NCBI RefSeq assembly: GCF_003987175.1
Contig: NZ_PIPM01000003.1
Location: forward strand, 62,001 to 126,000
DNA from: Aliidiomarina sanyensis
GTDB taxonomy: Bacteria; Pseudomonadota; Gammaproteobacteria; Enterobacterales; Alteromonadaceae
Direction: 5' to 3'
DNA length: 64,000 nt
In this document: piece by piece, positions 1 to 64,000 of the stretch
Position numbering within the stretch: position 1 is the stretch's first letter
Layout: each line of letters starts with the position of its first letter
Notes under the pieces: model-generated
Seen by the model: the letters and a program-made list of their open reading frames with translations, nothing else
What the model was told of the DNA's origin: nothing
Database searches by the model: none
Position numbers and translations under genes: made by a program

Positions 1-551
1 TTCACTTGGTGGCAAATCCCAGTGCCCGGGGGAACCACGCGGAAATTATCAAAAGCCTTCTGACCCCACCGTAAAAACTCGTAACGCTCTTTGTTGCGCT
101 CCATTTCAATTTTCACGTTTTCTTCAAACGCTTTCGGAGATGCAAACTTATCAACCATCACCGAATGGTCAATAACCAAGTCAACGGCAGACAGCGGATT
201 AATTTTATTCGCGGGTAGCCCTGCTTTTGCTACCGCATCGCGCATTGCAGCGAGATCGACCACCGCAGGCACCCCTGTAAAGTCTTGCATCAACACCCGC
301 GCAGGCCGGTACTCAATCTCACTGGTTGAGCGTCGTTCTTTCAACCAATCGGTGAGTGCCTGAAAGTCATCTTTCTTGACGGTGGTACCATCTTCATGTC
401 GAAGCAAATTCTCAAGTAAAACCTTCAAAGAAACCGGTAGCTTCGAAATATCTCCGAGCGATTCTGCGGCTTTGGGAAGACTGTAATAGACATACTCTTT
501 ATCACCGACCGAAAGTTTCGAGCGGGTTTGCAAACTATCATGGCTCGCCAT
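1..551 (-). CDS. acnA: Aconitate hydratase A, 5' part (truncated by window edge)
   Basis: Minus-strand reading from the ATG at 551 gives a protein starting MASHDSLQTRSKLSVGDKEY and continuing open to base 1. This is the N-terminal region of AcnA/IRP-type aconitases (citrate to isocitrate, TCA cycle, 4Fe-4S enzyme, cytosol). Recognisable segments are the RPARVLMQDFTGVPAVVDLA stretch and the VDLVIDHSV and WGQKAFDNFRVVPPGTGICHQ blocks, all conserved in this family. Only about 183 of roughly 890 residues are present; the cluster cysteines lie outside. A GAGGAG ribosome site sits 9 nt before the ATG, which fixes the start. It is divergent from tesB. Confidence 0.93.
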   Translation of the reverse strand, partial: MASHDSLQTRSKLSVGDKEYVYYSLPKAAESLGDISKLPVSLKVLLENLLRHEDGTTVKKDDFQALTDWLKERRSTSEIEYRPARVLMQDFTGVPAVVDLAAMRDAVAKAGLPANKINPLSAVDLVIDHSVMVDKFASPKAFEENVKIEMERNKERYEFLRWGQKAFDNFRVVPPGTGICHQV

Positions 552-760
552 TTGGGTATTCTCCTCATTGGCAACGTCTCATGCGACGTGTGCGTGTGTG
601 CGCAAACAATACAAGTAAGCTTGGGCTGAATTTGGAAAAATTCAAGCAATACTGACCATATACGCGAGAAATACGAAATCGGTCATGTCACAAAAAAGAC
701 CCGGACGCGCTCAGTTATTTTTCGGTATACTAAACGCCTGTATGAAAAAAGGATGTTTAC

Positions 761-1624
761 ATGAGCCAAGTTCTTGATGATCTTCTCAATCTGCTCCGTC
801 TCGAAACGATTGAACAAGGCATTTACCGCGGTCAAAGCCAAGATTTGGGTTTTCGTGCCGTTTTTGGTGGCCAAGTTATGGGCCAAGCCCTCTCCGCTGC
901 AAAGGAAACCGTTGCAGAGGATCGTGCAGTTCATTCATTTCACAGCTATTTTTTACGACCTGGCGATGCGAGCAAGCCCATCGTTTATGACGTTGAAAAC
1001 GTGCGGGACGGTAGTAGTTTCTCGACCCGTCGCGTCAAGGCGGTGCAATTTGGAAAACCTATTTTCTACATGACAGCGAGCTACCAAGCTCCGGAAGCAG
1101 GTGCAGAGCATCAAGATACAATGCCTGACGTGCCCGGGCCGGAAGGCTTAGTTTCTGACCTTGATATCTATCGCGAGCATGCCGAGCTCATCCCTGAACC
1201 CATTCGCAATAAATTTATCAGTGAAAAGCCCATCATGATGCGGTTTGTCACCGAATATAATCCTTTCTATCCAAAGGCCTGTGAGCCAAAGCGCTATGTT
1301 TGGATGAAGGCAAATGGAACCTTGCCAGATGACTTGCGTGTTCATCAGTATCTGCTCGCCTATGCGTCGGATTTCAACTTTCTGCCTACGTCAATGCAAC
1401 CACACGGGAAGACGTTTGCCGATCCGAAGATTCAAATGGCCACAATTGATCATGCCATGTGGTTTCACCGGTCGTTCCGCATGGATGACTGGCTGCTGTA
1501 TGCCATCGACAGTCCAACAGCCCAAGGAGCTCGCGGACTCGTGCGAGGTCAAATCTTCAGTCGCGACGGGACGCTCGTAGCGTCGACCATACAAGAGGGT
1601 CTTATTCGCGAACGGAGTAAATGA
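761..1624 (+). CDS. tesB: Acyl-CoA thioesterase II
   Basis: This 287-residue double-hotdog thioesterase hydrolyses medium and long acyl-CoAs to free acid and CoA in the cytosol. Length matches E. coli TesB (286). The three catalytic residues known in E. coli TesB are present at the same numbers: D204 in YASDFNF, T228 in MATIDH and Q278 in STIQEG. The MWFHR motif and the C-terminal [11 protein letters not shown] block are also typical. AAAAGGA lies 6-7 nt before the ATG. A TATACT -10-like hexamer at 726-731 could serve as promoter, without a clear -35. The gene stands alone and is followed by a good terminator. Confidence 0.95.
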
Positions 1625-1690
1625 ACGTCTCTGGAAGCATAATGTTGCGTGGATATTGAGCTAAATCAACGCAAAGCACCAAATGCACGG

Positions 1691-1721
1691 GCACACTCTT
1701 AGCTGAGAGTGTGCTTTTTTT
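1691..1721 (+). terminator. Intrinsic terminator after tesB
   Basis: Perfect 9-bp stem (GCACACTCT / AGAGTGTGC) with a 6-nt loop, followed directly by seven T. It separates tesB from the ABC export operon. Confidence 0.9.
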
Positions 1722-1783
1722 ATGGCCAGTTTTCGAACCCTTGCTATAAATGAACGACATATCATTGTGTAAGGAAGCCTCTT

Positions 1784-2518
1784 GTGACAAATACTCCAGC
1801 CAATCGTAACTCCCAAACGCCCGTTTTTAGAGCAAAAGGTGTGACCAAGACTTACACCATGGGTGACGTGAAAATTCATGCCCTTCGAGGCATCGATCTC
1901 GAGTTGTTCGCCGGTGAATTTGTCGTCTTGCTCGGCGCCTCAGGCTCTGGTAAGTCAACACTGCTGAATATTTTGGGTGGTCTGGATACCGCGAGTACGG
2001 GTGAGGTTCAATATCAGAATCATGCATTGGTGGGCATCCCCGACCGCGAACTCACTCAGTTTCGCCGTGAACACGTCGGCTTTGTTTTCCAGTTCTACAA
2101 CCTTATACCTAGCCTCACGGCGCGAGAGAATGTTGCTATCGTGACTGAAATCGCTCGCGATCCAATGACGCCCGAAGCAGCGCTCGCCCTCGTTGGACTC
2201 TCTGAACGCATGGACCATTTCCCCGCACAGCTTTCGGGTGGAGAGCAACAGCGTGTTGCTATTGCACGTGCCATAGCAAAACGCCCCGCCGTTTTACTCT
2301 GCGATGAACCCACTGGCGCGCTCGATTCCAAAACAGGGATTCGCGTGTTAGAAGTGCTTGCGCATATCAATCAGAGTCTCGGTACCACCACTGCGGTCAT
2401 TACCCACAATGCGGTGATTGGCGATATGGCAGACCGCGTGATTCGACTTTCTGACGGCATGATCGCAGACATTCAGCATCGTCATGAGAAGCGTAAACCC
2501 GCGGAGCTATCATGGTAA
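1784..2518 (+). CDS. ABC transporter ATP-binding protein (MacB/LolD type)
   Basis: This 244-residue cytosolic ATPase subunit has Walker [10 protein letters not shown] at 51-59, an ABC signature LSGGEQQ at 150-156, and Walker B with D174 and E175 in [11 protein letters not shown]. The GALDS D-loop and Q-loop spacing are typical of the LolD/MacB/FtsE class that works with FtsX-fold permeases. The start is GTG at 1784, with AAGGAAG 6-7 nt upstream. Its stop overlaps the permease start by 7 nt, so the two are translationally coupled. With the FtsX-like permease and the HlyD-like adaptor downstream it forms a three-gene envelope export or extraction system. The substrate cannot be read from sequence. 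Confidence 0.9.
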
Positions 2519-4887
2519 AAGCGCTCCCCAACGGATCGTTAAAACGAAAAATGCTCCGCGAACTCAGTGGAATGATGGGGCAGCTCGTTGCCATTGCCTC
2601 CGTTGTTGCAATTGGAACCATGGTGTTAATTATTTCGCTCAGCACACGCCTTTCGATTGCACAATCTCAGCAGTATTTCTACGACCAATATCAATTTGCC
2701 GATGTTTTTATGCATGTGACGCGTGCACCGAATGACATGGCAATGAGACTGCAAGAGCTTCCCGGCGTTAATCAGGTTGAGACGAGAATTATCGCAAGTG
2801 CTCGTATTCAAATCGACGACTTTCCCGAGCCTATCCAGGGCCAATTTCAATCGGTTCCTGACTTTTCCGAGCCCATGCTGAATCGACTTTATTATCGGTA
2901 TGGAGGACCACCTCAGGCAGGTCAAATTCCGCAAGTTGTCGTCACTGAGCCCTTTGCAGAAGCGCATCACCTGCAAGTAGGTGATTCAATTCAAGCCATC
3001 TTAAATGGTCGGTTACAACGACTCGAAATCAGCGGTATTGCGCTCTCGCCAGAACATATCTATCAGCTCGAGCCAAACTCCATTCTTCCAGATTACCAGC
3101 GCTTCGGGGTCTTCTTTATGCAACGGTCTGCCCTCGCGACAGTCTTTGATCTCGAAGGCGCATTTAATCAGGTTTCGGTGAGCATTCAATATGGTGCTGA
3201 TCCCCACGACGTTGTATCGCAGATGAATGCTCTGCTCGAGCGTTTCGGAAGTCATGGTGCCTATCTTCGAGAGGAGCAAGCCTCGCATCGCTTCCTGAGT
3301 GAGGAACTTGAACAGCTGCGTATTCTCAGTTGGGTATTACCGACCATTTTCCTCAGTGTCGCTGCATTTTTACTGCATGTACTCATGGGTCGGATGATGC
3401 TTATGCAACGACAGACTATCGCCTTGTTAAAAGCATTTGGATACTCCAATAGACAAATCCTCACGCACTATTTGAGTTTCTCTCTATGTATTGTTGGTCT
3501 TGGCTTGATCGTTGGTACGCTTCTTGGTTATTGGGTTGCCGAACCCCTCGCGCGACTCTATGCCATGTATTTTAAGTTTCCCGAGTTTATGTTCGGCATC
3601 CAAATACAAGCGTTAGGTGTTGCTATGGCAATCACTGCTCTAGCTGCGCTCGCTGGCACCTTCAGCTCGGTTCGGAAGGCGCTCATCATGTCTCCGGCCG
3701 AAGCAATGCGCCCCCCTGCACCACCAAGTTTTCATCACCACCAAAGCATTCTGGGCCCTATGTATCAAAAACTCACGCCCGGGACACGAATGATCGTGAG
3801 AACCTTATCACGTCATTGGTTTCGCTCGGTTATCGCTATTTTTGGCATTGGCATGTCAGGGGCCCTGCTCATCTTGGGTGGTCATCAATTTAATGCCGTC
3901 GACCATATGCTCGATCACCAGTATCGGGGGGTATTCCGAATGGACTTGGACGTGCAATTCACTGAAGCTCGTCCACATCGAGTGATTCATGAGCTCACCT
4001 CAATCCCGGGAGTTTTCTTCGCAGAGGGCTATCGTCAAGTCCCTGTGCGTCTTCATAATCGGCACCGATATGAACGAGTCTCCTTGTCGGGCCTTCCAGA
4101 GCAACCTCACCTCCGCCATGTACTGAATCAACAGATGAAGAGCGAAACACTACCCGGTGATGGCATTTTGTTGACTCGCTATCTTGCCGAGAGCCTTCAA
4201 CTAAATGCGGGTGACTCAGTCTATGTGGAGACGCTCGTCGGTCATCAGCGACGTTTAGAACTCCGTGTGGCGGCTCTTGTGGACGAGCCTATTGGCATTG
4301 GTGCTTACATGGAACGCGTTGCGCTCAACCGAACTCTTTTCGAAGATGATGTAGTGGACGGTGCGTGGCTCCTGATCGATGCGACAGATCCGACTGTGTA
4401 CCAGACGCTTCAACGTCTGCCGTATATTGCGAGCATCGGTTCACTGCTCGATGCGGAGTCTGACATTCGCGACTACATTCAAGACACCGTGCTCTCCGTC
4501 ATGATGATTATGTTTTTCCTGGCCGGCACCATGACCTTTGCTGTCGTCTACAACAACGCCCGAATCATGTTTTCAGAACGGGAACGAGAGCTCGCCTCCA
4601 TGCGTGTATTAGGATTTACCCGTTGGGAGGTTCTATGGGTGCTGGTGGGAGAGCTTGCGGTACTTATTGTGATTGCAATACCGCTCGGATGGATTTTCGG
4701 CGCTGGATTTAGTTACGCAATGGTATCCGCACTCAGTATGGATATGTTCCGAATTCCATGGGTTTTAGATATGCGACTTTTCGCAATGGCAACCTTTGGT
4801 GTTCTGTTTGCAGCGCTTTTATCCATTGCACTCATTAGTCGACGTGTACTGAACCTCGATATGATTCAAGCCCTTAAAACCGAATAA
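2512..4887 (+). CDS. FtsX-like ABC transporter permease, two FtsX domains
   Basis: This 791-residue inner-membrane permease has two FtsX-type transmembrane modules. The first follows a leading membrane helix (about 27-48) and a periplasmic domain, with helices around 270-400. The second has a helix near 440, a further periplasmic domain, and helices around 665-785. Each module contains the cytoplasmic linker typical of the family ([14 protein letters not shown] and [13 protein letters not shown]) and ends with an AEAMR or MIQALK motif. This two-module layout is seen in large permeases of uncharacterised lipoprotein or substrate-extraction systems, unlike single-module MacB. It overlaps the ATPase gene by 7 nt and abuts the adaptor gene. 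Confidence 0.9.
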
Positions 4888-4902
4888 GTGTGGAGACGCC
4901 CG

Positions 4903-6099
4903 ATGATACATTGGAAACATAAAGGAATTTGGCTTGCGGCTTGTGCCGTGCTTATATTTATTTGGGCCATGCGCCCGTCTCCCGAACGAGTGACTACAGC
5001 ACTCGTGGAGCAAAAGCCCTTTGCCGAATTTATTACCGAGGAGGGACTGACCCATCTTGAAGACACGTTCAATGTGGCAGCACCTATTCAAGGTTTTTTG
5101 CGCCGGGTTGAGCTCAATAGTGGAGATCCGGTCGAAGTCGGTGCTCCACTATTTTTCATGGAGCCCATGCCAGCTCCTGCGTTGGATGCGCGAAGCCGTG
5201 AACAAGCGCGCGAGTCAGTCAGTGCAGCGGAAGCTCGCCTTGAGGCAGCCCGCGCTGAATACGAAAATCGTCAATCAGAAACCCGTTTTGCCACCAATGA
5301 GCTTGCTCGGTTCCGACAGCTTTCGCAGGAAGGCGTCATTTCTGCAACTGAGTTAGAACGAGCAGAAAATAACCTGCAACGCTCCAGATCAGCAGAGCGA
5401 GCCATGCTGGCAGCCGTGGGTGCAGCTCAATCTGAGCTCGACAACGCACGGATTGTACTTGCCGTGACCGAGGGCACGCGGGCGGCAAGCGAAGTCCAAG
5501 CGCTGCAAATACCAAGCCCAATCGATGGGGTTGTTTTACGCCGTTTTCGTTGCTGTGAAGGGGTTGTGCAAGCTGGAGAGCGCGTTGTCGAGGTGGGGAA
5601 TCTCGAAGCATTAGAGGTGCGGATTGACCTTCTGTCTCAGGATGCAGTCCGCGTGAGACCGGGAATGCGTGTTGAAATCACCCGCTGGGGTGGCGACGAG
5701 ACGCTGATCGGAACCATTCGGCGGATTGATCCAGCTGGATTTACACGGGTTTCTGCTTTAGGTATTGAAGAACAGCGAGTGCGAGTTTTTGCATCCTTTG
5801 TATCTCCACCAGAAACCCGTCAGGCCCTCGGCGAAGGATTCCGCGTGGAAGCTCGGATCATTCTATGGGAAACAGAACAAGGTTTGGTCATTCCCAGTAG
5901 CGCGTTATTTCGTGATGGCGATCGTTGGTCTGTGTTTAAGATTCAGGATGGACGTGCGGTTCAACAGCCGGTTAATGTGATCCGCCGCAGTGGCATTGAG
6001 ACACTCATCGATGACAATTTGGAACCGGGCAGTTTGGTTGTTACTCACCCTCCCCGCGGACTACGTCCTGGGCAACGGGTGCAAGAGATCTCTCGCTAG
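4903..6099 (+). CDS. HlyD/RND-type membrane fusion (periplasmic adaptor) protein
   Basis: About 398 residues: an N-terminal membrane anchor (roughly 8-24), a barrel-sandwich half (NVAAPIQGFLRRVELNSGD), a coiled-coil hairpin rich in Glu, Arg and Ala (about 95-190), the second half-lipoyl segment (IPSPIDGVVLRRF) and beta-barrel regions. It should link the FtsX-type permease to the outer membrane or a periplasmic partner. I chose the ATG at 4903 because GGAG lies 7 nt upstream; a GTG directly after the permease stop (4888) would add five residues but has no ribosome site. No outer-membrane channel gene is adjacent. Confidence 0.88.
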   Translation: MIHWKHKGIWLAACAVLIFIWAMRPSPERVTTALVEQKPFAEFITEEGLTHLEDTFNVAAPIQGFLRRVELNSGDPVEVGAPLFFMEPMPAPALDARSREQARESVSAAEARLEAARAEYENRQSETRFATNELARFRQLSQEGVISATELERAENNLQRSRSAERAMLAAVGAAQSELDNARIVLAVTEGTRAASEVQALQIPSPIDGVVLRRFRCCEGVVQAGERVVEVGNLEALEVRIDLLSQDAVRVRPGMRVEITRWGGDETLIGTIRRIDPAGFTRVSALGIEEQRVRVFASFVSPPETRQALGEGFRVEARIILWETEQGLVIPSSALFRDGDRWSVFKIQDGRAVQQPVNVIRRSGIETLIDDNLEPGSLVVTHPPRGLRPGQRVQEISR

Positions 6100-6179
6100 T
6101 AGAATGCCTGAGTCTATTTGACACTTGCAAACTACAGCAGGGTTGTTAACGTGGGTAAGACACCTGTGAGGAGTTTGAC

Positions 6180-7055
6180 ATGATTGCGACCTTTACACTT
6201 GCTGCCCGCGACCCGCAAACCCAGAGTTTTGCGGTCGTCACTGCCTCGAATTTTTTAGCGGTGGGCGCATTAGTCCCGTGGATTGACTGTCATGGCGGGA
6301 TTGTTGTCTCTCAGTCATATGCACATCCCGATGCAGCGGGCGCAGCGCTCGCAAATTTGCGTCACCAGACCCCCCTTGATCGCGTATTGAGCTCGTTTCT
6401 GGAGGACGATCCAATCGCATCAAAGCGACAAGTTGGGCTCATGAATACGCAAGGAGAGATTTTACTCTACGATGGTCCTGACTGCACCGCATCGGTTGAG
6501 AGCCTGAAAGGTGAGAACTTCTTCGTGTGCGGCAACATGCTGGTGCCCGGAACGGTTGAGGCAGTGGCAAAAGCGTTTACTGAGGCACGTCGAAAAGGTA
6601 CCGACTTGGGCGATGCAATGCTTCGAGCCATGTTTGCAGGTCAACAGCATGGTGGCGACCATCGAGGTAAACTTGCTGCCGCGTTGCTCATTAAACGCCC
6701 TGGAGCAGGATATTTAGAGAGCTCTGATACCTTCGTCGATTTACGTGCCGATGCGTCGTCACATCCACTTGCCTTGCTACGCGATCTCTACAGCTTATTT
6801 AAACTGTATAACCCACATCATTTTTCCCATCAAATGATTCCGGAGGCTCAGCTTAGTCCGGCTGACAATGATCTGATTGCGCAAATTCTCACCACATTAC
6901 AAGGCGTATCAGAATTAACCCTAGATTCACCCGAATCTGTGCACGGGATGCTTGCCCGACACAACCTCGCACAGAACTATGAACCGGACAAACATCGGTT
7001 TAGCTCCTTGCTCTTGAGTGAAGGGCATGCGTTACTTCGCTTGCTTCGTGTATAG
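6180..7055 (+). CDS. DUF1028 family protein (Ntn-hydrolase-like)
   Basis: 291 residues. The N-terminal two thirds match the DUF1028 family: a start of type MIATFTLAARDPQTQSFAVV, a GGIVVSQSYA segment, and the AGQQHGGDHRGKLAAALLI motif. DUF1028 has a predicted N-terminal nucleophile hydrolase-like fold, but its reaction is not established to my knowledge. The last ~90 residues contain a short helical tail (DLYSLFKLYNPHH). No signal peptide, so probably cytosolic. GAGGAG precedes the ATG by 6 nt. It is separate from the upstream export operon (80 nt gap) and overlaps the convergent gene below by 24 nt. Confidence 0.85.
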   Translation: MIATFTLAARDPQTQSFAVVTASNFLAVGALVPWIDCHGGIVVSQSYAHPDAAGAALANLRHQTPLDRVLSSFLEDDPIASKRQVGLMNTQGEILLYDGPDCTASVESLKGENFFVCGNMLVPGTVEAVAKAFTEARRKGTDLGDAMLRAMFAGQQHGGDHRGKLAAALLIKRPGAGYLESSDTFVDLRADASSHPLALLRDLYSLFKLYNPHHFSHQMIPEAQLSPADNDLIAQILTTLQGVSELTLDSPESVHGMLARHNLAQNYEPDKHRFSSLLLSEGHALLRLLRV

Positions 7056-7961
7056 CCAATTCCGCGCACGCGAACGCCATTGCTTGAAGAAACCTCGGCG
7101 CTTTCTTTGGGGTTCAAAGTCCTGCCAATTCTCGACAAAAAACTTACTCTGTGAGCGAACAAACCGCGTGTGCATTGCCGGGAGTGGCTGAGCGGAGATA
7201 TCCTCCGGAATCCGATATTTTTTGACCTCATTGAAGCGCGCTTGTAATTCAGGCACATGCCCTCGCGCAATGATATACAGCTCACAAAAGTCACCTTGTG
7301 CTGGATTCAGAACAATCTCACGTTCAGCGGTGCGGATCCGGACCAACCCCTCACTATCAACCTGAATATGTGGCGAGCTCATCGGTACCCGAAAACGGCT
7401 TGGAACATAGTTGTATGGTAGTGGGTAAAATGAATCCGCACGTAATGGGACTGGTATAGTATTCATTGGATAGCGACCACTTGCTTCTACTTCGTAGGCG
7501 GTCTCATAGGTTCGTAAGAAACAGTCAAAACGCAAGTTATAGAGGCGCAGTGATGATGCGATATAGAAATGAATATCAAGGAAGGTTTCACCCTCTTCTG
7601 CGCTCCACTCGGTTTTACTACGAAACACAATGTTGTCACGACTCAGGACGAAAAATTTGTAGATGATAATTCCGAGAAAAATCGAGGGTGATAACAGTGA
7701 CAGGGTCGCCAAAAACGCACGAATATTTTGGTACATAAACTGATCAGGCAAACTCCACCGGGGCTCCTTACCGAACAGTTCTGTATAAATATGATAAAAG
7801 TATGTGACTGTATTCCTCGCATCCCCGACCACCCAGCCAATCATAAACGCGAGGAGTAACGCTAGCACCGCATTTACCACGACGAAGTCAAAGGTCAAAC
7901 GCAGAATAGAATGCGATGCTATATATTGCCGGATTTTAAAGTTCTTCCTTGGATGAATCAT
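7032..7961 (-). CDS. Membrane protein, two helices plus cytosolic beta domain (possibly Kir-like)
   Basis: I do not recognise this 309-residue protein with certainty. It has a short basic N-terminus, a strong helix at about 23-46, a ~40-residue periplasmic loop, a second helix at about 84-108, and then ~200 soluble residues rich in beta strand. The post-helix region (IIYKFFVLSRDNIVFRSKTEW followed by LDIHFYIASSLRLYNLR) faintly resembles the cytoplasmic domain of inward-rectifier K+ channels, but no TxGYG selectivity filter is present between the helices. The start at 7961 has GAAGG 5 nt upstream. It lies 23 nt after the DUF2784-M14 gene and is probably cotranscribed with it. The last 24 nt overlap the convergent DUF1028 gene. 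Confidence 0.6.
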   Translation of the reverse strand: MIHPRKNFKIRQYIASHSILRLTFDFVVVNAVLALLLAFMIGWVVGDARNTVTYFYHIYTELFGKEPRWSLPDQFMYQNIRAFLATLSLLSPSIFLGIIIYKFFVLSRDNIVFRSKTEWSAEEGETFLDIHFYIASSLRLYNLRFDCFLRTYETAYEVEASGRYPMNTIPVPLRADSFYPLPYNYVPSRFRVPMSSPHIQVDSEGLVRIRTAEREIVLNPAQGDFCELYIIARGHVPELQARFNEVKKYRIPEDISAQPLPAMHTRFVRSQSKFFVENWQDFEPQRKRRGFFKQWRSRARNWLYTKQAK

Positions 7962-7984
7962 GCGTGCCTTCGCTATATTGGGTG

Positions 7985-9367
7985 TTAACGCTGCAAGTAA
8001 TTGAGCCCACCTACAATCGCAGCTACTTGCGCATCAATGCACTCCTGAGGCGTCGCATTTGCACTGTCGGGATAGACTTCGGTCGTCGATACATAGGGCG
8101 CATCGGACAGCCCCATGCACAGTCCCGCTTGTTTTCCAGGGTAGTGGATCACGCCAAATTGCTCCACCGGTACACCGATCAGCTCATTGCGTTCATCCGC
8201 CTCCGCGATGTGCGTGACTTTCTTAACCGAGTTTAAAATGGCCTTCTGAAAATCGGGTGTTGGACGTTCCGTATCACCGACTAAATAAAACCCGTCCGGA
8301 ATATTCCAGTTGGTATTCACTGTGCCATCACGGGCCGCCAAAGCGGGACGGAACTCGGTGTTATCCGTATCTGTCGTCTCGTGAAGATCGATGTGCATTA
8401 GCAACTCAGGGGCATGTTTGGCAACATAAGCCATCGCCAGCTGTGCCTCTTGGGCCGGCGCATCCTCGGTGAACGAGCGATTAGGATCAACCGCATCTGG
8501 GTTCCAACGGTTAATCGTCTCATAGCCCCAAGGACTAATGCATGGCAGGACCAAAACATTAAAATGCGCTTGATATTGCGCCGCGACCGTCTCTAGGAAC
8601 GCCAGAGCTCCTAAAACACCGGATGTTTCATACCCATGAACACCGCCTGTGACGAGAATCGTTGGACGCGAGTCTAGCCAATTTTTGGAGCGCACAGCAA
8701 AGAGTTCATAGTCGGTTCCAACCTGCTCCGAGTAAGGTAAAACGCCATAGACTTCGACATCATAATGAGCCCGTAAGGCATCAATACGGCTCACCACATC
8801 CTGAGTATACGAACGACGTTTACGTTGCTTCCGTAACCACGCTGCCTTCTCGTTATCACCCCAAGGGATTCCCGGGCTACCGATTGGATAACCTTCACTA
8901 AACTTCATATAAAGCCTCGATTCATAACGTCGCCGTGCAGCCAACATACGCGGCGGCCAACGCCACCAGGTATAGACTACCGCAAGAAAAAACAAGGCAT
9001 AGGTTGCCATAAATATCCAAGCAGGCAAATCAAAGTAGATAAAACGCGATACCCAGTAGTCGATAAACGATGAATCGAAGCTTGGCTGACCCGCCGCAAG
9101 TCGCAAATCTTGTTCAACGTAGGTCAACGGGCAGTAACGCCCGGAAAATGACTGAATCACGACGACAACAATGATGGCAAAGTGTATCGTGCGAAACCAT
9201 GAGTTGCGGATCCAATGCCACCGCCGATACCCGCCAACAATTGTAAGTGGCAATGAGAGAACAACAAAAACGACGATTAAGGCGTGAATAATCATCACGA
9301 TATCGGCTGCAAGGCCCGGGAATGGAACCATTTGTGTCCACGTAGGGATCTCATTAATTTTCGACAT
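7985..9367 (-). CDS. Fusion of DUF2784 membrane domain and M14-family zinc carboxypeptidase
   Basis: 460 residues. Residues ~18-140 match DUF2784 (four membrane helices with the ADIVMIIHALIVVFVV, YCPLTYVEQDLR and FIDYW motifs), normally a stand-alone protein of about 120-140 residues. Residues ~154-460 are a complete M14-type metallopeptidase: zinc ligands H244 and E247 in GGVHGYETSG and H329 in HIDLHETTDTD, with candidate catalytic E430 in STTEVYPDS. Stand-alone relatives begin near the YPIGSPG block, which here follows M154. That internal ATG (8906-8908) has GAGG 6 nt upstream, so a free peptidase (7985-8908, 307 residues) could also be made. The upstream ATG at 9367 has only a weak ribosome site. 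Reaction expected: removal of C-terminal amino acids; the natural substrate is unknown. Confidence 0.85.
   Translation of the reverse strand: MSKINEIPTWTQMVPFPGLAADIVMIIHALIVVFVVLSLPLTIVGGYRRWHWIRNSWFRTIHFAIIVVVVIQSFSGRYCPLTYVEQDLRLAAGQPSFDSSFIDYWVSRFIYFDLPAWIFMATYALFFLAVVYTWWRWPPRMLAARRRYESRLYMKFSEGYPIGSPGIPWGDNEKAAWLRKQRKRRSYTQDVVSRIDALRAHYDVEVYGVLPYSEQVGTDYELFAVRSKNWLDSRPTILVTGGVHGYETSGVLGALAFLETVAAQYQAHFNVLVLPCISPWGYETINRWNPDAVDPNRSFTEDAPAQEAQLAMAYVAKHAPELLMHIDLHETTDTDNTEFRPALAARDGTVNTNWNIPDGFYLVGDTERPTPDFQKAILNSVKKVTHIAEADERNELIGVPVEQFGVIHYPGKQAGLCMGLSDAPYVSTTEVYPDSANATPQECIDAQVAAIVGGLNYLQR
8909..8918 (-). promoter_or_regulatory. Internal ribosome-binding site before M154 of the DUF2784-M14 gene
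   Basis: On the minus strand GAGG (plus 8915-8918) is spaced 6 nt from an in-frame ATG (8906-8908) exactly where stand-alone M14 relatives start. It is stronger than the site before the annotated start. Whether it is used is inference. Confidence 0.45.
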
Positions 9368-9547
9368 TTATCTCGCTCGTCTTCACACTTCAGTCGGAAT
9401 TGGTCTATTCTGCTTGTAACAGGGGCGCAAAAGCAAAAAATCCAACGGTCATCCGAATTTTTTCAGGTGGACAACAAATGGAATATAACGATACAAGGTT
9501 GCCAAGGACACCATGCTGAAAGGTTTTCTTTAAAAGGATTTGAATCG

Positions 9548-11326
9548 GTGCTTGAGAACAAACGTTGGCACGCCCTTCTTTGGGTGGTTGTTTCAACGAT
9601 CTTCATTTCGGCGTACGCGACCGCACAAAATAGAATCGGTGGCGACGGCGTTGCTGTGTCTGATCGGTTTGAAGTGTATCCTCTCGACATGCGGGTTAGC
9701 ATGCTCCGCGATCCAAGTCGTCGTCTCGATTTTGCACAGGTCCGTGAACGTCCCGATGACTTTGTTTTGGTCAATGACCGACGCCAACTCCAACTAAATT
9801 ACACCGATGAGCATGTCTGGTTGCGCACGGACATACTCAATATGCAACCGCGCCAAGCCACCTGGTATCTGCAGTTTGAGTATCCGCTATTAGCCCATCT
9901 GACCGTTTACGTTGAGAAGAACGGCTCCTTAGACGTGATGAATTCGGGGGTTCAAGTCCCACAAAATCAACGTGCAATGCGGGGGCGATTGCACACATTT
10001 CCAATTACCATTGATGCCGGTGAAAGTGCGCGGATTTATGTGCAAGCGCGCTCTGACGCGAGCATGACATTATTTAGCGCCCTTCTCTCCGAACGTGCAT
10101 ATGCTGAGCAGAATAATCGACAAAACTTTTGGCTGAGCATTCACTTTGGAATGATCATTGCCTTGAGCCTCTACAACCTCCTGTTATTCTCAGGAGTTCG
10201 AGAGAAGGTCTTTTTATTATACTCTGTGTTTGTCATGAGCTTCGGGGTTGGAACCCTCGCCGCAAACGGTCTGGGGACCCTCATCTTGCTTGACTCCGCC
10301 ACAATCGCAACAGAGCGGGTAGTCTCCATTGCCTTTATGTTATCCGCACTTTTCGGAACGTTATTTGTTCGAACCTTCCTCGATACGCGTCGGTATCAGC
10401 GAGGATGGCACTTTTTCCTAACCATATTGGCAGTCGGTGTCTTCCTTGCAATTGGAGGAAGTCTGTTCCTTGAGCTTCGACATGCGCTCATTTTGATGGA
10501 CTTCGTCGGTTTCTCAACCTGTCTTATTTTGTTTGCCTGTGGGATTCAATTTTATCGCCGGGGCGTTTCTGGTGCGGGACTCTTTGTCCTCGCTTGGTCT
10601 ATTTTGCTTACCGGTGCGTCCTTGTTTGCACTGCGCAATTTAGGAATTCTACCGTCAAACTTTATCACCTTGTACGGCATCCAGATCGGTTCTGCCATTG
10701 AGATGCTGCTACTGTCCTTTGCACTCGTGGCGCGGGTCAATAAATTGAAACGCCAGAAAGAAGAAGCACAAAGTCGTGTGGTTGCCACATTAAAAGCACA
10801 AGAGGCCGTGCTTGAATCCAAGGTTGCGCAACGCACGCGCGATCTTGAAATCATGGCCAACAGTGACACCCTTACGGGATTACTGAATCGAAACGGGCTG
10901 ACCCGACACCTCAAAAGCGCCATTAAACGATGCCAACGGGAAGAGCGCGCGCTTACCCTATTCATGCTCGATCTTGATCAATTTAAACCAATCAACGATC
11001 AATACGGGCATGATGCAGGTGACTACGTTCTCCAACGAATCGCACAGCGAATCCAAGAAAGTGCCCGAGGCAATGACGCCGTTGCACGTTTTGGCGGGGA
11101 TGAGTTTATCGTTGTGACCGAGAACATTCAGACAAAAGAAGATATTGAGGCCGTCAAGCGCCGCCTTAAACGTGTCATCACCCATCCCATCCAAATTCCC
11201 GGTGGCGATGAGGTCAGCGTGGGCGTGAGTATTGGTCATTGCATTGCTGAGGCACCGAGCAGCATCAACGAGCTGTTACGCAAAGCCGATGCTGCAATGT
11301 ATACCGCAAAACACAAGCAAGGTTAA
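9548..11326 (+). CDS. Diguanylate cyclase with 7TMR-DISM sensor
   Basis: About 592 residues. An N-terminal signal peptide (hydrophobic core ALLWVVVSTIFISA, cleavage after ATAQ) leads to a periplasmic 7TMR-DISMED2 beta-sandwich (about 40-185), seven membrane helices (about 195-395), a short coiled coil (KLKRQKEEAQSRVVATLKAQ) and a C-terminal GGDEF domain. The active-site motif GGDEF is intact at 516-520, and an inhibitory I-site RGND (RxxD) lies five residues before it at 507-510. The enzyme should therefore make cyclic-di-GMP from GTP with product inhibition, responding to a periplasmic signal. I set the start at GTG 9548 because AAAAGGA lies 10 nt upstream and the signal peptide begins there; the open frame extends back into the divergent gene. 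Its TAA shares the TTAA with the stop of the convergent ynjF-like gene. Confidence 0.9.
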   Translation: MLENKRWHALLWVVVSTIFISAYATAQNRIGGDGVAVSDRFEVYPLDMRVSMLRDPSRRLDFAQVRERPDDFVLVNDRRQLQLNYTDEHVWLRTDILNMQPRQATWYLQFEYPLLAHLTVYVEKNGSLDVMNSGVQVPQNQRAMRGRLHTFPITIDAGESARIYVQARSDASMTLFSALLSERAYAEQNNRQNFWLSIHFGMIIALSLYNLLLFSGVREKVFLLYSVFVMSFGVGTLAANGLGTLILLDSATIATERVVSIAFMLSALFGTLFVRTFLDTRRYQRGWHFFLTILAVGVFLAIGGSLFLELRHALILMDFVGFSTCLILFACGIQFYRRGVSGAGLFVLAWSILLTGASLFALRNLGILPSNFITLYGIQIGSAIEMLLLSFALVARVNKLKRQKEEAQSRVVATLKAQEAVLESKVAQRTRDLEIMANSDTLTGLLNRNGLTRHLKSAIKRCQREERALTLFMLDLDQFKPINDQYGHDAGDYVLQRIAQRIQESARGNDAVARFGGDEFIVVTENIQTKEDIEAVKRRLKRVITHPIQIPGGDEVSVGVSIGHCIAEAPSSINELLRKADAAMYTAKHKQG

Positions 11327-11928
11327 CGCAGACTGTGGTAGCCGCCGATCACCCGCGTGAACGTGGTAATAAAGCACAGCGTTGCAAATGCGAGGGCTAA
11401 CACCGGAAAAAACTGCGGAAAAATACAAAACAACACAAAAATAAAAATAGTTTCAAAGCCCTCGGTAAGACCACTCGCGTAGTAGAGCGACTTATTCGGG
11501 TACTTCGGGTTTTTTAGATTACGTTTAGCCGCCAACGCTGCAAAGGCAAGAAAACTCGCGCCCGTACCCATGAAGCTCAGCATTAACACAGCGCCCGCCA
11601 CTCCGTTTAGGCTCGGATCAAAGAGAATAAATGCGAATGCAAACGCATTATAAAACAAGAAGTCGAGTACGATATCTAGAAACGCGCCTTGGTCGGTAGG
11701 TTCGGTCAATCGTGCAAGCTCGCCATCGACTCCGTCGCTCAATCGATTCAGCGCCAAGAAAAATAAAGCCCAGTAAAATGCTCCAAAAGTCACCGCCACA
11801 CAGGCCAAAAGACCAAGAAAGAAGCCTCCAATCGTGACCTGATCAGCACGAACACCTTTGTTGTGTAAAAACTCCGCAATCGGGTGCGTGACTTTAAATA
11901 CCAGGGGTTGAAGTCGATTATCAAACAT
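11323..11928 (-). CDS. ynjF: CDP-alcohol phosphatidyltransferase family protein (YnjF-like)
   Basis: This 201-residue inner-membrane protein with about five to six helices has the CDP-alcohol phosphotransferase motif D-G-x2-A-R-x7-G-x3-D-x3-D (DGELARLTEPTDQGAFLDIVLD). The spacer is seven residues rather than the usual eight, as I recall for the YnjF-type subfamily. Such enzymes transfer a phosphatidyl or phospho-alcohol group from a CDP-alcohol; the acceptor here is unknown. E. coli YnjF (about 206 residues) is the last gene of the ynjABCDEF locus, as here. Its ATG overlaps the ynjD stop by 8 nt. It is the last gene of the operon and converges on the diguanylate cyclase with shared stop bases. 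Confidence 0.85.
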   Translation of the reverse strand: MFDNRLQPLVFKVTHPIAEFLHNKGVRADQVTIGGFFLGLLACVAVTFGAFYWALFFLALNRLSDGVDGELARLTEPTDQGAFLDIVLDFLFYNAFAFAFILFDPSLNGVAGAVLMLSFMGTGASFLAFAALAAKRNLKNPKYPNKSLYYASGLTEGFETIFIFVLFCIFPQFFPVLALAFATLCFITTFTRVIGGYHSLR

Positions 11929-12553
11929 AAATTACCTGCGCATGTTCAGGAATATCTTGAATATCATGAGTTACCAACAACGTCGGAAGCCCTTGACGCG
12001 CTAATTGCGCAAAGGTCCAAGCACGGACTTCTTCACGAGTCGCCGTATCCAGAGAAGAAAACGGCTCATCCAGCAACATGACCGCAGGTTGATTGAGTAT
12101 TGCACGTGCCAAAGCCACTCGAGCCGCTTGCCCACCACTCATTACATCCGGCGCCTGTTCAGAAAGGTGAGCAATGCCAAAAGCATCAAGACACGCCTGA
12201 AGCTGCCGAGCTCGCTCAGCAGGCGTCTCTGTTCCCCTTTGGGCACATTGTAAGTTTTCGCGAACGGTTAAGTGAGGAAACAACCATGGTTGTTGCATTC
12301 GCAGTCCAATCCGCCGCGCTTGAGTTGGCAAAGCATCTACACGCACCCCACCGACTCGAATCTCTCCTGAACAGTCGAATTCAGGCAGTGAATCACCCAC
12401 AAGCCAGTGGAGCAAAGAGCTTTTACCACTCCCACTCGGTCCCATCAACACGACAATCTCACCTTGTTGTATGGTGAGCTCTGGTAATTCGATTAGCGGA
12501 CTCGATTGGCTACGGAGCTGAATGCGAATACCTCTAAGCTCAAGCTGACTCAC
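11921..12553 (-). CDS. ynjD: ABC transporter ATP-binding protein YnjD
   Basis: 210 residues (E. coli YnjD about 217). Walker A GPSGSGKS at 38-45, signature MSGGQ at 138-142, Walker B with D162 and E163 in VMLLDEPFSSLD, and a switch His in LLVTHDIQDIPEHA. It provides ATP hydrolysis for the YnjC permease at the cytosolic face. The start is GTG at 12553 with AGAGGG about 7 nt upstream. It lies 36 nt after ynjC, and its stop overlaps the ynjF ATG by 8 nt. The fold resembles ThiQ and other small importers of the polyamine/iron/thiamine class, but the substrate is not known. Confidence 0.9.
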   Translation of the reverse strand: MSQLELRGIRIQLRSQSSPLIELPELTIQQGEIVVLMGPSGSGKSSLLHWLVGDSLPEFDCSGEIRVGGVRVDALPTQARRIGLRMQQPWLFPHLTVRENLQCAQRGTETPAERARQLQACLDAFGIAHLSEQAPDVMSGGQAARVALARAILNQPAVMLLDEPFSSLDTATREEVRAWTFAQLARQGLPTLLVTHDIQDIPEHAQVIYV

Positions 12554-12589
12554 CGTTCGCCCTCTCTTATGTTGCTATCTATTTGCATC

Positions 12590-14248
12590 TTAGGCCTCGG
12601 CTCTGCCCGTTGCAGGATCTTCAACCCGAAATCGTCGCGCAAGCCACGCTCCGCCGATAAAAACCACCAATGGAAGCACAACTTGGGCAAATGCGTAGAG
12701 CGCTGCTAAGGAACGATCAAACCCACTTCCATACGCTGTCGCTTCGACCGTGATCGTGATCACCCGTCCCGCACCGAGAATAACTGTCGGTAAATACAGC
12801 AAAACACTCACTGAAAAAGCAACAGTCCAAGCAAGTATAAGCGGCGCAAGTAGCATCCGAAGCTTTATCTTTACCCAAGCCTGCATATCACTATAGCCAA
12901 GCACCTTGGCCTGCAACAACCAGATCCGAGAAAACCGTCGATACGTGGCAGCAAGGGTAAGCCAGACATAACTAATCGCAAAAATCAGCTGTGCCCAGAA
13001 GACCCACAAAAATGGTGCCGTCAGCGAATGCACACCAACAACTTGCTGCCAAATAAAAACAAGCGCAAGTTGTGGAATGATTAGGGGTAAAAGCATGAGA
13101 ATATCGGGCAGTTGACGTTGCGTCTTTGCTTCGAGTTCAAGTGCAACCACCACGAAAATGAGCGCCCCTGATGCAACGCCAAGGGCGAGAAAGCCCGTTT
13201 GCATAAGTGCGTTGACAACCTCCTCCCACTCCCATTGCCAATGACTCCATGTCCACGCCTGCGGAATCATGGTGTGGACAGGCCAAGATTCAATCACAGA
13301 CCACAGGATTAAAGTGAAAAAGGCAGCCCCGGTCAGCAGGATACTCAGATACACCCCTGCGGTACCCATGATCCGACCGAATTCTTGATAAAGGTGCACT
13401 ACTCGGCGCGACACCGGAACACCTTGAGACAGCTGTCTGCTGGCCCAGAGGCAGGCGCATCGTTCGTGCAACCAGACAAATGCAAGGGTGACCAGACCCA
13501 TGATAAACAACAGGGCGGTCCCCCACAGTGCTCTTTGTTGGCTAAGGTCAGTAAACTCCTGTGACCACCCAAGCACTCGTACCGCGAGTGGCCCAGGCGT
13601 GTTTGGCCCCACAACCGACGCCACATCGACCACCGAAACACCATAGATAGCGACCACGCACAAGGGGAGCCGGAGCTTTTTCAAAAGGTAGGGAAAGACG
13701 AGGCGCCAAAAATAGTCTATATCACGATAGCCAAAGGTCCGGGCAACGAGGCGCCACTGCTTAAGCGGTGCACTGTGAAGCGCAACGGCTGTCATCAATA
13801 AAACGAATGGGAGTTCCTTAAGCCACAACACCACCACGAGGAATGAGAGGGATTTATCCACAAAAAGAGACTGGAAGAATTCCCAACTGCCCGGCAACAT
13901 TCGGGATGCAAGTCCACCCGGCAATAAAAGCAAACCCATGCCCACCGCAAATGCAACATGGGGCATCGCTAACAAGGGTGCAATCCATGTGGGTAATTGC
14001 GAACGACGACTTAGAAACCAAAACGCCGTGTAACCTGCGAGCAAAGGTGGCAGGACGCCAAGTACCAGACTTATGCCCAATGACTGGCGAACCGAAGGTT
14101 CACCTATGAATTCCCAAAAATCAGCTGCAAATATGCTTGCGGTAACGGGAATAAGACCGATAACCGCCAGTCCAAGGGGAAGTAAAAATAAGCCGGTCAG
14201 CATGAGGATGCCCCCGCTCATGAAAAGGCGGCCAGCGCCTTTACTCAT
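12590..14248 (-). CDS. ynjC: ABC transporter permease YnjC (double permease domain)
   Basis: 552 residues with about twelve membrane helices in two homologous halves, each a binding-protein-dependent permease domain. EAA-type loops contacting the ATPase are visible in both halves (TFGYRDIDYFWRLVFP near 185-200 and VLGYSDMQAWVKIKLR near 460-475). Fused double permeases are typical of YnjC, ThiP and FbpB-type importers; E. coli YnjC is about 511 residues. I chose the ATG at 14248, which overlaps the ynjB stop by 8 nt (ATGAGTAA); an upstream in-frame ATG at 14281 would lie inside ynjB. Confidence 0.9.
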   Translation of the reverse strand: MSKGAGRLFMSGGILMLTGLFLLPLGLAVIGLIPVTASIFAADFWEFIGEPSVRQSLGISLVLGVLPPLLAGYTAFWFLSRRSQLPTWIAPLLAMPHVAFAVGMGLLLLPGGLASRMLPGSWEFFQSLFVDKSLSFLVVVLWLKELPFVLLMTAVALHSAPLKQWRLVARTFGYRDIDYFWRLVFPYLLKKLRLPLCVVAIYGVSVVDVASVVGPNTPGPLAVRVLGWSQEFTDLSQQRALWGTALLFIMGLVTLAFVWLHERCACLWASRQLSQGVPVSRRVVHLYQEFGRIMGTAGVYLSILLTGAAFFTLILWSVIESWPVHTMIPQAWTWSHWQWEWEEVVNALMQTGFLALGVASGALIFVVVALELEAKTQRQLPDILMLLPLIIPQLALVFIWQQVVGVHSLTAPFLWVFWAQLIFAISYVWLTLAATYRRFSRIWLLQAKVLGYSDMQAWVKIKLRMLLAPLILAWTVAFSVSVLLYLPTVILGAGRVITITVEATAYGSGFDRSLAALYAFAQVVLPLVVFIGGAWLARRFRVEDPATGRAEA

Positions 14249-15398
14249 AACGAGCTCGCCATGCAGACTCAAGCGCATCATGCCATGTTACGTGGGGTTC
14301 AGGTGCAGGGGGAAACGGCATGCCGACCACGTCCTTCGATTCGGAAAATTTGATCACTGGCGGATCCCCCCAGATCTGCGGGTCAGCTTTTTGTCGTTGT
14401 GCGTCCTCTGACAGAAGAAAGTTGAGCACCACCAAGGCCCCTGCTTGATTTACGCTCGCTTTGGGGATAGCCAAGAAATGATGATTGGTTATGGCCGTCG
14501 CTCCGAATGAAGTCTGGCGAACGTGATTCGAAACCTGCCCGCGCGCTTGCAACCCTGTTAAAGCTGCGGGGTTAAAATTCGGAGCCATACTGAGTCGCCC
14601 ATCAAGCATCAATCGTTGTTGCTCTGCGGCACTATTTGGGAACGCTTGCCCCTGTCGCCAAGCGTACGGATGGAGCGTATCGAGATAGGTAAACAATAAT
14701 TCGAACAATTCTGACCGCGCTTCGTCGGTAATCGGCGCCTGCAGCCTCGGATCGTCCCCACTCAGCGCTAACAGCAGTTGCTTTAAAAACGTCGTCCCAT
14801 GAAATTCAGGCGGCTTTGGGTAGGTGATGCGGCCCGGATTACGTTGGGCGTACTCAAGAAGCGACCTTGGAGTCACCGCACCATCCTCCTGCAATTCCTC
14901 ATTTTTTATCCAAAGATGAAACTGGGCCATACCCCAGGGCAATTCATAGTCATCGGTAGGAACACCAAAGTCTTCAGTGAACGGCTGTTCGGGATCAAGA
15001 AGCGCGGCATTCGGCACTCGAGCCGAGAGTTCACCGAGGAGTGCACCGACATCTTTGAGTGCATGAAAGTTCTTTCCGTTTACCCAAATCAGATCCACAG
15101 CGCTGCGTGCTTGATTGTTGACCATTTCTTGACGAACCAAAGCGACACTTTCGCTGACGTCACCTAGACGTACATGCTGGAGTCGCACGCCATACTGCTG
15201 CTGAATTTCCTGAGCCGCCCAGCGCAAGTAGCGATTAGCTTCGGTCGAGCCACCCCAACCGTGAAAATAAACTGTTTGGCCACGGGCTTCCTGAAGCGTT
15301 ACCTGCCAATCATCGGTGATTAATTCCTCGCCCTGCGAAAGCGCCACGCAAACAAGCCAGAGCGTCACGATGAGTGGCACGCGACCCGCTTTAAACAT
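14241..15398 (-). CDS. ynjB: Periplasmic substrate-binding protein YnjB
   Basis: 385 residues (E. coli YnjB about 388). The start MFKAGRVPLIVTLWLVCVAL gives a signal peptide. The mature protein has the type-2 solute-binding fold of extracellular binding proteins, with characteristic YFHGWGGSTEANRYLRWAA near the N-terminus and a PWGMAQFHLWIKNEE segment. It should deliver a small ligand to YnjC/YnjD. GGAGG lies 8 nt before the ATG at 15398, which overlaps the stop of the oxidoreductase gene by 8 nt (ATGTTTAA). The longer open frame up to 15506 would place 36 non-signal residues before the signal peptide and is rejected. Confidence 0.9.
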   Translation of the reverse strand: MFKAGRVPLIVTLWLVCVALSQGEELITDDWQVTLQEARGQTVYFHGWGGSTEANRYLRWAAQEIQQQYGVRLQHVRLGDVSESVALVRQEMVNNQARSAVDLIWVNGKNFHALKDVGALLGELSARVPNAALLDPEQPFTEDFGVPTDDYELPWGMAQFHLWIKNEELQEDGAVTPRSLLEYAQRNPGRITYPKPPEFHGTTFLKQLLLALSGDDPRLQAPITDEARSELFELLFTYLDTLHPYAWRQGQAFPNSAAEQQRLMLDGRLSMAPNFNPAALTGLQARGQVSNHVRQTSFGATAITNHHFLAIPKASVNQAGALVVLNFLLSEDAQRQKADPQIWGDPPVIKFSESKDVVGMPFPPAPEPHVTWHDALESAWRARYE

Positions 15399-17541
15399 CC
15401 GTTTTCCCTCCGCGGCGCCAGCGATGAAAACGTTCGACGAGCTGCAACAGCTTCTCTGGTTTTCGTGCTTTACGCCATTCACCCGCAACATATTTATTTG
15501 CTTCATTCATGGTCGGATAAATATGAATGGTACCCAGAATCTGATTCAGACCAATTTTATGTTTCATCGCCAATACAAATTCAGCAATCAAATCCGAGGC
15601 CCGGGGACCGACAATGGTCGCCCCTAAGATCTTATCTTTGCCAGGCACAGTCAGGACTTTTACAAAACCATAATTAGCATGATCGGCAATCGCTCGATCC
15701 AAATCTTCTAAATCATAACGTGTGACTTCATAGTCCACTGACTGCTTCTGAGCTGCCGTCTCCGTCAGACCGACCGTAGCAATTTCCGGATCGGTAAAGG
15801 TCGCCCACGGTATTACTCGATAATCCACGACAAACCGCTTGAATGGACTGAATAGCGAATTAACTGAGGCGTACCACGCCTGATGCGCCGCCACATGGGT
15901 AAATTGATAAGGACCCGCCACATCCCCTGCAGCATAGATCGTTGGAATCTCTGTTTGCATCCAGCCATTCACCATCAGAGGCCGCTCCACATCGATTCCG
16001 AGCGCTTCCAAACCAAATCCTCGAAGATTTGCTTTACGTCCGACGGCGACCAGAATCTGATCAAATGAAATGCGTTCTTCGCGTCCATCCAAAGTAACTG
16101 AATAGCTCTGCTCGTCCGCATGAAACTCACGCGCCGCGGCACCCAGCGCTAAGGTCACTCCTTCAGCTTCAAGTCGACTCGCGACAAGTTCTGCCACCTC
16201 TTGGTCTTCACGCGGAAGAATCCGCTCTTGCGCTTCCAATAAGGTCACCTGACTACCAAGGCGCGCAAACGCCTGTGCCAATTCACAACCGATCGGGCCT
16301 GCCCCCATCACCACGAGGCGTTTTGGTAATGTCTTGAGCGACCACAGATTTTCACTGGTTAGGTAAGGAACGTCTTGCAGGCCTGGAATATCCGGTACAA
16401 AAGGTGATGCACCGGTTGCCACAATAATAGAACGTGTCGTGAGCGTTTGGGTGCCTTCCGAGGTTTCAATCTCGACTTTCCATGGTGAAATAATTCGTGC
16501 GTATCCTTGCACCACGTCGACGCCCAGCCCAGTGTAACGCTCGACCGAGTCATGTGGCTCGATCGTCTGAATCACTTCGTGGACATGCGCCATGGTCGTT
16601 GCAAAATCGATTTGCAGATTCGGTTGTCCCGGAATTCCCAGCCCGCCCAGCCGAGCTTGCTGCGCATGTTTCGCTACCTGAATGAGCGCTTTGGAAGGAA
16701 CACAGCCCGTATTTAAACAATCCCCACCCATTTTGTGCGCTTCGACCAGTGTAACCTTTGCCTTCACCGTCGCCGCGATATACGAAGAGACTAGCCCTGC
16801 GGCACCGGCACCAATCACCACCAAATTACGATCAAATTGCTTGGGCTTGCGATACCCTTGAAGTGCCTTACGGCGTTTTATCCAAGCAACCATACCCTTC
16901 GCAATCAATGGAAAGAGAGCCAAAAGAGAGAATGAGAGCACTAACCGCAGCGAGAAAATATCACCCATGCGCTCAATCGTGGCCAGCTGTGTTCCTGCAT
17001 TCACATAAACCGCTGTCCCCGCCAGCATCCCCACTTGACTTACCCAGTAGTAAGTCCAGATTTTAATGCGGGTTAACCCCATCACGAGGTTAATTAAGAA
17101 AAATGGAAAGACCGGAAGCAGCCGGAGTGTCAGGAGGTAAAACGCGCCATCTTCTGAAAAGCGTTTATCAAATAACTCCAAACGTTTCGAGAACTTCGAT
17201 TGCACCCAATCACGGAATAAGAAACGAGCAGCGAGAAACGCAAGCGTTGCACCAATCGTGGACGCAAACGATGCAATCAGTAACCCCCAACCGAAGCCAA
17301 AGATAGCCCCCACCGCCAAAGTCATGACCGCAGCACCAGGAATGGAGAGCGCCGTCACTCCCACGTAAATAAGAAACGCAGCAGCGGCTAACAACAAAAA
17401 GTTAGCATCCCGCCACGCGGCCAAGCGTGACTGCTGATTTTGCAAGGTTTCAAGATTGAGGTACTGGGGCACATCGAAGGCAAAAACCAGCGCAATCATA
17501 AGCCCGAGGACCACCACCAACCCTAATTTTTTATAATTCAT
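15391..17541 (-). CDS. TVP38/TMEM64 membrane domain fused to mercuric-reductase-like FAD oxidoreductase
   Basis: 716 residues. Residues 1-225 are a TVP38/TMEM64 (DedA-superfamily) membrane domain with five to six helices, including the conserved GATLAFLAARFLFRDWV and TLRLLPVFPFFLINLV segments. Residues ~235-716 are a pyridine-nucleotide disulfide oxidoreductase: FAD-binding GAGAAG at 244-249, redox disulfide C275/C280 in GGDCLNTGCVPSK, NAD(P) site GAGPIGCELAQAF, second FAD motif YAAGDV, and the C-terminal HIYPTMNEAN active-site block. E. coli carries free TVP38 proteins (YdjX, YdjZ) next to ynjABCDEF, so the fusion fits the locus. The electron acceptor is unknown. It starts 12 nt after the TonB receptor stop with AGGG before the ATG. 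Confidence 0.93.
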   Translation of the reverse strand: MNYKKLGLVVVLGLMIALVFAFDVPQYLNLETLQNQQSRLAAWRDANFLLLAAAAFLIYVGVTALSIPGAAVMTLAVGAIFGFGWGLLIASFASTIGATLAFLAARFLFRDWVQSKFSKRLELFDKRFSEDGAFYLLTLRLLPVFPFFLINLVMGLTRIKIWTYYWVSQVGMLAGTAVYVNAGTQLATIERMGDIFSLRLVLSFSLLALFPLIAKGMVAWIKRRKALQGYRKPKQFDRNLVVIGAGAAGLVSSYIAATVKAKVTLVEAHKMGGDCLNTGCVPSKALIQVAKHAQQARLGGLGIPGQPNLQIDFATTMAHVHEVIQTIEPHDSVERYTGLGVDVVQGYARIISPWKVEIETSEGTQTLTTRSIIVATGASPFVPDIPGLQDVPYLTSENLWSLKTLPKRLVVMGAGPIGCELAQAFARLGSQVTLLEAQERILPREDQEVAELVASRLEAEGVTLALGAAAREFHADEQSYSVTLDGREERISFDQILVAVGRKANLRGFGLEALGIDVERPLMVNGWMQTEIPTIYAAGDVAGPYQFTHVAAHQAWYASVNSLFSPFKRFVVDYRVIPWATFTDPEIATVGLTETAAQKQSVDYEVTRYDLEDLDRAIADHANYGFVKVLTVPGKDKILGATIVGPRASDLIAEFVLAMKHKIGLNQILGTIHIYPTMNEANKYVAGEWRKARKPEKLLQLVERFHRWRRGGKTDV

Positions 17542-17553
17542 TGTATCGCCCTA

Positions 17554-19893
17554 CTAGAATCGGTACGTCGCGCGGATTCGCCAATGACGCGGAAGATTTG
17601 GCATAACGAGGTCCGCACCAAAGTAGCCCCCCTCAAAAACCGCCGACCAGTTATCCTCGTTGGTAACGTTCAGAATGTCGAGTCGCAGCTGAAGCTGTGG
17701 ATTCAGGTCATAACTTGCCATCGCATTCACTTCAAATTGATCGCGTATCCACACCGTTTGCAAGAAATCGAGCGGATAGGCTTCGCTATACCACGCATCC
17801 ACACCGAAACGGAGCTGGGAATTCCATTGATATCGAGCCGAGGTAGCTGCCGTCCAACGCGGGAGACCTTGGACGCGATTACGTGATGGTGGGAATGCGG
17901 TGAAATTTGGCGAGCCGAGCCCTGTGCCCTGAATAATATCGGGACGTGAATCATCAAATACATCGCGGACTTGTCGCGTACCTTGCACCGACGATGAATT
18001 ATCCCAGCGCGTATCTTGATATGCTAACAGCCCATTCCATTGCCACTGTGAGCCTACAAAAAAGACCTGCATTTCTGTCCCTTGGCTACGAATCCCCGAA
18101 TTCGAACCATCTAAGTTCCGCAGGCTCCGTGTTTGTTGATACGCCGCGACGTCCGCATACCAACGGGTATCCAATGAGCTCCACTTGAGGCCCACTTCAT
18201 ACAGCTCATTTTCCGTGGCGAAATTCTGGCGGTTGATTCGATTATCAGCACCGAGCACGGTGCCGCCCGCCATACTATTGGAGGTTGATTCCATATAGCT
18301 TGCGCTGCCATAGGCGTTTAGCTGTGCAGTCACACGATACACAACACCAAACTCCGCAGCACCTAAAAACCGCTCAATAGAATCCCGAGCCGCCTCGAAT
18401 CCCTCTGGCGGGATCGGATCCCGTGCGGTGACCCAATAGTGATCCCCGCGAACCCCGGTGCTGATGGTCAGTGCATCAGTCACTTGCCAGTCATGCTGTG
18501 CAAACAAGCCCCATTGCCAATTCGAAGAATCCGTCGTGTCGGACAGATTAAAATCGCCCTGCCCATCGCCGGACACATCATACTGCCCACCGGGCGACAC
18601 AAACAGGCCAGGCCTAAGCTCCACGAACCGCGCCTGTTGCTCGGGCGTCAGTGGAATCCGACGCTGTTCAATGGTGCCGGTCAGATCAATCGGATTATCT
18701 GCTTCTGTCGTGAATTGACTGTAACCACGAACACCGGTGTAGCGAAGGCTGGATCCAAATACAATCCGCGCACGTGTCGCATAGTCGTAGTAAAGCTCAA
18801 GACGATTTTCCGCAGTGTGCGCTCGGTCAATGATCTCAACAAAACTATTTTGAGCAATATTTTCACGCTGCATGTTTTCATAATAGCTGCGATTGACTAA
18901 TTGCCAGTCAGGGCCCAGATCACGCTCATACACGCCATGAAAAATATGGGTTCGCGCATCGGATATATTATCGGGGTCCGTCAACACACGATTGCGCGGA
19001 ATTCGCACTTCACCCGTTGGGCTCACCACAGCAAGTGGTCCGGGCACTTGGGAGCCATTCGGTTGGCGCCCTTGCCCCGTGATGTAGAGGCCCTCATCAA
19101 TCAGCGCTTGGGTTGGGCGATTCAATCCCGCATTGTCGGTAAATTCGACGTCGTAATATTCCCAGCTGATATTCCATTCAGATACATCATCCGGCCGCCA
19201 ACGTGCTGTGACGAATAAATTCTGACTATCCCAACCGGTGAAATCATAAAAGCTATTTTCATCACGGATCTCAACACTCGCGCGCAGCGCTAGCACGTCC
19301 TCTTCGATCACCCGCGAACCGTCAAACTGCACCCCATAGTGGTCCCAACGCCCGACATGACCACTGAGGGTGCTAAACTCTCGCGTGAAATGCGCCTGCT
19401 TTGGCTGGATATTGAGAAAGCCCCCCACCCGTTGTGTCGTTCCAAGCATCACAGGGGGTGTCCCCCGAGCCACATCAATTTGCTCAGCACTATTAAACGA
19501 TAAAGGGATTCCAAACCCGTTGTTGCCACCTTGACGTCTTAAGCCGTGGGTAAAGACCTCACCAAGCTGTCCACGCAATGTTGGCAAAGATGCTGAACCG
19601 AACCCAACTGCTCCATAACTTCCGGGGACAATGCGATTTAACTCATTCACGTCAAGAATCAGTTGATCACCCAAGAGCTCTGCGCTTAAGGGGGTCACCG
19701 CCCGCGGAATATCAATCAAGTCCTGGTCAAAACCAAAGGTCCCGCGTAAGCGAGCGCCTTGAACCGTCCGTTTCTCTTCACGGGACTCCCCGACGACCTG
19801 AATGACTTCAATGGGTTCTTCATTGTCAGCCAATACAGCCGAGGCGAGTAGCGATAATGGGAATAGCAGGGAACCAATAATCGGGCGTGACAT
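17554..19893 (-). CDS. TonB-dependent outer-membrane receptor
   Basis: 779 residues. Signal peptide (MSRPIIGSLLFPLSLLASAVLA), a TonB-box-like stretch (EPIEVIQVVG) just after cleavage, a plug domain (about 45-165, with IDIPRAVTPLSAELL and PTLRGQ), and a 22-strand barrel ending in aromatic ATYRF, the usual outer-membrane targeting end. It should move a ligand across the outer membrane using TonB energy. I chose the ATG at 19893, with GGAG 6 nt upstream; a TTG four codons earlier is less likely. It is the first gene of the operon with the TVP38-FAD protein and YnjBCDF. No Fur box or cobalamin/TPP riboswitch is evident in the leader. Confidence 0.92.
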   Translation of the reverse strand: MSRPIIGSLLFPLSLLASAVLADNEEPIEVIQVVGESREEKRTVQGARLRGTFGFDQDLIDIPRAVTPLSAELLGDQLILDVNELNRIVPGSYGAVGFGSASLPTLRGQLGEVFTHGLRRQGGNNGFGIPLSFNSAEQIDVARGTPPVMLGTTQRVGGFLNIQPKQAHFTREFSTLSGHVGRWDHYGVQFDGSRVIEEDVLALRASVEIRDENSFYDFTGWDSQNLFVTARWRPDDVSEWNISWEYYDVEFTDNAGLNRPTQALIDEGLYITGQGRQPNGSQVPGPLAVVSPTGEVRIPRNRVLTDPDNISDARTHIFHGVYERDLGPDWQLVNRSYYENMQRENIAQNSFVEIIDRAHTAENRLELYYDYATRARIVFGSSLRYTGVRGYSQFTTEADNPIDLTGTIEQRRIPLTPEQQARFVELRPGLFVSPGGQYDVSGDGQGDFNLSDTTDSSNWQWGLFAQHDWQVTDALTISTGVRGDHYWVTARDPIPPEGFEAARDSIERFLGAAEFGVVYRVTAQLNAYGSASYMESTSNSMAGGTVLGADNRINRQNFATENELYEVGLKWSSLDTRWYADVAAYQQTRSLRNLDGSNSGIRSQGTEMQVFFVGSQWQWNGLLAYQDTRWDNSSSVQGTRQVRDVFDDSRPDIIQGTGLGSPNFTAFPPSRNRVQGLPRWTAATSARYQWNSQLRFGVDAWYSEAYPLDFLQTVWIRDQFEVNAMASYDLNPQLQLRLDILNVTNEDNWSAVFEGGYFGADLVMPNLPRHWRIRATYRF

Positions 19894-19911
19894 GGGCGTC
19901 TCCAACGCACA

Positions 19912-19929
19912 GGTGAGCAGTAACTCACC
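19912..19929 (-). promoter_or_regulatory. Inverted repeat in leader of the TonB-ynj operon
   Basis: A perfect 6-bp inverted repeat (GGTGAG, 6-nt spacer, CTCACC) sits 18-36 nt upstream of the receptor ATG. It could be a leader hairpin close to the ribosome site or a repressor site. I do not recognise it as a known operator. Confidence 0.35.
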
Positions 19930-20000
19930 AATTAATACAACAGGTTAAGTGTAATCGTTATTTGCTGAAAGAGATCAACCCAAACACTTTTTTTATCGCT

Positions 20001-20036
20001 TAAAAACCAGAAACCGCATTCTTATTGGAATGCGGT
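20001..20036 (-). terminator. Terminator after the M28 pseudogene
   Basis: On the minus strand a perfect 9-bp stem (ACCGCATTC / GAATGCGGT, 6-nt loop) is followed by TTTCTGGTTTTTAA. The U tract is imperfect. It separates the broken peptidase gene from the TonB operon. Confidence 0.6.
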
Positions 20037-20066
20037 CTCCACGTTGGATTTAGATCGTGAACTCGC

Positions 20067-21204
20067 TCATTGAGGAACTAAATTAGGTCCTGAGCCGAAA
20101 TGAACCGGTGAATTCGCTGAAAGCCAGGTGAAAACAAGCCATGCAGCAACATTCTGATCCAGATCCCGCCGATCGACTTGATCGAGGGTATCGTCTTTGG
20201 TGTGGTGGAAATCAAAGTAATAGGTTCCATCCTGTGCAAGATCCACGACCGACATCCCAAGCGCACGCATCGGCAACATATCCGGACCGCCGCTTGCGTC
20301 ACGATTTCCAAGGGTAACCCCCAGCGGCTCAAGCTCAGCCGCAATCTGCTCAATCACCGGCCAAGCCCGCGAATGAACCCGTGCATTGATTTGATACACT
20401 CGACCAGCCCCAAAGTCAGACTCAGAGCCGACCTGATGATTTCGCACATTGTCCCCATGCTGTTCCGCATAAGCACGTGCACCGAGAAGGCCAATTTCTT
20501 CTGCTGCAAAGAGGATCAAACGAACCGTTCGTTTCGGACGCTCGTCCAGTGCTAACAAGCGCTTTGCCGTCTCTGTCACAATTGCAACACCAACACCGTC
20601 ATCAAGAACACCGGGAGACAAGTCCCACGAGTCGAGGTGAGCCGAGATAATCACAATTTCTTCTGGCTTCTCAGAGCCTCGAATATCTGCGATCACATTA
20701 TGCGAGGTGTATTCATCCCCATAACGTGGCTGCAAATCCAAATGCATACGGATGGGCTCGCCCAAATTCATCAGCACTGGCGGCTTGTAAGGCTGCGAGA
20801 TCATCAAACATCACCACGTCCGCCTCGAGGCCACCCTCTGGCGTGGGCGGTGCATATCCAAGGGTCGTCACGATCAGTGGTTGCGCAAAGTTACCCACAA
20901 TTCGGGCCTCTTCTTTGCCGCGCTGCCACGTGGGAAACGTCACCGGCTCTAAACGAACCTCATCAAACCCCATTCCCTCCAGCTTCTCTTGTGCCCATGC
21001 CACCCCACGAGCATCACCGTCACTGCCTGGCATCCGCGGTCCGACTCGGGTTGTTAAATCTTCCACAATTTCAAACGAACCCGTGCCTTGCATGGCTGCA
21101 TCTCGCAATTCACGCGCAGTCTGTAAGTCTTCATCTGATAACGAGTTGGCGTTTGCACAGGCCACCAACCCGAGGACTAATGTTGCGCTCATCAGGATCC
21201 GCAT
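20067..21204 (-). pseudogene. M28-family metallopeptidase, inactivated by internal deletion and frameshift
   Basis: Two out-of-phase frames cover one gene. The 5' frame (21204 to about 20765) has a signal peptide with a lipobox (LVAC) and an M28 N-terminal region (VEDLTTRVGPRMPGSDGD... EADVVMFDDLAALQ). It then runs into the wrong phase and stops at 20713. The 3' frame (about 20790 to 20067) carries the zinc-binding core: AHLDSWD, GVLDDGVG, EEIGLLGA and FDFHHTKDDT. The roughly 130-residue segment usually between these halves (protease-associated region) is missing at the junction near 20765-20790. The simplest reading is a deletion that shifted the frame, leaving the catalytic half without export signal. 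GGAG lies 7 nt before the original ATG. An assembly error is the alternative. Confidence 0.8.
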
Positions 21205-21361
21205 GATGTCTCTCCATGTCTGTATTCTTGTTGTGCTGTAGCTGTCTCATTGTTACACGCCCTTTTTATTTTTGCACACTGCCTTGAACGTTTCATAATC
21301 ATCCCCATCTAATGGCTAAGACGTGCGATGGATATTCGTAGCGCCTCAAAGAAGATTTCGA

Positions 21362-21367
21362 TATACT
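21362..21367 (+). promoter_or_regulatory. -10 element for ssrA
   Basis: TATACT lies 20 nt before the mature 5' end of tmRNA, a sensible position for a precursor with a short 5' leader. No good -35 hexamer is visible. Confidence 0.45.
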
Positions 21368-21386
21368 AAGGAAAGTAACAACATCT

Positions 21387-21741
21387 GGGGCTGATTAGGA
21401 TTCGACGGGATATATAAAGCTCAAGGTGCATGCCGAGGTGAGGCTGGCCTCGTAAAAAGCCTCAAATATATAGTTGCAAACGACGACAACTACGCTCTAG
21501 CGGCATAATAGCCCGCTAGCTATCCACTGGCGCTTTGTCTGAGAGACCAGGTCTGGATAGTCATCTAAGTCAGACTCGCGTGGCGGCTTCGTCCGGAGCC
21601 AAGACGTTAAACTTAATCGGACTCGCTGCTGAAAAGCCTGCCCCTCGGCGCTTCAGCAGTTAACTAAAAGAGACGGCTAAGCATGTAGGACCGAGGGTGG
21701 CGATATTGCGGACGCGGGTTCAAATCCCGCCAGCTCCACCA
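21387..21741 (+). ncRNA. ssrA: Transfer-messenger RNA (tmRNA)
   Basis: The 5' end GGGGCTGATTAGGATTCGAC and the 3' end with T-arm GGTTCAAATCCCGCC and CAGCTCCACCA form the tRNA-like domain of a one-piece tmRNA of about 355 nt. The tag frame starts at GCA 21476 and reads ANDDNYALAA followed by TAA (21506-21508), close to the E. coli tag ANDENYALAA. The RNA rescues stalled ribosomes with SmpB and marks the nascent chains for proteolysis. The 3' CCA is encoded. The last 20 nt plus the terminator are duplicated downstream (see 21897-21966). Confidence 0.97.
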
Positions 21742-21791
21742 AATAAACAAACCCTGCGCCGAAAGGCGTGGGGTTTTTTATTGGCTGCTGG
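21722..21791 (+). repeat. Direct repeat copy 1: ssrA 3' end plus terminator
   Basis: This 70-bp unit spans the last 20 nt of ssrA, the spacer, the terminator hairpin and 10 nt beyond. It recurs at 21897-21966 with a single substitution. Copy 1 completes the functional tmRNA gene. Confidence 0.9.
21752..21779 (+). terminator. Intrinsic terminator of ssrA
   Basis: Stem CCCTGCGCC / GGCGTGGGG (two G-T wobbles) with a GAAA tetraloop and six T, 10 nt after the tmRNA CCA. Confidence 0.9.
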
Positions 21792-21803
21792 TGTGGATGC
21801 AGG

Positions 21804-21895
21804 ACCCGCGTTACGGGTTCACCAAAACGCCGGGAGCGTTTTGGAACGGCGGCTCCACCGCCGGCCCGAAGGGCGCAAGCCAGGGATGGCTTGCG
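21804..21895. repeat. Cluster of small palindromes between the ssrA 3' repeats
   Basis: Five hairpins in about 90 bp: ACCCG/CGGGT (21804-21818), CCAAAACGC/GCGTTTTGG (21822-21844, perfect 9 bp), GGCGG/CCGCC (21848-21862), GCCC/GGGC (21864-21874) and CGCAAGCC/GGCTTGCG (21874-21895). A further CCAACGC/GCGTTGG hairpin follows copy 2 at 21971-21987. The layout resembles REP-like or other mobile palindromic repeats. No open frame of its own is credible here. Confidence 0.75.
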
Positions 21896-21896
21896 T

Positions 21897-21966
21897 AAAT
21901 CCCGCCAGCTCCACCAAATAAACAAACCCTGCGCCGAAAGGCGTGGGTTTTTTTATTGGCTGCTGG
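21897..21966 (+). repeat. Direct repeat copy 2: duplicated ssrA 3' end (attachment-site-like scar)
   Basis: The second copy of the 70-bp unit lies 175 bp downstream of copy 1 and holds the T-arm tail, acceptor end and CCA of ssrA without the rest of the gene. It includes a second terminator (21927-21954, seven T). The 3' end of ssrA is a common integration target, and such a partial duplicate is what an integrated then lost element leaves. No integrase gene is present. Confidence 0.8.
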
Positions 21967-22101
21967 GTAGCCAACGCACTGCGTTGGGTGACAGATTTAC
22001 GTGTCACTTTGTTTTACGGTACCAAAACACGCCTTATTCGCTCGCAAAACCCATTTGCTACACTTACCTCGACACTTTGAAAATGGAAGCGAGGTGATGC
22101 C

Positions 22102-22746
22102 ATGCATTTGGATTGGAAAAGTGATTATGCCTATGCGGGATCGGGTAAGGACATTCCCCTATGGATCAAGATTGGGTTCACGTTAATTGCAGTGGTGGTG
22201 CTTGGTTTTTGGTGGGACTACATGGGCCCTGCAAACTATCTGTGGTTTTCGGACATCGCGCTCATTCTTCTAGTCCCTGCCCTCTGGCTTGGAAACCGAT
22301 TATTGGCGAGCACTATGGCAGTCGCGGTATTGATTCCAGAGCTCGTATGGGTGTTAGATTTCGTCACTTTAAGCCACTTTAGTGTGCTCGCGAATTACAT
22401 GTTTGACTCCGATATGGCATTGCATATCCGCACTCTGTCCGCCATTTTTCATATCGCAATTCCGCTTGTCCTTTTTTACATGCTGTATCAATTTGGCTAT
22501 GACCGGCGTGGATTTCCGCTGCAATGTTTAATTGCCTTTATTGTATTACCCGTCACGTATTTGGTGAGCGAACCCTCTGCCAACATCAATTGGGTCTATG
22601 GTCCGGGCGAACCACAAGAATTTATGAATCCTTGGCTTTATTTGTTGTTGCTCTGGTTTGCCATGATTCTTATTATTTATCTCCCCACTCACTTACTTCT
22701 CAAGCGCTATTTCCGAAAATGCCGGGTCACTCCCAAACACACTTGA
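22102..22746 (+). CDS. Conserved membrane protein of unknown function
   Basis: 214 residues with six predicted helices (about 22-40, 47-66, 69-88, 110-131, 142-160, 178-200). It contains the recognisable conserved stretches WFSDIALIL, PELVWVLDF and NINWVYGPG found in a widespread uncharacterised membrane family. No catalytic motif is apparent, so I assign no function. The start at 22102 has GAGGTGATG upstream. It stands alone between ssrA and the convergent nuclease gene. Confidence 0.75.
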   Translation: MHLDWKSDYAYAGSGKDIPLWIKIGFTLIAVVVLGFWWDYMGPANYLWFSDIALILLVPALWLGNRLLASTMAVAVLIPELVWVLDFVTLSHFSVLANYMFDSDMALHIRTLSAIFHIAIPLVLFYMLYQFGYDRRGFPLQCLIAFIVLPVTYLVSEPSANINWVYGPGEPQEFMNPWLYLLLLWFAMILIIYLPTHLLLKRYFRKCRVTPKHT

Positions 22747-22754
22747 GCACACAT

Positions 22755-22785
22755 AAAAAAACCCGCAGCGAACTGCGGGTTTTTG
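22755..22785 (-). terminator. Bidirectional terminator between membrane protein and nuclease gene
   Basis: Perfect 8-bp stem ACCCGCAG/CTGCGGGT with a CGAA loop. It is flanked by a T run on the plus strand and, more strongly, by seven T on the minus strand, so it can end both convergent transcripts. Confidence 0.88.
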
Positions 22786-22801
22786 ATTCGAGAGAGACGG
22801 T

Positions 22802-25800
22802 TTAGTTGCGTCCGTTCCCACCACGATTGTTCTGATCACAACGGGGAACAGGTAACTCTTTACCCCGAGGGTGTGCTGGGCGATTGACAATACCTGGCGC
22901 ACAGGTTGGCAATGCCGGAGCAAACTGCAACTCAATGACTAGCGGATCATGATCCGATGAGCGGTATGGGTCCGCATTGTAGAAGCTGCTAGGCTTAAAC
23001 AATGAACTGGACGGTAAGCGCTCATTGAAGTTAAACGCTGGGGTTTCATCTGAATTAATATTCCATGCACGGGCATCCACCACGAATTGCATAAAGGCTT
23101 CATTACCCAGTGCGTGATCCAACGAACCTGCTTGACCCATAAAGGTGTAGCTATACACCGCTGGGTCACCGCCATTGGCTGCAATCGCGAGGTTGGTGTA
23201 ACCGGCATCCATCAGAAGGACCATCGGGTCTTCCATCGCGTATGCGTTGAAATCACCTAAGATCACCACAGCTTCAGCGCCAGTATTCGTCGGATCGGTC
23301 TCAAGCCAACGATCCAATGCGCCTGCCGAGAGTGTCCGCCACTCATTCCAACAGCCTTGGCCATCGCCTGAGTCCGCGTTAGGACCTGAGCCGCTTGGGC
23401 ATGAAGCTTTTGCGCGCAGGTGCACAGCGACCGCTGTGAATAGATCACCATCGAGTGTCCGGAAAGTCTGAGCTAACGCAGGACGTTGACGTGAGTCGTC
23501 AAAGTCAGGATCGACCGCTGAAGTCAGGACTGCAAAGTCGCCTTCCAATGCTAAACGGCTGGTGCGGTAGATAAAGGCTGGCTTAATCGCGTCAGTCCCC
23601 AGGTATCCCGTTGGGATAAAGGCCCAATCAGCCAGTTCATCTTGATCATTCAACGCATCTACGAGCATGGCCAACGTATCGTCTGTTGCGTCATTCTCAA
23701 TCTCAATGAGCGCAAGCATATCCGCGTTGATAGCTAAGATAGCTGCGGTCACTTTGCCAAGCTGACGATCCAACTCGTTTTGGTTCGCCGCACCGCGACA
23801 TCCTAAGCTATTTGGACCACACTCGTTTGCAGAACCAAGCGTCGCAAACAAGTTTTCGACGTTGTAGGTCGCGATACGCAGGTCACCTACACCCTGCATT
23901 TGCGGTGCTTCGGTACGAGGATTAGCTGAAGCATCGAACCGGGGCGATGCTTCGCTACGCAAACGGTATGAACCGAACGCAAAGCCCATGATGGCCTCGA
24001 ATCCTGGCTCAACCACAAACCCATTGCGAATCGGGTTGCTGGCTGAAAGCTCAGAGAAGCCGTCCGCACCCGTCATGTACGGAGTACGGTAGCTGCCGCC
24101 ACGAGCGTTATCGATAATCAAACGGTTCAAGTCATTGGCGGCTTGAACAGCACGGGCTTCATCACCACCGCGAACCACTTGGGTCGGTTGATAAAGACGA
24201 CCGTTCGAAACCACGATTTCACCAAAACGAGCGACGTTAAATACGTCCGTGACTGTCAACGGTTGAGTCGTTTCGACCAACATGCCTTCGACCGCTTCTA
24301 ACTGAATCAGATCGGTAACTGGTAGCTCTACCGTCGCAGGTGAGATTCGGTGGCTTTGATTGGTGTTACAGAGTTCGACTGCAGTGAGATCTTGAATCTG
24401 CGTATGTCCGAAGAATTCACCCACAGTGCCGGCAACCCGAACTTTGTCGCCAACTTGCACGTTGATGCGGTCAGCAAATTCCGCGTCGTAGACGAAGATA
24501 CCTTCCGACGTGAGTGGGTTGTCATCGTGATTCTCATCCGCTTCTTGCAGATAGAAACCGCCTAAGCCACCGTCAAAAGTGTCTTGGAAGCTGGCCACAA
24601 CAATTGCTTCAAGTTGCACTTGAGCGCGCTGCACTGGGCTTTGGAAGCCAGCACCTTGTACCCAGTGAATCCGATCCGTCGTTGCACCACATTGGAACGG
24701 CGCGTCATTCACATACACATCCGCTTCAATGAGGAAGTTCGCCACACGCCACGTGCTGCAGTTACCGCTATCAAAGGCATAGCGGAACGCGACATAAACG
24801 TCTCCTTCCAGTCCTTCAAGAACATCGAACGGACCAAATGTGACATTGGTATTGTTGCTGGTAAAGTCACTGCCGGTGATTTCGGTTATGAGGTTCCAAT
24901 CGGCCATATCAATGGCGCCCGAACCGTCATAGGTGGTTGAGTACAAAACGTCAAAACCGTTTGTACCATTGAAACCACGCGCGATATCAAACGAAAGTTG
25001 CTGCCCAGTCAGACCTGTCGTATTAAATGCAGGAGAAATGAGCCAGCTATCAGCTTCCGTACATGTCCCCCCGCTGAAAGTAGTGTATGTCACGTTACCG
25101 AAACTACCATTCCAGTCCCACGGCACATCACCCACCACATTCACTTGGCTCCAGCCACGGGTGAATGGATTATCAACGAAATCACGCTCGTACACGGTCA
25201 TCCGCGTCAAACTATCGAGGCTGGTTCCGGAGACGAGAATATTATCGAAACGATTGTTACCGGTAACGTTGGTCGCCCCATCGACGGTGATTCGGAAATA
25301 CACCAGAGCGTTATCATTAAGGTCTTCAACGCTGCTCAAGTCGTAACTTTGGGTGAACCAAGAACCGCGGCGTACATCAACATCGATTAGGTTATAGTTA
25401 CTGCCATCAGTTGACCACTCGACGGTGCGCGTATCGAAACCGGTCGCTGTCGTATTCACAGCAAAGCTAAACTGGATATCTTGGAACCCGCTTGTGTCCA
25501 CTTCCAGAACAACCTGCGCGCCATTATTGAAAAAGCCTGTGCCCCCCTGGATCGAAAGTGAACCACCGGCTGGGAAGCTCGTATCGAGTCGGTTCTGCGT
25601 GGTCCCTGCAAAACTGATGATACGAGTGTAGGCTCCATTGGCCTGAAGTGTTTCCTCGAAGTTTTGCAAATACAAAATGCCGTTGCCAACATCTGCTTGT
25701 TGCGGGAAGCTTTCCGGTGCGAAACCACTGGTTCCGTCCGCTAGGGTGTTGTTGTTTTGCGCCCAATAGGCGATTGGCTCTTGCGCCCACGAAGGCGCAA

Positions 25801-25840
25801 CTGCGATAACCAATAGTATTACCGCAAATAAAGTTCTCAT
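22802..25840 (-). CDS. ExeM/NucH-type secreted endonuclease
   Basis: About 1012 residues. Signal peptide (MRTLFAVILLVIAVAPSWAQ), two beta-sandwich modules with choice-of-anchor-like features (about 30-205 and 210-380, the second with FNTTGLTGQQLSFDIARGF), an OB-fold domain near 400-500 (GGFYLQEADENHDDNPLTSEG), and an exonuclease-endonuclease-phosphatase domain from about 655 (RIATYNVENLF, ALIEIEND, VILGDFNAY, SSDHDPLVIE). Such enzymes degrade extracellular DNA in a metal-dependent way, for nutrient use and biofilm turnover. It ends CDQNNRGGNGRN, with no GlyGly-CTERM tail although many relatives have one. I chose the ATG at 25840, with GGGGA upstream, over one five codons earlier. Confidence 0.88.
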   Translation of the reverse strand: MRTLFAVILLVIAVAPSWAQEPIAYWAQNNNTLADGTSGFAPESFPQQADVGNGILYLQNFEETLQANGAYTRIISFAGTTQNRLDTSFPAGGSLSIQGGTGFFNNGAQVVLEVDTSGFQDIQFSFAVNTTATGFDTRTVEWSTDGSNYNLIDVDVRRGSWFTQSYDLSSVEDLNDNALVYFRITVDGATNVTGNNRFDNILVSGTSLDSLTRMTVYERDFVDNPFTRGWSQVNVVGDVPWDWNGSFGNVTYTTFSGGTCTEADSWLISPAFNTTGLTGQQLSFDIARGFNGTNGFDVLYSTTYDGSGAIDMADWNLITEITGSDFTSNNTNVTFGPFDVLEGLEGDVYVAFRYAFDSGNCSTWRVANFLIEADVYVNDAPFQCGATTDRIHWVQGAGFQSPVQRAQVQLEAIVVASFQDTFDGGLGGFYLQEADENHDDNPLTSEGIFVYDAEFADRINVQVGDKVRVAGTVGEFFGHTQIQDLTAVELCNTNQSHRISPATVELPVTDLIQLEAVEGMLVETTQPLTVTDVFNVARFGEIVVSNGRLYQPTQVVRGGDEARAVQAANDLNRLIIDNARGGSYRTPYMTGADGFSELSASNPIRNGFVVEPGFEAIMGFAFGSYRLRSEASPRFDASANPRTEAPQMQGVGDLRIATYNVENLFATLGSANECGPNSLGCRGAANQNELDRQLGKVTAAILAINADMLALIEIENDATDDTLAMLVDALNDQDELADWAFIPTGYLGTDAIKPAFIYRTSRLALEGDFAVLTSAVDPDFDDSRQRPALAQTFRTLDGDLFTAVAVHLRAKASCPSGSGPNADSGDGQGCWNEWRTLSAGALDRWLETDPTNTGAEAVVILGDFNAYAMEDPMVLLMDAGYTNLAIAANGGDPAVYSYTFMGQAGSLDHALGNEAFMQFVVDARAWNINSDETPAFNFNERLPSSSLFKPSSFYNADPYRSSDHDPLVIELQFAPALPTCAPGIVNRPAHPRGKELPVPRCDQNNRGGNGRN

Positions 25841-26047
25841 GGTGAGAATCCCCATACAATGTTTTAGCTATAACGATTGTTTCATGACTGGCTATTCGGT
25901 GTTACGACAGACCGAACCGGCCGCTTCGCCATGTCGATAGATGACGTCGTTTTCAGACTAGGGGATCTTCGTTGCAAACGTGTGACAATGGAAGAGGGGT
26001 TTTCCCCTATTTTTATATGACAAACATCATATAGAGCGGGTAACCCC

Positions 26048-26650
26048 CTAAGACTTGATGAGTTTTTGTGCAATCGTCGCGGTGTGCTCCCCTTGAAAGA
26101 AAGCGCCCGCCAATTCATTCTCCGAAGGCTGACGGGCACCATCCCCGCCCACAATCGTGCTCGCTCCGTAGGGCGAACATCCGGATATTTCACTGACCGT
26201 CATTTGCCCTTGAAAGCTGTAAGGAAGGCCGACCACAACAAAACCAAGGTGTAAGAGAACAGTGTGGAAACTCAGGAGAGCAGCCTCTTGGCCACCATGC
26301 TGTGTTGCTGAGGCGGTAAAAACGCCCGCTGCTTTGCCAATTAATTCGCCCTTGGCCCATTGTGCGCCGCATTGGTCGAGGAAGTTCTTCATCTGTGCGG
26401 CCATCATTCCGAAGCGCGTCGGTGTACCAAAAATAATCGCATCATACTTGACGAGATCCATGGGCTTGGCCACAGGTGCTGCTTGATCGAGATGATAACC
26501 TGACGCACGTGCAACATCTTCAGGAACCAACTCGGGAACGCGTTTAATATCCACATCCGCCCCACCCGCTTGGGCACCTTTCGCCACTTCGTAGGCCATC
26601 CGCTCGATGTGTCCGTGGCTGGAATAATACAAAACTAAAACTTTGGCCAT
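26048..26650 (-). CDS. wrbA: NAD(P)H:quinone oxidoreductase, WrbA type
   Basis: 200 residues, as in E. coli WrbA (198). Flavodoxin-like fold binding FMN: phosphate-binding loop [12 protein letters not shown] at 9-20, [10 protein letters not shown] near 75-84 and the C-terminal [15 protein letters not shown] motif of the family. It reduces quinones by two electrons using NAD(P)H and is linked to oxidative stress protection in the cytosol. It begins 15 nt after the GNAT-C39 gene stop and may be cotranscribed with it. Confidence 0.95.
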
Positions 26651-26665
26651 ACTCTATCTGCCCTT

Positions 26666-27796
26666 CTATTCAGGTTGACTGAGCACCACGGCCGCACGCA
26701 ATCGAGAACTCCCGTAAGCAAACGCCTTTTCAAAGGTAGCGCGCGGAATGGGTAAATACTGACGTTCAGTGATGGTTTGCCATGGCAAGAGATCATCGTC
26801 AGGATCATTCAAATACACATACTCTTGGTCGATTGCGGTCAACAATACCCAATGAGGTGCCTTTTGGCGGTCAAATTGCCAAGTACTGATCAATGCGATC
26901 ACTAGTTTGCCCGCATTCAAGTCTTTTTCCAACCGGCTGAGGGCGTAATCACGATGACGCATTTTGACACCCGCAGCTTTTAATGCGGCGATATCTGCTT
27001 CTTGGATCCGCGTCATCACATGGCGCTTTTGTTCATTTCGAACTGAGTCAAGGAGCACAGGACCCGCTTGACTCGCGTAAAGCTCTACCTGCAAGCCGCG
27101 CCGATGCGCTGCGCGTGCCAATCCGTGCGGGCCGCATCCCCCATGACCCGAGGTCATGTAGATGGTGGTGGCTTCACGCCAAATCTCCAACTCTTCGTGT
27201 TGCGGGTTCGCCGGCGCAATCCCAAACCACCCCATCGCCATCAGCAAACTGGCCGGCCCGCAGGTGAATTCTGTACTTTGCGTGAGTAACGGAACCAAGC
27301 GAGGAACTTTCGCTGAATCAAAGAAATGCAGCTGCTTTTGCACCACCACTGCGTCCGAATGATCATCGTAGTAGTCGGTACGCAACCCGAGATGAACAAA
27401 TCCGAAACGGCGGAAAAATTCCAAGGCCCGCTCGTTGTCAGCCTTGACCTCGGTTCGCAGAAACAAGCAGTGCACGGCGCGCGCTTGCTCAATGCAATAG
27501 TCCATCAGCCGCTGTCCGAGTCCGGTGCTCTGGAAATCAGGATGCACCGCAAAGGAGTACAAACGACAAAGTTTCGTTGCCTGGCGGAAGAGCAGAATGG
27601 CGTAACCAATCACCCGAGACTCGTCACGCAAAACAACAAAATCACCGTGTTCATGTTGCATAAAGCGCCGTAAGCTTCGCCGACTCATGGCGTCGTACGG
27701 AAAACAGATTCTGTCAATTTCCAATAACGCGTCTAAGTGTTCTGGCTGTGCTGGGCTGATGTGCACAGAAGTTGTTTGCGTGCTGTGAGACGGCAT
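26666..27796 (-). CDS. GNAT acetyltransferase fused to C39-like cysteine peptidase domain
   Basis: 376 residues. The N-terminal part (about 10-165) is a GNAT acetyltransferase of RimI type, with acetyl-CoA loop HPDFQSTGLGQRLMDYC and the ADNERALEFFRRFGF helix. The C-terminal part (about 172-376) is a C39-like peptidase domain: candidate catalytic Cys in STEFTCGPASLLMAM, His in APHWVLLTAID and Asp in VYLNDPDDD. This two-domain architecture occurs in gammaproteobacteria; its substrate is not established. I chose the ATG at 27796, because the longer frame adds 35 residues unrelated to either fold. The ribosome site is weak. Confidence 0.8.
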   Translation of the reverse strand: MPSHSTQTTSVHISPAQPEHLDALLEIDRICFPYDAMSRRSLRRFMQHEHGDFVVLRDESRVIGYAILLFRQATKLCRLYSFAVHPDFQSTGLGQRLMDYCIEQARAVHCLFLRTEVKADNERALEFFRRFGFVHLGLRTDYYDDHSDAVVVQKQLHFFDSAKVPRLVPLLTQSTEFTCGPASLLMAMGWFGIAPANPQHEELEIWREATTIYMTSGHGGCGPHGLARAAHRRGLQVELYASQAGPVLLDSVRNEQKRHVMTRIQEADIAALKAAGVKMRHRDYALSRLEKDLNAGKLVIALISTWQFDRQKAPHWVLLTAIDQEYVYLNDPDDDLLPWQTITERQYLPIPRATFEKAFAYGSSRLRAAVVLSQPE

Positions 27797-27989
27797 GTCA
27801 TTCCCATATCGAGGTCGTGAGCGTCGCTTATTTGACGCTGAATTGAGTATAGGCACAAGCCCTTGGAAATAAAAAAGTTGGGGAAAATACCAACAAAGCA
27901 TTCATCCGAGGGCTCGCTGCTGCTAAAATACTGCCCCGACAAACTCACCCCCGCCAACGCTCTGTAATCAGGGCACGAGAGGACCCGTC

Positions 27990-29030
27990 GTGAACGAACA
28001 AAAACCTTCGCTTAGCTACAAAGACGCTGGTGTCGATATTGACGCCGGAAATGCTCTGGTTCAACGGATCAAGCACGTCACCAAACGCACCCATCGCAAA
28101 GAAGTCATGGGAAATATCGGTGGATTTGGCGCCTTGTGTGAGATTCCTGCAGGTTACAAGCAACCCGTCCTCGTATCCGGAACCGATGGCGTTGGAACGA
28201 AATTACGCTTGGCGATTGACCTGAAAAAACACGACAGCGTGGGTATCGACTTGGTCGCCATGTGTGTAAATGACTTGATCGTTCAAGGCGCTGAGCCTCT
28301 CTTTTTCCTTGATTACTATGCCACTGGCAAGCTCGATGTCGATGTTGCAGCCGATGTAGTGGCCGGTATCGGTGAGGGCTGTGTGCAATCTGGTTGTGCC
28401 CTGATTGGTGGCGAAACTGCAGAAATGCCGGGCATGTACGAAGCTGGCGATTATGATCTCGCAGGGTTCTGCGTGGGTGTGGTGGAGAAAGAAGCGATTA
28501 TCGATGGCAGCAAAGTCGCTGCAGGCGATGCGCTCATTGCAGTGGCCTCGAGTGGTCCACACTCCAATGGCTATTCGCTGATTCGTAAAGTCATTGAAGT
28601 GAGTGGTGCCGATCTGCAGTCAGACTTTCACGGAAAATCCCTTGCTGAACATCTGATGGCTCCGACCCGTATTTATGTAAAGCCTGTTCTTGACCTAATT
28701 AAGCAGGTTCCGGTTCATGCGATCTCCCACATTACGGGCGGCGGTTTCCAAGAAAACATTCCACGCGTCCTTCCGGAACACTGCAAAGCCGTGGTTCAAC
28801 GGGAAAGCTGGTCATGGCCGGTCATCTTTAGCTGGCTGCAGGAGCAAGGAAATATTCAGCGGGAAGAAATGTTCCGCACTTTTAACTGTGGTGTAGGGCT
28901 TGTGATTGCAGTGCCGGCAGAAAAAGCCGAGACCGCAGTTGGAATTCTGAAAAACCACGGCGAAAATGCGTGGGTCATTGGTTCAGTTGCTGACCGGTTT
29001 GACGCAGAAGCGCAGGTGGAATTCGTCTAA
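27990..29030 (+). CDS. purM: Phosphoribosylformylglycinamidine cyclo-ligase
   Basis: 346 residues (E. coli PurM 345). It closes the imidazole ring of FGAM to AIR with ATP in purine biosynthesis, cytosol. Family marks include [20 protein letters not shown] at the N-terminus, [14 protein letters not shown], the [11 protein letters not shown] motif and [11 protein letters not shown]. The start is GTG at 27990 with GAGAGGA 6 nt upstream. A TAAAAT sequence at 27924-27929 may be the -10 element. I see no convincing PurR box. Its stop overlaps the purN ATG by one base (TAATG). Confidence 0.97.
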
Positions 29031-29686
29031 TGGAGAGCGGTGCGCGCAAACGAATTGTCGTTCTGATCTCAGGCTCGGGTACAAACATGGCTGCGATTAT
29101 CGCAGCCTGCCAAGCCAACCAGATCCACGGAGATGTCGTCGCTGTGGTCAGCAACAAACCCGATGCAGGCGGTCTCGCAAAAGCCAGAGCGTCGGGGGTC
29201 GTTGCGGAAACACTCCCCCATGTGGATTTTTCCACTCGTGAAGCCTATGACGCTGCGCTGGTTGAAAAAGTCCAAGCCTATGAGCCAGACCTCATTGTAC
29301 TTGCAGGTTTTATGCGGGTGCTGACACCTGTTTTTGTGGGGGCTTTTGCGGACCGAATCCTCAATATCCACCCATCATTACTGCCAAAATATCGTGGCTT
29401 ACACACCCACCAGCGCGCGCTTGAAGCCGGTGATGAAACGCACGGCGTAAGCGTGCATTTTGTCACGGAAGAACTCGATGGCGGGCCTGTCGTGCTCCAA
29501 GCCGAGGTGCCAATTTTTGCGGGAGATGACGTGGAAGATTTACAAGCTCGGGTGCACGAGCAGGAATATCGCATCTATCCACTCGTGATTCGTTGGTTTT
29601 GCGCTGGGCGCCTTGCGCTGACTAGCGAGGGCGCAACACTCGATGGACATCTTCTCGGGCCGCACGGATACGCCACAGACGAATAG
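29030..29686 (+). CDS. purN: Phosphoribosylglycinamide formyltransferase
   Basis: 218 residues (E. coli PurN 212). It transfers a formyl group from 10-formyl-THF to GAR in purine biosynthesis. Active-site features are the phosphate loop SGSGTNMAAI, NIHPSLLPKYRGLHTH with the catalytic Asn/His pair, and HGVSVHFVTEELDGGP with the conserved Asp. It is translationally coupled to purM by a TAATG overlap. It ends 10 nt from the convergent DUF3108 gene with no obvious terminator between. Confidence 0.97.
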   Translation: MESGARKRIVVLISGSGTNMAAIIAACQANQIHGDVVAVVSNKPDAGGLAKARASGVVAETLPHVDFSTREAYDAALVEKVQAYEPDLIVLAGFMRVLTPVFVGAFADRILNIHPSLLPKYRGLHTHQRALEAGDETHGVSVHFVTEELDGGPVVLQAEVPIFAGDDVEDLQARVHEQEYRIYPLVIRWFCAGRLALTSEGATLDGHLLGPHGYATDE

Positions 29687-29696
29687 TCCCGTTGGC

Positions 29697-30554
29697 TTAT
29701 TCAAAAAACTCCAACGATGTTAAGCTCAGCATGGCGGCTTCCCGGCCGCCTTCAATTTGTTGCATCCGAACCAAGGTGTAATTCCATTCTGGTGCAAACC
29801 AAAAGTAGGTTTGCCGACGATCATGCTCACGCACACGCGATACGCGAATGGTTTCAATTCGTTGGTCTCCGAGCACAATTACTTCACGTTTATCGATTTC
29901 GAACTCGTAGATCGATAACGAACCATCGTCATCGACGAGGGGATAGGTAAAAAAGGTCTCTTGCCCAAGGGCGACATCAATTTGCAACTGATGGAGCACG
30001 GCGTTCGGATCCAACAAGTCATCCTGCCACTCTACCGTAACCGGATCGCCGTTTGCCGGTAAAAGCTTTTGCTGCTCCCGATCAAAGGTTACTTTGTAAT
30101 GTCGATTTGAACCGGTTCCACGCCGTTCATACTCGAACGAAAGTGGCTCTACCCGAGTCTCTGCAAGCTGAAAAACCGTGTCATTAAAACGTCGATCGGA
30201 TAGCAACAGAAGTGATGCACGCGAAAACGTCTCGTACCGCCAGCTTCCGTTTTCCAAACGTGATAACTCGCGGCCAGCCGTACCATGATTTCGCCCACGA
30301 CGGCTCAGATTGTACTCGGCTTTGTATGGGCGCGTGATGACTTGAGCAATTTGACTGCTGTTTTCCGCTGCGTCGGTTCGCTCTGCTACGTCTTCATCTT
30401 TGCCCGCCGCAAGAGCGCTAAAAGAGGTCATCAGAACGACCACACTGAACAGCGTGCGAATCGCTCGCGGTGTCCATCGACCCAAATTTGGGGAATGACC
30501 TTCGATAGAGCCATTTCTGGCTTGGAGTACCTGCATATACGACATTTTTTGCAT
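29697..30554 (-). CDS. DUF3108 domain protein, exported
   Basis: About 285 residues. The hydrophobic stretch TLFSVVVLMTSFSALAAG near 35-50 looks like a signal peptide, though its leading polar region is unusually long. The mature part from about residue 70 matches DUF3108 (KAEYNLSRRGRNHGTAGREL, a beta-rich periplasmic domain, ending with FWFAPEWNYTLVRMQQIEGG). No biochemical role is established for DUF3108. The start at 30554 is supported by AAGGAAACCC; a longer frame to 30623 lacks this. In several gammaproteobacteria a DUF3108 gene sits beside purMN, as here. Confidence 0.8.
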   Translation of the reverse strand: MQKMSYMQVLQARNGSIEGHSPNLGRWTPRAIRTLFSVVVLMTSFSALAAGKDEDVAERTDAAENSSQIAQVITRPYKAEYNLSRRGRNHGTAGRELSRLENGSWRYETFSRASLLLLSDRRFNDTVFQLAETRVEPLSFEYERRGTGSNRHYKVTFDREQQKLLPANGDPVTVEWQDDLLDPNAVLHQLQIDVALGQETFFTYPLVDDDGSLSIYEFEIDKREVIVLGDQRIETIRVSRVREHDRRQTYFWFAPEWNYTLVRMQQIEGGREAAMLSLTSLEFFE

Positions 30555-30724
30555 GGGTTTCCTTTGTTTCAAATCGTCCATAAACGGCTCGCAATCCTTC
30601 TGGCAGGTCAGACCGTAGATCATAGGACAAGTTCACTGCGCTCGCACGCGCAGGCTTCGGAAACTGGGACATGAGTCGATGACGCTTTGCTTGCAATCAG
30701 GTGAAAATTGTTCTAGTTTAGAGC

Positions 30725-30741
30725 TACTGGTCAGACCTCAA
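30725..30741. promoter_or_regulatory. FadR-like operator upstream of fadE
   Basis: TACTGGTCAGACCTCAA contains CTGGTCNGACCT, the core of the E. coli FadR site as found before fadL. It lies just upstream of the fadE ribosome site, where a bound repressor would block transcription or elongation. Identification rests on remembered consensus. Confidence 0.5.
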
Positions 30742-30757
30742 ACCTTAGGAGTTGAAG

Positions 30758-33214
30758 ATGAGTGTCGCAATTTGGTGTATCGCTGCCCTAATCGTTCTGG
30801 GCGCGTTACTTTATCATCGAGCTTCCCTGCGCAGTTTCACTGTCGGGGTCGTTATTTTACTGGCCATCGGCACAGCCTTTGGACTATTTGCTGTGGTTCC
30901 GTGGATTATTGCCGCCGTGATTTTGGTTCCATTGAATCTGGGCTTTATTCGTACTTCGTTACTGACAAAACCCATTCTCAATGTCTATCGCAAGATCATG
31001 CCGGAGATGTCTCAAACGGAGCGAGACGCGATCGAAGCCGGAACGGTCTGGTGGGACGGTGAGATTTTCCGAGGTGAGCCAAACTGGAAGAAGCTGCACA
31101 GTATCCCAGCGCCTAAATTAACCGCTGAAGAAGAAGCATTTTTAAATGGCCCGTGCGAAGAAGTATGTGCCATGTTGGATGATTGGGAAGCCACTCATGA
31201 ACTCGCTGATATGCCGCCTGAAGTCTGGCAATATCTGAAAGATCAGAAATTCTTTGCGATGATCATCAAAAAAGAATTCGGTGGCCTTGAGTTTTCAGCC
31301 TATGCCCAGTCGCGCATTCTGCAGAAGCTAGCCGGTCATTCAACTATTTTGGCAAGCACCGTCGGTGTACCAAACTCGCTCGGACCGGGTGAGCTGTTAC
31401 AGCATTATGGAACCAAAGAGCAACAAGACTACTATTTGCCGCGTCTAGCAAGCGGCGAAGAGATTCCGTGTTTTGCACTAACAAGCCCTGAGGCAGGTTC
31501 AGACGCGGGCGCAATTCCAGATACCGGCGTTGTGTGCAAAGGCGAGTGGGAAGGCAAAGAAGTGGTCGGCATCAAGCTCAACTTCAACAAGCGCTACATT
31601 ACACTTGCGCCGATTGCGACGGTCGTAGGTCTTGCATTCAAACTCTATGACCCTGACCAACTGATCGGTGAACAACAGGAACTTGGGATCACCTGTGCCC
31701 TCCTCCCACGTGATCTCAAAGGGATGGAAATCGGTCGGCGCCATTTCCCATTAAACGTGCCGTTCCACAACGGACCTATCCGTGGGAAAGACGTATTTAT
31801 TCCGTTAGATTTTATTATCGGTGGCCAGAAAATGGCTGGCAAAGGCTGGCGTATGCTGGTTGAGTGTTTGTCGGTCGGGCGCGCCATTACCTTACCTTCC
31901 AACAGTGCGGGTGGTGCCAAGTCACTGGCTCTGGTGACCGGTGCTTACGCTCGCATTCGTCGTCAGTTCAAGCTACCGATCGGTAAGATGGAAGGCGTTG
32001 AAGAAGCCATGGCACGAATTGGCGGAAACGCATACCTGATGGATGCGGTGACTCGGATGTCGACCATCGGTATTGACCAAGGTGAAAAGCCTTCGGTTAT
32101 CTCTGCTATCGCTAAATACCACATGACCGAGAAACTTCGTGAGTGTATGAACGATGCAATGGATGTCCACGGTGGTAAAGGGATCTGCTTAGGTCCAAAC
32201 AACTACCTCGGTCGTGGCTATCAAGGCACACCGATTGCAATTACCGTCGAAGGTGCAAACATTCTGACGCGTAGCATGATGATCTATGGTCAAGGTGCGA
32301 TCCGTTGTCATCCGTTTGTCTTAGAAGAGATGGAAGCCGCATCTACGCCCGGAAAAGAGGGCCTACAACGCTTTGATAAAGCCCTGTTCGGTCATATCGG
32401 ATTTGTCTTTAGTAACTTCGTTCGTTCATTCTGGTACGGTCTCGGTGGCTCACGTTTTGTGAGTGCGCCCGCAAACGACAGCACGGCTGTGTATTACCGT
32501 CAAATGACGCGCTTCAGTACGAACTTAGCATTTATGTCCGACGTGGCCATGGGTGTACTCGGTGGTGAGCTTAAGCGTCGTGAGCGCATTTCAGCGCGCC
32601 TCGGTGACATGCTGAGCTACCTCTACATTGGCTCTGCTATCCTCAAACGATTTGAGGATGACGGTCGTCCAGCAGAAGACCTCCCTTTCGTTCACTGGGC
32701 AATGCAAGACACGCTGTACAAGTTGCAAGAGAGCCAACGTGGCATGCTTGAGAACTTTGGTGGTGTCGGACGTTTCCTGAATGTCCTGATGTTCCCATTC
32801 GGACGTGTCGTAAAAGCGCCTTCAGATAAGCTCGGGCACAAAATTGCTCGCTTGTTGATGGAGCCAAACGCAGCGCGCGATCGTCTTGGTGAAGGCCAGT
32901 TCTTGTCTGAACGCGGTCCATTTGGCTACGTCGAGCAGGTCTTGCGTGACATCATTGCCGTCGAGCCTCTGTACGACAAAGTCGTGAAGGCCTCAGGTGA
33001 AAAACTTCCATTCATGCGCTTGCATGAAGTTGGCCAGAAAGGAAAAGAGCTCGGTGTTCTAACGGATGAAGAAGTCGCGCTCTTCGTTCGTGCCGAAGAA
33101 GGCCGCTTGAAAGTGATTAATGTTGATGACTTTGATCCAGCGGATTTGCTGGCAGGTAAAGCAGCGCGCGAATATGCGTTGAAGACCCAAGCAAAAGCGA
33201 AGTCTGTGGCCTAA
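30758..33214 (+). CDS. fadE: Acyl-CoA dehydrogenase FadE
   Basis: 818 residues (E. coli FadE 814). Two N-terminal membrane helices (about 3-20 and 25-62) precede the large acyl-CoA dehydrogenase module: FALTSPEAGSDAG (FAD/substrate region), KRYITLAPIATVVGLAF and the MDVHGGKGICLGPNNYLGRGYQ stretch. It carries out the first dehydrogenation of beta-oxidation, acyl-CoA to trans-2-enoyl-CoA with FAD. I chose the ATG at 30758, with TAGGAG 6 nt before it; an in-frame TTG lies two codons earlier. A FadR-like site lies directly upstream and a strong terminator follows. Confidence 0.96.
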   Translation: MSVAIWCIAALIVLGALLYHRASLRSFTVGVVILLAIGTAFGLFAVVPWIIAAVILVPLNLGFIRTSLLTKPILNVYRKIMPEMSQTERDAIEAGTVWWDGEIFRGEPNWKKLHSIPAPKLTAEEEAFLNGPCEEVCAMLDDWEATHELADMPPEVWQYLKDQKFFAMIIKKEFGGLEFSAYAQSRILQKLAGHSTILASTVGVPNSLGPGELLQHYGTKEQQDYYLPRLASGEEIPCFALTSPEAGSDAGAIPDTGVVCKGEWEGKEVVGIKLNFNKRYITLAPIATVVGLAFKLYDPDQLIGEQQELGITCALLPRDLKGMEIGRRHFPLNVPFHNGPIRGKDVFIPLDFIIGGQKMAGKGWRMLVECLSVGRAITLPSNSAGGAKSLALVTGAYARIRRQFKLPIGKMEGVEEAMARIGGNAYLMDAVTRMSTIGIDQGEKPSVISAIAKYHMTEKLRECMNDAMDVHGGKGICLGPNNYLGRGYQGTPIAITVEGANILTRSMMIYGQGAIRCHPFVLEEMEAASTPGKEGLQRFDKALFGHIGFVFSNFVRSFWYGLGGSRFVSAPANDSTAVYYRQMTRFSTNLAFMSDVAMGVLGGELKRRERISARLGDMLSYLYIGSAILKRFEDDGRPAEDLPFVHWAMQDTLYKLQESQRGMLENFGGVGRFLNVLMFPFGRVVKAPSDKLGHKIARLLMEPNAARDRLGEGQFLSERGPFGYVEQVLRDIIAVEPLYDKVVKASGEKLPFMRLHEVGQKGKELGVLTDEEVALFVRAEEGRLKVINVDDFDPADLLAGKAAREYALKTQAKAKSVA

Positions 33215-33237
33215 CAAAAACTGAGGCCTCAATAGAA

Positions 33238-33267
33238 AACCGCCACTCCACTGTGGCGGTTTTTTTA
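33238..33267 (+). terminator. Intrinsic terminator after fadE
   Basis: Perfect 9-bp stem AACCGCCAC/GTGGCGGTT with loop TCCACT and a run of T. Confidence 0.92.
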
Positions 33268-33344
33268 TACGTAAAGTTTCAGTAAAGCGAATCGCTTCTC
33301 TCCTCGCTTCCACGTACCTTGAATCTTGCCGATCGCAATCATCG

Positions 33345-33459
33345 TGCAACCCTGTATCGCTTTCTCGATTTTCGTTTTGTCCTTGTGGGGGACGCTTCGA
33401 GTGTGTGTTGTGAGAGAAAGCGGATTTTGAGCGCCTCATCCTCTGGGGCGCTTTTTTTT
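33345..33459 (+). ncRNA. Candidate structured small RNA between fadE and the 2OG oxygenase gene
   Basis: Downstream of the fadE terminator no open frame is credible, yet a second independent plus-strand terminator occurs at 33430-33459. Before it, CGCTTTCTC (33358-33366) is perfectly complementary to GAGAAAGCG (33414-33422). That encloses a smaller GTCC/GGAC hairpin (33379-33393). Long stem, inner hairpin, then terminator is the shape of a bacterial small RNA. The 5' end is a guess and no clear promoter was found. I do not recognise it as 6S, Spot 42, RyhB or a Csr RNA. Confidence 0.4.
33430..33459 (+). terminator. Orphan intrinsic terminator
   Basis: GCGCC pairs with GGCGC around a 10-11-nt loop, followed by eight T. 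There is no coding gene between this and the fadE terminator, so it probably ends a small RNA. Confidence 0.75.
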
Positions 33460-33460
33460 G

Positions 33461-33488
33461 CATAAAAAAGGCTACTCAAGGTAGCCTT
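33461..33488 (-). terminator. Terminator of the 2OG oxygenase gene
   Basis: Minus strand: 8-bp stem AAGGCTAC/GTAGCCTT with a 5-nt loop, followed by a T run. Confidence 0.85.
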
Positions 33489-33512
33489 TCGTGCTATTCA
33501 ACTTTCAGTTGC

Positions 33513-34445
33513 CTATTTCACCAACCCAATCTCACGCAAACGTTCCATGAGATAGTCGTCCGCTGTGATCGGTGGGAATTTCTTCGGATTCTCTTCCGTA
33601 ACACAATCCGGCAGCGCGTCGATCACAACATCTGGATTGAAGTGCAAGAAGAACGGAATCGAGTAACGAGAGACCTCATTGTATGGTGCTGGAGGATTGA
33701 CCACGCGGTGCGTTGTCGAGGGCAAAACACCATTGGTCAGACGTTGAAGCATATCGCCCACGTTACAGATAATCGCCCCGTCAATAATCGTCACTGGGAC
33801 CCATTCACCTGATTTCGACAGAACCTCTAACCCAGGTTCACGTGAACCGATCAACAAGGTAATTACATTGATATCTTCGTGAGCAGCTGCGCGCACTGAA
33901 GGAGTCCCCTTCTCGACGATCGGAGGGTAGTGCAAGGGACGCAAAATCGAGTTGCCCTTGTTCACGCGGGTCCGAAAGTAATCACGCGGCTGGCCGAGGT
34001 AAACCGCAATTCCTTCCAGGACCTGGTTCCCAAGCTCATCCAATGCATTGAACAATGCTGTCAGCTTCTCTTTAAACTCGGGTACTTCTGAAGGCCAAAT
34101 ATTTGGAATCAATTGTGGATACTCAGATGCATCATCCACTTCCCGACCAACATGCCAGAACTCTTTTAGGTCAACATGCTTTGCGTCTTTAGCAATTTCC
34201 GTTCCAAACGGTGTGTAACCTCGCGCACCACCGATCCCCGGTTTGTGATACTTACGCTTCACGTCTTCCGGAAGAGCAAATAATTCACGCGTGATATCCA
34301 ATGCTTCCATGATGGTTTCGGTTGGAATTCCATGCTGGGTCAAAGCAACAAAGCCATTGACTTCATAACCTTGACCAATCGTCTGAACGAATCCGTCAAA
34401 GTCTTTTTGATACTCTGACATGTCTACATGAGGGATCGAACTCAT
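33513..34445 (-). CDS. Isopenicillin-N-synthase-like Fe(II)/2-oxoglutarate oxygenase
   Basis: 310 residues. Cytosolic double-stranded beta-helix oxygenase of the isopenicillin N synthase/ACC oxidase family. It has the N-terminal DIOX_N-like region (VNGFVALTQHGI) and a full iron triad: H189 and D191 in AAHEDINV, and H246 in STTHRVVNP. The co-substrate pair R260 and S262 in RYSIPFF is also present. The substrate is unknown. I chose the ATG at 34445, which has AGG 9 nt upstream. Two codons earlier is another ATG, and the open frame runs to 34568 without a better site. It is divergent from the subtilase gene. Confidence 0.88.
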   Translation of the reverse strand: MSSIPHVDMSEYQKDFDGFVQTIGQGYEVNGFVALTQHGIPTETIMEALDITRELFALPEDVKRKYHKPGIGGARGYTPFGTEIAKDAKHVDLKEFWHVGREVDDASEYPQLIPNIWPSEVPEFKEKLTALFNALDELGNQVLEGIAVYLGQPRDYFRTRVNKGNSILRPLHYPPIVEKGTPSVRAAAHEDINVITLLIGSREPGLEVLSKSGEWVPVTIIDGAIICNVGDMLQRLTNGVLPSTTHRVVNPPAPYNEVSRYSIPFFLHFNPDVVIDALPDCVTEENPKKFPPITADDYLMERLREIGLVK

Positions 34446-34941
34446 TATCATTGACCTGCTGTTAATTTCGGGTTGATTCACATTACCAATGTACTGCCCG
34501 GCGCCATTGGCAAATCGCGGGCACAGATCCTTGATCCTAAACCGAGCAGGCTGTGCAAGCAATGTCAAAAACCATCATTTTTTCGGAGAGTAAGTGGCAA
34601 AGTGTTCACAAGGGCATACAACTTAAGCCTCCTTCGATCGTCTCAACCACCGGCTTATTTACTGTACCACGCGTTTACTAACTAGGTTATTCCGATCGAT
34701 AAATGTAACAAAATGTTACAGGTATTTTCCCATAAAAACGCCCTTTTCGATCTATCTGTTTATTATTTAATGACTTTTTAAATTAACTTCTGTTGCAAAT
34801 TTGTGAATAAAAATGCTTCGCAAGCGCGCAAATATACCGTACTATCAAGAGGCGCTTCGTCCGATGTCGAAGTTATACAACTTTTGCATACAACGAGACA
34901 CTCAGAGCGCCACACCATAATCATAAGAGGAAGATCTGAGG
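34446..34941. other. 496-bp divergent intergenic region, AT-rich
   Basis: No credible coding frame or RNA gene. It must hold promoters for the oxygenase (minus) and the subtilase (plus); several TATA-like hexamers occur (for example TATACC at 34833) but none with a convincing -35 partner. The only clear structure is the palindrome at 34704-34720. Confidence 0.6.
34704..34720. promoter_or_regulatory. 17-bp palindrome, likely operator
   Basis: TGTAACA, AAA, TGTTACA is a perfect 7-bp inverted repeat with a 3-nt centre in the region shared by the divergent oxygenase and subtilase promoters. It is too short-looped for a terminator and resembles a dimeric repressor site. It is related to but not a match for the TyrR box. 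The regulator is unknown. Confidence 0.5.
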
Positions 34942-37900
34942 ATGAAGGTAACTAACACATTACCGCGAATTTCTCTGGTTGCTACGATGATTGCGTCCGC
35001 CCTTGCACTCGGGGCCTCCGCAAGCACTAAGGACGTACATAACCAGAATCTCGAGCGGGTCAATACAAATGATCGGACTATCTTTATCGATCAGACTGGA
35101 CGTGACGTCCGCGGACAATTCCGCGATCGCAACCAGCTGACGCGTGAGATGCCGAACTACTACATCATCGAGCTGAAGGGCGCACCTGTCGCATTATACG
35201 ACGGTGAATTGCCTGGGTTCGCTCCAACACGTTCATTTGCCGAGCGCGGTGAAAACTTCAATTTGAATGCCCCTGAAGTAACCACGTATCAAGACTACTT
35301 GTTGCAACAACAACAGCAGTTCGCAAGTAACCTGCAAGCACGGTTCCCGCAAGCTCAAGTCACTCGGAATCTAACGAGTACTATCAACGCGGTGATCGTT
35401 GAAGCCACGGGGCCAGACATTATCCGCGACTTGCGAAAGATGCCAGGGGTTGTGCGCGTTCATGAGCATCAGATCTATCACACGCAAATGGATGCTTCTA
35501 ACCCTCTGATAAACGCTCCAGAGGTATGGGAGATGGTTGGAAGTCGAGCTGCTGCGGGCGCTGGTGTTCGTGTCGCAGTCATTGACAACGGCATTCGTCC
35601 AGAGAATCCAATGTTCCAAGTAAACGGTCACGCGCCGGTTCCTTCGGATCAACTTCCTGGCGATGATTTCTGTGCCGAGAACGAGGGGTTCTGTAACGAT
35701 AAACTCATCGTTGCTCGCTGGTATCAGCCAACGTTCCAAATTCACCCTGAAGAAACACTCGATCCACTCGACTACAACGGGCACGGTACTCACGTGTCTG
35801 GCACAGCGGTTGGTAACGAAGTGACCATCACTTACAACGGTGTCGAACTGAATTTTTCAGGGGTCGCTCCAGGCGCATACTTGATGACTTATAAAGCCTT
35901 GTTCGCAACACCAACAGGTGGTGGTTCAGGAAGTAACGTCATGTTAGTTGGCGCACTTGAAGATGCATTCAACGACGGTGCCGACATTGTAAACAACTCA
36001 TGGGGTGGTGGTGCTGGTGGCTTGCCAGGCTCATCTCCCTATCGGACCCAATTCCAAGCAATGGAAGCCGCCGGTGTTTTGATTGCAACTGCAGCAGGTA
36101 ACTCAGGCCCTGGCCCTCGGACCATTGGTTGCCCAGCCTGTATCGAGTCGGGATTAGCGGTTGCGAACAGCCAGCACGGTCGTGAATTCGCGAACGAGGT
36201 TGATGCAGCCGGTATCACTGGAATTGAAGCCGTCATCGGTTCGGGTCCATTTATTATCAATGACGACATCGTCGCACCTTTGATGCCAACAATGGTGGTT
36301 GATGAGGCGAACGCATTAGCTTGTGACCCATTCGAGGCCGGAAGTTTTACAGGCCACATCGCCCTCGTGCAGCGAGGTATATGCGCATTTGAGGTCAAAG
36401 CGAACAACCTACAAGACGCTGGTGCGGTGGGAATGATTCTGTACAACAACACAACAGGATTTATCGCCCCATCAATGGGGGCTGCCACCCTCCCTACTGT
36501 GTCTATCTTGCAGGCAGACGGTGAAGCCATACTAGACGCCTTTGAAATTGGTGACCAAGCGCGCATCAGCGCGACCTTTACACGTATCAATCAGCAATTT
36601 GTTGATGCGATTTCAAACTCGAGTTCACGCGGTCCTAATGGCGACAGTACATTCTTGAAGCCTGATATTGCAGCACCAGGAACAGCCATTCTGAGTGCCT
36701 ATGCACCGCGAGTGGGTCCTTTCAACGCAATTTCTGGTACCAGTATGGCGAGCCCGCACGTTGCGGGTGCTGCGGCATTGGTTCGTTCATTGCGTCCTGA
36801 GCTCGATGCTCATGAGCTGAAATCAGTACTGATGACCTCCACAACATCCGCTGTTCGTCGTCAAGATGGTGTCACACAAGCCACACCTTTTGATATGGGT
36901 GCTGGCCGGTTGGACATCGCGGCGGCAATGAACACGGCCGTCGCCTTTGATACAGCATCGATCGCAAATAACGCATGTGTCGTTACCTGCACATTCGAAC
37001 GTACTGTATCTGATTTAGTAGGAGAGGATACCGAGTGGACACCATCGTTCAGCTTCCCAGGCAATTCATCTGTATTCGGTGAAGTTTCAGTTGATGTGCT
37101 CGAAGTTGAAGCGGATGGTGAAACCACCTTCACAATTACGTTAAATACCGCCAACGCCTCTGAGGGCTGGCAGTTTGGTGAAATTGTGTGGACCGATCGC
37201 AGCGGTAACTACGCCGATGCTCGGATGCCAATCGCAGTCTTTGCTCAGTTGTCTGACAACGAAGCGATCGCAGCGAACGCGCTACTGACTGAAACTGTCA
37301 CCGTGGGTGAACCGGCACGCTTCCGTGCGCGGGTTGCCGATCCAGCAATGGATGGGTCGTTCAACGGTGAAATCAAGATGTCTATTACCAACCCAAGCAA
37401 CACGGCGATTCAAGAAGACGGTCTGGAAGACCATGTCGGTACAGTTCTCCCTGACTCAGTTGTTGTCACCGCAGTTCGAGCTGAAGGTGAGTTCAGTGTG
37501 ACCGGTAACGGTTCCTCACTTGAGTGGGTTGGTGAGTTTGATTCTGAACTTCCATCAGCAGGTTTTGCAGGCGCAGCAGCAGCGGGTGTCAACCTCCGCG
37601 GTCTGATTGGTCCAATCTATGCAAATGAAGCTGCCATTCCACGGATTCCGTGCTCAGCGGGCGAAGGTGAAGTGTGTGATGAAGTGATCGCATCGCTCGA
37701 CGTGAGTGGCCGTGGTGGTCTGAACTATTTTGGTGTGAATTATTCCACCATCAACATTTCAGAAAACGGCTTTGTCACCTTGGGACAACAGGACCATAGC
37801 ACTGGCTTTATCAACATGCCGTTCCCGAACGAGAATGCCCCAAACAACGTAGTTGCACCATATTGGTCTGACTATGTGTTCGGTGGGGATGTCGGCGGAA

Positions 37901-39021
37901 ACATCTACGTTGAGAACAGCCTTGCATCAGGCGGTTTCCCAATCTTAATCATTCAGTGGGATGAAGTCGTTCTGTATGATGATTACGTGGATGCGCTGGA
38001 AAGCGATACCGATCTCAGCACGCTCGATCGTCACACCTTTACTATGTGGTGGTGGTACGATGGAAATGTGGGCGGCACCGATGATTTCGCGTTCCGTTAT
38101 TTGCCGTCGGTGAATTCACCGAACTTCCCTGAGAACCTCTCAATTGGTTTCGAGAACGCCACAGGAGAAGTCGGTGCGACTTTCCACTTTAACGGTCAAG
38201 GCAATACTCCTCAAAGCCCTGCAACCTTATTCGGTGTCGTGACTCCGGGTGAGCAAGCGTCGCTTGCCGTTGAGTATGACCTCTTAGTCACTTCGTTTGG
38301 ATCGGCCAGCAACACGACAGCTTCAGTCAATCGGACGCAAGAAGTCATGATCGACCTAAGCAGCCATGTTGATGCGTCTGCAATTGCGGCAACCTCACTG
38401 CTTCGAGTTGAGCACAATGGAACTGCCTACAATTCAGTCGTACCGTTCACAGTAGAGCCTGTTGGTGACGTAGAATTGGTTATCACGCAAGAGCCAAGCT
38501 CAGGTAGCCTAATGTTGATGGATGACTACGTAGTCGCTTATCAAGCAGCAGATGACTTCAGTGGTTCAGTAACCTTTAGTTACGTACTTGAAGATGAAGC
38601 GGGTAACCGTTCACCTGAAGGCACGGCCACTGTCACGGTCAATGATGTACCTCCGACGGCTATCGCGAGTGCAATTGCAACTCCGGTCCGCGCAGGTGAT
38701 ATCGTGCAGCTTAATGGTTCGGGTTCAAGCCCAATCGGTTTGCCACTGACCTATAGCTGGAGCCAAGTATCAGGTCCGTCCGTCTCTATCTCAAGCGGCA
38801 GTGCAGCGAACGCTAACTTCGCTGCACCACCGGTCTCAGAAGAAACCAAGCTGACCTTCCGCCTGACGGTGTCAGACGGTAACCGTTCTGCTTCAACGTT
38901 GGTTGATGTTGATGTTCGCCCTTCGAGCAGCCGCCCTTGGTACCGCGGTTCGTTCGGTGGTCTGATCGTCTTGTTCGGTCTACCGTTGCTTTGGATGCGC
39001 CGTCGCGCGGCTAAGAAATAA
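34942..39021 (+). CDS. Secreted subtilisin-family (S8) protease with GlyGly-CTERM tail
   Basis: 1359 residues. Signal peptide (to about 27), inhibitor-I9-like propeptide (about 65-185, YYIIELKGAPVALYDGE), and S8 catalytic domain with triad D215 (VAVIDNG), H281 (NGHGTHVSG) and S601 (SGTSMASPHVAG). A protease-associated domain is inserted at about 420-545. After about 690 come beta-sandwich modules, then a PKD/REJ-like domain (about 1235-1325). The C-terminus is a Ser-rich linker, GSFGGLIVLFGLPLLWM and RRR: the Gly-Gly, hydrophobic helix, basic pattern of rhombosortase substrates. Expected: type II secretion, then processing at the tail. A rhombosortase lies about 1.4 kb downstream. Confidence 0.93.
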   Translation: MKVTNTLPRISLVATMIASALALGASASTKDVHNQNLERVNTNDRTIFIDQTGRDVRGQFRDRNQLTREMPNYYIIELKGAPVALYDGELPGFAPTRSFAERGENFNLNAPEVTTYQDYLLQQQQQFASNLQARFPQAQVTRNLTSTINAVIVEATGPDIIRDLRKMPGVVRVHEHQIYHTQMDASNPLINAPEVWEMVGSRAAAGAGVRVAVIDNGIRPENPMFQVNGHAPVPSDQLPGDDFCAENEGFCNDKLIVARWYQPTFQIHPEETLDPLDYNGHGTHVSGTAVGNEVTITYNGVELNFSGVAPGAYLMTYKALFATPTGGGSGSNVMLVGALEDAFNDGADIVNNSWGGGAGGLPGSSPYRTQFQAMEAAGVLIATAAGNSGPGPRTIGCPACIESGLAVANSQHGREFANEVDAAGITGIEAVIGSGPFIINDDIVAPLMPTMVVDEANALACDPFEAGSFTGHIALVQRGICAFEVKANNLQDAGAVGMILYNNTTGFIAPSMGAATLPTVSILQADGEAILDAFEIGDQARISATFTRINQQFVDAISNSSSRGPNGDSTFLKPDIAAPGTAILSAYAPRVGPFNAISGTSMASPHVAGAAALVRSLRPELDAHELKSVLMTSTTSAVRRQDGVTQATPFDMGAGRLDIAAAMNTAVAFDTASIANNACVVTCTFERTVSDLVGEDTEWTPSFSFPGNSSVFGEVSVDVLEVEADGETTFTITLNTANASEGWQFGEIVWTDRSGNYADARMPIAVFAQLSDNEAIAANALLTETVTVGEPARFRARVADPAMDGSFNGEIKMSITNPSNTAIQEDGLEDHVGTVLPDSVVVTAVRAEGEFSVTGNGSSLEWVGEFDSELPSAGFAGAAAAGVNLRGLIGPIYANEAAIPRIPCSAGEGEVCDEVIASLDVSGRGGLNYFGVNYSTINISENGFVTLGQQDHSTGFINMPFPNENAPNNVVAPYWSDYVFGGDVGGNIYVENSLASGGFPILIIQWDEVVLYDDYVDALESDTDLSTLDRHTFTMWWWYDGNVGGTDDFAFRYLPSVNSPNFPENLSIGFENATGEVGATFHFNGQGNTPQSPATLFGVVTPGEQASLAVEYDLLVTSFGSASNTTASVNRTQEVMIDLSSHVDASAIAATSLLRVEHNGTAYNSVVPFTVEPVGDVELVITQEPSSGSLMLMDDYVVAYQAADDFSGSVTFSYVLEDEAGNRSPEGTATVTVNDVPPTAIASAIATPVRAGDIVQLNGSGSSPIGLPLTYSWSQVSGPSVSISSGSAANANFAAPPVSEETKLTFRLTVSDGNRSASTLVDVDVRPSSSRPWYRGSFGGLIVLFGLPLLWMRRRAAKK

Positions 39022-39040
39022 GCTCACTATTTGCTTAGAT

Positions 39041-39065
39041 AAGGGGCCGCAAGGCCCCTTTTTTA
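39041..39065 (+). terminator. Intrinsic terminator after the subtilase gene
   Basis: Perfect 8-bp stem AAGGGGCC/GGCCCCTT with GCAA loop and a T run. Confidence 0.92.
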
Positions 39066-39202
39066 TTCTCAGCCTCGCCGAGAGGCTCACGGTCGATTTT
39101 ATTTCGAAGTACCCCAACGAAAAGGGTTTTTTGAATGGGAAATCGTGGTAGATTCTAAACGTTACTGAAGCATAGACTCTATTCCATGAAAGGAGATTAT
39201 CC

Positions 39203-39727
39203 ATGACAAGAGCGCACCTTTCAGCCCTATTGAGCGCGTTATGCATAACTGTATTAGCAGCCTGCTCAGATAGAACTGATACCGCACAAGAGCGCGACAT
39301 CTCTGATGAGCAAGTTACTCAGGAAACTAGTCCATCCGGAGAAAACTCCCGCGTGTACGACGAGCCCGTTCGGGAAACTGAAAATACATCTTTAACTGGC
39401 GATATGGAGCAAGATAGTGCAGTCATGCAACAACTACTCCGCCAAATGCGAATGCAACTTGGAACAGCAAGTGCCGATCATCCTGAACAATGTAAATTGT
39501 TGCCAATAGGTGAGAAGCCTTGCGGCGGCCCAGAGCGTTTTCTACTCTACTCTGAACAAGGAGTTCGAGATGAGGCTCAATTAATAAAGCTCGCTGAGCA
39601 ATACACAGATTTAAGTCGTGAGTTCAATCGTATCCATCAAATGGTCTCTGATTGCCAAGTTCTCGTACAACCAGCTGTGACTGTGCGTGACGGTGTCTGC
39701 ATGCCTATTGAGACAGCAATCTACTGA
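39203..39727 (+). CDS. Small lipoprotein with a Cys-rich C-terminal domain
   Basis: 174 residues. The N-terminus ends in a lipobox LAAC (Cys21), so the product should be lipid-anchored. An acidic, low-complexity linker (about 25-75) is followed by a compact domain with four further cysteines in CKLLPIGEKPCGGPERFLLYS, SDCQVL and DGVCMP, suggesting two disulfides. I recognise the CGGP-YLLYS type of domain from other marine gammaproteobacterial envelope proteins but know no function. AAAGGAG lies 7 nt before the ATG. Its stop overlaps the next gene by one base (TGATG), so the two are coupled. Confidence 0.8.
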   Translation: MTRAHLSALLSALCITVLAACSDRTDTAQERDISDEQVTQETSPSGENSRVYDEPVRETENTSLTGDMEQDSAVMQQLLRQMRMQLGTASADHPEQCKLLPIGEKPCGGPERFLLYSEQGVRDEAQLIKLAEQYTDLSREFNRIHQMVSDCQVLVQPAVTVRDGVCMPIETAIY

Positions 39728-40425
39728 TGACTGACTTTATTGAGATCATCGACAACGCGCTTGATCCAGCGTTTTGCCGGCAGCTCATTGATACCTTTGA
39801 CCAAAGCCGTCATCGAGTTGCTGGGCGAACTGGCGGAGGGCTTGATTCTGAAAAGAAAATAAGTGAAGACCTTTACCTGAATAGGCACCCTGAGTACGTG
39901 GCGCAGCTAAAAAAAATACAGCAAGTCACGTACCGGCACGTAGTGGAATACTGCAAAAAGTATCGGTTTATGCTTATTGCTCCAGTGGGTATGACAGTTC
40001 GACATCCGCAGACAGGCGAAGCTATCAACTTAACTCACGAGAACTTTGACGAGGTGGCCGCGGGTAATGAAGGTGCTTACCTTCAATATCTCTACCGAAT
40101 TGGTGATATTCAAACTCAAAAATATGTGGCCGGCAAAGGCAACTACAATTATTGGCATTGTGAAAACTACCCATCTCCTCAGGGGGCAGAACCTCTACAT
40201 CGTACTCTATTGTTCATGTTCTATCTGAATGACGTGACTGAAGGTGGCGAGACCGACTTTTACTACCAGAACAAGAGCATTCAGCCGAAAAAAGGACGAA
40301 TGGTCATTGCGCCTGCTTACTTCACACACACGCACCGGGGGCGGGTTCCCATATCGAACGACAAATACATTCTTACTAGTTGGGTGCTATTCAATCCAGC
40401 GTCACGGATTTATCAGACCGCCTAA
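39727..40425 (+). CDS. Prolyl-4-hydroxylase-like Fe(II)/2-oxoglutarate oxygenase
   Basis: 232 residues, no signal peptide. The C-terminal half has the P4H-type core: first iron ligands H144 and E146 in NYWHCENY (an HxE form rather than HxD), FMFYLNDVTEGGETDFYY, distal His in YFTHTHRGR (201 or 203) and the 2-oxoglutarate-binding K213 in NDKYILTSW. Such enzymes hydroxylate protein or peptide residues. It is translationally coupled to the preceding lipoprotein gene, but no direct evidence links their functions. The 3' 35 nt overlap the convergent rhombosortase gene. Confidence 0.85.
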   Translation: MTDFIEIIDNALDPAFCRQLIDTFDQSRHRVAGRTGGGLDSEKKISEDLYLNRHPEYVAQLKKIQQVTYRHVVEYCKKYRFMLIAPVGMTVRHPQTGEAINLTHENFDEVAAGNEGAYLQYLYRIGDIQTQKYVAGKGNYNYWHCENYPSPQGAEPLHRTLLFMFYLNDVTEGGETDFYYQNKSIQPKKGRMVIAPAYFTHTHRGRVPISNDKYILTSWVLFNPASRIYQTA

Positions 40426-40999
40426 TCCGACTTCGACTCACTTGCCAACCCGCGACAAACAGCCCGCCGACCATACCAAAGAAATGAGCTGCGGTGGCGA
40501 GGTTTGCTGTACTTGCAGCGCCAAGTGCCACGGGTCCTGCAATATATTCCCAAGTCACCTTGAGGAGCACCCCTATTAATAGAATCCAGCCAAAACGCAC
40601 TTTTTTATACACATCCAGCAAGGCTCCCCAAGCGAAGAGACCGTATAACACACCCGAAAAACCGACATAGCGATCGATTTCCGGGGCAAACCACAACATC
40701 CCTAAATTGCTGAAGAGTGCCAAGAGCGTTACAACAGCAACGTAATGCCAACGTGGAGCATGTTCAGCAAACAACAAGAACATCACCCAGACACCCAGAA
40801 TATTGAGCACTAGGTGCGAGATATCGAGGTGCACTAACTGCCCCGTCAGAATCCGCCAGTACTCCCCCGCTTCAATCAAGTCTCGCTCAAATGTGAGTTG
40901 AAAGCGCCACGCGTCCGGCACCACATAGATCAAAAACAAAAGTGCTGAGACCCCAATAGGCCCCAGCACATAACGCCGTTCCAGTGGCAATGCGAGCAC
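40391..40999 (-). CDS. rrtA: Rhombosortase (rhomboid-family intramembrane serine protease)
   Basis: 202 residues, six predicted helices. The rhomboid catalytic dyad is visible: S115 in VGFSGVLYG and H172 in ATAAHFFGMVGG. The HLDISHLVLN motif of the family is at 57-66. The small size and the WRFQLTFERDLIEAGEYWRILTGQLVH N-terminal region fit rhombosortases, which act at GlyGly-CTERM tails of secreted proteins in the inner membrane. A candidate substrate is the subtilase upstream. The start is GTG at 40999, directly after the S9 peptidase stop, with GGAG 10 nt upstream, so it is coupled to that gene. Confidence 0.88.
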   Translation of the reverse strand: MLALPLERRYVLGPIGVSALLFLIYVVPDAWRFQLTFERDLIEAGEYWRILTGQLVHLDISHLVLNILGVWVMFLLFAEHAPRWHYVAVVTLLALFSNLGMLWFAPEIDRYVGFSGVLYGLFAWGALLDVYKKVRFGWILLIGVLLKVTWEYIAGPVALGAASTANLATAAHFFGMVGGLFVAGWQVSRSRIRRSDKSVTLD

Positions 41000-43441
41000 T
41001 TAATCACGCTCCGGGTACAAATAGTTCCACCATTCAGGCTGGTCTTTCAAATGCTTATCGAAGAATGCCATGTAGGTATCCCACCAATGGAAGCGCGCAT
41101 CACGGCCAAGAATATGGTGATCCTGCCCCATGTACTCAACAAGTTCGACATCTTTCCCAAGCAGCTTGAGTGCCGTATACATATTATGGCTTTCGCCCGG
41201 AGGAACGTTGGTATCAGCATCACCGTGAATCAACAGCATCGGATTGGTCACGCGGTCCGCGCGATATACCGGGCTTTGCCCCACATAGAGGTCACGATTG
41301 TTCCAGGGGAAGCTGTTCTTGCTCGCTTCACCGGAATATAAGAAGCCCCACCATCCTTGTCCCCAATAAGAGGTAATGGCACTAATCCCTGCATGAGACA
41401 TCGATGCTGCATAGATGTCGGTCATGGTGGCCAGTAGCATAGTCATAAAGCCACCGTAACTTGCGCCAAGGTGTCCAACCCGTTCAGCATCTACATAAGG
41501 ATGCGCTTCTAAAAATTCTGTGGTGCCTTGAATGATATCTTCCGCTGTATATTCGCCCCATGCATTCACATGGCGCGCAGAGAAATCTTGACCATAGCCA
41601 ATGGTGCCCGTTGGCTGCAATACATAAACGATATAGCCCTGAGCGGCCCATTGATTAAAAGGATAGCGTCCTGTAAATGCTCGCTGGACTGGCGTCGTAC
41701 CGCCATAATAGTAGACCAAGGCCGGGTACGTGCTTGATTCATCGAAATTGGGCGGATAGTACACTCGCCCTTCAATGGTATCCCCGTGCTCGTTGGTGAA
41801 GTTCCATTCCTTGGTTGGCTTGATCACATTGTGCGCGAACGCAATCTCCTTGCTATCCCATAAGGTGCGCAACCGTCCATCCGCCACATCGAGTTGCACC
41901 ACTTTCTGCGGTGCGGTGACCTGTGTTCCCGCAAACACAATGCGAGGTAATGCGCCATGGCTAGCAGTGACTTGATCGACCACCTCAATGTTAGTGCTCA
42001 CTCGCATAAACCGACTGCGGCGCGTATCGAATCGATACAGCTGTGTTCCATCGCGCTCTGTCACACGCAACAGTAAATCGCCATTACCGAGTGACTGTGC
42101 ACTGCTAATAGCGGGGTCAAACGAACGGCTTAAGCCCTCAATGGTTCCATCTCGACGCACTCGATAAAGTTGACCATCATAGTTATTGCTCAACTTATCT
42201 TCAGCCAAGCTTGGATCCCGTCCAGCCCCGTCTCCAAACTCAGGCCCAGCAACCATATAGACATCATCATTCACATACACAGCGGTGTTGAACGTCCGGT
42301 GTTGACCGAAATCATGGCGCTCACCATTTCGTAAGTCGAGTTCGAAGACATCCACGCGAAAATGAGGCGGCGCCGTGTAGTCGATTTGACGTTGCGAGAG
42401 CAAAATACGGTGTCCTGACGTGTGAACATCCTGTAATGTAATGGACGACGCGGCTGAGGTGAGTTGCCGTAAAGCTTTCGTCTCGGTATTCAGTGAGAAC
42501 ACTTGGCTATTGTCACGGAAGCTGCTCCAGCGATCTTCGAGCGCCTGATATCGCTTGCTCAGATCATTGTCAGGCTCACCGGATTTGCGCCAGTTAAAAA
42601 CCAAGTGCGTATCGTTTAGCCAACGGAGTCCTTGCAATCCGTTGAGATCTGCCGAGACTTCATAGTGGTTCAAGTCATCTAAATTCAGGACCTGCACCTT
42701 CCCACCACTCACATAAGCTAACTTATGATCAGTGGGGTGCCACGCAAACTGCCCTGCACTGGTATCCGTAAAGCGAAACGCAATGCGATTGTTCTCAAGG
42801 TCGTGCACTACAAGCGTAGTCTGGGCCGTATTTCCAGTGGCTGGAGTGTAACGGTTCTCTCGCCATACCAGATATCGGCCGTCTGCTGACAGGTCGAGAC
42901 CACTGACAGTCGGCGCATCGAACATTTGTTGTGCAGAGAGACGCCATTGTGCCGGCCATGCGCTGTCAATGACATCGTGTTCTGCTTTACCAGTCCAATC
43001 GAAATCAACCGAAGACCAATCCGTAACGCCTTCAACCAGCAGTACCAATTTGTGATCACCGGTCTGTAAATTCAGTTCCAACTGATTTCCGGAGAGATTG
43101 ATCCGCTGCCCATTAAGGTATGCGGTGACCTGCTCGAGAGATTTGAGTTCGAGTTTTCCTTGAGTGAAACGGTCAACCCGTAGTGGAACACGCAATACAT
43201 GCGCAGGAGCGCTTTCAGCGGAACGAAGTGCGGAGCCCTCTTCCTGAAAATAGAACAGCCACGGCTGAACCAAGCTGTCCCGCACCTGTTGAACGTGCAA
43301 GGTATCTTTTATCTGGACCAATTCGTTTTGCGCGTCAACTGCGTGAACGCGAACATTGCGTTGATCAACTGCTAACGCACTTAAACTCCACGTGCTCGTC
43401 AGAATGGTCGCAAGTGCAAGCGAGAGGGTTCTCATGTTCAT
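41000..43441 (-). CDS. S9-family (prolyl oligopeptidase/DPP-like) serine peptidase, exported
   Basis: 813 residues. The start MNMRTLSLALATILTSTWSL gives a signal peptide. Then come a beta-propeller region (about 170-520, including WHPTDHKLAYVSGG) and a C-terminal alpha/beta hydrolase domain. The catalytic triad is near S661 (GASYGG), D743 (HGDADTNVPP) and H776 (GQDHHILG). It should cleave short peptides in the periplasm or outside, consistent with a peptide-feeding lifestyle. I set the start at 43441, with AGGAAG 7 nt upstream; the longer frame to 43462 is unlikely. It is followed without gap by the rhombosortase gene. Confidence 0.92.
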   Translation of the reverse strand: MNMRTLSLALATILTSTWSLSALAVDQRNVRVHAVDAQNELVQIKDTLHVQQVRDSLVQPWLFYFQEEGSALRSAESAPAHVLRVPLRVDRFTQGKLELKSLEQVTAYLNGQRINLSGNQLELNLQTGDHKLVLLVEGVTDWSSVDFDWTGKAEHDVIDSAWPAQWRLSAQQMFDAPTVSGLDLSADGRYLVWRENRYTPATGNTAQTTLVVHDLENNRIAFRFTDTSAGQFAWHPTDHKLAYVSGGKVQVLNLDDLNHYEVSADLNGLQGLRWLNDTHLVFNWRKSGEPDNDLSKRYQALEDRWSSFRDNSQVFSLNTETKALRQLTSAASSITLQDVHTSGHRILLSQRQIDYTAPPHFRVDVFELDLRNGERHDFGQHRTFNTAVYVNDDVYMVAGPEFGDGAGRDPSLAEDKLSNNYDGQLYRVRRDGTIEGLSRSFDPAISSAQSLGNGDLLLRVTERDGTQLYRFDTRRSRFMRVSTNIEVVDQVTASHGALPRIVFAGTQVTAPQKVVQLDVADGRLRTLWDSKEIAFAHNVIKPTKEWNFTNEHGDTIEGRVYYPPNFDESSTYPALVYYYGGTTPVQRAFTGRYPFNQWAAQGYIVYVLQPTGTIGYGQDFSARHVNAWGEYTAEDIIQGTTEFLEAHPYVDAERVGHLGASYGGFMTMLLATMTDIYAASMSHAGISAITSYWGQGWWGFLYSGEASKNSFPWNNRDLYVGQSPVYRADRVTNPMLLIHGDADTNVPPGESHNMYTALKLLGKDVELVEYMGQDHHILGRDARFHWWDTYMAFFDKHLKDQPEWWNYLYPERD

Positions 43442-43701
43442 AAAGAGACTTCCTGTTATCAATCGAAGTAATTTCCATCTGAGCTCGATGTGCTCATATG
43501 ACGGCTTTTGACCCTATCTTACCGAAAACCGCCTCAATGCGAAGCATTGTTCGACCATGTCACGAATATCAACGTTAAAAAACGGTGAATTCTCAAACTA
43601 TCCAAATACCAATGAACCATGTATGCTTACTCGGTTTTCAACGCATTTACTACGATACACACCATGATAAAAACAGTGGATAACCACGGGGAAATACATT
43701 T

Positions 43702-45258
43702 ATGAGCGCACAGAAAGACGCCTCTCCAGCTGAGAGCGGTTTGCTCAACCGCATCCTCAATAAAGTCGAAGTCATTGGAAATAAACTACCCGACCCGGCC
43801 GTGATGTTCGCCGGCCTGCTGGTCATTGTGTGGTTTTTGAGCCTGATTTTTGCCCAATTTTCATATAGCGAAATCGATCCACGCTCCGGTGCTCCGGTTG
43901 TGATCAACAATTTGCTTGCGCCTGATGCGCTCGCGAACTTCTTAGCGACCATGGTCGTAACCTTTACATCATTCGCCCCACTCGGGGTGGTGTTAGTTGC
44001 GATGCTTGGTATCGGGGTTGCTGAACGCAGTGGCTTTATCAATGTAGGAATTAAGCTACTCCTGAATAACACTGCGAAATTCCTCCTTACGCCTATTTTG
44101 ATTCTAGTGGCGATCGTCAGCCACACAGCGGTCGATGCGGGATATGTGTTGGTGATTCCGCTCGGGGGCATCATCTTCTACGCGGCGGGCCGACATCCTC
44201 TAGCAGGGATCGCGGCTGCATTTGCGGGTGTATCCGGTGGCTTTAGTGCCAACTTTGTCCCAAGCGCCATCGATCCAATGTTACAGGGGATTACGCAAGA
44301 AGCAGCGCGTCTTTATGACCCAAATATTCTTCTAAACCCTTTGAACAACTGGTACTTCACCGCAGCATCAACCTTGGTCGTGGTGTTAGTCGGTTGGTAT
44401 CTGACGGATCGTGTTATCGAGCCACGTCTAAAGGGAACCGAAGTTGACGGCGATCCGGAAGAAATGCCTCAAATTGAGGAAGTGAATGCGCGCGATCGCA
44501 AAGCATTTACCGCTGGTGGTCTCACCATGATTGGTGGAATTGTCCTCCTCGTTCTTGCGGTGTGGCCAGAAACTTCGGCATTGCGCAACCCTGAGGGTGA
44601 TATTGCCGCCTTTGACGCGCCTTTGATGCAGTCCATTGTGCCTATCATCTTCTTGTTGTTCTGGCTTCCAGGCATCGTCCACGGATATGTTGCGGGCACC
44701 TTCCAGCAGTCCAAAGATGTCATTATGGCGATGTCCAAGACCATGGAAACCATGGCCTACTACCTGGTCATGGCCTTTTTCTGTGCGCTCTTTATCAAAG
44801 CCTTTGGTGATTCGAATCTCGGTATTCTGTTGGCCATGAAAGGTGCAAATTTCCTCCAGTCACTTGCAGTCCCAGGACCCGTCACCTTGGTTGGTATCGT
44901 CTTCTTGGTCGCGGTAATTAACTTGTTTGTCGGCTCAGCAAGTGCAAAATGGTTGCTCATTTCACCCATTTTCGTCCCCATGCTGATGCAACTGGGGATC
45001 TCACCTGACTTAACACAGGCGGCTTACCGGGTCGGTGATTCTGTAAGTAACATCATTACCCCACTGCTGCCGTACTTCCCGCTTGTAGTGGTTTACTGTC
45101 AGCGATATGTGAAGAACACTGGAATCGGAACCCTCGTTTCCATGATGCTTCCATACAGTGTCGCCCTCGGTATTATTTGGACCGCATTCCTATTGCTCTA
45201 CTGGGCGTTGGGAATCCCACTCGGCGTGCAAGCAAACTACGTCTATCCCGCGGGTTAA
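43702..45258 (+). CDS. abgT: AbgT-family transporter
   Basis: 518 residues with about eleven to twelve membrane segments, similar in length to E. coli AbgT (508). Family signatures are KLPDPAVMFAGLLVIVW near the N-terminus, the SHTAVDAGYVLVIPLGG segment, GVSGGFSANFVPSAIDPML, and GSASAKWLLISPIFVPMLM. Known members import p-aminobenzoyl-glutamate or export sulfonamide-type drugs with a proton or sodium gradient. Which applies here cannot be told. It is followed by a terminator and then by an M20-family deacetylase gene, a pairing reminiscent of abgABT. Confidence 0.92.
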   Translation: MSAQKDASPAESGLLNRILNKVEVIGNKLPDPAVMFAGLLVIVWFLSLIFAQFSYSEIDPRSGAPVVINNLLAPDALANFLATMVVTFTSFAPLGVVLVAMLGIGVAERSGFINVGIKLLLNNTAKFLLTPILILVAIVSHTAVDAGYVLVIPLGGIIFYAAGRHPLAGIAAAFAGVSGGFSANFVPSAIDPMLQGITQEAARLYDPNILLNPLNNWYFTAASTLVVVLVGWYLTDRVIEPRLKGTEVDGDPEEMPQIEEVNARDRKAFTAGGLTMIGGIVLLVLAVWPETSALRNPEGDIAAFDAPLMQSIVPIIFLLFWLPGIVHGYVAGTFQQSKDVIMAMSKTMETMAYYLVMAFFCALFIKAFGDSNLGILLAMKGANFLQSLAVPGPVTLVGIVFLVAVINLFVGSASAKWLLISPIFVPMLMQLGISPDLTQAAYRVGDSVSNIITPLLPYFPLVVVYCQRYVKNTGIGTLVSMMLPYSVALGIIWTAFLLLYWALGIPLGVQANYVYPAG

Positions 45259-45281
45259 CCTTCCCGCTGAACCCCCGCCAA

Positions 45282-45308
45282 ACGCCCAGATAATCTCTGG
45301 GCGTTTTT
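45282..45308 (+). terminator. Intrinsic terminator after abgT
   Basis: Perfect 9-bp stem ACGCCCAGA/TCTGGGCGT with a TAATC loop and a T run. Confidence 0.92.
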
Positions 45309-45388
45309 CGTTCGCAGCCTCAACCAGCACTCCCTTCAGATAGCGAAGCATGGTAGGATGAACGACGTTATTTTGAACGGAGTTTTTT

Positions 45389-46558
45389 ATGGCGTCGTCC
45401 ACCCCTCCTGGTTTTTTAGAGATGTATCGGCAGCTGATAGCAGCCCCTTCCGTATCATGCTTAGAACCCAATTGGGATATCTCCAATCGTCAGGTGATCG
45501 AACTGCTTGGAGACTGGTTAAAAACACTTGGTTTTCACGTTGAAATTCAAGAGCTTGAACGACAAGCTGGGAAGTTTAATCTATTGGCTACCATGAATCC
45601 GCCCAACGGCGTGACCGATGGTGGACTTCTGCTCGCTGGACATACCGATACAGTTCCTTGGGACGAAGGCCGTTGGACACGCGATCCGTTCACACTCACC
45701 GAAGCGGATAATAAGCTCTATGGATTGGGCAGCGCGGATATGAAGGGCTTTTTTGCCTTTGTCATCGAAGCCATCCGTGATCTTGATATGCGTCGACTCA
45801 CCAAGCCGTTGCGAATTCTCGCCACCGCAGATGAAGAAACCACGATGGCGGGCGCTCGGGAACTGCGCCGATTTGCCGACCTTCGTCCAGATTATGCTGT
45901 GATCGGCGAACCAACCAGTATGGTTCCAGTCCGCATGCACAAGGGTCACACGACAGACTGCATTCGAATCACCGGACGTTCGGGACACAGTTCCAATCCA
46001 GCCGCAGGTCTCAACGCAATCAACATCATGCATGATGTGATTGGTCGTTTGAAACACCTGGAACAAACGTTCAAAGATAAATTCCACGAGCCGGCTTTTG
46101 AAGTACCTTACCCCACATTAAATTTCGGACATATTCACGGTGGCGATGCTGCGAACCGAATTTGTGCCTGCTGTGAGTTACACATGGATATGCGGCCCCT
46201 TCCAGGAATGCATGTGAATACTCTCAACGAAATGCTCCATGAATGCCTTGCGCCAATTCGTGAGCAGTACGCTGGGGCTCTACAAGTCGTTGCAATGCAC
46301 GAACCGATACCCGGCTATGCGACCCCCGCAGATGCCGCTTTGGTCCGTATGGCGGAGGCGATCAGCGGCCACACGGCCGAGCCTGCAAACTATTGCACTG
46401 AGGCCCCTTTTATTCATGATCTTGGTTGTGAAACCATTGTGATGGGCCCAGGCTCCATCCGCCAAGCCCATCAACCGGATGAGTTTATTACGCTAGCCGA
46501 GGTTCTGCCCGCACAGCAGAAAATTCGCGCATTAATTGAGAAGGCATGTTGCGCATGA
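45389..46558 (+). CDS. argE: Acetylornithine deacetylase (M20 family)
   Basis: 389 residues (E. coli ArgE 383). Metal-binding motifs: [21 protein letters not shown], and the catalytic Glu pair in [11 protein letters not shown]; then [17 protein letters not shown] and the C-terminal [14 protein letters not shown] ligand block. It hydrolyses N-acetylornithine to ornithine and acetate. GGAG lies 6 nt before the ATG. No other arg gene is nearby and I see no ARG box, so a different N-acyl amino acid substrate is possible given the AbgT neighbour. Its stop overlaps the rnhB start by four bases (ATGA). Confidence 0.9.
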
Positions 46559-47196
46559 GTGTTGCGAATGGGCCAATGCGGGGAATGAACGTTGAAACCC
46601 TCCCGGTCTTATCGGCCGAACTTCTGATCTGCGGAGCGGATGAAGCAGGTCGCGGCCCAATCGCAGGCCCAGTGGTTGCCGCTGCGGTGATACTTCACCC
46701 GGAGCAACCCATCGAAGGAATCAAAGATTCCAAGAAACTGAGCGAAAAGAAACGCGAACGGTTGAGCGAAGAAATCAAATCGAAAGCATACTGTTGGGCC
46801 ATTGCTCAGTGTGATCCAGAAGAAATTGACGAGCTCAATATCTTGCAAGCGTCGTTACTCGCCATGAAGCGTGCCATTGAGGCCTTACCGGTTGCCCCAA
46901 GCAAAGCATTAATTGACGGCAACCGCGCGCCCAAATTATCGATTCCAGCACAGGCCGTTATTCAAGGTGATGCAACGGAGGCGACGATCGGGGCCGCTTC
47001 GATTCTTGCCAAGGTTGAACGCGATCGCCAAATGTTACTGTGGCATCAGCACTTCCCACACTACGACTTTGCGAAACACAAAGCCTATCCAACGGTAGCT
47101 CACCTCGAAGCACTTCGCACACACGGTATTTCGCCGATTCACCGGAAAAGTTTTCGACCGGTCCGTGAACTAATTGAAGCAAAAACGAATCCATAA
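46555..47196 (+). CDS. rnhB: Ribonuclease HII
   Basis: About 213 residues (E. coli RNase HII 198, the extra being an N-terminal tail). Catalytic carboxylates lie in [14 protein letters not shown], with the further family blocks [23 protein letters not shown] and [17 protein letters not shown]. It removes single ribonucleotides and RNA from RNA-DNA hybrids in the cytosol. I chose the ATG at 46555, which overlaps argE by four bases; another in-frame ATG 30 nt downstream is possible. In many gammaproteobacteria rnhB precedes dnaE, but here dnaE lies elsewhere. Confidence 0.95.
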
Positions 47197-47248
47197 CATG
47201 TCCATCACATTTAAAAAAATAAAAATGAACGCAAAAGGAGTTTATTCC

Positions 47249-48298
47249 ATGATGTTCCCATCTCGTAGCCGTTTACTTATGGCTACAATCGTCGCAAGCG
47301 GCATTCTTGCGACGACATTTAGCGCGTCTGCTTCGGCACAACAATTTACCGATGCGCAGCGTTCTCAGCATACACTTGCTTGTGTTCAAGAAGCACAAGC
47401 GGCACAGCCCTACATTCTGGGCGGTATTGCCATGAATGAATTAGCCGATATGATCCGAGATATGGACGCGCAAGCGGGCGACAGCCCCGGCCATATTCGG
47501 ACACTGACTCGCATGGTTTCCATGTACGAAGCTTGGGAGCAGATTGCAAGTCGACACTCCGCTGATGAATTCCTTGAGTACGACACTTGTAGTTTTTCAG
47601 GTGGATTTGGGCTTCTTTTAGCGCCCGCAGTTGCCGAACACTGCAATCAATCTCAGTTTAATTTTTGGTGTGTCAGCATGATCACTGACTACAACTTTGT
47701 CGCTCCAATGCACACCAATGATCCCGGTCGCACCCTGTTTGCCGAGCGCGATCAGCGTTGCCAATCTTTCAATCAAGAATACGCACAAATTCTTGAAGAA
47801 GCGGAAATGGCAGGCGCTATTTCTGATGCTCGCCTACAGCAAATGCGGCAAGATATGTATCGCGTATTCGAACAAGCAGCGCAAAACCGTGCTTACGAGG
47901 ACCCCGACCAAGCAGAAGCAACATTCCTCGACTTCGCAAATAAAGCGATAGTATTTGAAGAGCGTCGTCTCGCGGGCGTATACGGTTCGGTCCGCAATGG
48001 CATGCGCGCACTGATGCTCGAAAACACGCACCAGTGGGATACGTGTATTCGCACGGGCGGTGGTCCCGTTCCACAACAAGAAGCCAACTTCAGCCCGTTT
48101 CGGGCATTTGATGAGCTCGAATGGTGCAATATCGAGTCACAAGCCATGCTTTCAGATGACAACGTCACCCAGGAGCGCTTTACCCGTTACAACCAGCGCT
48201 GTGCTGAAATTGCCTTCTTCGATGAAGATATCGCGCTTGTCTGCGACCACGATGCACAAACGCCATTTTGCCAAGTGCATTACGAGAAAGCTGAATAG
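47249..48298 (+). CDS. Exported protein of unknown function
   Basis: I do not recognise this 349-residue protein. It has a signal peptide (SRLLMATIVASGILATTFSASASA) and a mature alpha-helical part. Eight cysteines occur in that part (LACVQE, DTCSFSG, EHCNQS, WCVSM, QRCQSF, DTCIRT, EWCNIE, QRCAEI) plus two near the end, enough for several disulfides. No catalytic or binding motif stands out. I chose the ATG at 47249, with AAAGGAG 8 nt upstream, over an ATG 75 nt earlier inside rnhB. A strong terminator follows. Confidence 0.65.
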   Translation: MMFPSRSRLLMATIVASGILATTFSASASAQQFTDAQRSQHTLACVQEAQAAQPYILGGIAMNELADMIRDMDAQAGDSPGHIRTLTRMVSMYEAWEQIASRHSADEFLEYDTCSFSGGFGLLLAPAVAEHCNQSQFNFWCVSMITDYNFVAPMHTNDPGRTLFAERDQRCQSFNQEYAQILEEAEMAGAISDARLQQMRQDMYRVFEQAAQNRAYEDPDQAEATFLDFANKAIVFEERRLAGVYGSVRNGMRALMLENTHQWDTCIRTGGGPVPQQEANFSPFRAFDELEWCNIESQAMLSDDNVTQERFTRYNQRCAEIAFFDEDIALVCDHDAQTPFCQVHYEKAE

Positions 48299-48333
48299 AC
48301 TTATATTTCGATAATCCGAGCAAAGATAACAAA

Positions 48334-48366
48334 AAGCCAAGGCGCTTTGCGCCTTGGCTTTTCTTA
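48334..48366. terminator. Bidirectional terminator
   Basis: Perfect 12-bp stem AAGCCAAGGCGC/GCGCCTTGGCTT with a TTT loop. T-rich on the plus side and five T on the minus side, between convergent genes. Confidence 0.92.
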
Positions 48367-48405
48367 TTCTAAACACATCGCCTGAATGCGGATGAGCCGC
48401 TGTGT

Positions 48406-50022
48406 TTAGCGCATTACAGTGAGCATCTGGACGGGGTCCTCTAGGAAGGTCTGCCAGCGCTTGTTGAAGTTGGCAATGGTTGCCCCATCAATAAACCGAT
48501 GGTCGCCCGACCAGCTCGCGGTCATGATGTCCCGCCCCACGACTGACCCATCGGCCGCGAAGCGTGGCAATGTCTGCACTTTTCCAAGAGCCACAATGGC
48601 CGCTTCTGGTTTATTGATAATAGGCGTTGTTACCGTCCCACCGACCACTCCGATATTCGAGATGGTAATGGTGCCACCTTTCATATCGGCTTGAGCTACT
48701 TTTCCTTCCCGGGCAGCAGCAGTTAAACGGTTCACTTCCTCGGCCACTTCAAGTAGTGATTTTTGATTCACCTGTTTGATATTCGGGACCATTAAGCCAA
48801 CCTTGGTGGCCACGGCCATGCCGATGTTGTGGTCATCAAAATAGGTAATCTCAGTTCCTTCGTCGTTTAGCTGAGCATTGAGAATCGGGAACTCAGTCAG
48901 TGCGAGCGACAGAGCCTTAATAAAGAATGGCATAAGGGTCAGACGCACACCCTGCTCCGCGTATTGGGCCTTCATGCGCGCATGAAGCGTACGCAATTCT
49001 GTAAGGTCAAATTCCTCAGCATAGGTAAAATGCGGAATGGTACGAACCGACTCGGCCATTTGACGCGCCATCGCTGCTCGAACCCCACGCATCGGCTCCG
49101 TCCGAGTACCACCTGATTTCGCCACGGGCTTCGAGGACGTGGCCTCCGCCTGTGAGGCAACAGGTGCATTGGAGGTTTTCAGATCTTCTTTTAGAATCCG
49201 GCCTTTCTTACCAGAACCTTGGACTTGCGTGAGATCAATACTCTGCTCACGTGCACGTCGACGCACGGCTGGGCTCGCCAGAACTTTGCCGGGTGCCGCC
49301 GCTTGCGGCGCCTCATACTGACCGCCTGCGGCACGCGCTGTATCGGCCTCCCGCTGGGTTGATTCAGCGGTCTCGCTTTTCTTAACCGCTTCCGCTGATG
49401 GTGTAGTAGTTGACGTTCCTCCAGCACCAGCACCCGCTTCAGCCAATGCAAATAAAGGTTCGCCTACTTTCGCAATCTCGCCTTTCGCATAATACAATTT
49501 TGCGACGGTTCCATCGGACTTCGCTGGAATCTCAACCACCGCCTTATCGGTCATCACTTCAACGACTACTTCGTCTTCAACGACCGAATCACCCTCGGCA
49601 ACTCGCCATTCAACGATTTCGCACTCAACAATGCCTTCACCAATATCCGGCAGAATAAAATCGCTCAGGGCGGCAGATCCCGCATTCGACGTAACCTGCT
49701 TGATCTCTTCCGGTGCCGAATCTGCTGGTTTTACGGGTTGTGGCTTACTCTCCGCTTGTTTTGGCGCTGCGGCCGCCGCTTCGCCTTCAGCATCAATGGC
49801 GAATAATGGCTCACCCACTTTCGCGATATCACCCTTGGCATAATAAAGCTTCGTGACGGTCCCATCGAATTTCGCCGGGATCTCGACCACCGCCTTATCG
49901 GTCATCACTTCGACAACGACCTGATCCTCTTTCACTGAATCGCCTTCCTGGACCTGCCATTCGACGATTTCACACTCAACGATACCTTCGCCGATATCCG
50001 GTAAAATGAAATCCGTACTCAT
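48406..50022 (-). CDS. bkdB: E2 component of branched-chain 2-oxoacid dehydrogenase, two lipoyl domains
   Basis: 538 residues. Lipoyl domain 1 (3-78, lipoyl-lysine K43 in MTDKAVVEIPAK), Ala/Pro-rich linker, lipoyl domain 2 (about 120-195, K160), peripheral-subunit-binding domain (about 253-290, ASPAVRRRAREQ and GRILKEDL) and a catalytic acyltransferase domain (about 310-538) with H508 and D512 in DHRFIDG. It transfers the acyl group from lipoate to CoA. The two lipoyl domains are near copies (about 75% identical by eye). It follows E1beta by 11 nt. No E3 gene is present here. Substrate inferred from the E1 subunits. Confidence 0.93.
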   Translation of the reverse strand: MSTDFILPDIGEGIVECEIVEWQVQEGDSVKEDQVVVEVMTDKAVVEIPAKFDGTVTKLYYAKGDIAKVGEPLFAIDAEGEAAAAAPKQAESKPQPVKPADSAPEEIKQVTSNAGSAALSDFILPDIGEGIVECEIVEWRVAEGDSVVEDEVVVEVMTDKAVVEIPAKSDGTVAKLYYAKGEIAKVGEPLFALAEAGAGAGGTSTTTPSAEAVKKSETAESTQREADTARAAGGQYEAPQAAAPGKVLASPAVRRRAREQSIDLTQVQGSGKKGRILKEDLKTSNAPVASQAEATSSKPVAKSGGTRTEPMRGVRAAMARQMAESVRTIPHFTYAEEFDLTELRTLHARMKAQYAEQGVRLTLMPFFIKALSLALTEFPILNAQLNDEGTEITYFDDHNIGMAVATKVGLMVPNIKQVNQKSLLEVAEEVNRLTAAAREGKVAQADMKGGTITISNIGVVGGTVTTPIINKPEAAIVALGKVQTLPRFAADGSVVGRDIMTASWSGDHRFIDGATIANFNKRWQTFLEDPVQMLTVMR

Positions 50023-50033
50023 GTGCGTTCCTC

Positions 50034-51011
50034 TTAATAATCCAGTGACCGTTTGATCATTTCATAGGTCTTCAGGTGATCCGAGAAGTATTCCTTCTCA
50101 TGTGCCAGCGGATACGGAGTATCCAGTCCAGAGGCACGCATCACAGGTGACTCAAGGTATAGGAAGCAGCGCTCTTGAATAGTCGCTGCGACCTCACTAC
50201 CGAAAGCCATCGTGTGGGGTGCTTCTTGGCTTACGACAAGACGGCCAGTTTTCATCACTGATTTTGCAACGGTGTCGACATCCCAAGGAAGGATGCTGCG
50301 GAGGTCGACGATTTCAACGCTCACCCCATCTTTCGCAGCCAACTCAGCGGCTCGCTCGATCACTTCAATCTGAGCACCCCAACCCACCACGGTAACGTCA
50401 CTGCCATCTTGTACGACTTCAGCTTTTCCAAGCGGAATGGTGTATTCCTCTTCGGGAACCTCGCCCACTGCGGCACGATACAAACGCTTTGGCTCCATAA
50501 AGAGCACTGGGTTTGGATCAAAAATAGCACTTAACAACAGGCCTTTTGCTTGGTATGGATTCCGAGGAATAACAATCTTCAAGCCGGGCGTATGCGCAAA
50601 ATAGGCTTCCGGTGATTGTGAATGATAATGACCACCGTGAATTCCACCACCGTAAGGAGTTCGGATGGTTAAACCACCGACATTGAACTCATTTCCTGAG
50701 CGGTAGCGAAACTTCGCAGTTTCATTCACGATTTGGTCAAACGCTGGGAAAATATAGTCACCGAACTGAATCTCAGCGATCGGGAAGCTCCCTTGCGATG
50801 CTAAACCGTTGGCAAAACCAATGATCCCTTGCTCAACCAATGGTGTGTTAAAGCAGCGATGGCGGCCATACTTTTCTTGCAGACCACTGGTCGCACGAAA
50901 CACGCCACCGAAATGCCCCACATCCTCCCCGAACACCGATACTTTGTCATTTTTTGCCATCGCCACATCAAGGGCACTGTTGATGGCTTGGAGTAAATTC
51001 ATCTTGGCCAT
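50034..51011 (-). CDS. bkdA2: E1 beta subunit of branched-chain 2-oxoacid dehydrogenase
   Basis: 325 residues. Transketolase central and C-terminal domains: [37 protein letters not shown]-like [42 protein letters not shown] and the C-terminal [17 protein letters not shown]. With E1 alpha it decarboxylates 2-oxoacids of valine, leucine and isoleucine using thiamine diphosphate and passes the acyl group to lipoyl E2. Its ATG overlaps the E1 alpha stop by one base (TAATG). Confidence 0.94.
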
Positions 51012-52204
51012 TACTGCACGCCCCCTGACGTTTTTGGATACGCATCTGGATATTTTTTAATGTGTGCTTTGAGTTCTTCAAGCTGCGCTTTCAAAGCATC
51101 CGTCGGTGCATCGTACACGTCGTTGATGATCTCATCTACGTGGGGAACTGGAACCTTTTCAGCATCTTTCAATGCCGCAAGCACTGTCTCTTTATGGGCT
51201 TGATATTGTGCATCAGCCTCATCTTCGGTAATCCAGCCTTTCTTAACCAACCAATTGCGGAACCGAATCATCGGCTCGCGTACACGCCGCGCCTCTTCTT
51301 CTTCTCGCGTACGGTAACCTGTTGGATCATCCGAGGTCGAGTGACCCGCCATCCGGTACGACATCGCTTCAATCAACACCGGTTCATTCTCTTCCACCGC
51401 TAAACGACGCGCCTCTTGGGTCGCCGCATAGACCGCAAAGATATCGTTACCGTCAACGCGAATCGCTTTCATACCGTAACCGGTGGCGCGCGGCGCAATA
51501 CCGTCGCCAGCAAATTGTTCAACGGCTGGCGTCGAGATGGCATAGCCATTATTCCGACAGAAGAAAATCACCGGTACTTTAAACACTGCTGCCATATTAA
51601 GGCCTGCGTGGAAATCGCCCTCTGACGCAGCCCCTTCCCCGAAGTAGCAAAGCGTACACGTCTTGTCGCCACTTTGCTTTTGACCAAATGCGTACCCAGT
51701 GGCTTGGGGAATTTGGGTGCCCAAAGGCGAAGAGATGGTCATAAAGTTCAGTGCGGCGCAGCCATAATGCACCGGCATCTGACGTCCTTTGCCTAAATCT
51801 TTGGCGTTCGAGAACAGCTGATTCATAAACTGTTCAATGGTAAAACCGCGAAAGGCGAGCGCACCTTGTTCACGGTATTGTCCCATAATCATGTCTTCGA
51901 ACTGCAACGCTGCAGCAGAGCCGATCGCTGCTGCCTCCTCGCCCAGTGAAGATAGATAGAAGCTAATCCGTCCTTGCCGTTGGGCAGCAATCATACGCTC
52001 ATCCAATACGCGAATGAACTGCATCGTGCTGAACATTTTCAATGCCAAATCTTTCTCAATCTTAGGCAGTTTGGCGCCTTTATGGACGGTTCCGTCCTCT
52101 TTCAAGACTTGGAACATCGGGATATCCAGCGCATTTGCTGGAATGACCTGAAGCTCGGTCGTGACCGCAGTTTTTTGCGGGTCCTTTGCCATTTGCTTAG
52201 CCAT
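51011..52204 (-). CDS. bkdA1: E1 alpha subunit of branched-chain 2-oxoacid dehydrogenase
   Basis: About 397 residues. Thiamine-diphosphate-binding motif [34 protein letters not shown] is intact, as are [14 protein letters not shown] and the phosphorylation-loop-like [16 protein letters not shown]. It is the decarboxylating part of the BCKD complex (EC 1.2.4.4 type) in branched-chain amino-acid breakdown. Two starts are possible: ATG 52204 (GAGAG 6 nt upstream, chosen) and ATG 52228. It is the first gene of the operon; a LiuR-like site lies about 115 nt upstream. Confidence 0.92.
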
Positions 52205-52319
52205 AGCTTTCTCTCGTGTACTGACCATCGTCAGCTCAGTTCTGGATTTAGATTTTTATCATGGTTCCGGTGAGCACGCACGTCCACCCAAACCTTAAAT
52301 TTGTTTCGCCAACTTTACC

Positions 52320-52334
52320 TTTACGTAAACGTCG
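52320..52334 (-). promoter_or_regulatory. LiuR-like MerR-family operator before the bkd operon
   Basis: On the minus strand CGACGTTTACGTAAA sits between TTGCAA (a -35-like hexamer, plus 52335-52340) and TAAAGT (a -10-like hexamer, plus 52313-52318), 17 bp apart. GACGTTTACGT resembles the LiuR box as I recall it for branched-chain catabolism genes in marine gammaproteobacteria, and MerR-type regulators bind within such spacers. Confidence 0.45.
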
Positions 52335-52483
52335 TTGCAAATATCTTCCGGGCCATCATCTGCTTCTATTTTACCTTGTGCGTACACGAGACGATACAAC
52401 CGAATTGCAACGCCTTTGAACGCATGGGAACGCCTGTGCACCATAGTGTACAGCCAAGTTTATAGCGCCACGCGTTAATCTGT

Positions 52484-53527
52484 TCAGACCAGATTCAATG
52501 TATCTGCGGGAATCGCAGTCACTGTCAATAGTGCACGCTGACCGAGGGCGACCTTCGCATTCGGGAAAATAATGGACTCTCCCTCCTGCTCGGCTTGATA
52601 GACGATATCGCCATCTCGGGCGAGGACATCGCCTTTTGCGAAAGACGTGAAGTTCGCAACATCGTCTGGAAAGTTCAGAGAAAAATCCGCTTGGGTTCGA
52701 TTGATGCTCCGTAGCACCTGATATACGTGGTAGTCACCGGCGACAAAGCTTCCATCCACTTCAGCCCCTTGGGTTATGAGCCGCTTGAGTTGATTCTTTG
52801 TTTTCGCAAAACGCGTCATGTCGTTTTGACCAAACGGACGCACTTTACCAAGTTCCACCGTAAATCCGTGCGCTCGAAAGCGATTCACAGAAAAATAGGA
52901 GAAAGTCGTCGTAGGGCCGTCATTTAACAGGATAACTGGCACATCCATTTGTTTGAGGAGTTGCAGCTGTCGCTTGGAATAAGGGCGTCCATCTTGAAAC
53001 GGATACACCGCAAATTTTTCGTGTGCCGAGTCCCGAATAGCCGTATGCATATCGTAATGGATTCGTTCCCGTGGTTCTGAAGCTGCGCGAGAAGAATTGA
53101 AAAACCGATCCATGTATATTTCGAGCTGTTTTGCACGCTCTCGCTCGCGATTAATCAATCCCTCTCCACGGCTATGAGCACCTGAAAACAAGCGATTCAT
53201 GTTTTCTTCAACGAATCGCTCACCGATATTCATAGCAGCTGGATTAGCAATAAGAAACATCACGCGGCAGGTTGGGACGAGCTCACCTGTTCGAATTGCC
53301 TCAATTAACTCATCGACAATCTCAATTGGCGCCGTCTCATCCCCGTGCACAGCGCAACTCAAGACAAGATCGAGTGACGTATCGTTCAGCGGTGTGAACA
53401 CGATAACACCGCTATCCCACACTTCGACCGTGACACCATTGGGAAGGATTTGTTTCGCGTGGATCGCCACACCCCATTCATGGGTTCGCGTGAACGCTAA
53501 AAAATTACCCGCAGGCACTTCTGTCAT
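52484..53527 (-). CDS. astE: Succinylglutamate desuccinylase
   Basis: 347 residues (E. coli AstE 322). Zinc-dependent amidohydrolase of the AstE/aspartoacylase family: ligands H61 and E64 in VHGDETAPIE, H161 in DMHTA, and candidate catalytic E225 in FTVELGKV. It splits N-succinylglutamate to succinate and glutamate, the last step of the AST arginine pathway. I set the start at ATG 53527 (MTEVPAGNFLAF), because the open frame up to 53665 runs through the neighbouring gene. The other ast genes are not in this window. It follows the DUF599 gene by 31 nt. Confidence 0.9.
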   Translation of the reverse strand: MTEVPAGNFLAFTRTHEWGVAIHAKQILPNGVTVEVWDSGVIVFTPLNDTSLDLVLSCAVHGDETAPIEIVDELIEAIRTGELVPTCRVMFLIANPAAMNIGERFVEENMNRLFSGAHSRGEGLINRERERAKQLEIYMDRFFNSSRAASEPRERIHYDMHTAIRDSAHEKFAVYPFQDGRPYSKRQLQLLKQMDVPVILLNDGPTTTFSYFSVNRFRAHGFTVELGKVRPFGQNDMTRFAKTKNQLKRLITQGAEVDGSFVAGDYHVYQVLRSINRTQADFSLNFPDDVANFTSFAKGDVLARDGDIVYQAEQEGESIIFPNAKVALGQRALLTVTAIPADTLNLV

Positions 53528-53558
53528 CACTTCAGACACACCATAAACCTCGTATACG

Positions 53559-54287
53559 TTATAAATCGCCTTTTTGCTTCGGCCCTGGCTCGTAGCCGTG
53601 TGTGGCAAGAAGCGCACGCAAAACGCGCGAATTGTACTCGCGGCGATACAGGACAGCCACGACAATCACACTCGAAAGCATCAGCAGCCAAGGACTCACA
53701 AACCAACACAAATAGGCGAGTGCAAAATAATAGGCTCTCAACCCATAGTTATATTCGTGACCCGCCTGATCCAACACTTTCGCTGCATTCAGCGAGAACG
53801 CCTCACGTTGTTCTTTTTCAACGGTTGGTCGGGAGATAGACGGTGCCATCCCTAAAAGAATGGAAACAAAACCAAATTGTCGAACGGCCCAGGTAAATTT
53901 GAAGAAAGCAAACACCATGATGCCCGCGATTCCCGCTAATTTGAGAAGCACCAAGCCATGCGATTGCTCCGCCGTAAACGGAATTTGTTCCAAGACGCGA
54001 ACGAATGCGTCGTTCGATGCAATCACAGTCAAAACACCCGCGAGCACGAAAATTGTCGAGGAGGCAAAGAAAGTTACGGTTCGTTCCACATTCCCAACGA
54101 GCGCAGCGTCTGCAATGTGATGCTCTTTATGTACGACCGCATTCATCCACTCAACCCGAAGCGTGCAAAGAATACTGGAGAGGCTGTGTTGCGTTTTGGC
54201 TTTTCGCCGCGCAAACAAGGAGTATCCGATCCAAAAAAATAGGAACCAGATAAAAGCGACGATATCCAACAGGGGAATGTTTAGCAT
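53559..54287 (-). CDS. DUF599 family membrane protein
   Basis: 242 residues with four predicted helices (about 8-25, 72-92, 113-133, 192-215). It matches the DUF599 family (LDIVAFIWFLFFWIGYSLFARR at the start, RVEWMNAV, FKFTWAVRQF, YYFALAYLCWFVSPWLLMLSS). Function unknown. It is followed by astE with a 31-nt gap, so the two may share a transcript. Confidence 0.85.
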   Translation of the reverse strand: MLNIPLLDIVAFIWFLFFWIGYSLFARRKAKTQHSLSSILCTLRVEWMNAVVHKEHHIADAALVGNVERTVTFFASSTIFVLAGVLTVIASNDAFVRVLEQIPFTAEQSHGLVLLKLAGIAGIMVFAFFKFTWAVRQFGFVSILLGMAPSISRPTVEKEQREAFSLNAAKVLDQAGHEYNYGLRAYYFALAYLCWFVSPWLLMLSSVIVVAVLYRREYNSRVLRALLATHGYEPGPKQKGDL

Positions 54288-54354
54288 GGTTGAACACCTT
54301 CAAGTGCGCCAAGAAGAATAGTTAAGTAGGCGTTTAGTGTAGCTTTTTTCCACC

Positions 54355-54379
54355 AAGAAAAAAGGGGCAACGCCCCTTT
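54355..54379 (-). terminator. Terminator of the RND operon
   Basis: Minus strand: stem AAAGGGGC/GCCCCTTT with a 3-nt loop, followed by a run of T. It lies 25 nt after the pump gene. Confidence 0.88.
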
Positions 54380-54403
54380 CTTCACGAAAGATTCACGTCG
54401 AAT

Positions 54404-57400
54404 CTACCCATTGTTCCCTTGCGCTTTGAGTTCCGCGAACTCTTCCTTCGACAAGACCTCTTTGCGACCCAATCCAAATAACTGTTTGAAGTCATTTTGA
54501 ACGAGGTACAAACACGGAATGAGAAGCAAGGTAATCACGGTCGCAAACAAGATCCCAAAGGCCAATGAAACCGCCATAGGAATCACCATCTGAGCTTGCA
54601 AGCTACGTTCGAGAACGATCGGCGTGAGGCCTAAGAAAGTCGTTAAAGAGGTCAACACAATTGCCCTAAAACGAGCAGCTCCCGCATTGACCACGGCCTC
54701 TCGTAGGTCTTTAAATTCCGATTTAGTTTTATTGACGTAATCCACCAAAATTAGACTGTCATTCACCACCACACCAGCGAGCGCAATGATACCGAAGAGA
54801 CTCAAGAGACTGAGTGGCATGCCCAGCACGAAGTGTCCGAAAATCGCACCGATCACCCCAAACGGAATCACCGACATAATCAGCAACGGTTGCAAATACG
54901 ATTTCAACGGAATCGCCATCAGTACATAAATACCAACCAGTGCAGCGAGAGCTCCCCATGCTAACGCGACCAATGCTTGCGCTTGCTCAAGACTAGCCCC
55001 CTCAAGACCAAACCGGACGTTTGGATAATTCTCAAGAATCTCAGGTAAGTAGTTATCGCGAATATCGCGGACAATCACACCCGGTTCGACTCGGTCTTTG
55101 TCAACACGGGCTCGCACGGTGACCGCCCGGACGCCATTAATTCGGTTGATGGTCCCAAAACCTTCGCCCATTTGGGCCACAGCCACTTCCCGGAACGGCA
55201 CCTCACGACCATCCGCTGTTCGGATCATCATGCTTTCCAAGTTACCGATAGAGCGCCGCTCTTCGAGCGGGTAGCGGATCATGACCCGAACTTCTTCATC
55301 ATTGCGCGGTAATCGCTGCGCCTCGGCCCCAAAGAAGGCTTGGCGCACTTGAAGCGCAACATCTTGCAGGGAGAGACCGAGGGCATCGGCTTGCGGTAAT
55401 AGGTTCAGTTGGACCTCTTCCCGCGCAATCCCGAAGGTGTCGGTAATATCAAATACCCCACCATATTGCGCTAGTTCAGTTCGTAGCGCTCGTGCTGCAC
55501 CTGCTAGCTCCTCAAGGTTCGTTCCACTCAGCAAAAATTCGACGTCATATCCACCGCCTGGGCCGAAGTTTGCCGAGAAATTGAGATCCCGTGCACCGGG
55601 TATCTCCGGGGTGCGTTCCCGCCACTCATTAATGACCGCAAAGCCATCAATCTCGCGGCGTTCACTCTTTTCTAATTCGATAAAAATGGTTCCAGTCTCG
55701 GGTGAGTTCAGGAATACGTTGACGTGGCGAACAAGACTTGAACCATACTGCGCTTCATATTCCTCATTCATCGCCAACATGACTTCGCGAATGGAGCGGA
55801 GATTTTGGATGGTCCGTTCTTCGTTGGTTCCCGGCTGCATCTCAAGATTCGCCTGGATAAAGTCACTTGGGAGATTCGGGAAGAACACAAATCGAACCAA
55901 ACCACCGCCCAACAAACCAAACATAATAATCATTAACGCGATAAACGCGGAAATCGTCGTGTAGCGATGACGTAAGCAGAGCTCCGCAAAGGGTTTGTAG
56001 CGGTTTTCGACAAAACCTTTTAAGCCTTCTGCAAACGTATTCCGGAACCGTTGGAATCGATTTTGTTTAGCGTCCGGAGTTTTGGAATACTTCATCCCAT
56101 TGATGTGGGCCGGCAGAATCCACTTTGATTCAATGAGTGAGAAAATAAGACAGAAAATGACCACATAGGCGATGGATTCCCAGATAGGAGCCTGGGTTCC
56201 CCCGACAAACAGCATCGGCATGAACGCAACTATGGTTGTCAAAACGCCAAAGGTCGCAGGCACTGCTACGCGTTTGGCCCCTCGGATCACGTTCTCTTCA
56301 GATTTTCCATACTTCTCTATTTCGGAGTAGGCACTCTCCCCAATGATAATCGCATCATCGACCACGATCCCCAGCACCAATATAAAACCAAAGAGTGAAA
56401 TCATATTGATGGAAACATCAAACATGTTGAGGTTCATCATGGCCAATGCGCCAAGGAAACACACCGGTAGACCGATCATGACCCAGAAAGCGAGCCGTAA
56501 TTGCAAGAACAACGTCAGCGCAATAAAAACCAACGCAATCCCGAAATACATGTTTTTCAACATGAGATCGAGTCGTCCCTGCAAGTAAAACGACCGGTCG
56601 CCCCAATAAGCAATGTTCACACCTTGCGGCATCGTGTCCTGCCGTGCGTCGACATATTCCTTCACAGCTCGAGCCACTGCGAGCTCGTCCTGATCACCGA
56701 CCACGTCAACCCGAACGAAAGTCGCCCGACTGCCATCAAATTCAGCAAACGCGCGGCTTTCGACAAAGCCATCGTTGACCACCGCGATATCCCCAAGTCG
56801 CAACCGCGTTCCGTCGTCACGACGCAGCAGGATGATATCCTCGAAATCACGGCCGGTATAACCTTGCCCTTTGGCACGCAAAAGAATGTCGCCATTTGGC
56901 GTCCGAATGGATCCACCGGGAACATCAATCGAGGTGCCGCGGACCGCTTGCACCACATCATTGAAGGTCAGACCAAACTGACGCAAATCATGCTCAGAAA
57001 TTTCAATCGCAATCTCATCGTTGCGCGCACCAACCACAGTCGCGCGACTAATGCCCCGTAAACTGCGAATGTCATCGCGTACCGATTTCGCCAAGTTCTT
57101 CCGAGAACGCTCATCAATGTCACCAAAAATTGAAACCCAAATTACCGCTTGTTGTGGTCGCATGCGGTAGACCAATGGCGGTTCAATTTGTGCAGGGAAA
57201 CTCGCGATGCTGTCCACGTTCATACGAACTTCATCCATCACCTCTTGAGTTTCATATCCCGAAGCGACTTCAATTGTGACCGTGCCCATTCCCTCCCGAG
57301 AGGTACTGCGAATTGCCCGAATTCCCTCGATCTCGTCGATGGCATCTTCAATGCGGACAATGACGCCCTGCTCCACTTCCTGCGGAGCCGCTCCCGGGTA

Positions 57401-57565
57401 AATCACTCGAACCATAATGGTATTTGGTTCAATGGTCGGGAACATTTGTTTGCGAATCGTAAAAATAGATACAACGCCCGCAATGATAATGAGGAACATC
57501 AATAAATTGGCGGCTACTCGGTTGCGGGTGAACCAAGCAATAATACCGGTCTCACGGGCTTCCAT
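54404..57565 (-). CDS. RND-family efflux transporter, inner-membrane pump
   Basis: 1053 residues with twelve membrane helices and two large periplasmic loops. N-terminal helix at about 14-32, then PMFPTIEPNTIMVRVIYPGAAPQEVE. The proton-relay Asp pair is present in helix 4 (VLGIVVDDAIIIGE), and the second half carries the matching GIIALAGVVVNDSLILVDYV. It belongs to the AcrB/MexF superfamily, in a branch closer to uncharacterised marine pumps than to AcrB. It exports hydrophobic compounds with the adaptor encoded upstream. Its ATG overlaps the adaptor stop (TAATG). No outer-membrane factor gene is adjacent. Confidence 0.94.
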   Translation of the reverse strand: MEARETGIIAWFTRNRVAANLLMFLIIIAGVVSIFTIRKQMFPTIEPNTIMVRVIYPGAAPQEVEQGVIVRIEDAIDEIEGIRAIRSTSREGMGTVTIEVASGYETQEVMDEVRMNVDSIASFPAQIEPPLVYRMRPQQAVIWVSIFGDIDERSRKNLAKSVRDDIRSLRGISRATVVGARNDEIAIEISEHDLRQFGLTFNDVVQAVRGTSIDVPGGSIRTPNGDILLRAKGQGYTGRDFEDIILLRRDDGTRLRLGDIAVVNDGFVESRAFAEFDGSRATFVRVDVVGDQDELAVARAVKEYVDARQDTMPQGVNIAYWGDRSFYLQGRLDLMLKNMYFGIALVFIALTLFLQLRLAFWVMIGLPVCFLGALAMMNLNMFDVSINMISLFGFILVLGIVVDDAIIIGESAYSEIEKYGKSEENVIRGAKRVAVPATFGVLTTIVAFMPMLFVGGTQAPIWESIAYVVIFCLIFSLIESKWILPAHINGMKYSKTPDAKQNRFQRFRNTFAEGLKGFVENRYKPFAELCLRHRYTTISAFIALMIIMFGLLGGGLVRFVFFPNLPSDFIQANLEMQPGTNEERTIQNLRSIREVMLAMNEEYEAQYGSSLVRHVNVFLNSPETGTIFIELEKSERREIDGFAVINEWRERTPEIPGARDLNFSANFGPGGGYDVEFLLSGTNLEELAGAARALRTELAQYGGVFDITDTFGIAREEVQLNLLPQADALGLSLQDVALQVRQAFFGAEAQRLPRNDEEVRVMIRYPLEERRSIGNLESMMIRTADGREVPFREVAVAQMGEGFGTINRINGVRAVTVRARVDKDRVEPGVIVRDIRDNYLPEILENYPNVRFGLEGASLEQAQALVALAWGALAALVGIYVLMAIPLKSYLQPLLIMSVIPFGVIGAIFGHFVLGMPLSLLSLFGIIALAGVVVNDSLILVDYVNKTKSEFKDLREAVVNAGAARFRAIVLTSLTTFLGLTPIVLERSLQAQMVIPMAVSLAFGILFATVITLLLIPCLYLVQNDFKQLFGLGRKEVLSKEEFAELKAQGNNG

Positions 57566-58797
57566 TAGGAATCGCCTCCAGCATCAACCGCAATGGCCTC
57601 ATTGTTCTCTGTCCGTGAACGCTCACGGTCACGCGGTTCAATATCATCAGGGATACGCACTGACATGCCCGGTAACGGAGTGTCTAGTTGTGTCAGCAGC
57701 ACACGTTCACCCGTCTCGAGACCAGCTTGGATGTAGGCGTGATCTCGGTCGAGTCGGTAAAGCTCAACGGAGCGCAGCTCGAGCACGCGATCGTCCGTGA
57801 TAACCCACACTTGGCGATTCGAGTTCACAGCGTAGCGCGGCACTTGGGCTAACTTGGCCACTTCAATGCCTTGCACGAAAGCCCGAACAAAGCGACCAAA
57901 TGTAAGAGGAACCGGATGCAAGTCAGCACGGCGGTTATATGGATCATCCACGCGCACGACAGCAAATGTCACTCGGGTTCCCATATCGACCATTCCTTCG
58001 GTCCGCACGAGAGAACCTTCCCACTCGTGGGTGCGCCCAGCAACTTCAGCCCGCAGACGAACGCGCGGACCAGGGAACTCCTCCGCTGTCGCAACGGGAA
58101 CATCGAGTAACGAGAGATCGAAATCCGTCAATGGAAGGCGAATTTCCGCCACATCTGTCCCCATCAGTGTGCCAATATTTGCATTCACGGACACGAATTG
58201 TCCTAGATTGACATGACGGTTTTGGAGTACGCCAGAGAACGGCGCCCTCACCTCAGTGCGCTCAACATTGCGACGCGCTTGAGCTAGACGCGCTTCTGCG
58301 CTCTGTAAATTGGCCAACTCACTCGCTAATTGTGGACGACGCAAACCAAGCTCAGGAACTTCACCAGCTTGAATGGAGCGCCACTCAGCTTCTGCAACCT
58401 GACCACGTGCGCGCTCTTCAGCGACCATCGCCTGGGCACGAGCCACATTCGCTTTCGCTTCTTCCAATGCAGTTTGGTAATCGAAATCCTCAATGCGTAA
58501 CATGACTTCACCCGCATCGAAAAAGCCGCCTGCGACTAATTTTGGCGAGAGCCAAGCAATACGACCGCTGATCTCAGTCGTGATTTGTGTCGTGTACCGA
58601 GGGCTAACATTCCCTTGTGCAGGCACTTCAAATTGCACGGTATCAAATTGGACCGGAATATATTCCACCAGAGGTGGAAGACGCTGCATGGGCGTTCGAT
58701 CAGGCGCAGGCCGCATCATTACAAGCGCCACAACAATTAAAATTGCTCCAAGGATTAACGCAATGGGAAGAAAAATACTTCTGGATCTGCTCGCCAT
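57565..58797 (-). CDS. RND efflux periplasmic adaptor (membrane fusion protein)
   Basis: About 410 residues. Single N-terminal membrane helix (FLPIALILGAILIVVALVMM), barrel-sandwich halves (EVPAQGNVSPRYTTQITTEISGRI and VRAPFSGVLQNRHVNLGQFV), a coiled-coil hairpin rich in Ala, Glu and Arg at about 105-180, and beta-barrel and membrane-proximal domains. It bridges the pump to an outer-membrane channel. I chose the ATG at 58797 (AGGAC 7 nt upstream) over one five codons earlier. First gene of the operon; no regulator gene is next to it. Confidence 0.92.
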   Translation of the reverse strand: MASRSRSIFLPIALILGAILIVVALVMMRPAPDRTPMQRLPPLVEYIPVQFDTVQFEVPAQGNVSPRYTTQITTEISGRIAWLSPKLVAGGFFDAGEVMLRIEDFDYQTALEEAKANVARAQAMVAEERARGQVAEAEWRSIQAGEVPELGLRRPQLASELANLQSAEARLAQARRNVERTEVRAPFSGVLQNRHVNLGQFVSVNANIGTLMGTDVAEIRLPLTDFDLSLLDVPVATAEEFPGPRVRLRAEVAGRTHEWEGSLVRTEGMVDMGTRVTFAVVRVDDPYNRRADLHPVPLTFGRFVRAFVQGIEVAKLAQVPRYAVNSNRQVWVITDDRVLELRSVELYRLDRDHAYIQAGLETGERVLLTQLDTPLPGMSVRIPDDIEPRDRERSRTENNEAIAVDAGGDS

Positions 58798-58974
58798 GAA
58801 GGTGTCCTGCAAGTAACTAATTATTGTTATGGGAATAACATGCCGTTGAATACCTTATTATCCCGCGTTTAGATCCGTCCGTCATCGTACTAATTGCAGA
58901 ATATTTGTGCATTCTTGTCACGAAAGTGTAAGCGTATGTGTCCGAGTGTGCGAATAAAGCTTACTTTTGTTACG

Positions 58975-59994
58975 TTATTCGTTACTCAAAGGCAGCATTC
59001 GCAGCCATTTTTGTTGACGAATGACTTCAACCGCACCCCAACGAATCCGCACACGGCGACCGCCTTTACTCCGCTGAACTTGTTGTTGAAGTTCTAAAAG
59101 GATGCGGTGGGACGGCAGCTGAACGCCTTGGATTTCAAACCAGCCGCGCAACAGCGCACGTTGCAGCATCGGCTCAACATCCCACCAGTCGGTCCCTAAA
59201 TAAAAACCTTCCGGTAACACGCGCCGCTCAAGAAAGGGCCGCAATAAACGCTCGAGAAGTGCATCCTGCTCCGCACAGAGCGCGGCAGAGCGCGCAATCG
59301 TTGATTGTACCGTCGGCCAACGCTTCTCAAGCACGGGAAGGATTTCATGACGCATAAAATTGCGATCAATTTGCGTATCCGTATTGGTCTCATCTTCAAT
59401 CCAACGCAAACCGCGCGCATTCGCATAATGATAAATCTCTGCCTTGGTGTGTGCCAGCAGTGGGCGGACCAACCGACGTTCACAGGCGGATGAAGCTTGC
59501 GGTAGTCGAGTACGCAGCTCGGAGACGGAAGCCATTGCAGCAAGGCCCTTAGGCCCCGCACCACGACGCATTTGGAGCAAGAACGTCTCAACTTGATCTG
59601 TTCGATGTTGCCCCAACAGAATGACTGCATCCGGTTCGGTTAACTCGGCCATGCGTTGATAACGCGCTAGCCGCCCTTGCTCTTCTTTGCTCTGTCGTGC
59701 GCCCTGCGGAACTTTCAAAGGCTCGACAATCGCATCGATCGATACGCGTTCGCATTCGTGGCGAAGGAATTCAGCCCACTCAGGCGAGTCTGGATGGAAA
59801 AAATGGTCTAAATGGATGGCAAGAAAGCGATACTGCGGATGGTCTTCTCGAAACCGCAGGGTGAGATCGAGGACGGACTGAGAGTCTGCTCCGCCACCGA
59901 GTGCAACGACAATTTGCTGACCCGCCTGCAATGCAAGCGAGTCCAGCAAATGAGTGTACGAGGCATAAAAATCCTCGACCACGGAGGATAGATT
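58975..59994 (-). CDS. tilS: tRNA(Ile)-lysidine synthase, with a non-standard PP-loop
   Basis: About 340 residues. N-type ATP pyrophosphatase that converts C34 of tRNA(Ile) CAU to lysidine, needed to read AUA. The PP-loop normally SGGxDS here reads G34-G-G-A-D-S39, so its first Ser is Gly. Other parts are intact: LAIHLDHFFHPDS, LGQHRTDQVETFLL and RPLLAHTKAEI. It is shorter than E. coli TilS (432), with a reduced C-terminal domain (ending after RIRWGAVEV). The start is TTG near 59997 with AAGG of the accA stop region upstream. It lies about 11 nt after accA. Confidence 0.9.
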   Translation of the reverse strand, partial: NLSSVVEDFYASYTHLLDSLALQAGQQIVVALGGGADSQSVLDLTLRFREDHPQYRFLAIHLDHFFHPDSPEWAEFLRHECERVSIDAIVEPLKVPQGARQSKEEQGRLARYQRMAELTEPDAVILLGQHRTDQVETFLLQMRRGAGPKGLAAMASVSELRTRLPQASSACERRLVRPLLAHTKAEIYHYANARGLRWIEDETNTDTQIDRNFMRHEILPVLEKRWPTVQSTIARSAALCAEQDALLERLLRPFLERRVLPEGFYLGTDWWDVEPMLQRALLRGWFEIQGVQLPSHRILLELQQQVQRSKGGRRVRIRWGAVEVIRQQKWLRMLPLSNE

Positions 59995-60008
59995 CAACAG
60001 GGATTGCC

Positions 60009-60965
60009 TTAGCAGTATCCAAACGACATCAGTTTCTTATATCGCTTATCCAATAGCTCTTGTTTGGACAGCGATGACAATGATTCCAAATCATCCACGA
60101 GACGACGCTTTAGACGCGCAGCCATTTCTTCGTAGTCACGATGCGCGCCACCAAGCGGCTCTGGGATGATTTCATCAATGAGGCCGAGAGCTTGCGAACT
60201 TTGTGCCGTCACGCCCATCGCCTCAGCTGCGAGTTCCGCCTTCGTTGCACTCTTCCATAGAATCGAGGCACAACCTTCCGGTGAAATAACCGAATAGGTG
60301 CTGTATTGCAGCATATTCACGCGATCACCGACCCCAATGGCCAAGGCTCCACCCGAGCCACCCTCACCAATCACGGTGCAGATCGTAGGTACTTTGAGGC
60401 GCGACATCACTTTCAAGTTGCGTGCGATGGCTTCACTTTGCCCGCGCTCTTCAGCGCCAATCCCTGGATAGGCTCCCGGAGTATCGATAAAAGTGATAAT
60501 CGGCATATTAAACCGCTCGGCCATTTCCATTAAACGCAGCGCTTTACGATACCCTTCCGGTTTTGGCATACCAAAGTTACGACGCACCTTTTCTTTGGTT
60601 TCTCGGCCTTTTTGCTGACCGATAATCATCACAGGCTGCCCATTTAAACGGGCGATTCCACCTACGATTGCTTTGTCATCGGCAAACGCACGGTCACCCG
60701 CGAGCTCATCAAATTCAGTGAAGATCAACTTGATATAGTCGAGAGTGTATGGACGCAGAGGATGCCGTGCGAGCTGTGCGACTTGCCATGCACCTAAATC
60801 CGAGAAAATCTTCTCAGTTAATTCAGTTTTCTTCTTCTGTAGCTGTTTGATTTCTGACTCGAGATCGATATCAAGGCCACCTTTTGCGCCCACGGCTTTC
60901 AGCTCGTCGATCTGCGCTTGCAGTTCCGCAATGGGTTGTTCGAACTCTAAAAAATTCAAATTCAT
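60009..60965 (-). CDS. accA: Acetyl-CoA carboxylase carboxyltransferase alpha subunit
   Basis: 318 residues (E. coli AccA 319). With AccD it transfers the carboxyl group from biotin carboxyl carrier protein to acetyl-CoA, the first committed step of fatty-acid synthesis. Recognisable family blocks: [76 protein letters not shown] and [15 protein letters not shown]. It begins 15 nt after dnaE and is followed closely by tilS, a conserved gammaproteobacterial order. Confidence 0.97.
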
Positions 60966-60980
60966 CAGTGCTTCCAGATG

Positions 60981-63900
60981 TTAGTTAAAGTTCAGTTGGA
61001 CACCTTCCTCGCCCACCTGAATTCGTAATTGATAAATCAATTCATCACTTGGTTCGACATACCAGTCGACACCGGACTCGAGTGTAACGTTCGCTCCATC
61101 GATCGCACATAAAAAGCGTACCGGGCATGTGCCTTTCGGCGCATCCCGTAATGTGTTGACCAGTGCCTGCACCGGCGCGCGGCGTGACGCATCACTAGCT
61201 TGGATGGCGGTCCGAAGATTCAACGTCACATCCAATGAACTCACATATTGCGCCCGAGCTTGCTCTAGGGTCATGATTTCATTGATGGTCATTGTATTGC
61301 CACCGCTGAAAGAATCAAAGCGGACCTCTCCTTTTACCCACAGAATTTGATCTTTCTCGAGTAAGGGAGCATACCGCTCATACTCTTGATTAAACAAGCG
61401 TACATCTATCCGCGCACTTTTGTCGTCTAGGGTAACAAGCGCCCAACGTTGGCCCTTTTTGTTCACCATGCTTCGAACATCCAGCACCAAGCCAGCGACC
61501 GAGACATTATCGGCCTTGCGCATATCTTTGATATCAGCAATTCGACCGCTGGTGTATTTCGACAGTTCTTTCCGATAACGGTTCAGAGGGTGTCCCGTCA
61601 AATACAACCCAAGGGTCTCACGCTCGCCATCGAGCCAAACCCCCTCTGGCCATTCAGGAACATGTTCAAATTCATGTTCAATCGCATCCGGCTCTGCCGT
61701 TAGCACACCAAATAAATCATGCTGGCCCACAGCCTCCGCATGGGCATGCTGTTCCGCTTGCCGCATCGCTTTCTCTAAGCTGGCCATGAGTGTTGCCCGA
61801 TGCGGGCCGAGCGAATCCATAGCACCCGCTTTAATCAACCTTTCCATCACGCGTCGATTAAGTTTCTTCAAGTCCACACGACAACAAAAATCGAATAAGT
61901 CACTGAATGGACCGCCCGCTTCCCGAGCAGCAATAATGGATTCAATCGGGCCCTCACCAACACCTTTGATCGCGCCAATGCCGTAAACCACCCGTTGTTC
62001 ATCATCCACTGTAAACTTATAACGGCCCACATTGACATCCGGCGGAAGAATCGTCAGCCCCATCCGCTCACACTCATCCACGAGCGTCACAATCTTATCG
62101 GTATTATCCATATCGGCCGACATCACTGCCGCCATAAACTCAGCGGGATAATGGACCTTCATCCAAAGTGTCTGATAGCTCACCAATGCATAAGCAGCAG
62201 AATGCGATTTATTGAATCCGTAGCCCGCGAATTTCTCCACTAGATCAAAGATCTTCATCGCCAATTCAGGATCAATGTTATTTTGCGCCGCACCTTCACG
62301 GAAGACTTCCCGCTGCTTGGCCATTTCCTCAGGTTTTTTCTTACCCATTGCGCGTCGCAGCAAATCCGCACCACCCAAGGTGTAACCGGCGAGCACCTGA
62401 GCAATCTGCATCACCTGTTCTTGGTATAGAATGACGCCATAAGTCGGCTCAAGAATTGGTTTTAAGCTCTCATGCTGCCAAGTGACATCTGGGTAGGAGA
62501 TTTCCTCTCGACCATGCTTGCGATCAATGAAGTTATCGACCATCCCTGATTGCAGCGGTCCGGGACGAAAAAGTGCCACCAGTGCGATAATATCTTCAAA
62601 GCTATCCGGCAACAGCCGCTTTATAAGCTCTTTCATCCCACGGGATTCAAGCTGGAAAACCGCAGTGGTTTCACCCGACTTGAGCAATTTAAAACAGGTT
62701 TTATCGGTTAGTGGAATCGATTCAATGCGAATCGGTTTTTCGTTACGCACCGAGCGGCGCGCATTGACCATATCAAGCGCCCACTGAATAATGGTCAACG
62801 TCCGCAAACCAAGGAAATCGAACTTCACCAAACCCGCGGTTTCTACATCATTTTTGTCAAACTGCGTAACCGGGTAACGCCCCTCGGAATCACAATAAAG
62901 TGGCGTGAAGTCGGTGATCTGGGTCGGTGCAATCACGACTCCACCCGCGTGCTTGCCAGCATTTCGTGTGACACCTTCTAAACGACGTGCCATATCAATG
63001 ACTTCACGAACTTCGTCATCATCGTCATACAGCTCTTGCAGACGAGGTTCTTGCTCGAACGCCAAGTCTAACGTCATCCCAGGCGTGGGTGGAATCAGTT
63101 TAGAAATTCGATCCACAAACCCATAGGGATGCCCAAGAACCCGACCGACATCACGAACCACGGCTTTCGCAGCCATGGTTCCGAAGGTGATAATTTGTGA
63201 GACCGCCTCGCGGCCATACAGCTCGGCAACGTGGTCAATCACCTCATCGCGTCGGTCCATACAAAAATCGACGTCAAAGTCGGGCATCGAGACCCGCTCT
63301 GGATTCAAAAAGCGTTCGAAAAGCAAATCAAACTCAAGCGGGTCAAGATCAGTGATTTTCAACGCATAAGCCACTAACGAACCAGCGCCTGAACCACGCC
63401 CCGGTCCGACGGGAATCCCGTTGTCTTTACTCCACTGGATAAACTCCATCACAATTAAGAAGTAACCGGGAAAGCCCATGTTGTTAATGACCTCGAGCTC
63501 GATTCTTAATCGCTCGTCATATTCAGGGCGGCGTTGCGCTCGAATTTCAGGATCAGGGAACAAGAACGCAAGGCGCTCCTCAAGACCTTCTTGCGACTTT
63601 TGTACCAAAAACTCGTCTTCTGTTAGTCCACCCGTGGGAAAGTTAGGCAAGAAATATTCATGCAAACGAACAGAAACATTGCACCGCCGTGCAATTTCAA
63701 CCGTGTTTGCCAGTGCCTCGGGAATATCCGCAAACAGCGCCACCATTTCATCGGCTGTTCTCAGATATTGCTGATCACTGTAATGCTTGGGTCGGCGGGG
63801 ATCCGCCAGTGTGTATCCGTCATGAATCGCCACACGAATTTCATGGGCTTCATGATCTTCAGCCTGCAAGAACACTACATCATTGGTCGCAACGACCGGC

Positions 63901-64000
63901 AAATTCTGCTCGGTGGCCAACTCAACGGCTGCATGCAAGTAGCGCTCCTCATCCGGCCGCCCCGTTCGAATCAACTCAAGGTAAAACCGGTCAGGGAAGT
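60981..64000 (-). CDS. dnaE: DNA polymerase III alpha subunit, C-terminal part (truncated by window edge)
   Basis: The frame is open through base 64000, so the N-terminal part of the PHP domain is missing; about 1005 of roughly 1160 residues are present. The visible N-terminus [21 protein letters not shown] is PHP-domain sequence. Catalytic aspartates are in [18 protein letters not shown], and the thumb and fingers blocks ([54 protein letters not shown]) are intact. The C-terminus carries helix-hairpin-helix ([18 protein letters not shown]) and OB-fold domains. It is the replicative polymerase of the chromosome. The ATG at 63974 is internal and should not be used as start. Confidence 0.96.

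Follow-up and report, generated by a model that had tools for sequence, protein, structure and literature searches.

A YnjBCD operon of Aliidiomarina sanyensis headed by a putative siderophore-class TonB receptor and a TVP38-linked flavoprotein

Which ligand does the YnjBCD transporter carry, and does an outer membrane receptor encoded beside it serve that same ligand? The question is raised by an operon of Aliidiomarina sanyensis found in the window (the whole stretch of 64,000 nucleotides analyzed here, from contig NZ_PIPM01000003.1). Six ORFs, all on the minus strand, lie where a preliminary description had placed them, and the operon it had proposed is borne out by their coordinates, which give gaps of 12, -8, -8, 36 and -8 nt from the receptor gene to ynjF. 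The first gene (17554..19893) codes for a TonB-dependent receptor of 779 aa assigned to the siderophore-receptor class, and it is followed by a gene (15391..17541) for a 716-aa protein, TVP38-FAD, identified by domain profiles. Then come ynjB (14241..15398, from an internal ATG of a longer ORF), coding for a periplasmic solute-binding protein; ynjC (12590..14248, also from an internal ATG), coding for a double-length ABC permease; ynjD (11921..12553, with a GTG start), coding for a short ABC ATPase, which completes the B-C-D order; and ynjF (11323..11928), coding for a CDP-alcohol phosphatidyltransferase. A terminator-like hairpin with a T tail (20041-20008, minus strand; a consensus match only) is located before the operon, after the upstream M28 peptidase gene. 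Fuller operons elsewhere add DUF547, lipid-hydroxylase-like and DoxX-like genes, which are absent from the operon in the window; a DUF547 search of its genome gave zero matches, as it did in the control genomes. No riboswitch or common regulatory site was found by Rfam or upstream-word scans: the window contains only a tmRNA, the relatives scanned (6 of 60 receptor loci) only a tRNA, and no 10-base word is shared by more than 12 of the 58 upstream regions compared.

The importer genes have counterparts in E. coli. YnjB scores 406.9 bits on NF008633 (cut-off 203), has a signal-peptide-like start at ATG 15398 and shares 41% identity with E. coli YnjB; its structural model has a mean pLDDT of 93.3. 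YnjC reaches only 22.9 bits on BPD_transp_1 (cut-off 26.4) and was recognized by its alignment, in two stretches, with E. coli YnjC. YnjD (ABC_tran, 107.7 bits; cut-off 25) and YnjF (CDP-OH_P_transf, 39.6 bits; cut-off 22) are 41% and 50% identical to their E. coli counterparts, and the D..DG..AR...G...D...D motif of YnjF is complete (residues 65-89) and is present in 93 of the 94 members examined. The ferric-ion site of FbpA contains an adjacent Tyr pair; no such pair occurs among the conserved columns of YnjB, and an FbpA-like site was discarded.

TVP38-FAD contains a TVP38/VTT membrane domain (residues 71-184; VTT, 90.3 bits, cut-off 33.9) and a MerA/lipoamide-dehydrogenase-like FAD domain (approximately residues 239-683) that matches Pyr_redox_2 (220.9 bits; cut-off 26.1) and Pyr_redox_dim (110.1 bits; cut-off 25.3). 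Its CxxxxC is kept in all 59 aligned relatives. A K/R-rich stretch follows the membrane part and, because of the positive-inside rule, the FAD domain would be expected on the cytoplasmic side. The receptor matches the PF00593 beta-barrel with 73.2 bits (cut-off 27), while its plug (PF07715, 23.7 bits) stays just under the cut-off of 23.9 and the siderophore-receptor model TIGR01783 is not among its two NCBIfam matches at E 0.001. The best solved relatives of its profile are the siderophore receptors 5nec, 5fp1 and 3qlb, and the best fold match of its model (mean pLDDT 79.3) is PiuA (5fp1, E 2e-36), so that it is siderophore-like by sequence and predicted fold. The metal-chelate type of ligand suggested in the preliminary description fits a receptor of this class.

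The association of receptor and importer is conserved well beyond this strain. The receptor was found in 64 of 246 genomes sampled from the family, all 64 of which carry YnjB, located within 10 kb of the receptor in 61 of them; in the other three (G468, G611 and G578) both are present but apart, and in G468 and G611 the receptor adjoins TVP38-FAD. Neither receptor nor YnjB was found in any of the nine genomes listed from the same genus. In a scan by receptor alone, YnjB was present in 54 of 60 loci (53 of them with TVP38-FAD), and 49 of the 60 show the order receptor, TVP38-FAD, YnjB, YnjC, YnjD, YnjF, many with DUF547 inserted and some with broken genes (L091, L098 and L108). These 60 loci are not an independent sample, because four receptors taken from loci with YnjB served as seeds for the scan; the gene order across them nevertheless exceeds chance. 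Five Microbulbifer loci and L082 contain the receptor but no YnjB, and the receptor has no adjoining TVP38-FAD in G578, Microbulbifer, L090 and G085; TVP38-FAD, then, accompanies the receptor usually, not always. According to the preliminary description, its reading would be refuted by a receptor neighbour not conserved beyond this strain, which is not what was observed, or by YnjB ligands that need no outer membrane receptor. The second objection applies in part: receptor and YnjB are linked in the receptor-bearing genomes, but YnjBCD in general does not need this receptor, which is absent in 46 of the 47 other YnjB-bearing genomes tested (and in 11 of the 14 YnjB carriers of the class sample), and most YnjBCD systems work without it.

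Phylogenetic comparison indicates that one kind of receptor heads operons whose YnjBCD importers belong to at least two separate lineages. The YnjB of the window falls in lineage A, whereas a Pseudoalteromonas YnjB represents lineage B. The concatenated YnjBCD tree (built without L041, L150, L154, L138, L146, L143, L132 and group C) rejects a single clade of receptor-linked importers (lnL 122 lower, AU p 0.00021), although the YnjB-only tree (without L159, L114, L123 and the group C rows L046, L047 and L090) does not (AU p 0.056). Mean identity between lineages, compared with that within lineage A, is 53.8 versus 56.8 for the receptor and 58.6 versus 60.4 for TVP38-FAD, whereas it is 34.7 versus 50.2 for YnjB, 26.7 versus 37.0 for YnjC and 46.5 versus 55.8 for YnjF; YnjD was left out because a different ATPase may be present in some rows. 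Row L160, labelled B in the receptor tree, is identical to L061 and is a member of lineage A. A third pairing, group C (Nevskia, L090, and G085, L046 and L047), is possible; it joins a long branch and its placement is unsure. TVP38-FAD fails to track the receptor in the A. lipolytica pair, where its identity is 58%, compared with 73% for the B strain versus an Alteromonas. The receptor is probably the retained part, usually together with TVP38-FAD, and the inner-membrane half, YnjBC(F), the exchangeable one. Two importer lineages under one kind of receptor argue for a shared ligand, and it is quite likely that receptor and importer serve the same one.

An uptake route from receptor to YnjB, YnjCD and reduction by the FAD domain would be the best explanation of these observations, and we consider it reasonably probable. 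At the outer membrane, the siderophore-class receptor would capture a scarce ligand, which YnjB would bind in the periplasm and the YnjCD transporter would carry into the cytoplasm, where the TVP38-tethered FAD domain could reduce the ligand or its metal; YnjF might use an alcohol that has been imported or released, or serve the membrane. That the FAD domain reduces the ligand has about even chances. We infer that the likeliest substrate is a redox-active chelate or thiol compound in scarce supply, with a metal or metalloid chelate as a tentative candidate and a thiol or disulfide compound as a more doubtful one. Pairing of the receptor with two, perhaps three, YnjBCD lineages would imply a ligand scarce enough for TonB uptake. 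In a bolder version, receptor and TVP38-FAD would form a redox-uptake module that chooses whichever YnjBCD is available. The cargo, a redox-active metallophore or a thiol chelate, would be imported reductively, and the flavin reductase would be anchored in the membrane close to the importer exit. This version would give a first ligand class for the whole YnjBCD family, including that of E. coli, yet it seems very unlikely, because TVP38-FAD is not always found with the receptor and does not track it in the A. lipolytica pair. In either case, the receptor provides an independent handle on YnjBCD cargo (through receptor binding, receptor deletion and bound-ligand analysis) in culturable marine bacteria. 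The interpretation given in the preliminary description is, as a whole, partly supported.

Receptor and YnjBCD could also be neighbours by shared inheritance and have different ligands, an unlikely reading that would accommodate both the dominance of related genomes in the counts and the Microbulbifer receptors without YnjBCD, but not easily the two, perhaps three, separate pairings or the co-occurrence kept in the three genomes where receptor and YnjB lie apart. A role in envelope or lipid maintenance, which we regard as similarly improbable, would make TVP38 a lipid scramblase (as DedA relatives are described in the accessible part of PMC10127716); YnjF would join CDP-diacylglycerol and an imported alcohol into a phospholipid, lipids would be modified by an OlsE-like hydroxylase, and the receptor would scavenge the head-group alcohol. 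It agrees with the almost invariably intact YnjF motif and with a fatty-acid-hydroxylase-like gene present on the same strand in 46 of the 54 receptor loci with YnjB (on the other strand in 5), although this gene matches the ornithine-lipid hydroxylase OlsE weakly (85.5 bits; cut-off 475) and is missing from the operon in the window, and the FAD domain is left unexplained. Four loci of f171 genomes without YnjF, where an APH-type kinase and TIGR04282- and TIGR04283-like genes adjoin YnjBCD (family models run on L034 only), also count in its favour.

The last two families, named for arsenosugar biosynthesis, exceed their cut-offs in L034 and have relatives in L129, L133 and L149. An arsenosugar or arsenolipid pathway is nevertheless extremely improbable, and this link was dropped: of the 20 genomes tested, ArsS (TIGR04167) exceeds its cut-off only in G085, where it lies on a different contig, and this genome is neither that of the window nor one of the four with TIGR04282/TIGR04283 genes. 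Copper or other metal handling, in which a copper chelate would be imported with reductive release in connection with bufferin-type copper-binding peptides, is also quite unlikely. In L042 and L157, MNIO-DUF2282-DUF2063 genes adjoin YnjBCD on the same strand, an IncC plasmid (L110) carries them together with TVP38-FAD and YnjB, DoxX-like genes are common to both settings, and bufferins are said to aid growth under copper stress (PMC12452194, accessible part). However, MNIO lies close to YnjB in only 2 of the 14 loci of the class sample (in one, L047, on the other strand) and in 1 of the 35 phylum loci, it is found in none of the 54 loci of the receptor scan that contain YnjB, and the FAD domain does not contain the C-terminal Cys pair of MerA.

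Compared with known systems, the receptor has its best profile and fold matches in PiuA, PiuD, Fiu, FptA and FpvA, although identity is 10-18% across the 50 fold matches listed, which also include PqqU and OprC. Known ferric-siderophore systems use a different importer class from YnjBCD, and the importer adjoining this receptor has a binding protein of the PotD/FbpA/thiamin type, presumably not the usual siderophore type. YnjB matches the fold of PotD, AfuA, FbpA and the 2-aminoethylphosphonate and thiamin binding proteins (query TM-score about 0.57-0.70) at 12-19% identity. TVP38-FAD shares CxxxxC with MerA and lipoamide dehydrogenase but misses both family cut-offs (TIGR02053, 378.3 bits against 454.45; TIGR01350, 392 against 409). 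It has no Cys in its last 60 residues, where MerA has its C-terminal pair, and neither do 63 of the 65 members of its cluster. Lipoamide dehydrogenase has its catalytic His before Pro-Thr, whereas TVP38-FAD has a Tyr there among the rows listed (47 of 59). The same domain pair is found in COG0398 DedA fusions, of which pyridine nucleotide-disulfide oxidoreductase is the commonest reported, in a source whose accessible part mentions neither YnjBCD nor a receptor (PMC10127716). YnjBCD is still termed uncharacterised in the accessible text of PMC9207381, in agreement with the preliminary description, and the literature found, as far as accessible, names no ligand for it except in a table where YnjB is placed alongside polyamine-binding proteins; no report linking a TonB receptor to YnjBCD was found, many journals being outside the coverage. 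The E. coli operon ydjXYZ-ynjABCD, for which activation by FNR is listed (PMC3688515, accessible part), has the same B-C-D order, with ynjE, TVP38 proteins and YnjF nearby. The similarity noted in the preliminary description therefore stands for YnjBCD, the TVP38 proteins and YnjF, but the E. coli operon has no receptor and no annotated FAD fusion, its TVP38 proteins are separate (ydjX and ydjZ), ydjY and ynjA are additional and ynjF is on the opposite strand. The receptor-bearing arrangement is a variant of this known, though uncharacterised, YnjBCD system.

The operon lies on the minus strand of the window, from 19893 to 11323, in the order receptor, TVP38-FAD (a VTT membrane domain fused to a MerA/lipoamide dehydrogenase-like FAD domain), YnjB, YnjC, YnjD and YnjF, with intergenic gaps of 12, -8, -8, 36 and -8 nt, in agreement with the preliminary description. 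Family scans are consistent with these gene identities. YnjB scores at double the NCBIfam threshold, while the matches of the FAD part to MerA (378 bits, cut-off 454) and to lipoamide dehydrogenase (392 bits, cut-off 409) both stay below cut-off. A hairpin at 20041-20008, between the operon and the upstream M28 peptidase gene, is a consensus match, which is no proof. The host genome is 2.59 Mb. The operon is patchily distributed within the genus, as neither YnjB nor the receptor occurs in any of the nine congeneric genomes listed; the closest named relatives of its YnjB and receptor in the trees are Idiomarina MAGs (L050, L092). The window carries a short form, without the DUF547, hydroxylase and DoxX-like genes. 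At 7985-9367, also on the minus strand, a 460-aa ORF matches DUF2784 and an AstE/AspA-like domain.

A YnjBCD(F) importer coupled to a TonB receptor, and in most cases to a TVP38-flavin protein as well, is a real and conserved arrangement. Among 246 genomes of the family (YnjB at E 1e-30, receptor at E 1e-100, up to four receptor candidates scored per genome), 67 carry YnjB and 64 the receptor; all 64 receptor genomes carry YnjB, and three further genomes have YnjB without receptor. Because the genomes are mutually related, the Fisher value for this co-occurrence cannot be taken as a fair probability. Both genes lie within 10 kb in 61 of the 64 (median 4.5 kb), which bears out the expectation that the receptor accompanies YnjB beyond this strain. 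The other three keep both genes, set apart, the receptor adjoining TVP38-FAD in G468 and G611 and not in G578.

Genome contigs were scanned with a pattern from an alignment of four receptors (from the window, genome G348 and, twice, genome G085, all YnjB-linked), and 184 candidate stretches yielded 60 loci. YnjB is present in 54, and within 8 kb of it TVP38-FAD, YnjC, YnjD and YnjF are each found in 53, in sets of loci that are not all identical. Within the same distance, DUF547 occurs in 45; a gene resembling fatty-acid hydroxylases lies on the same strand in 46 and on the opposite one in five, and a DoxX-like gene on the opposite strand in 41 and on the same one in two. The strict window order holds in 49 of the 60 by our own count; TVP38-FAD precedes the receptor in L061, L094, L100 and L106 and is absent from L090. 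Operon genes are broken in the assemblies of L091, L098 and L108. The six loci without YnjB are L082, where the receptor adjoins TVP38-FAD, and five from Microbulbifer. In two of the latter (L086, L096) the locus lacks YnjBCD, and the receptor has DUF547, an RND-like gene and another gene resembling a TonB receptor as neighbours. G085 contains two copies (L046, L047) of the receptor, YnjB, permease-like and ATPase genes, both with DUF547 upstream and one with an MNIO-like gene nearby.

In a class sample (369 genomes, two receptor candidates scored in each), YnjB is over cut-off in 14 and the receptor in three, adjoining YnjB in all three; in a phylum sample of 398, YnjB occurs in 51. A deeper search (up to 22 candidates per genome, E 1e-60) of 47 YnjB-bearing genomes, namely all 44 phylum carriers outside the family and the three YnjB-only family genomes, recovered the receptor in one, G779, whose sequences are identical to those of a named Gilvimarinus locus, so YnjBCD usually operates without this receptor. 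The proposed single route from TonB receptor to ABC importer is likely for the receptor genomes and is not a general feature of YnjBCD, the receptor being absent from 46 of the 47 other carriers tested. In the 35 extra-family phylum neighbourhoods read (of 44; L126-L160), the commonest partner after YnjC and YnjD is YnjF, which shares the strand of YnjB in 15 and lies on the opposite one in five; TVP38-FAD occurs in 11, relatives of TIGR04282, TIGR04283 and APH-type kinases in three each, a TIGR03169-like oxidoreductase in two and bufferin genes in one. In the genome group f223, a hydantoinase/oxoprolinase-like gene lies immediately upstream of YnjF-YnjBCD (L138 5343-7409, L146 9706-11718). 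In L034, L129, L133 and L149, YnjF was not found, and an APH-type kinase and TIGR04282/TIGR04283-like genes adjoin YnjBCD instead; ArsS is not over cut-off in these four genomes, which speaks against an arsenosugar link. An IncC plasmid typed as conjugative (L110, NZ_MH760469.1) clusters bufferin genes, DoxX, TVP38-FAD, a TIGR03169-like oxidoreductase (below the TIGR03169 cut-off) and YnjB at 5158-14864; the permease-like ORF after YnjB is short and adjoins IS26, and resistance genes lie farther out.

Receptor-linked sequences occupy three positions in the YnjB tree (83 rows): A (the window, Gilvimarinus, Pseudidiomarina), neighbouring receptor-less genomes of group f184; B (Alteromonas, Pseudoalteromonas, Shewanella, Colwellia), close to group f171; and C (G085 and Nevskia), a long-branched group of less certain position. 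In the concatenated YnjBCD tree (64 rows) A and B separate with SH-aLRT 100 each, and a single A+B clade is rejected (lnL 122 lower, AU p 0.00021); YnjB alone does not reject a single receptor-linked clade (AU p 0.056). The groups were defined from a first tree and include the receptor-less rows L113, L115 and L155, which nest within A or B. Mean identities between 11 A and 18 B loci are close to those within A for the receptor (53.8 vs 56.8) and TVP38-FAD (58.6 vs 60.4), and lower for YnjB (34.7 vs 50.2, the A-B maximum of 40.1 lying below the A-A minimum of 41.6), YnjC (26.7 vs 37.0) and YnjF (46.5 vs 55.8). Of two strains that bear the name Aliiglaciecola lipolytica, one carries an A and the other a B importer; their receptors are 61% identical and their YnjB proteins 36%. 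Their TVP38-FAD proteins share 58% identity, less than the 73% shared by the B strain with an Alteromonas, and here TVP38-FAD therefore does not track the receptor. We read these sequence patterns as an apparent replacement of the importer while the receptor was kept. They may also reflect ancient shared descent followed by many losses, although this would require a slowdown of the receptor precisely on that branch.

By profile and fold comparison the receptor groups with siderophore receptors, a class which, together with a few bufferin gene neighbours, makes a metal a candidate ligand; PqqU and OprC are also among its fold matches, so the class does not identify the ligand. A redox-active or thiol compound is another candidate, suggested by the FAD domain, the DoxX-like neighbours, a neighbouring gene in G468 with a weak match (20.5 bits, below the cut-off of 23) to the CMD family, of which E. 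coli YnjA is a member, and the activation of E. coli ydjXYZ-ynjABCD by FNR, as reported in PMC3688515. The CxxxxC motif of TVP38-FAD is kept in 59 of 59 aligned relatives; the C-terminal Cys is absent in 63 of 65 members, and the lipoamide dehydrogenase His is replaced by Tyr in the 47 rows listed. The YnjB model is confident (pLDDT 93). In its numbering, the invariant residues are W24, W81, W131, D78, D119, E128 and H283, a set with which an aromatic or cationic ligand would be compatible.

The YnjF CDP-alcohol transferase motif is complete in 93 of 94 sequences. Term searches within papers found no tested YnjBCD substrate, and the literature searched contained no description of the receptor-YnjBCD(F) coupling. 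The YnjB model shares its fold with PotD, AfuA, FbpA and binders of 2-aminoethylphosphonate and thiamin, and E. coli YnjB is tabulated alongside polyamine-binding proteins (PMC9397018). The receptor-coupled form is a newly found variant of the known but uncharacterised YnjBCD system, an ABC importer also present in E. coli.
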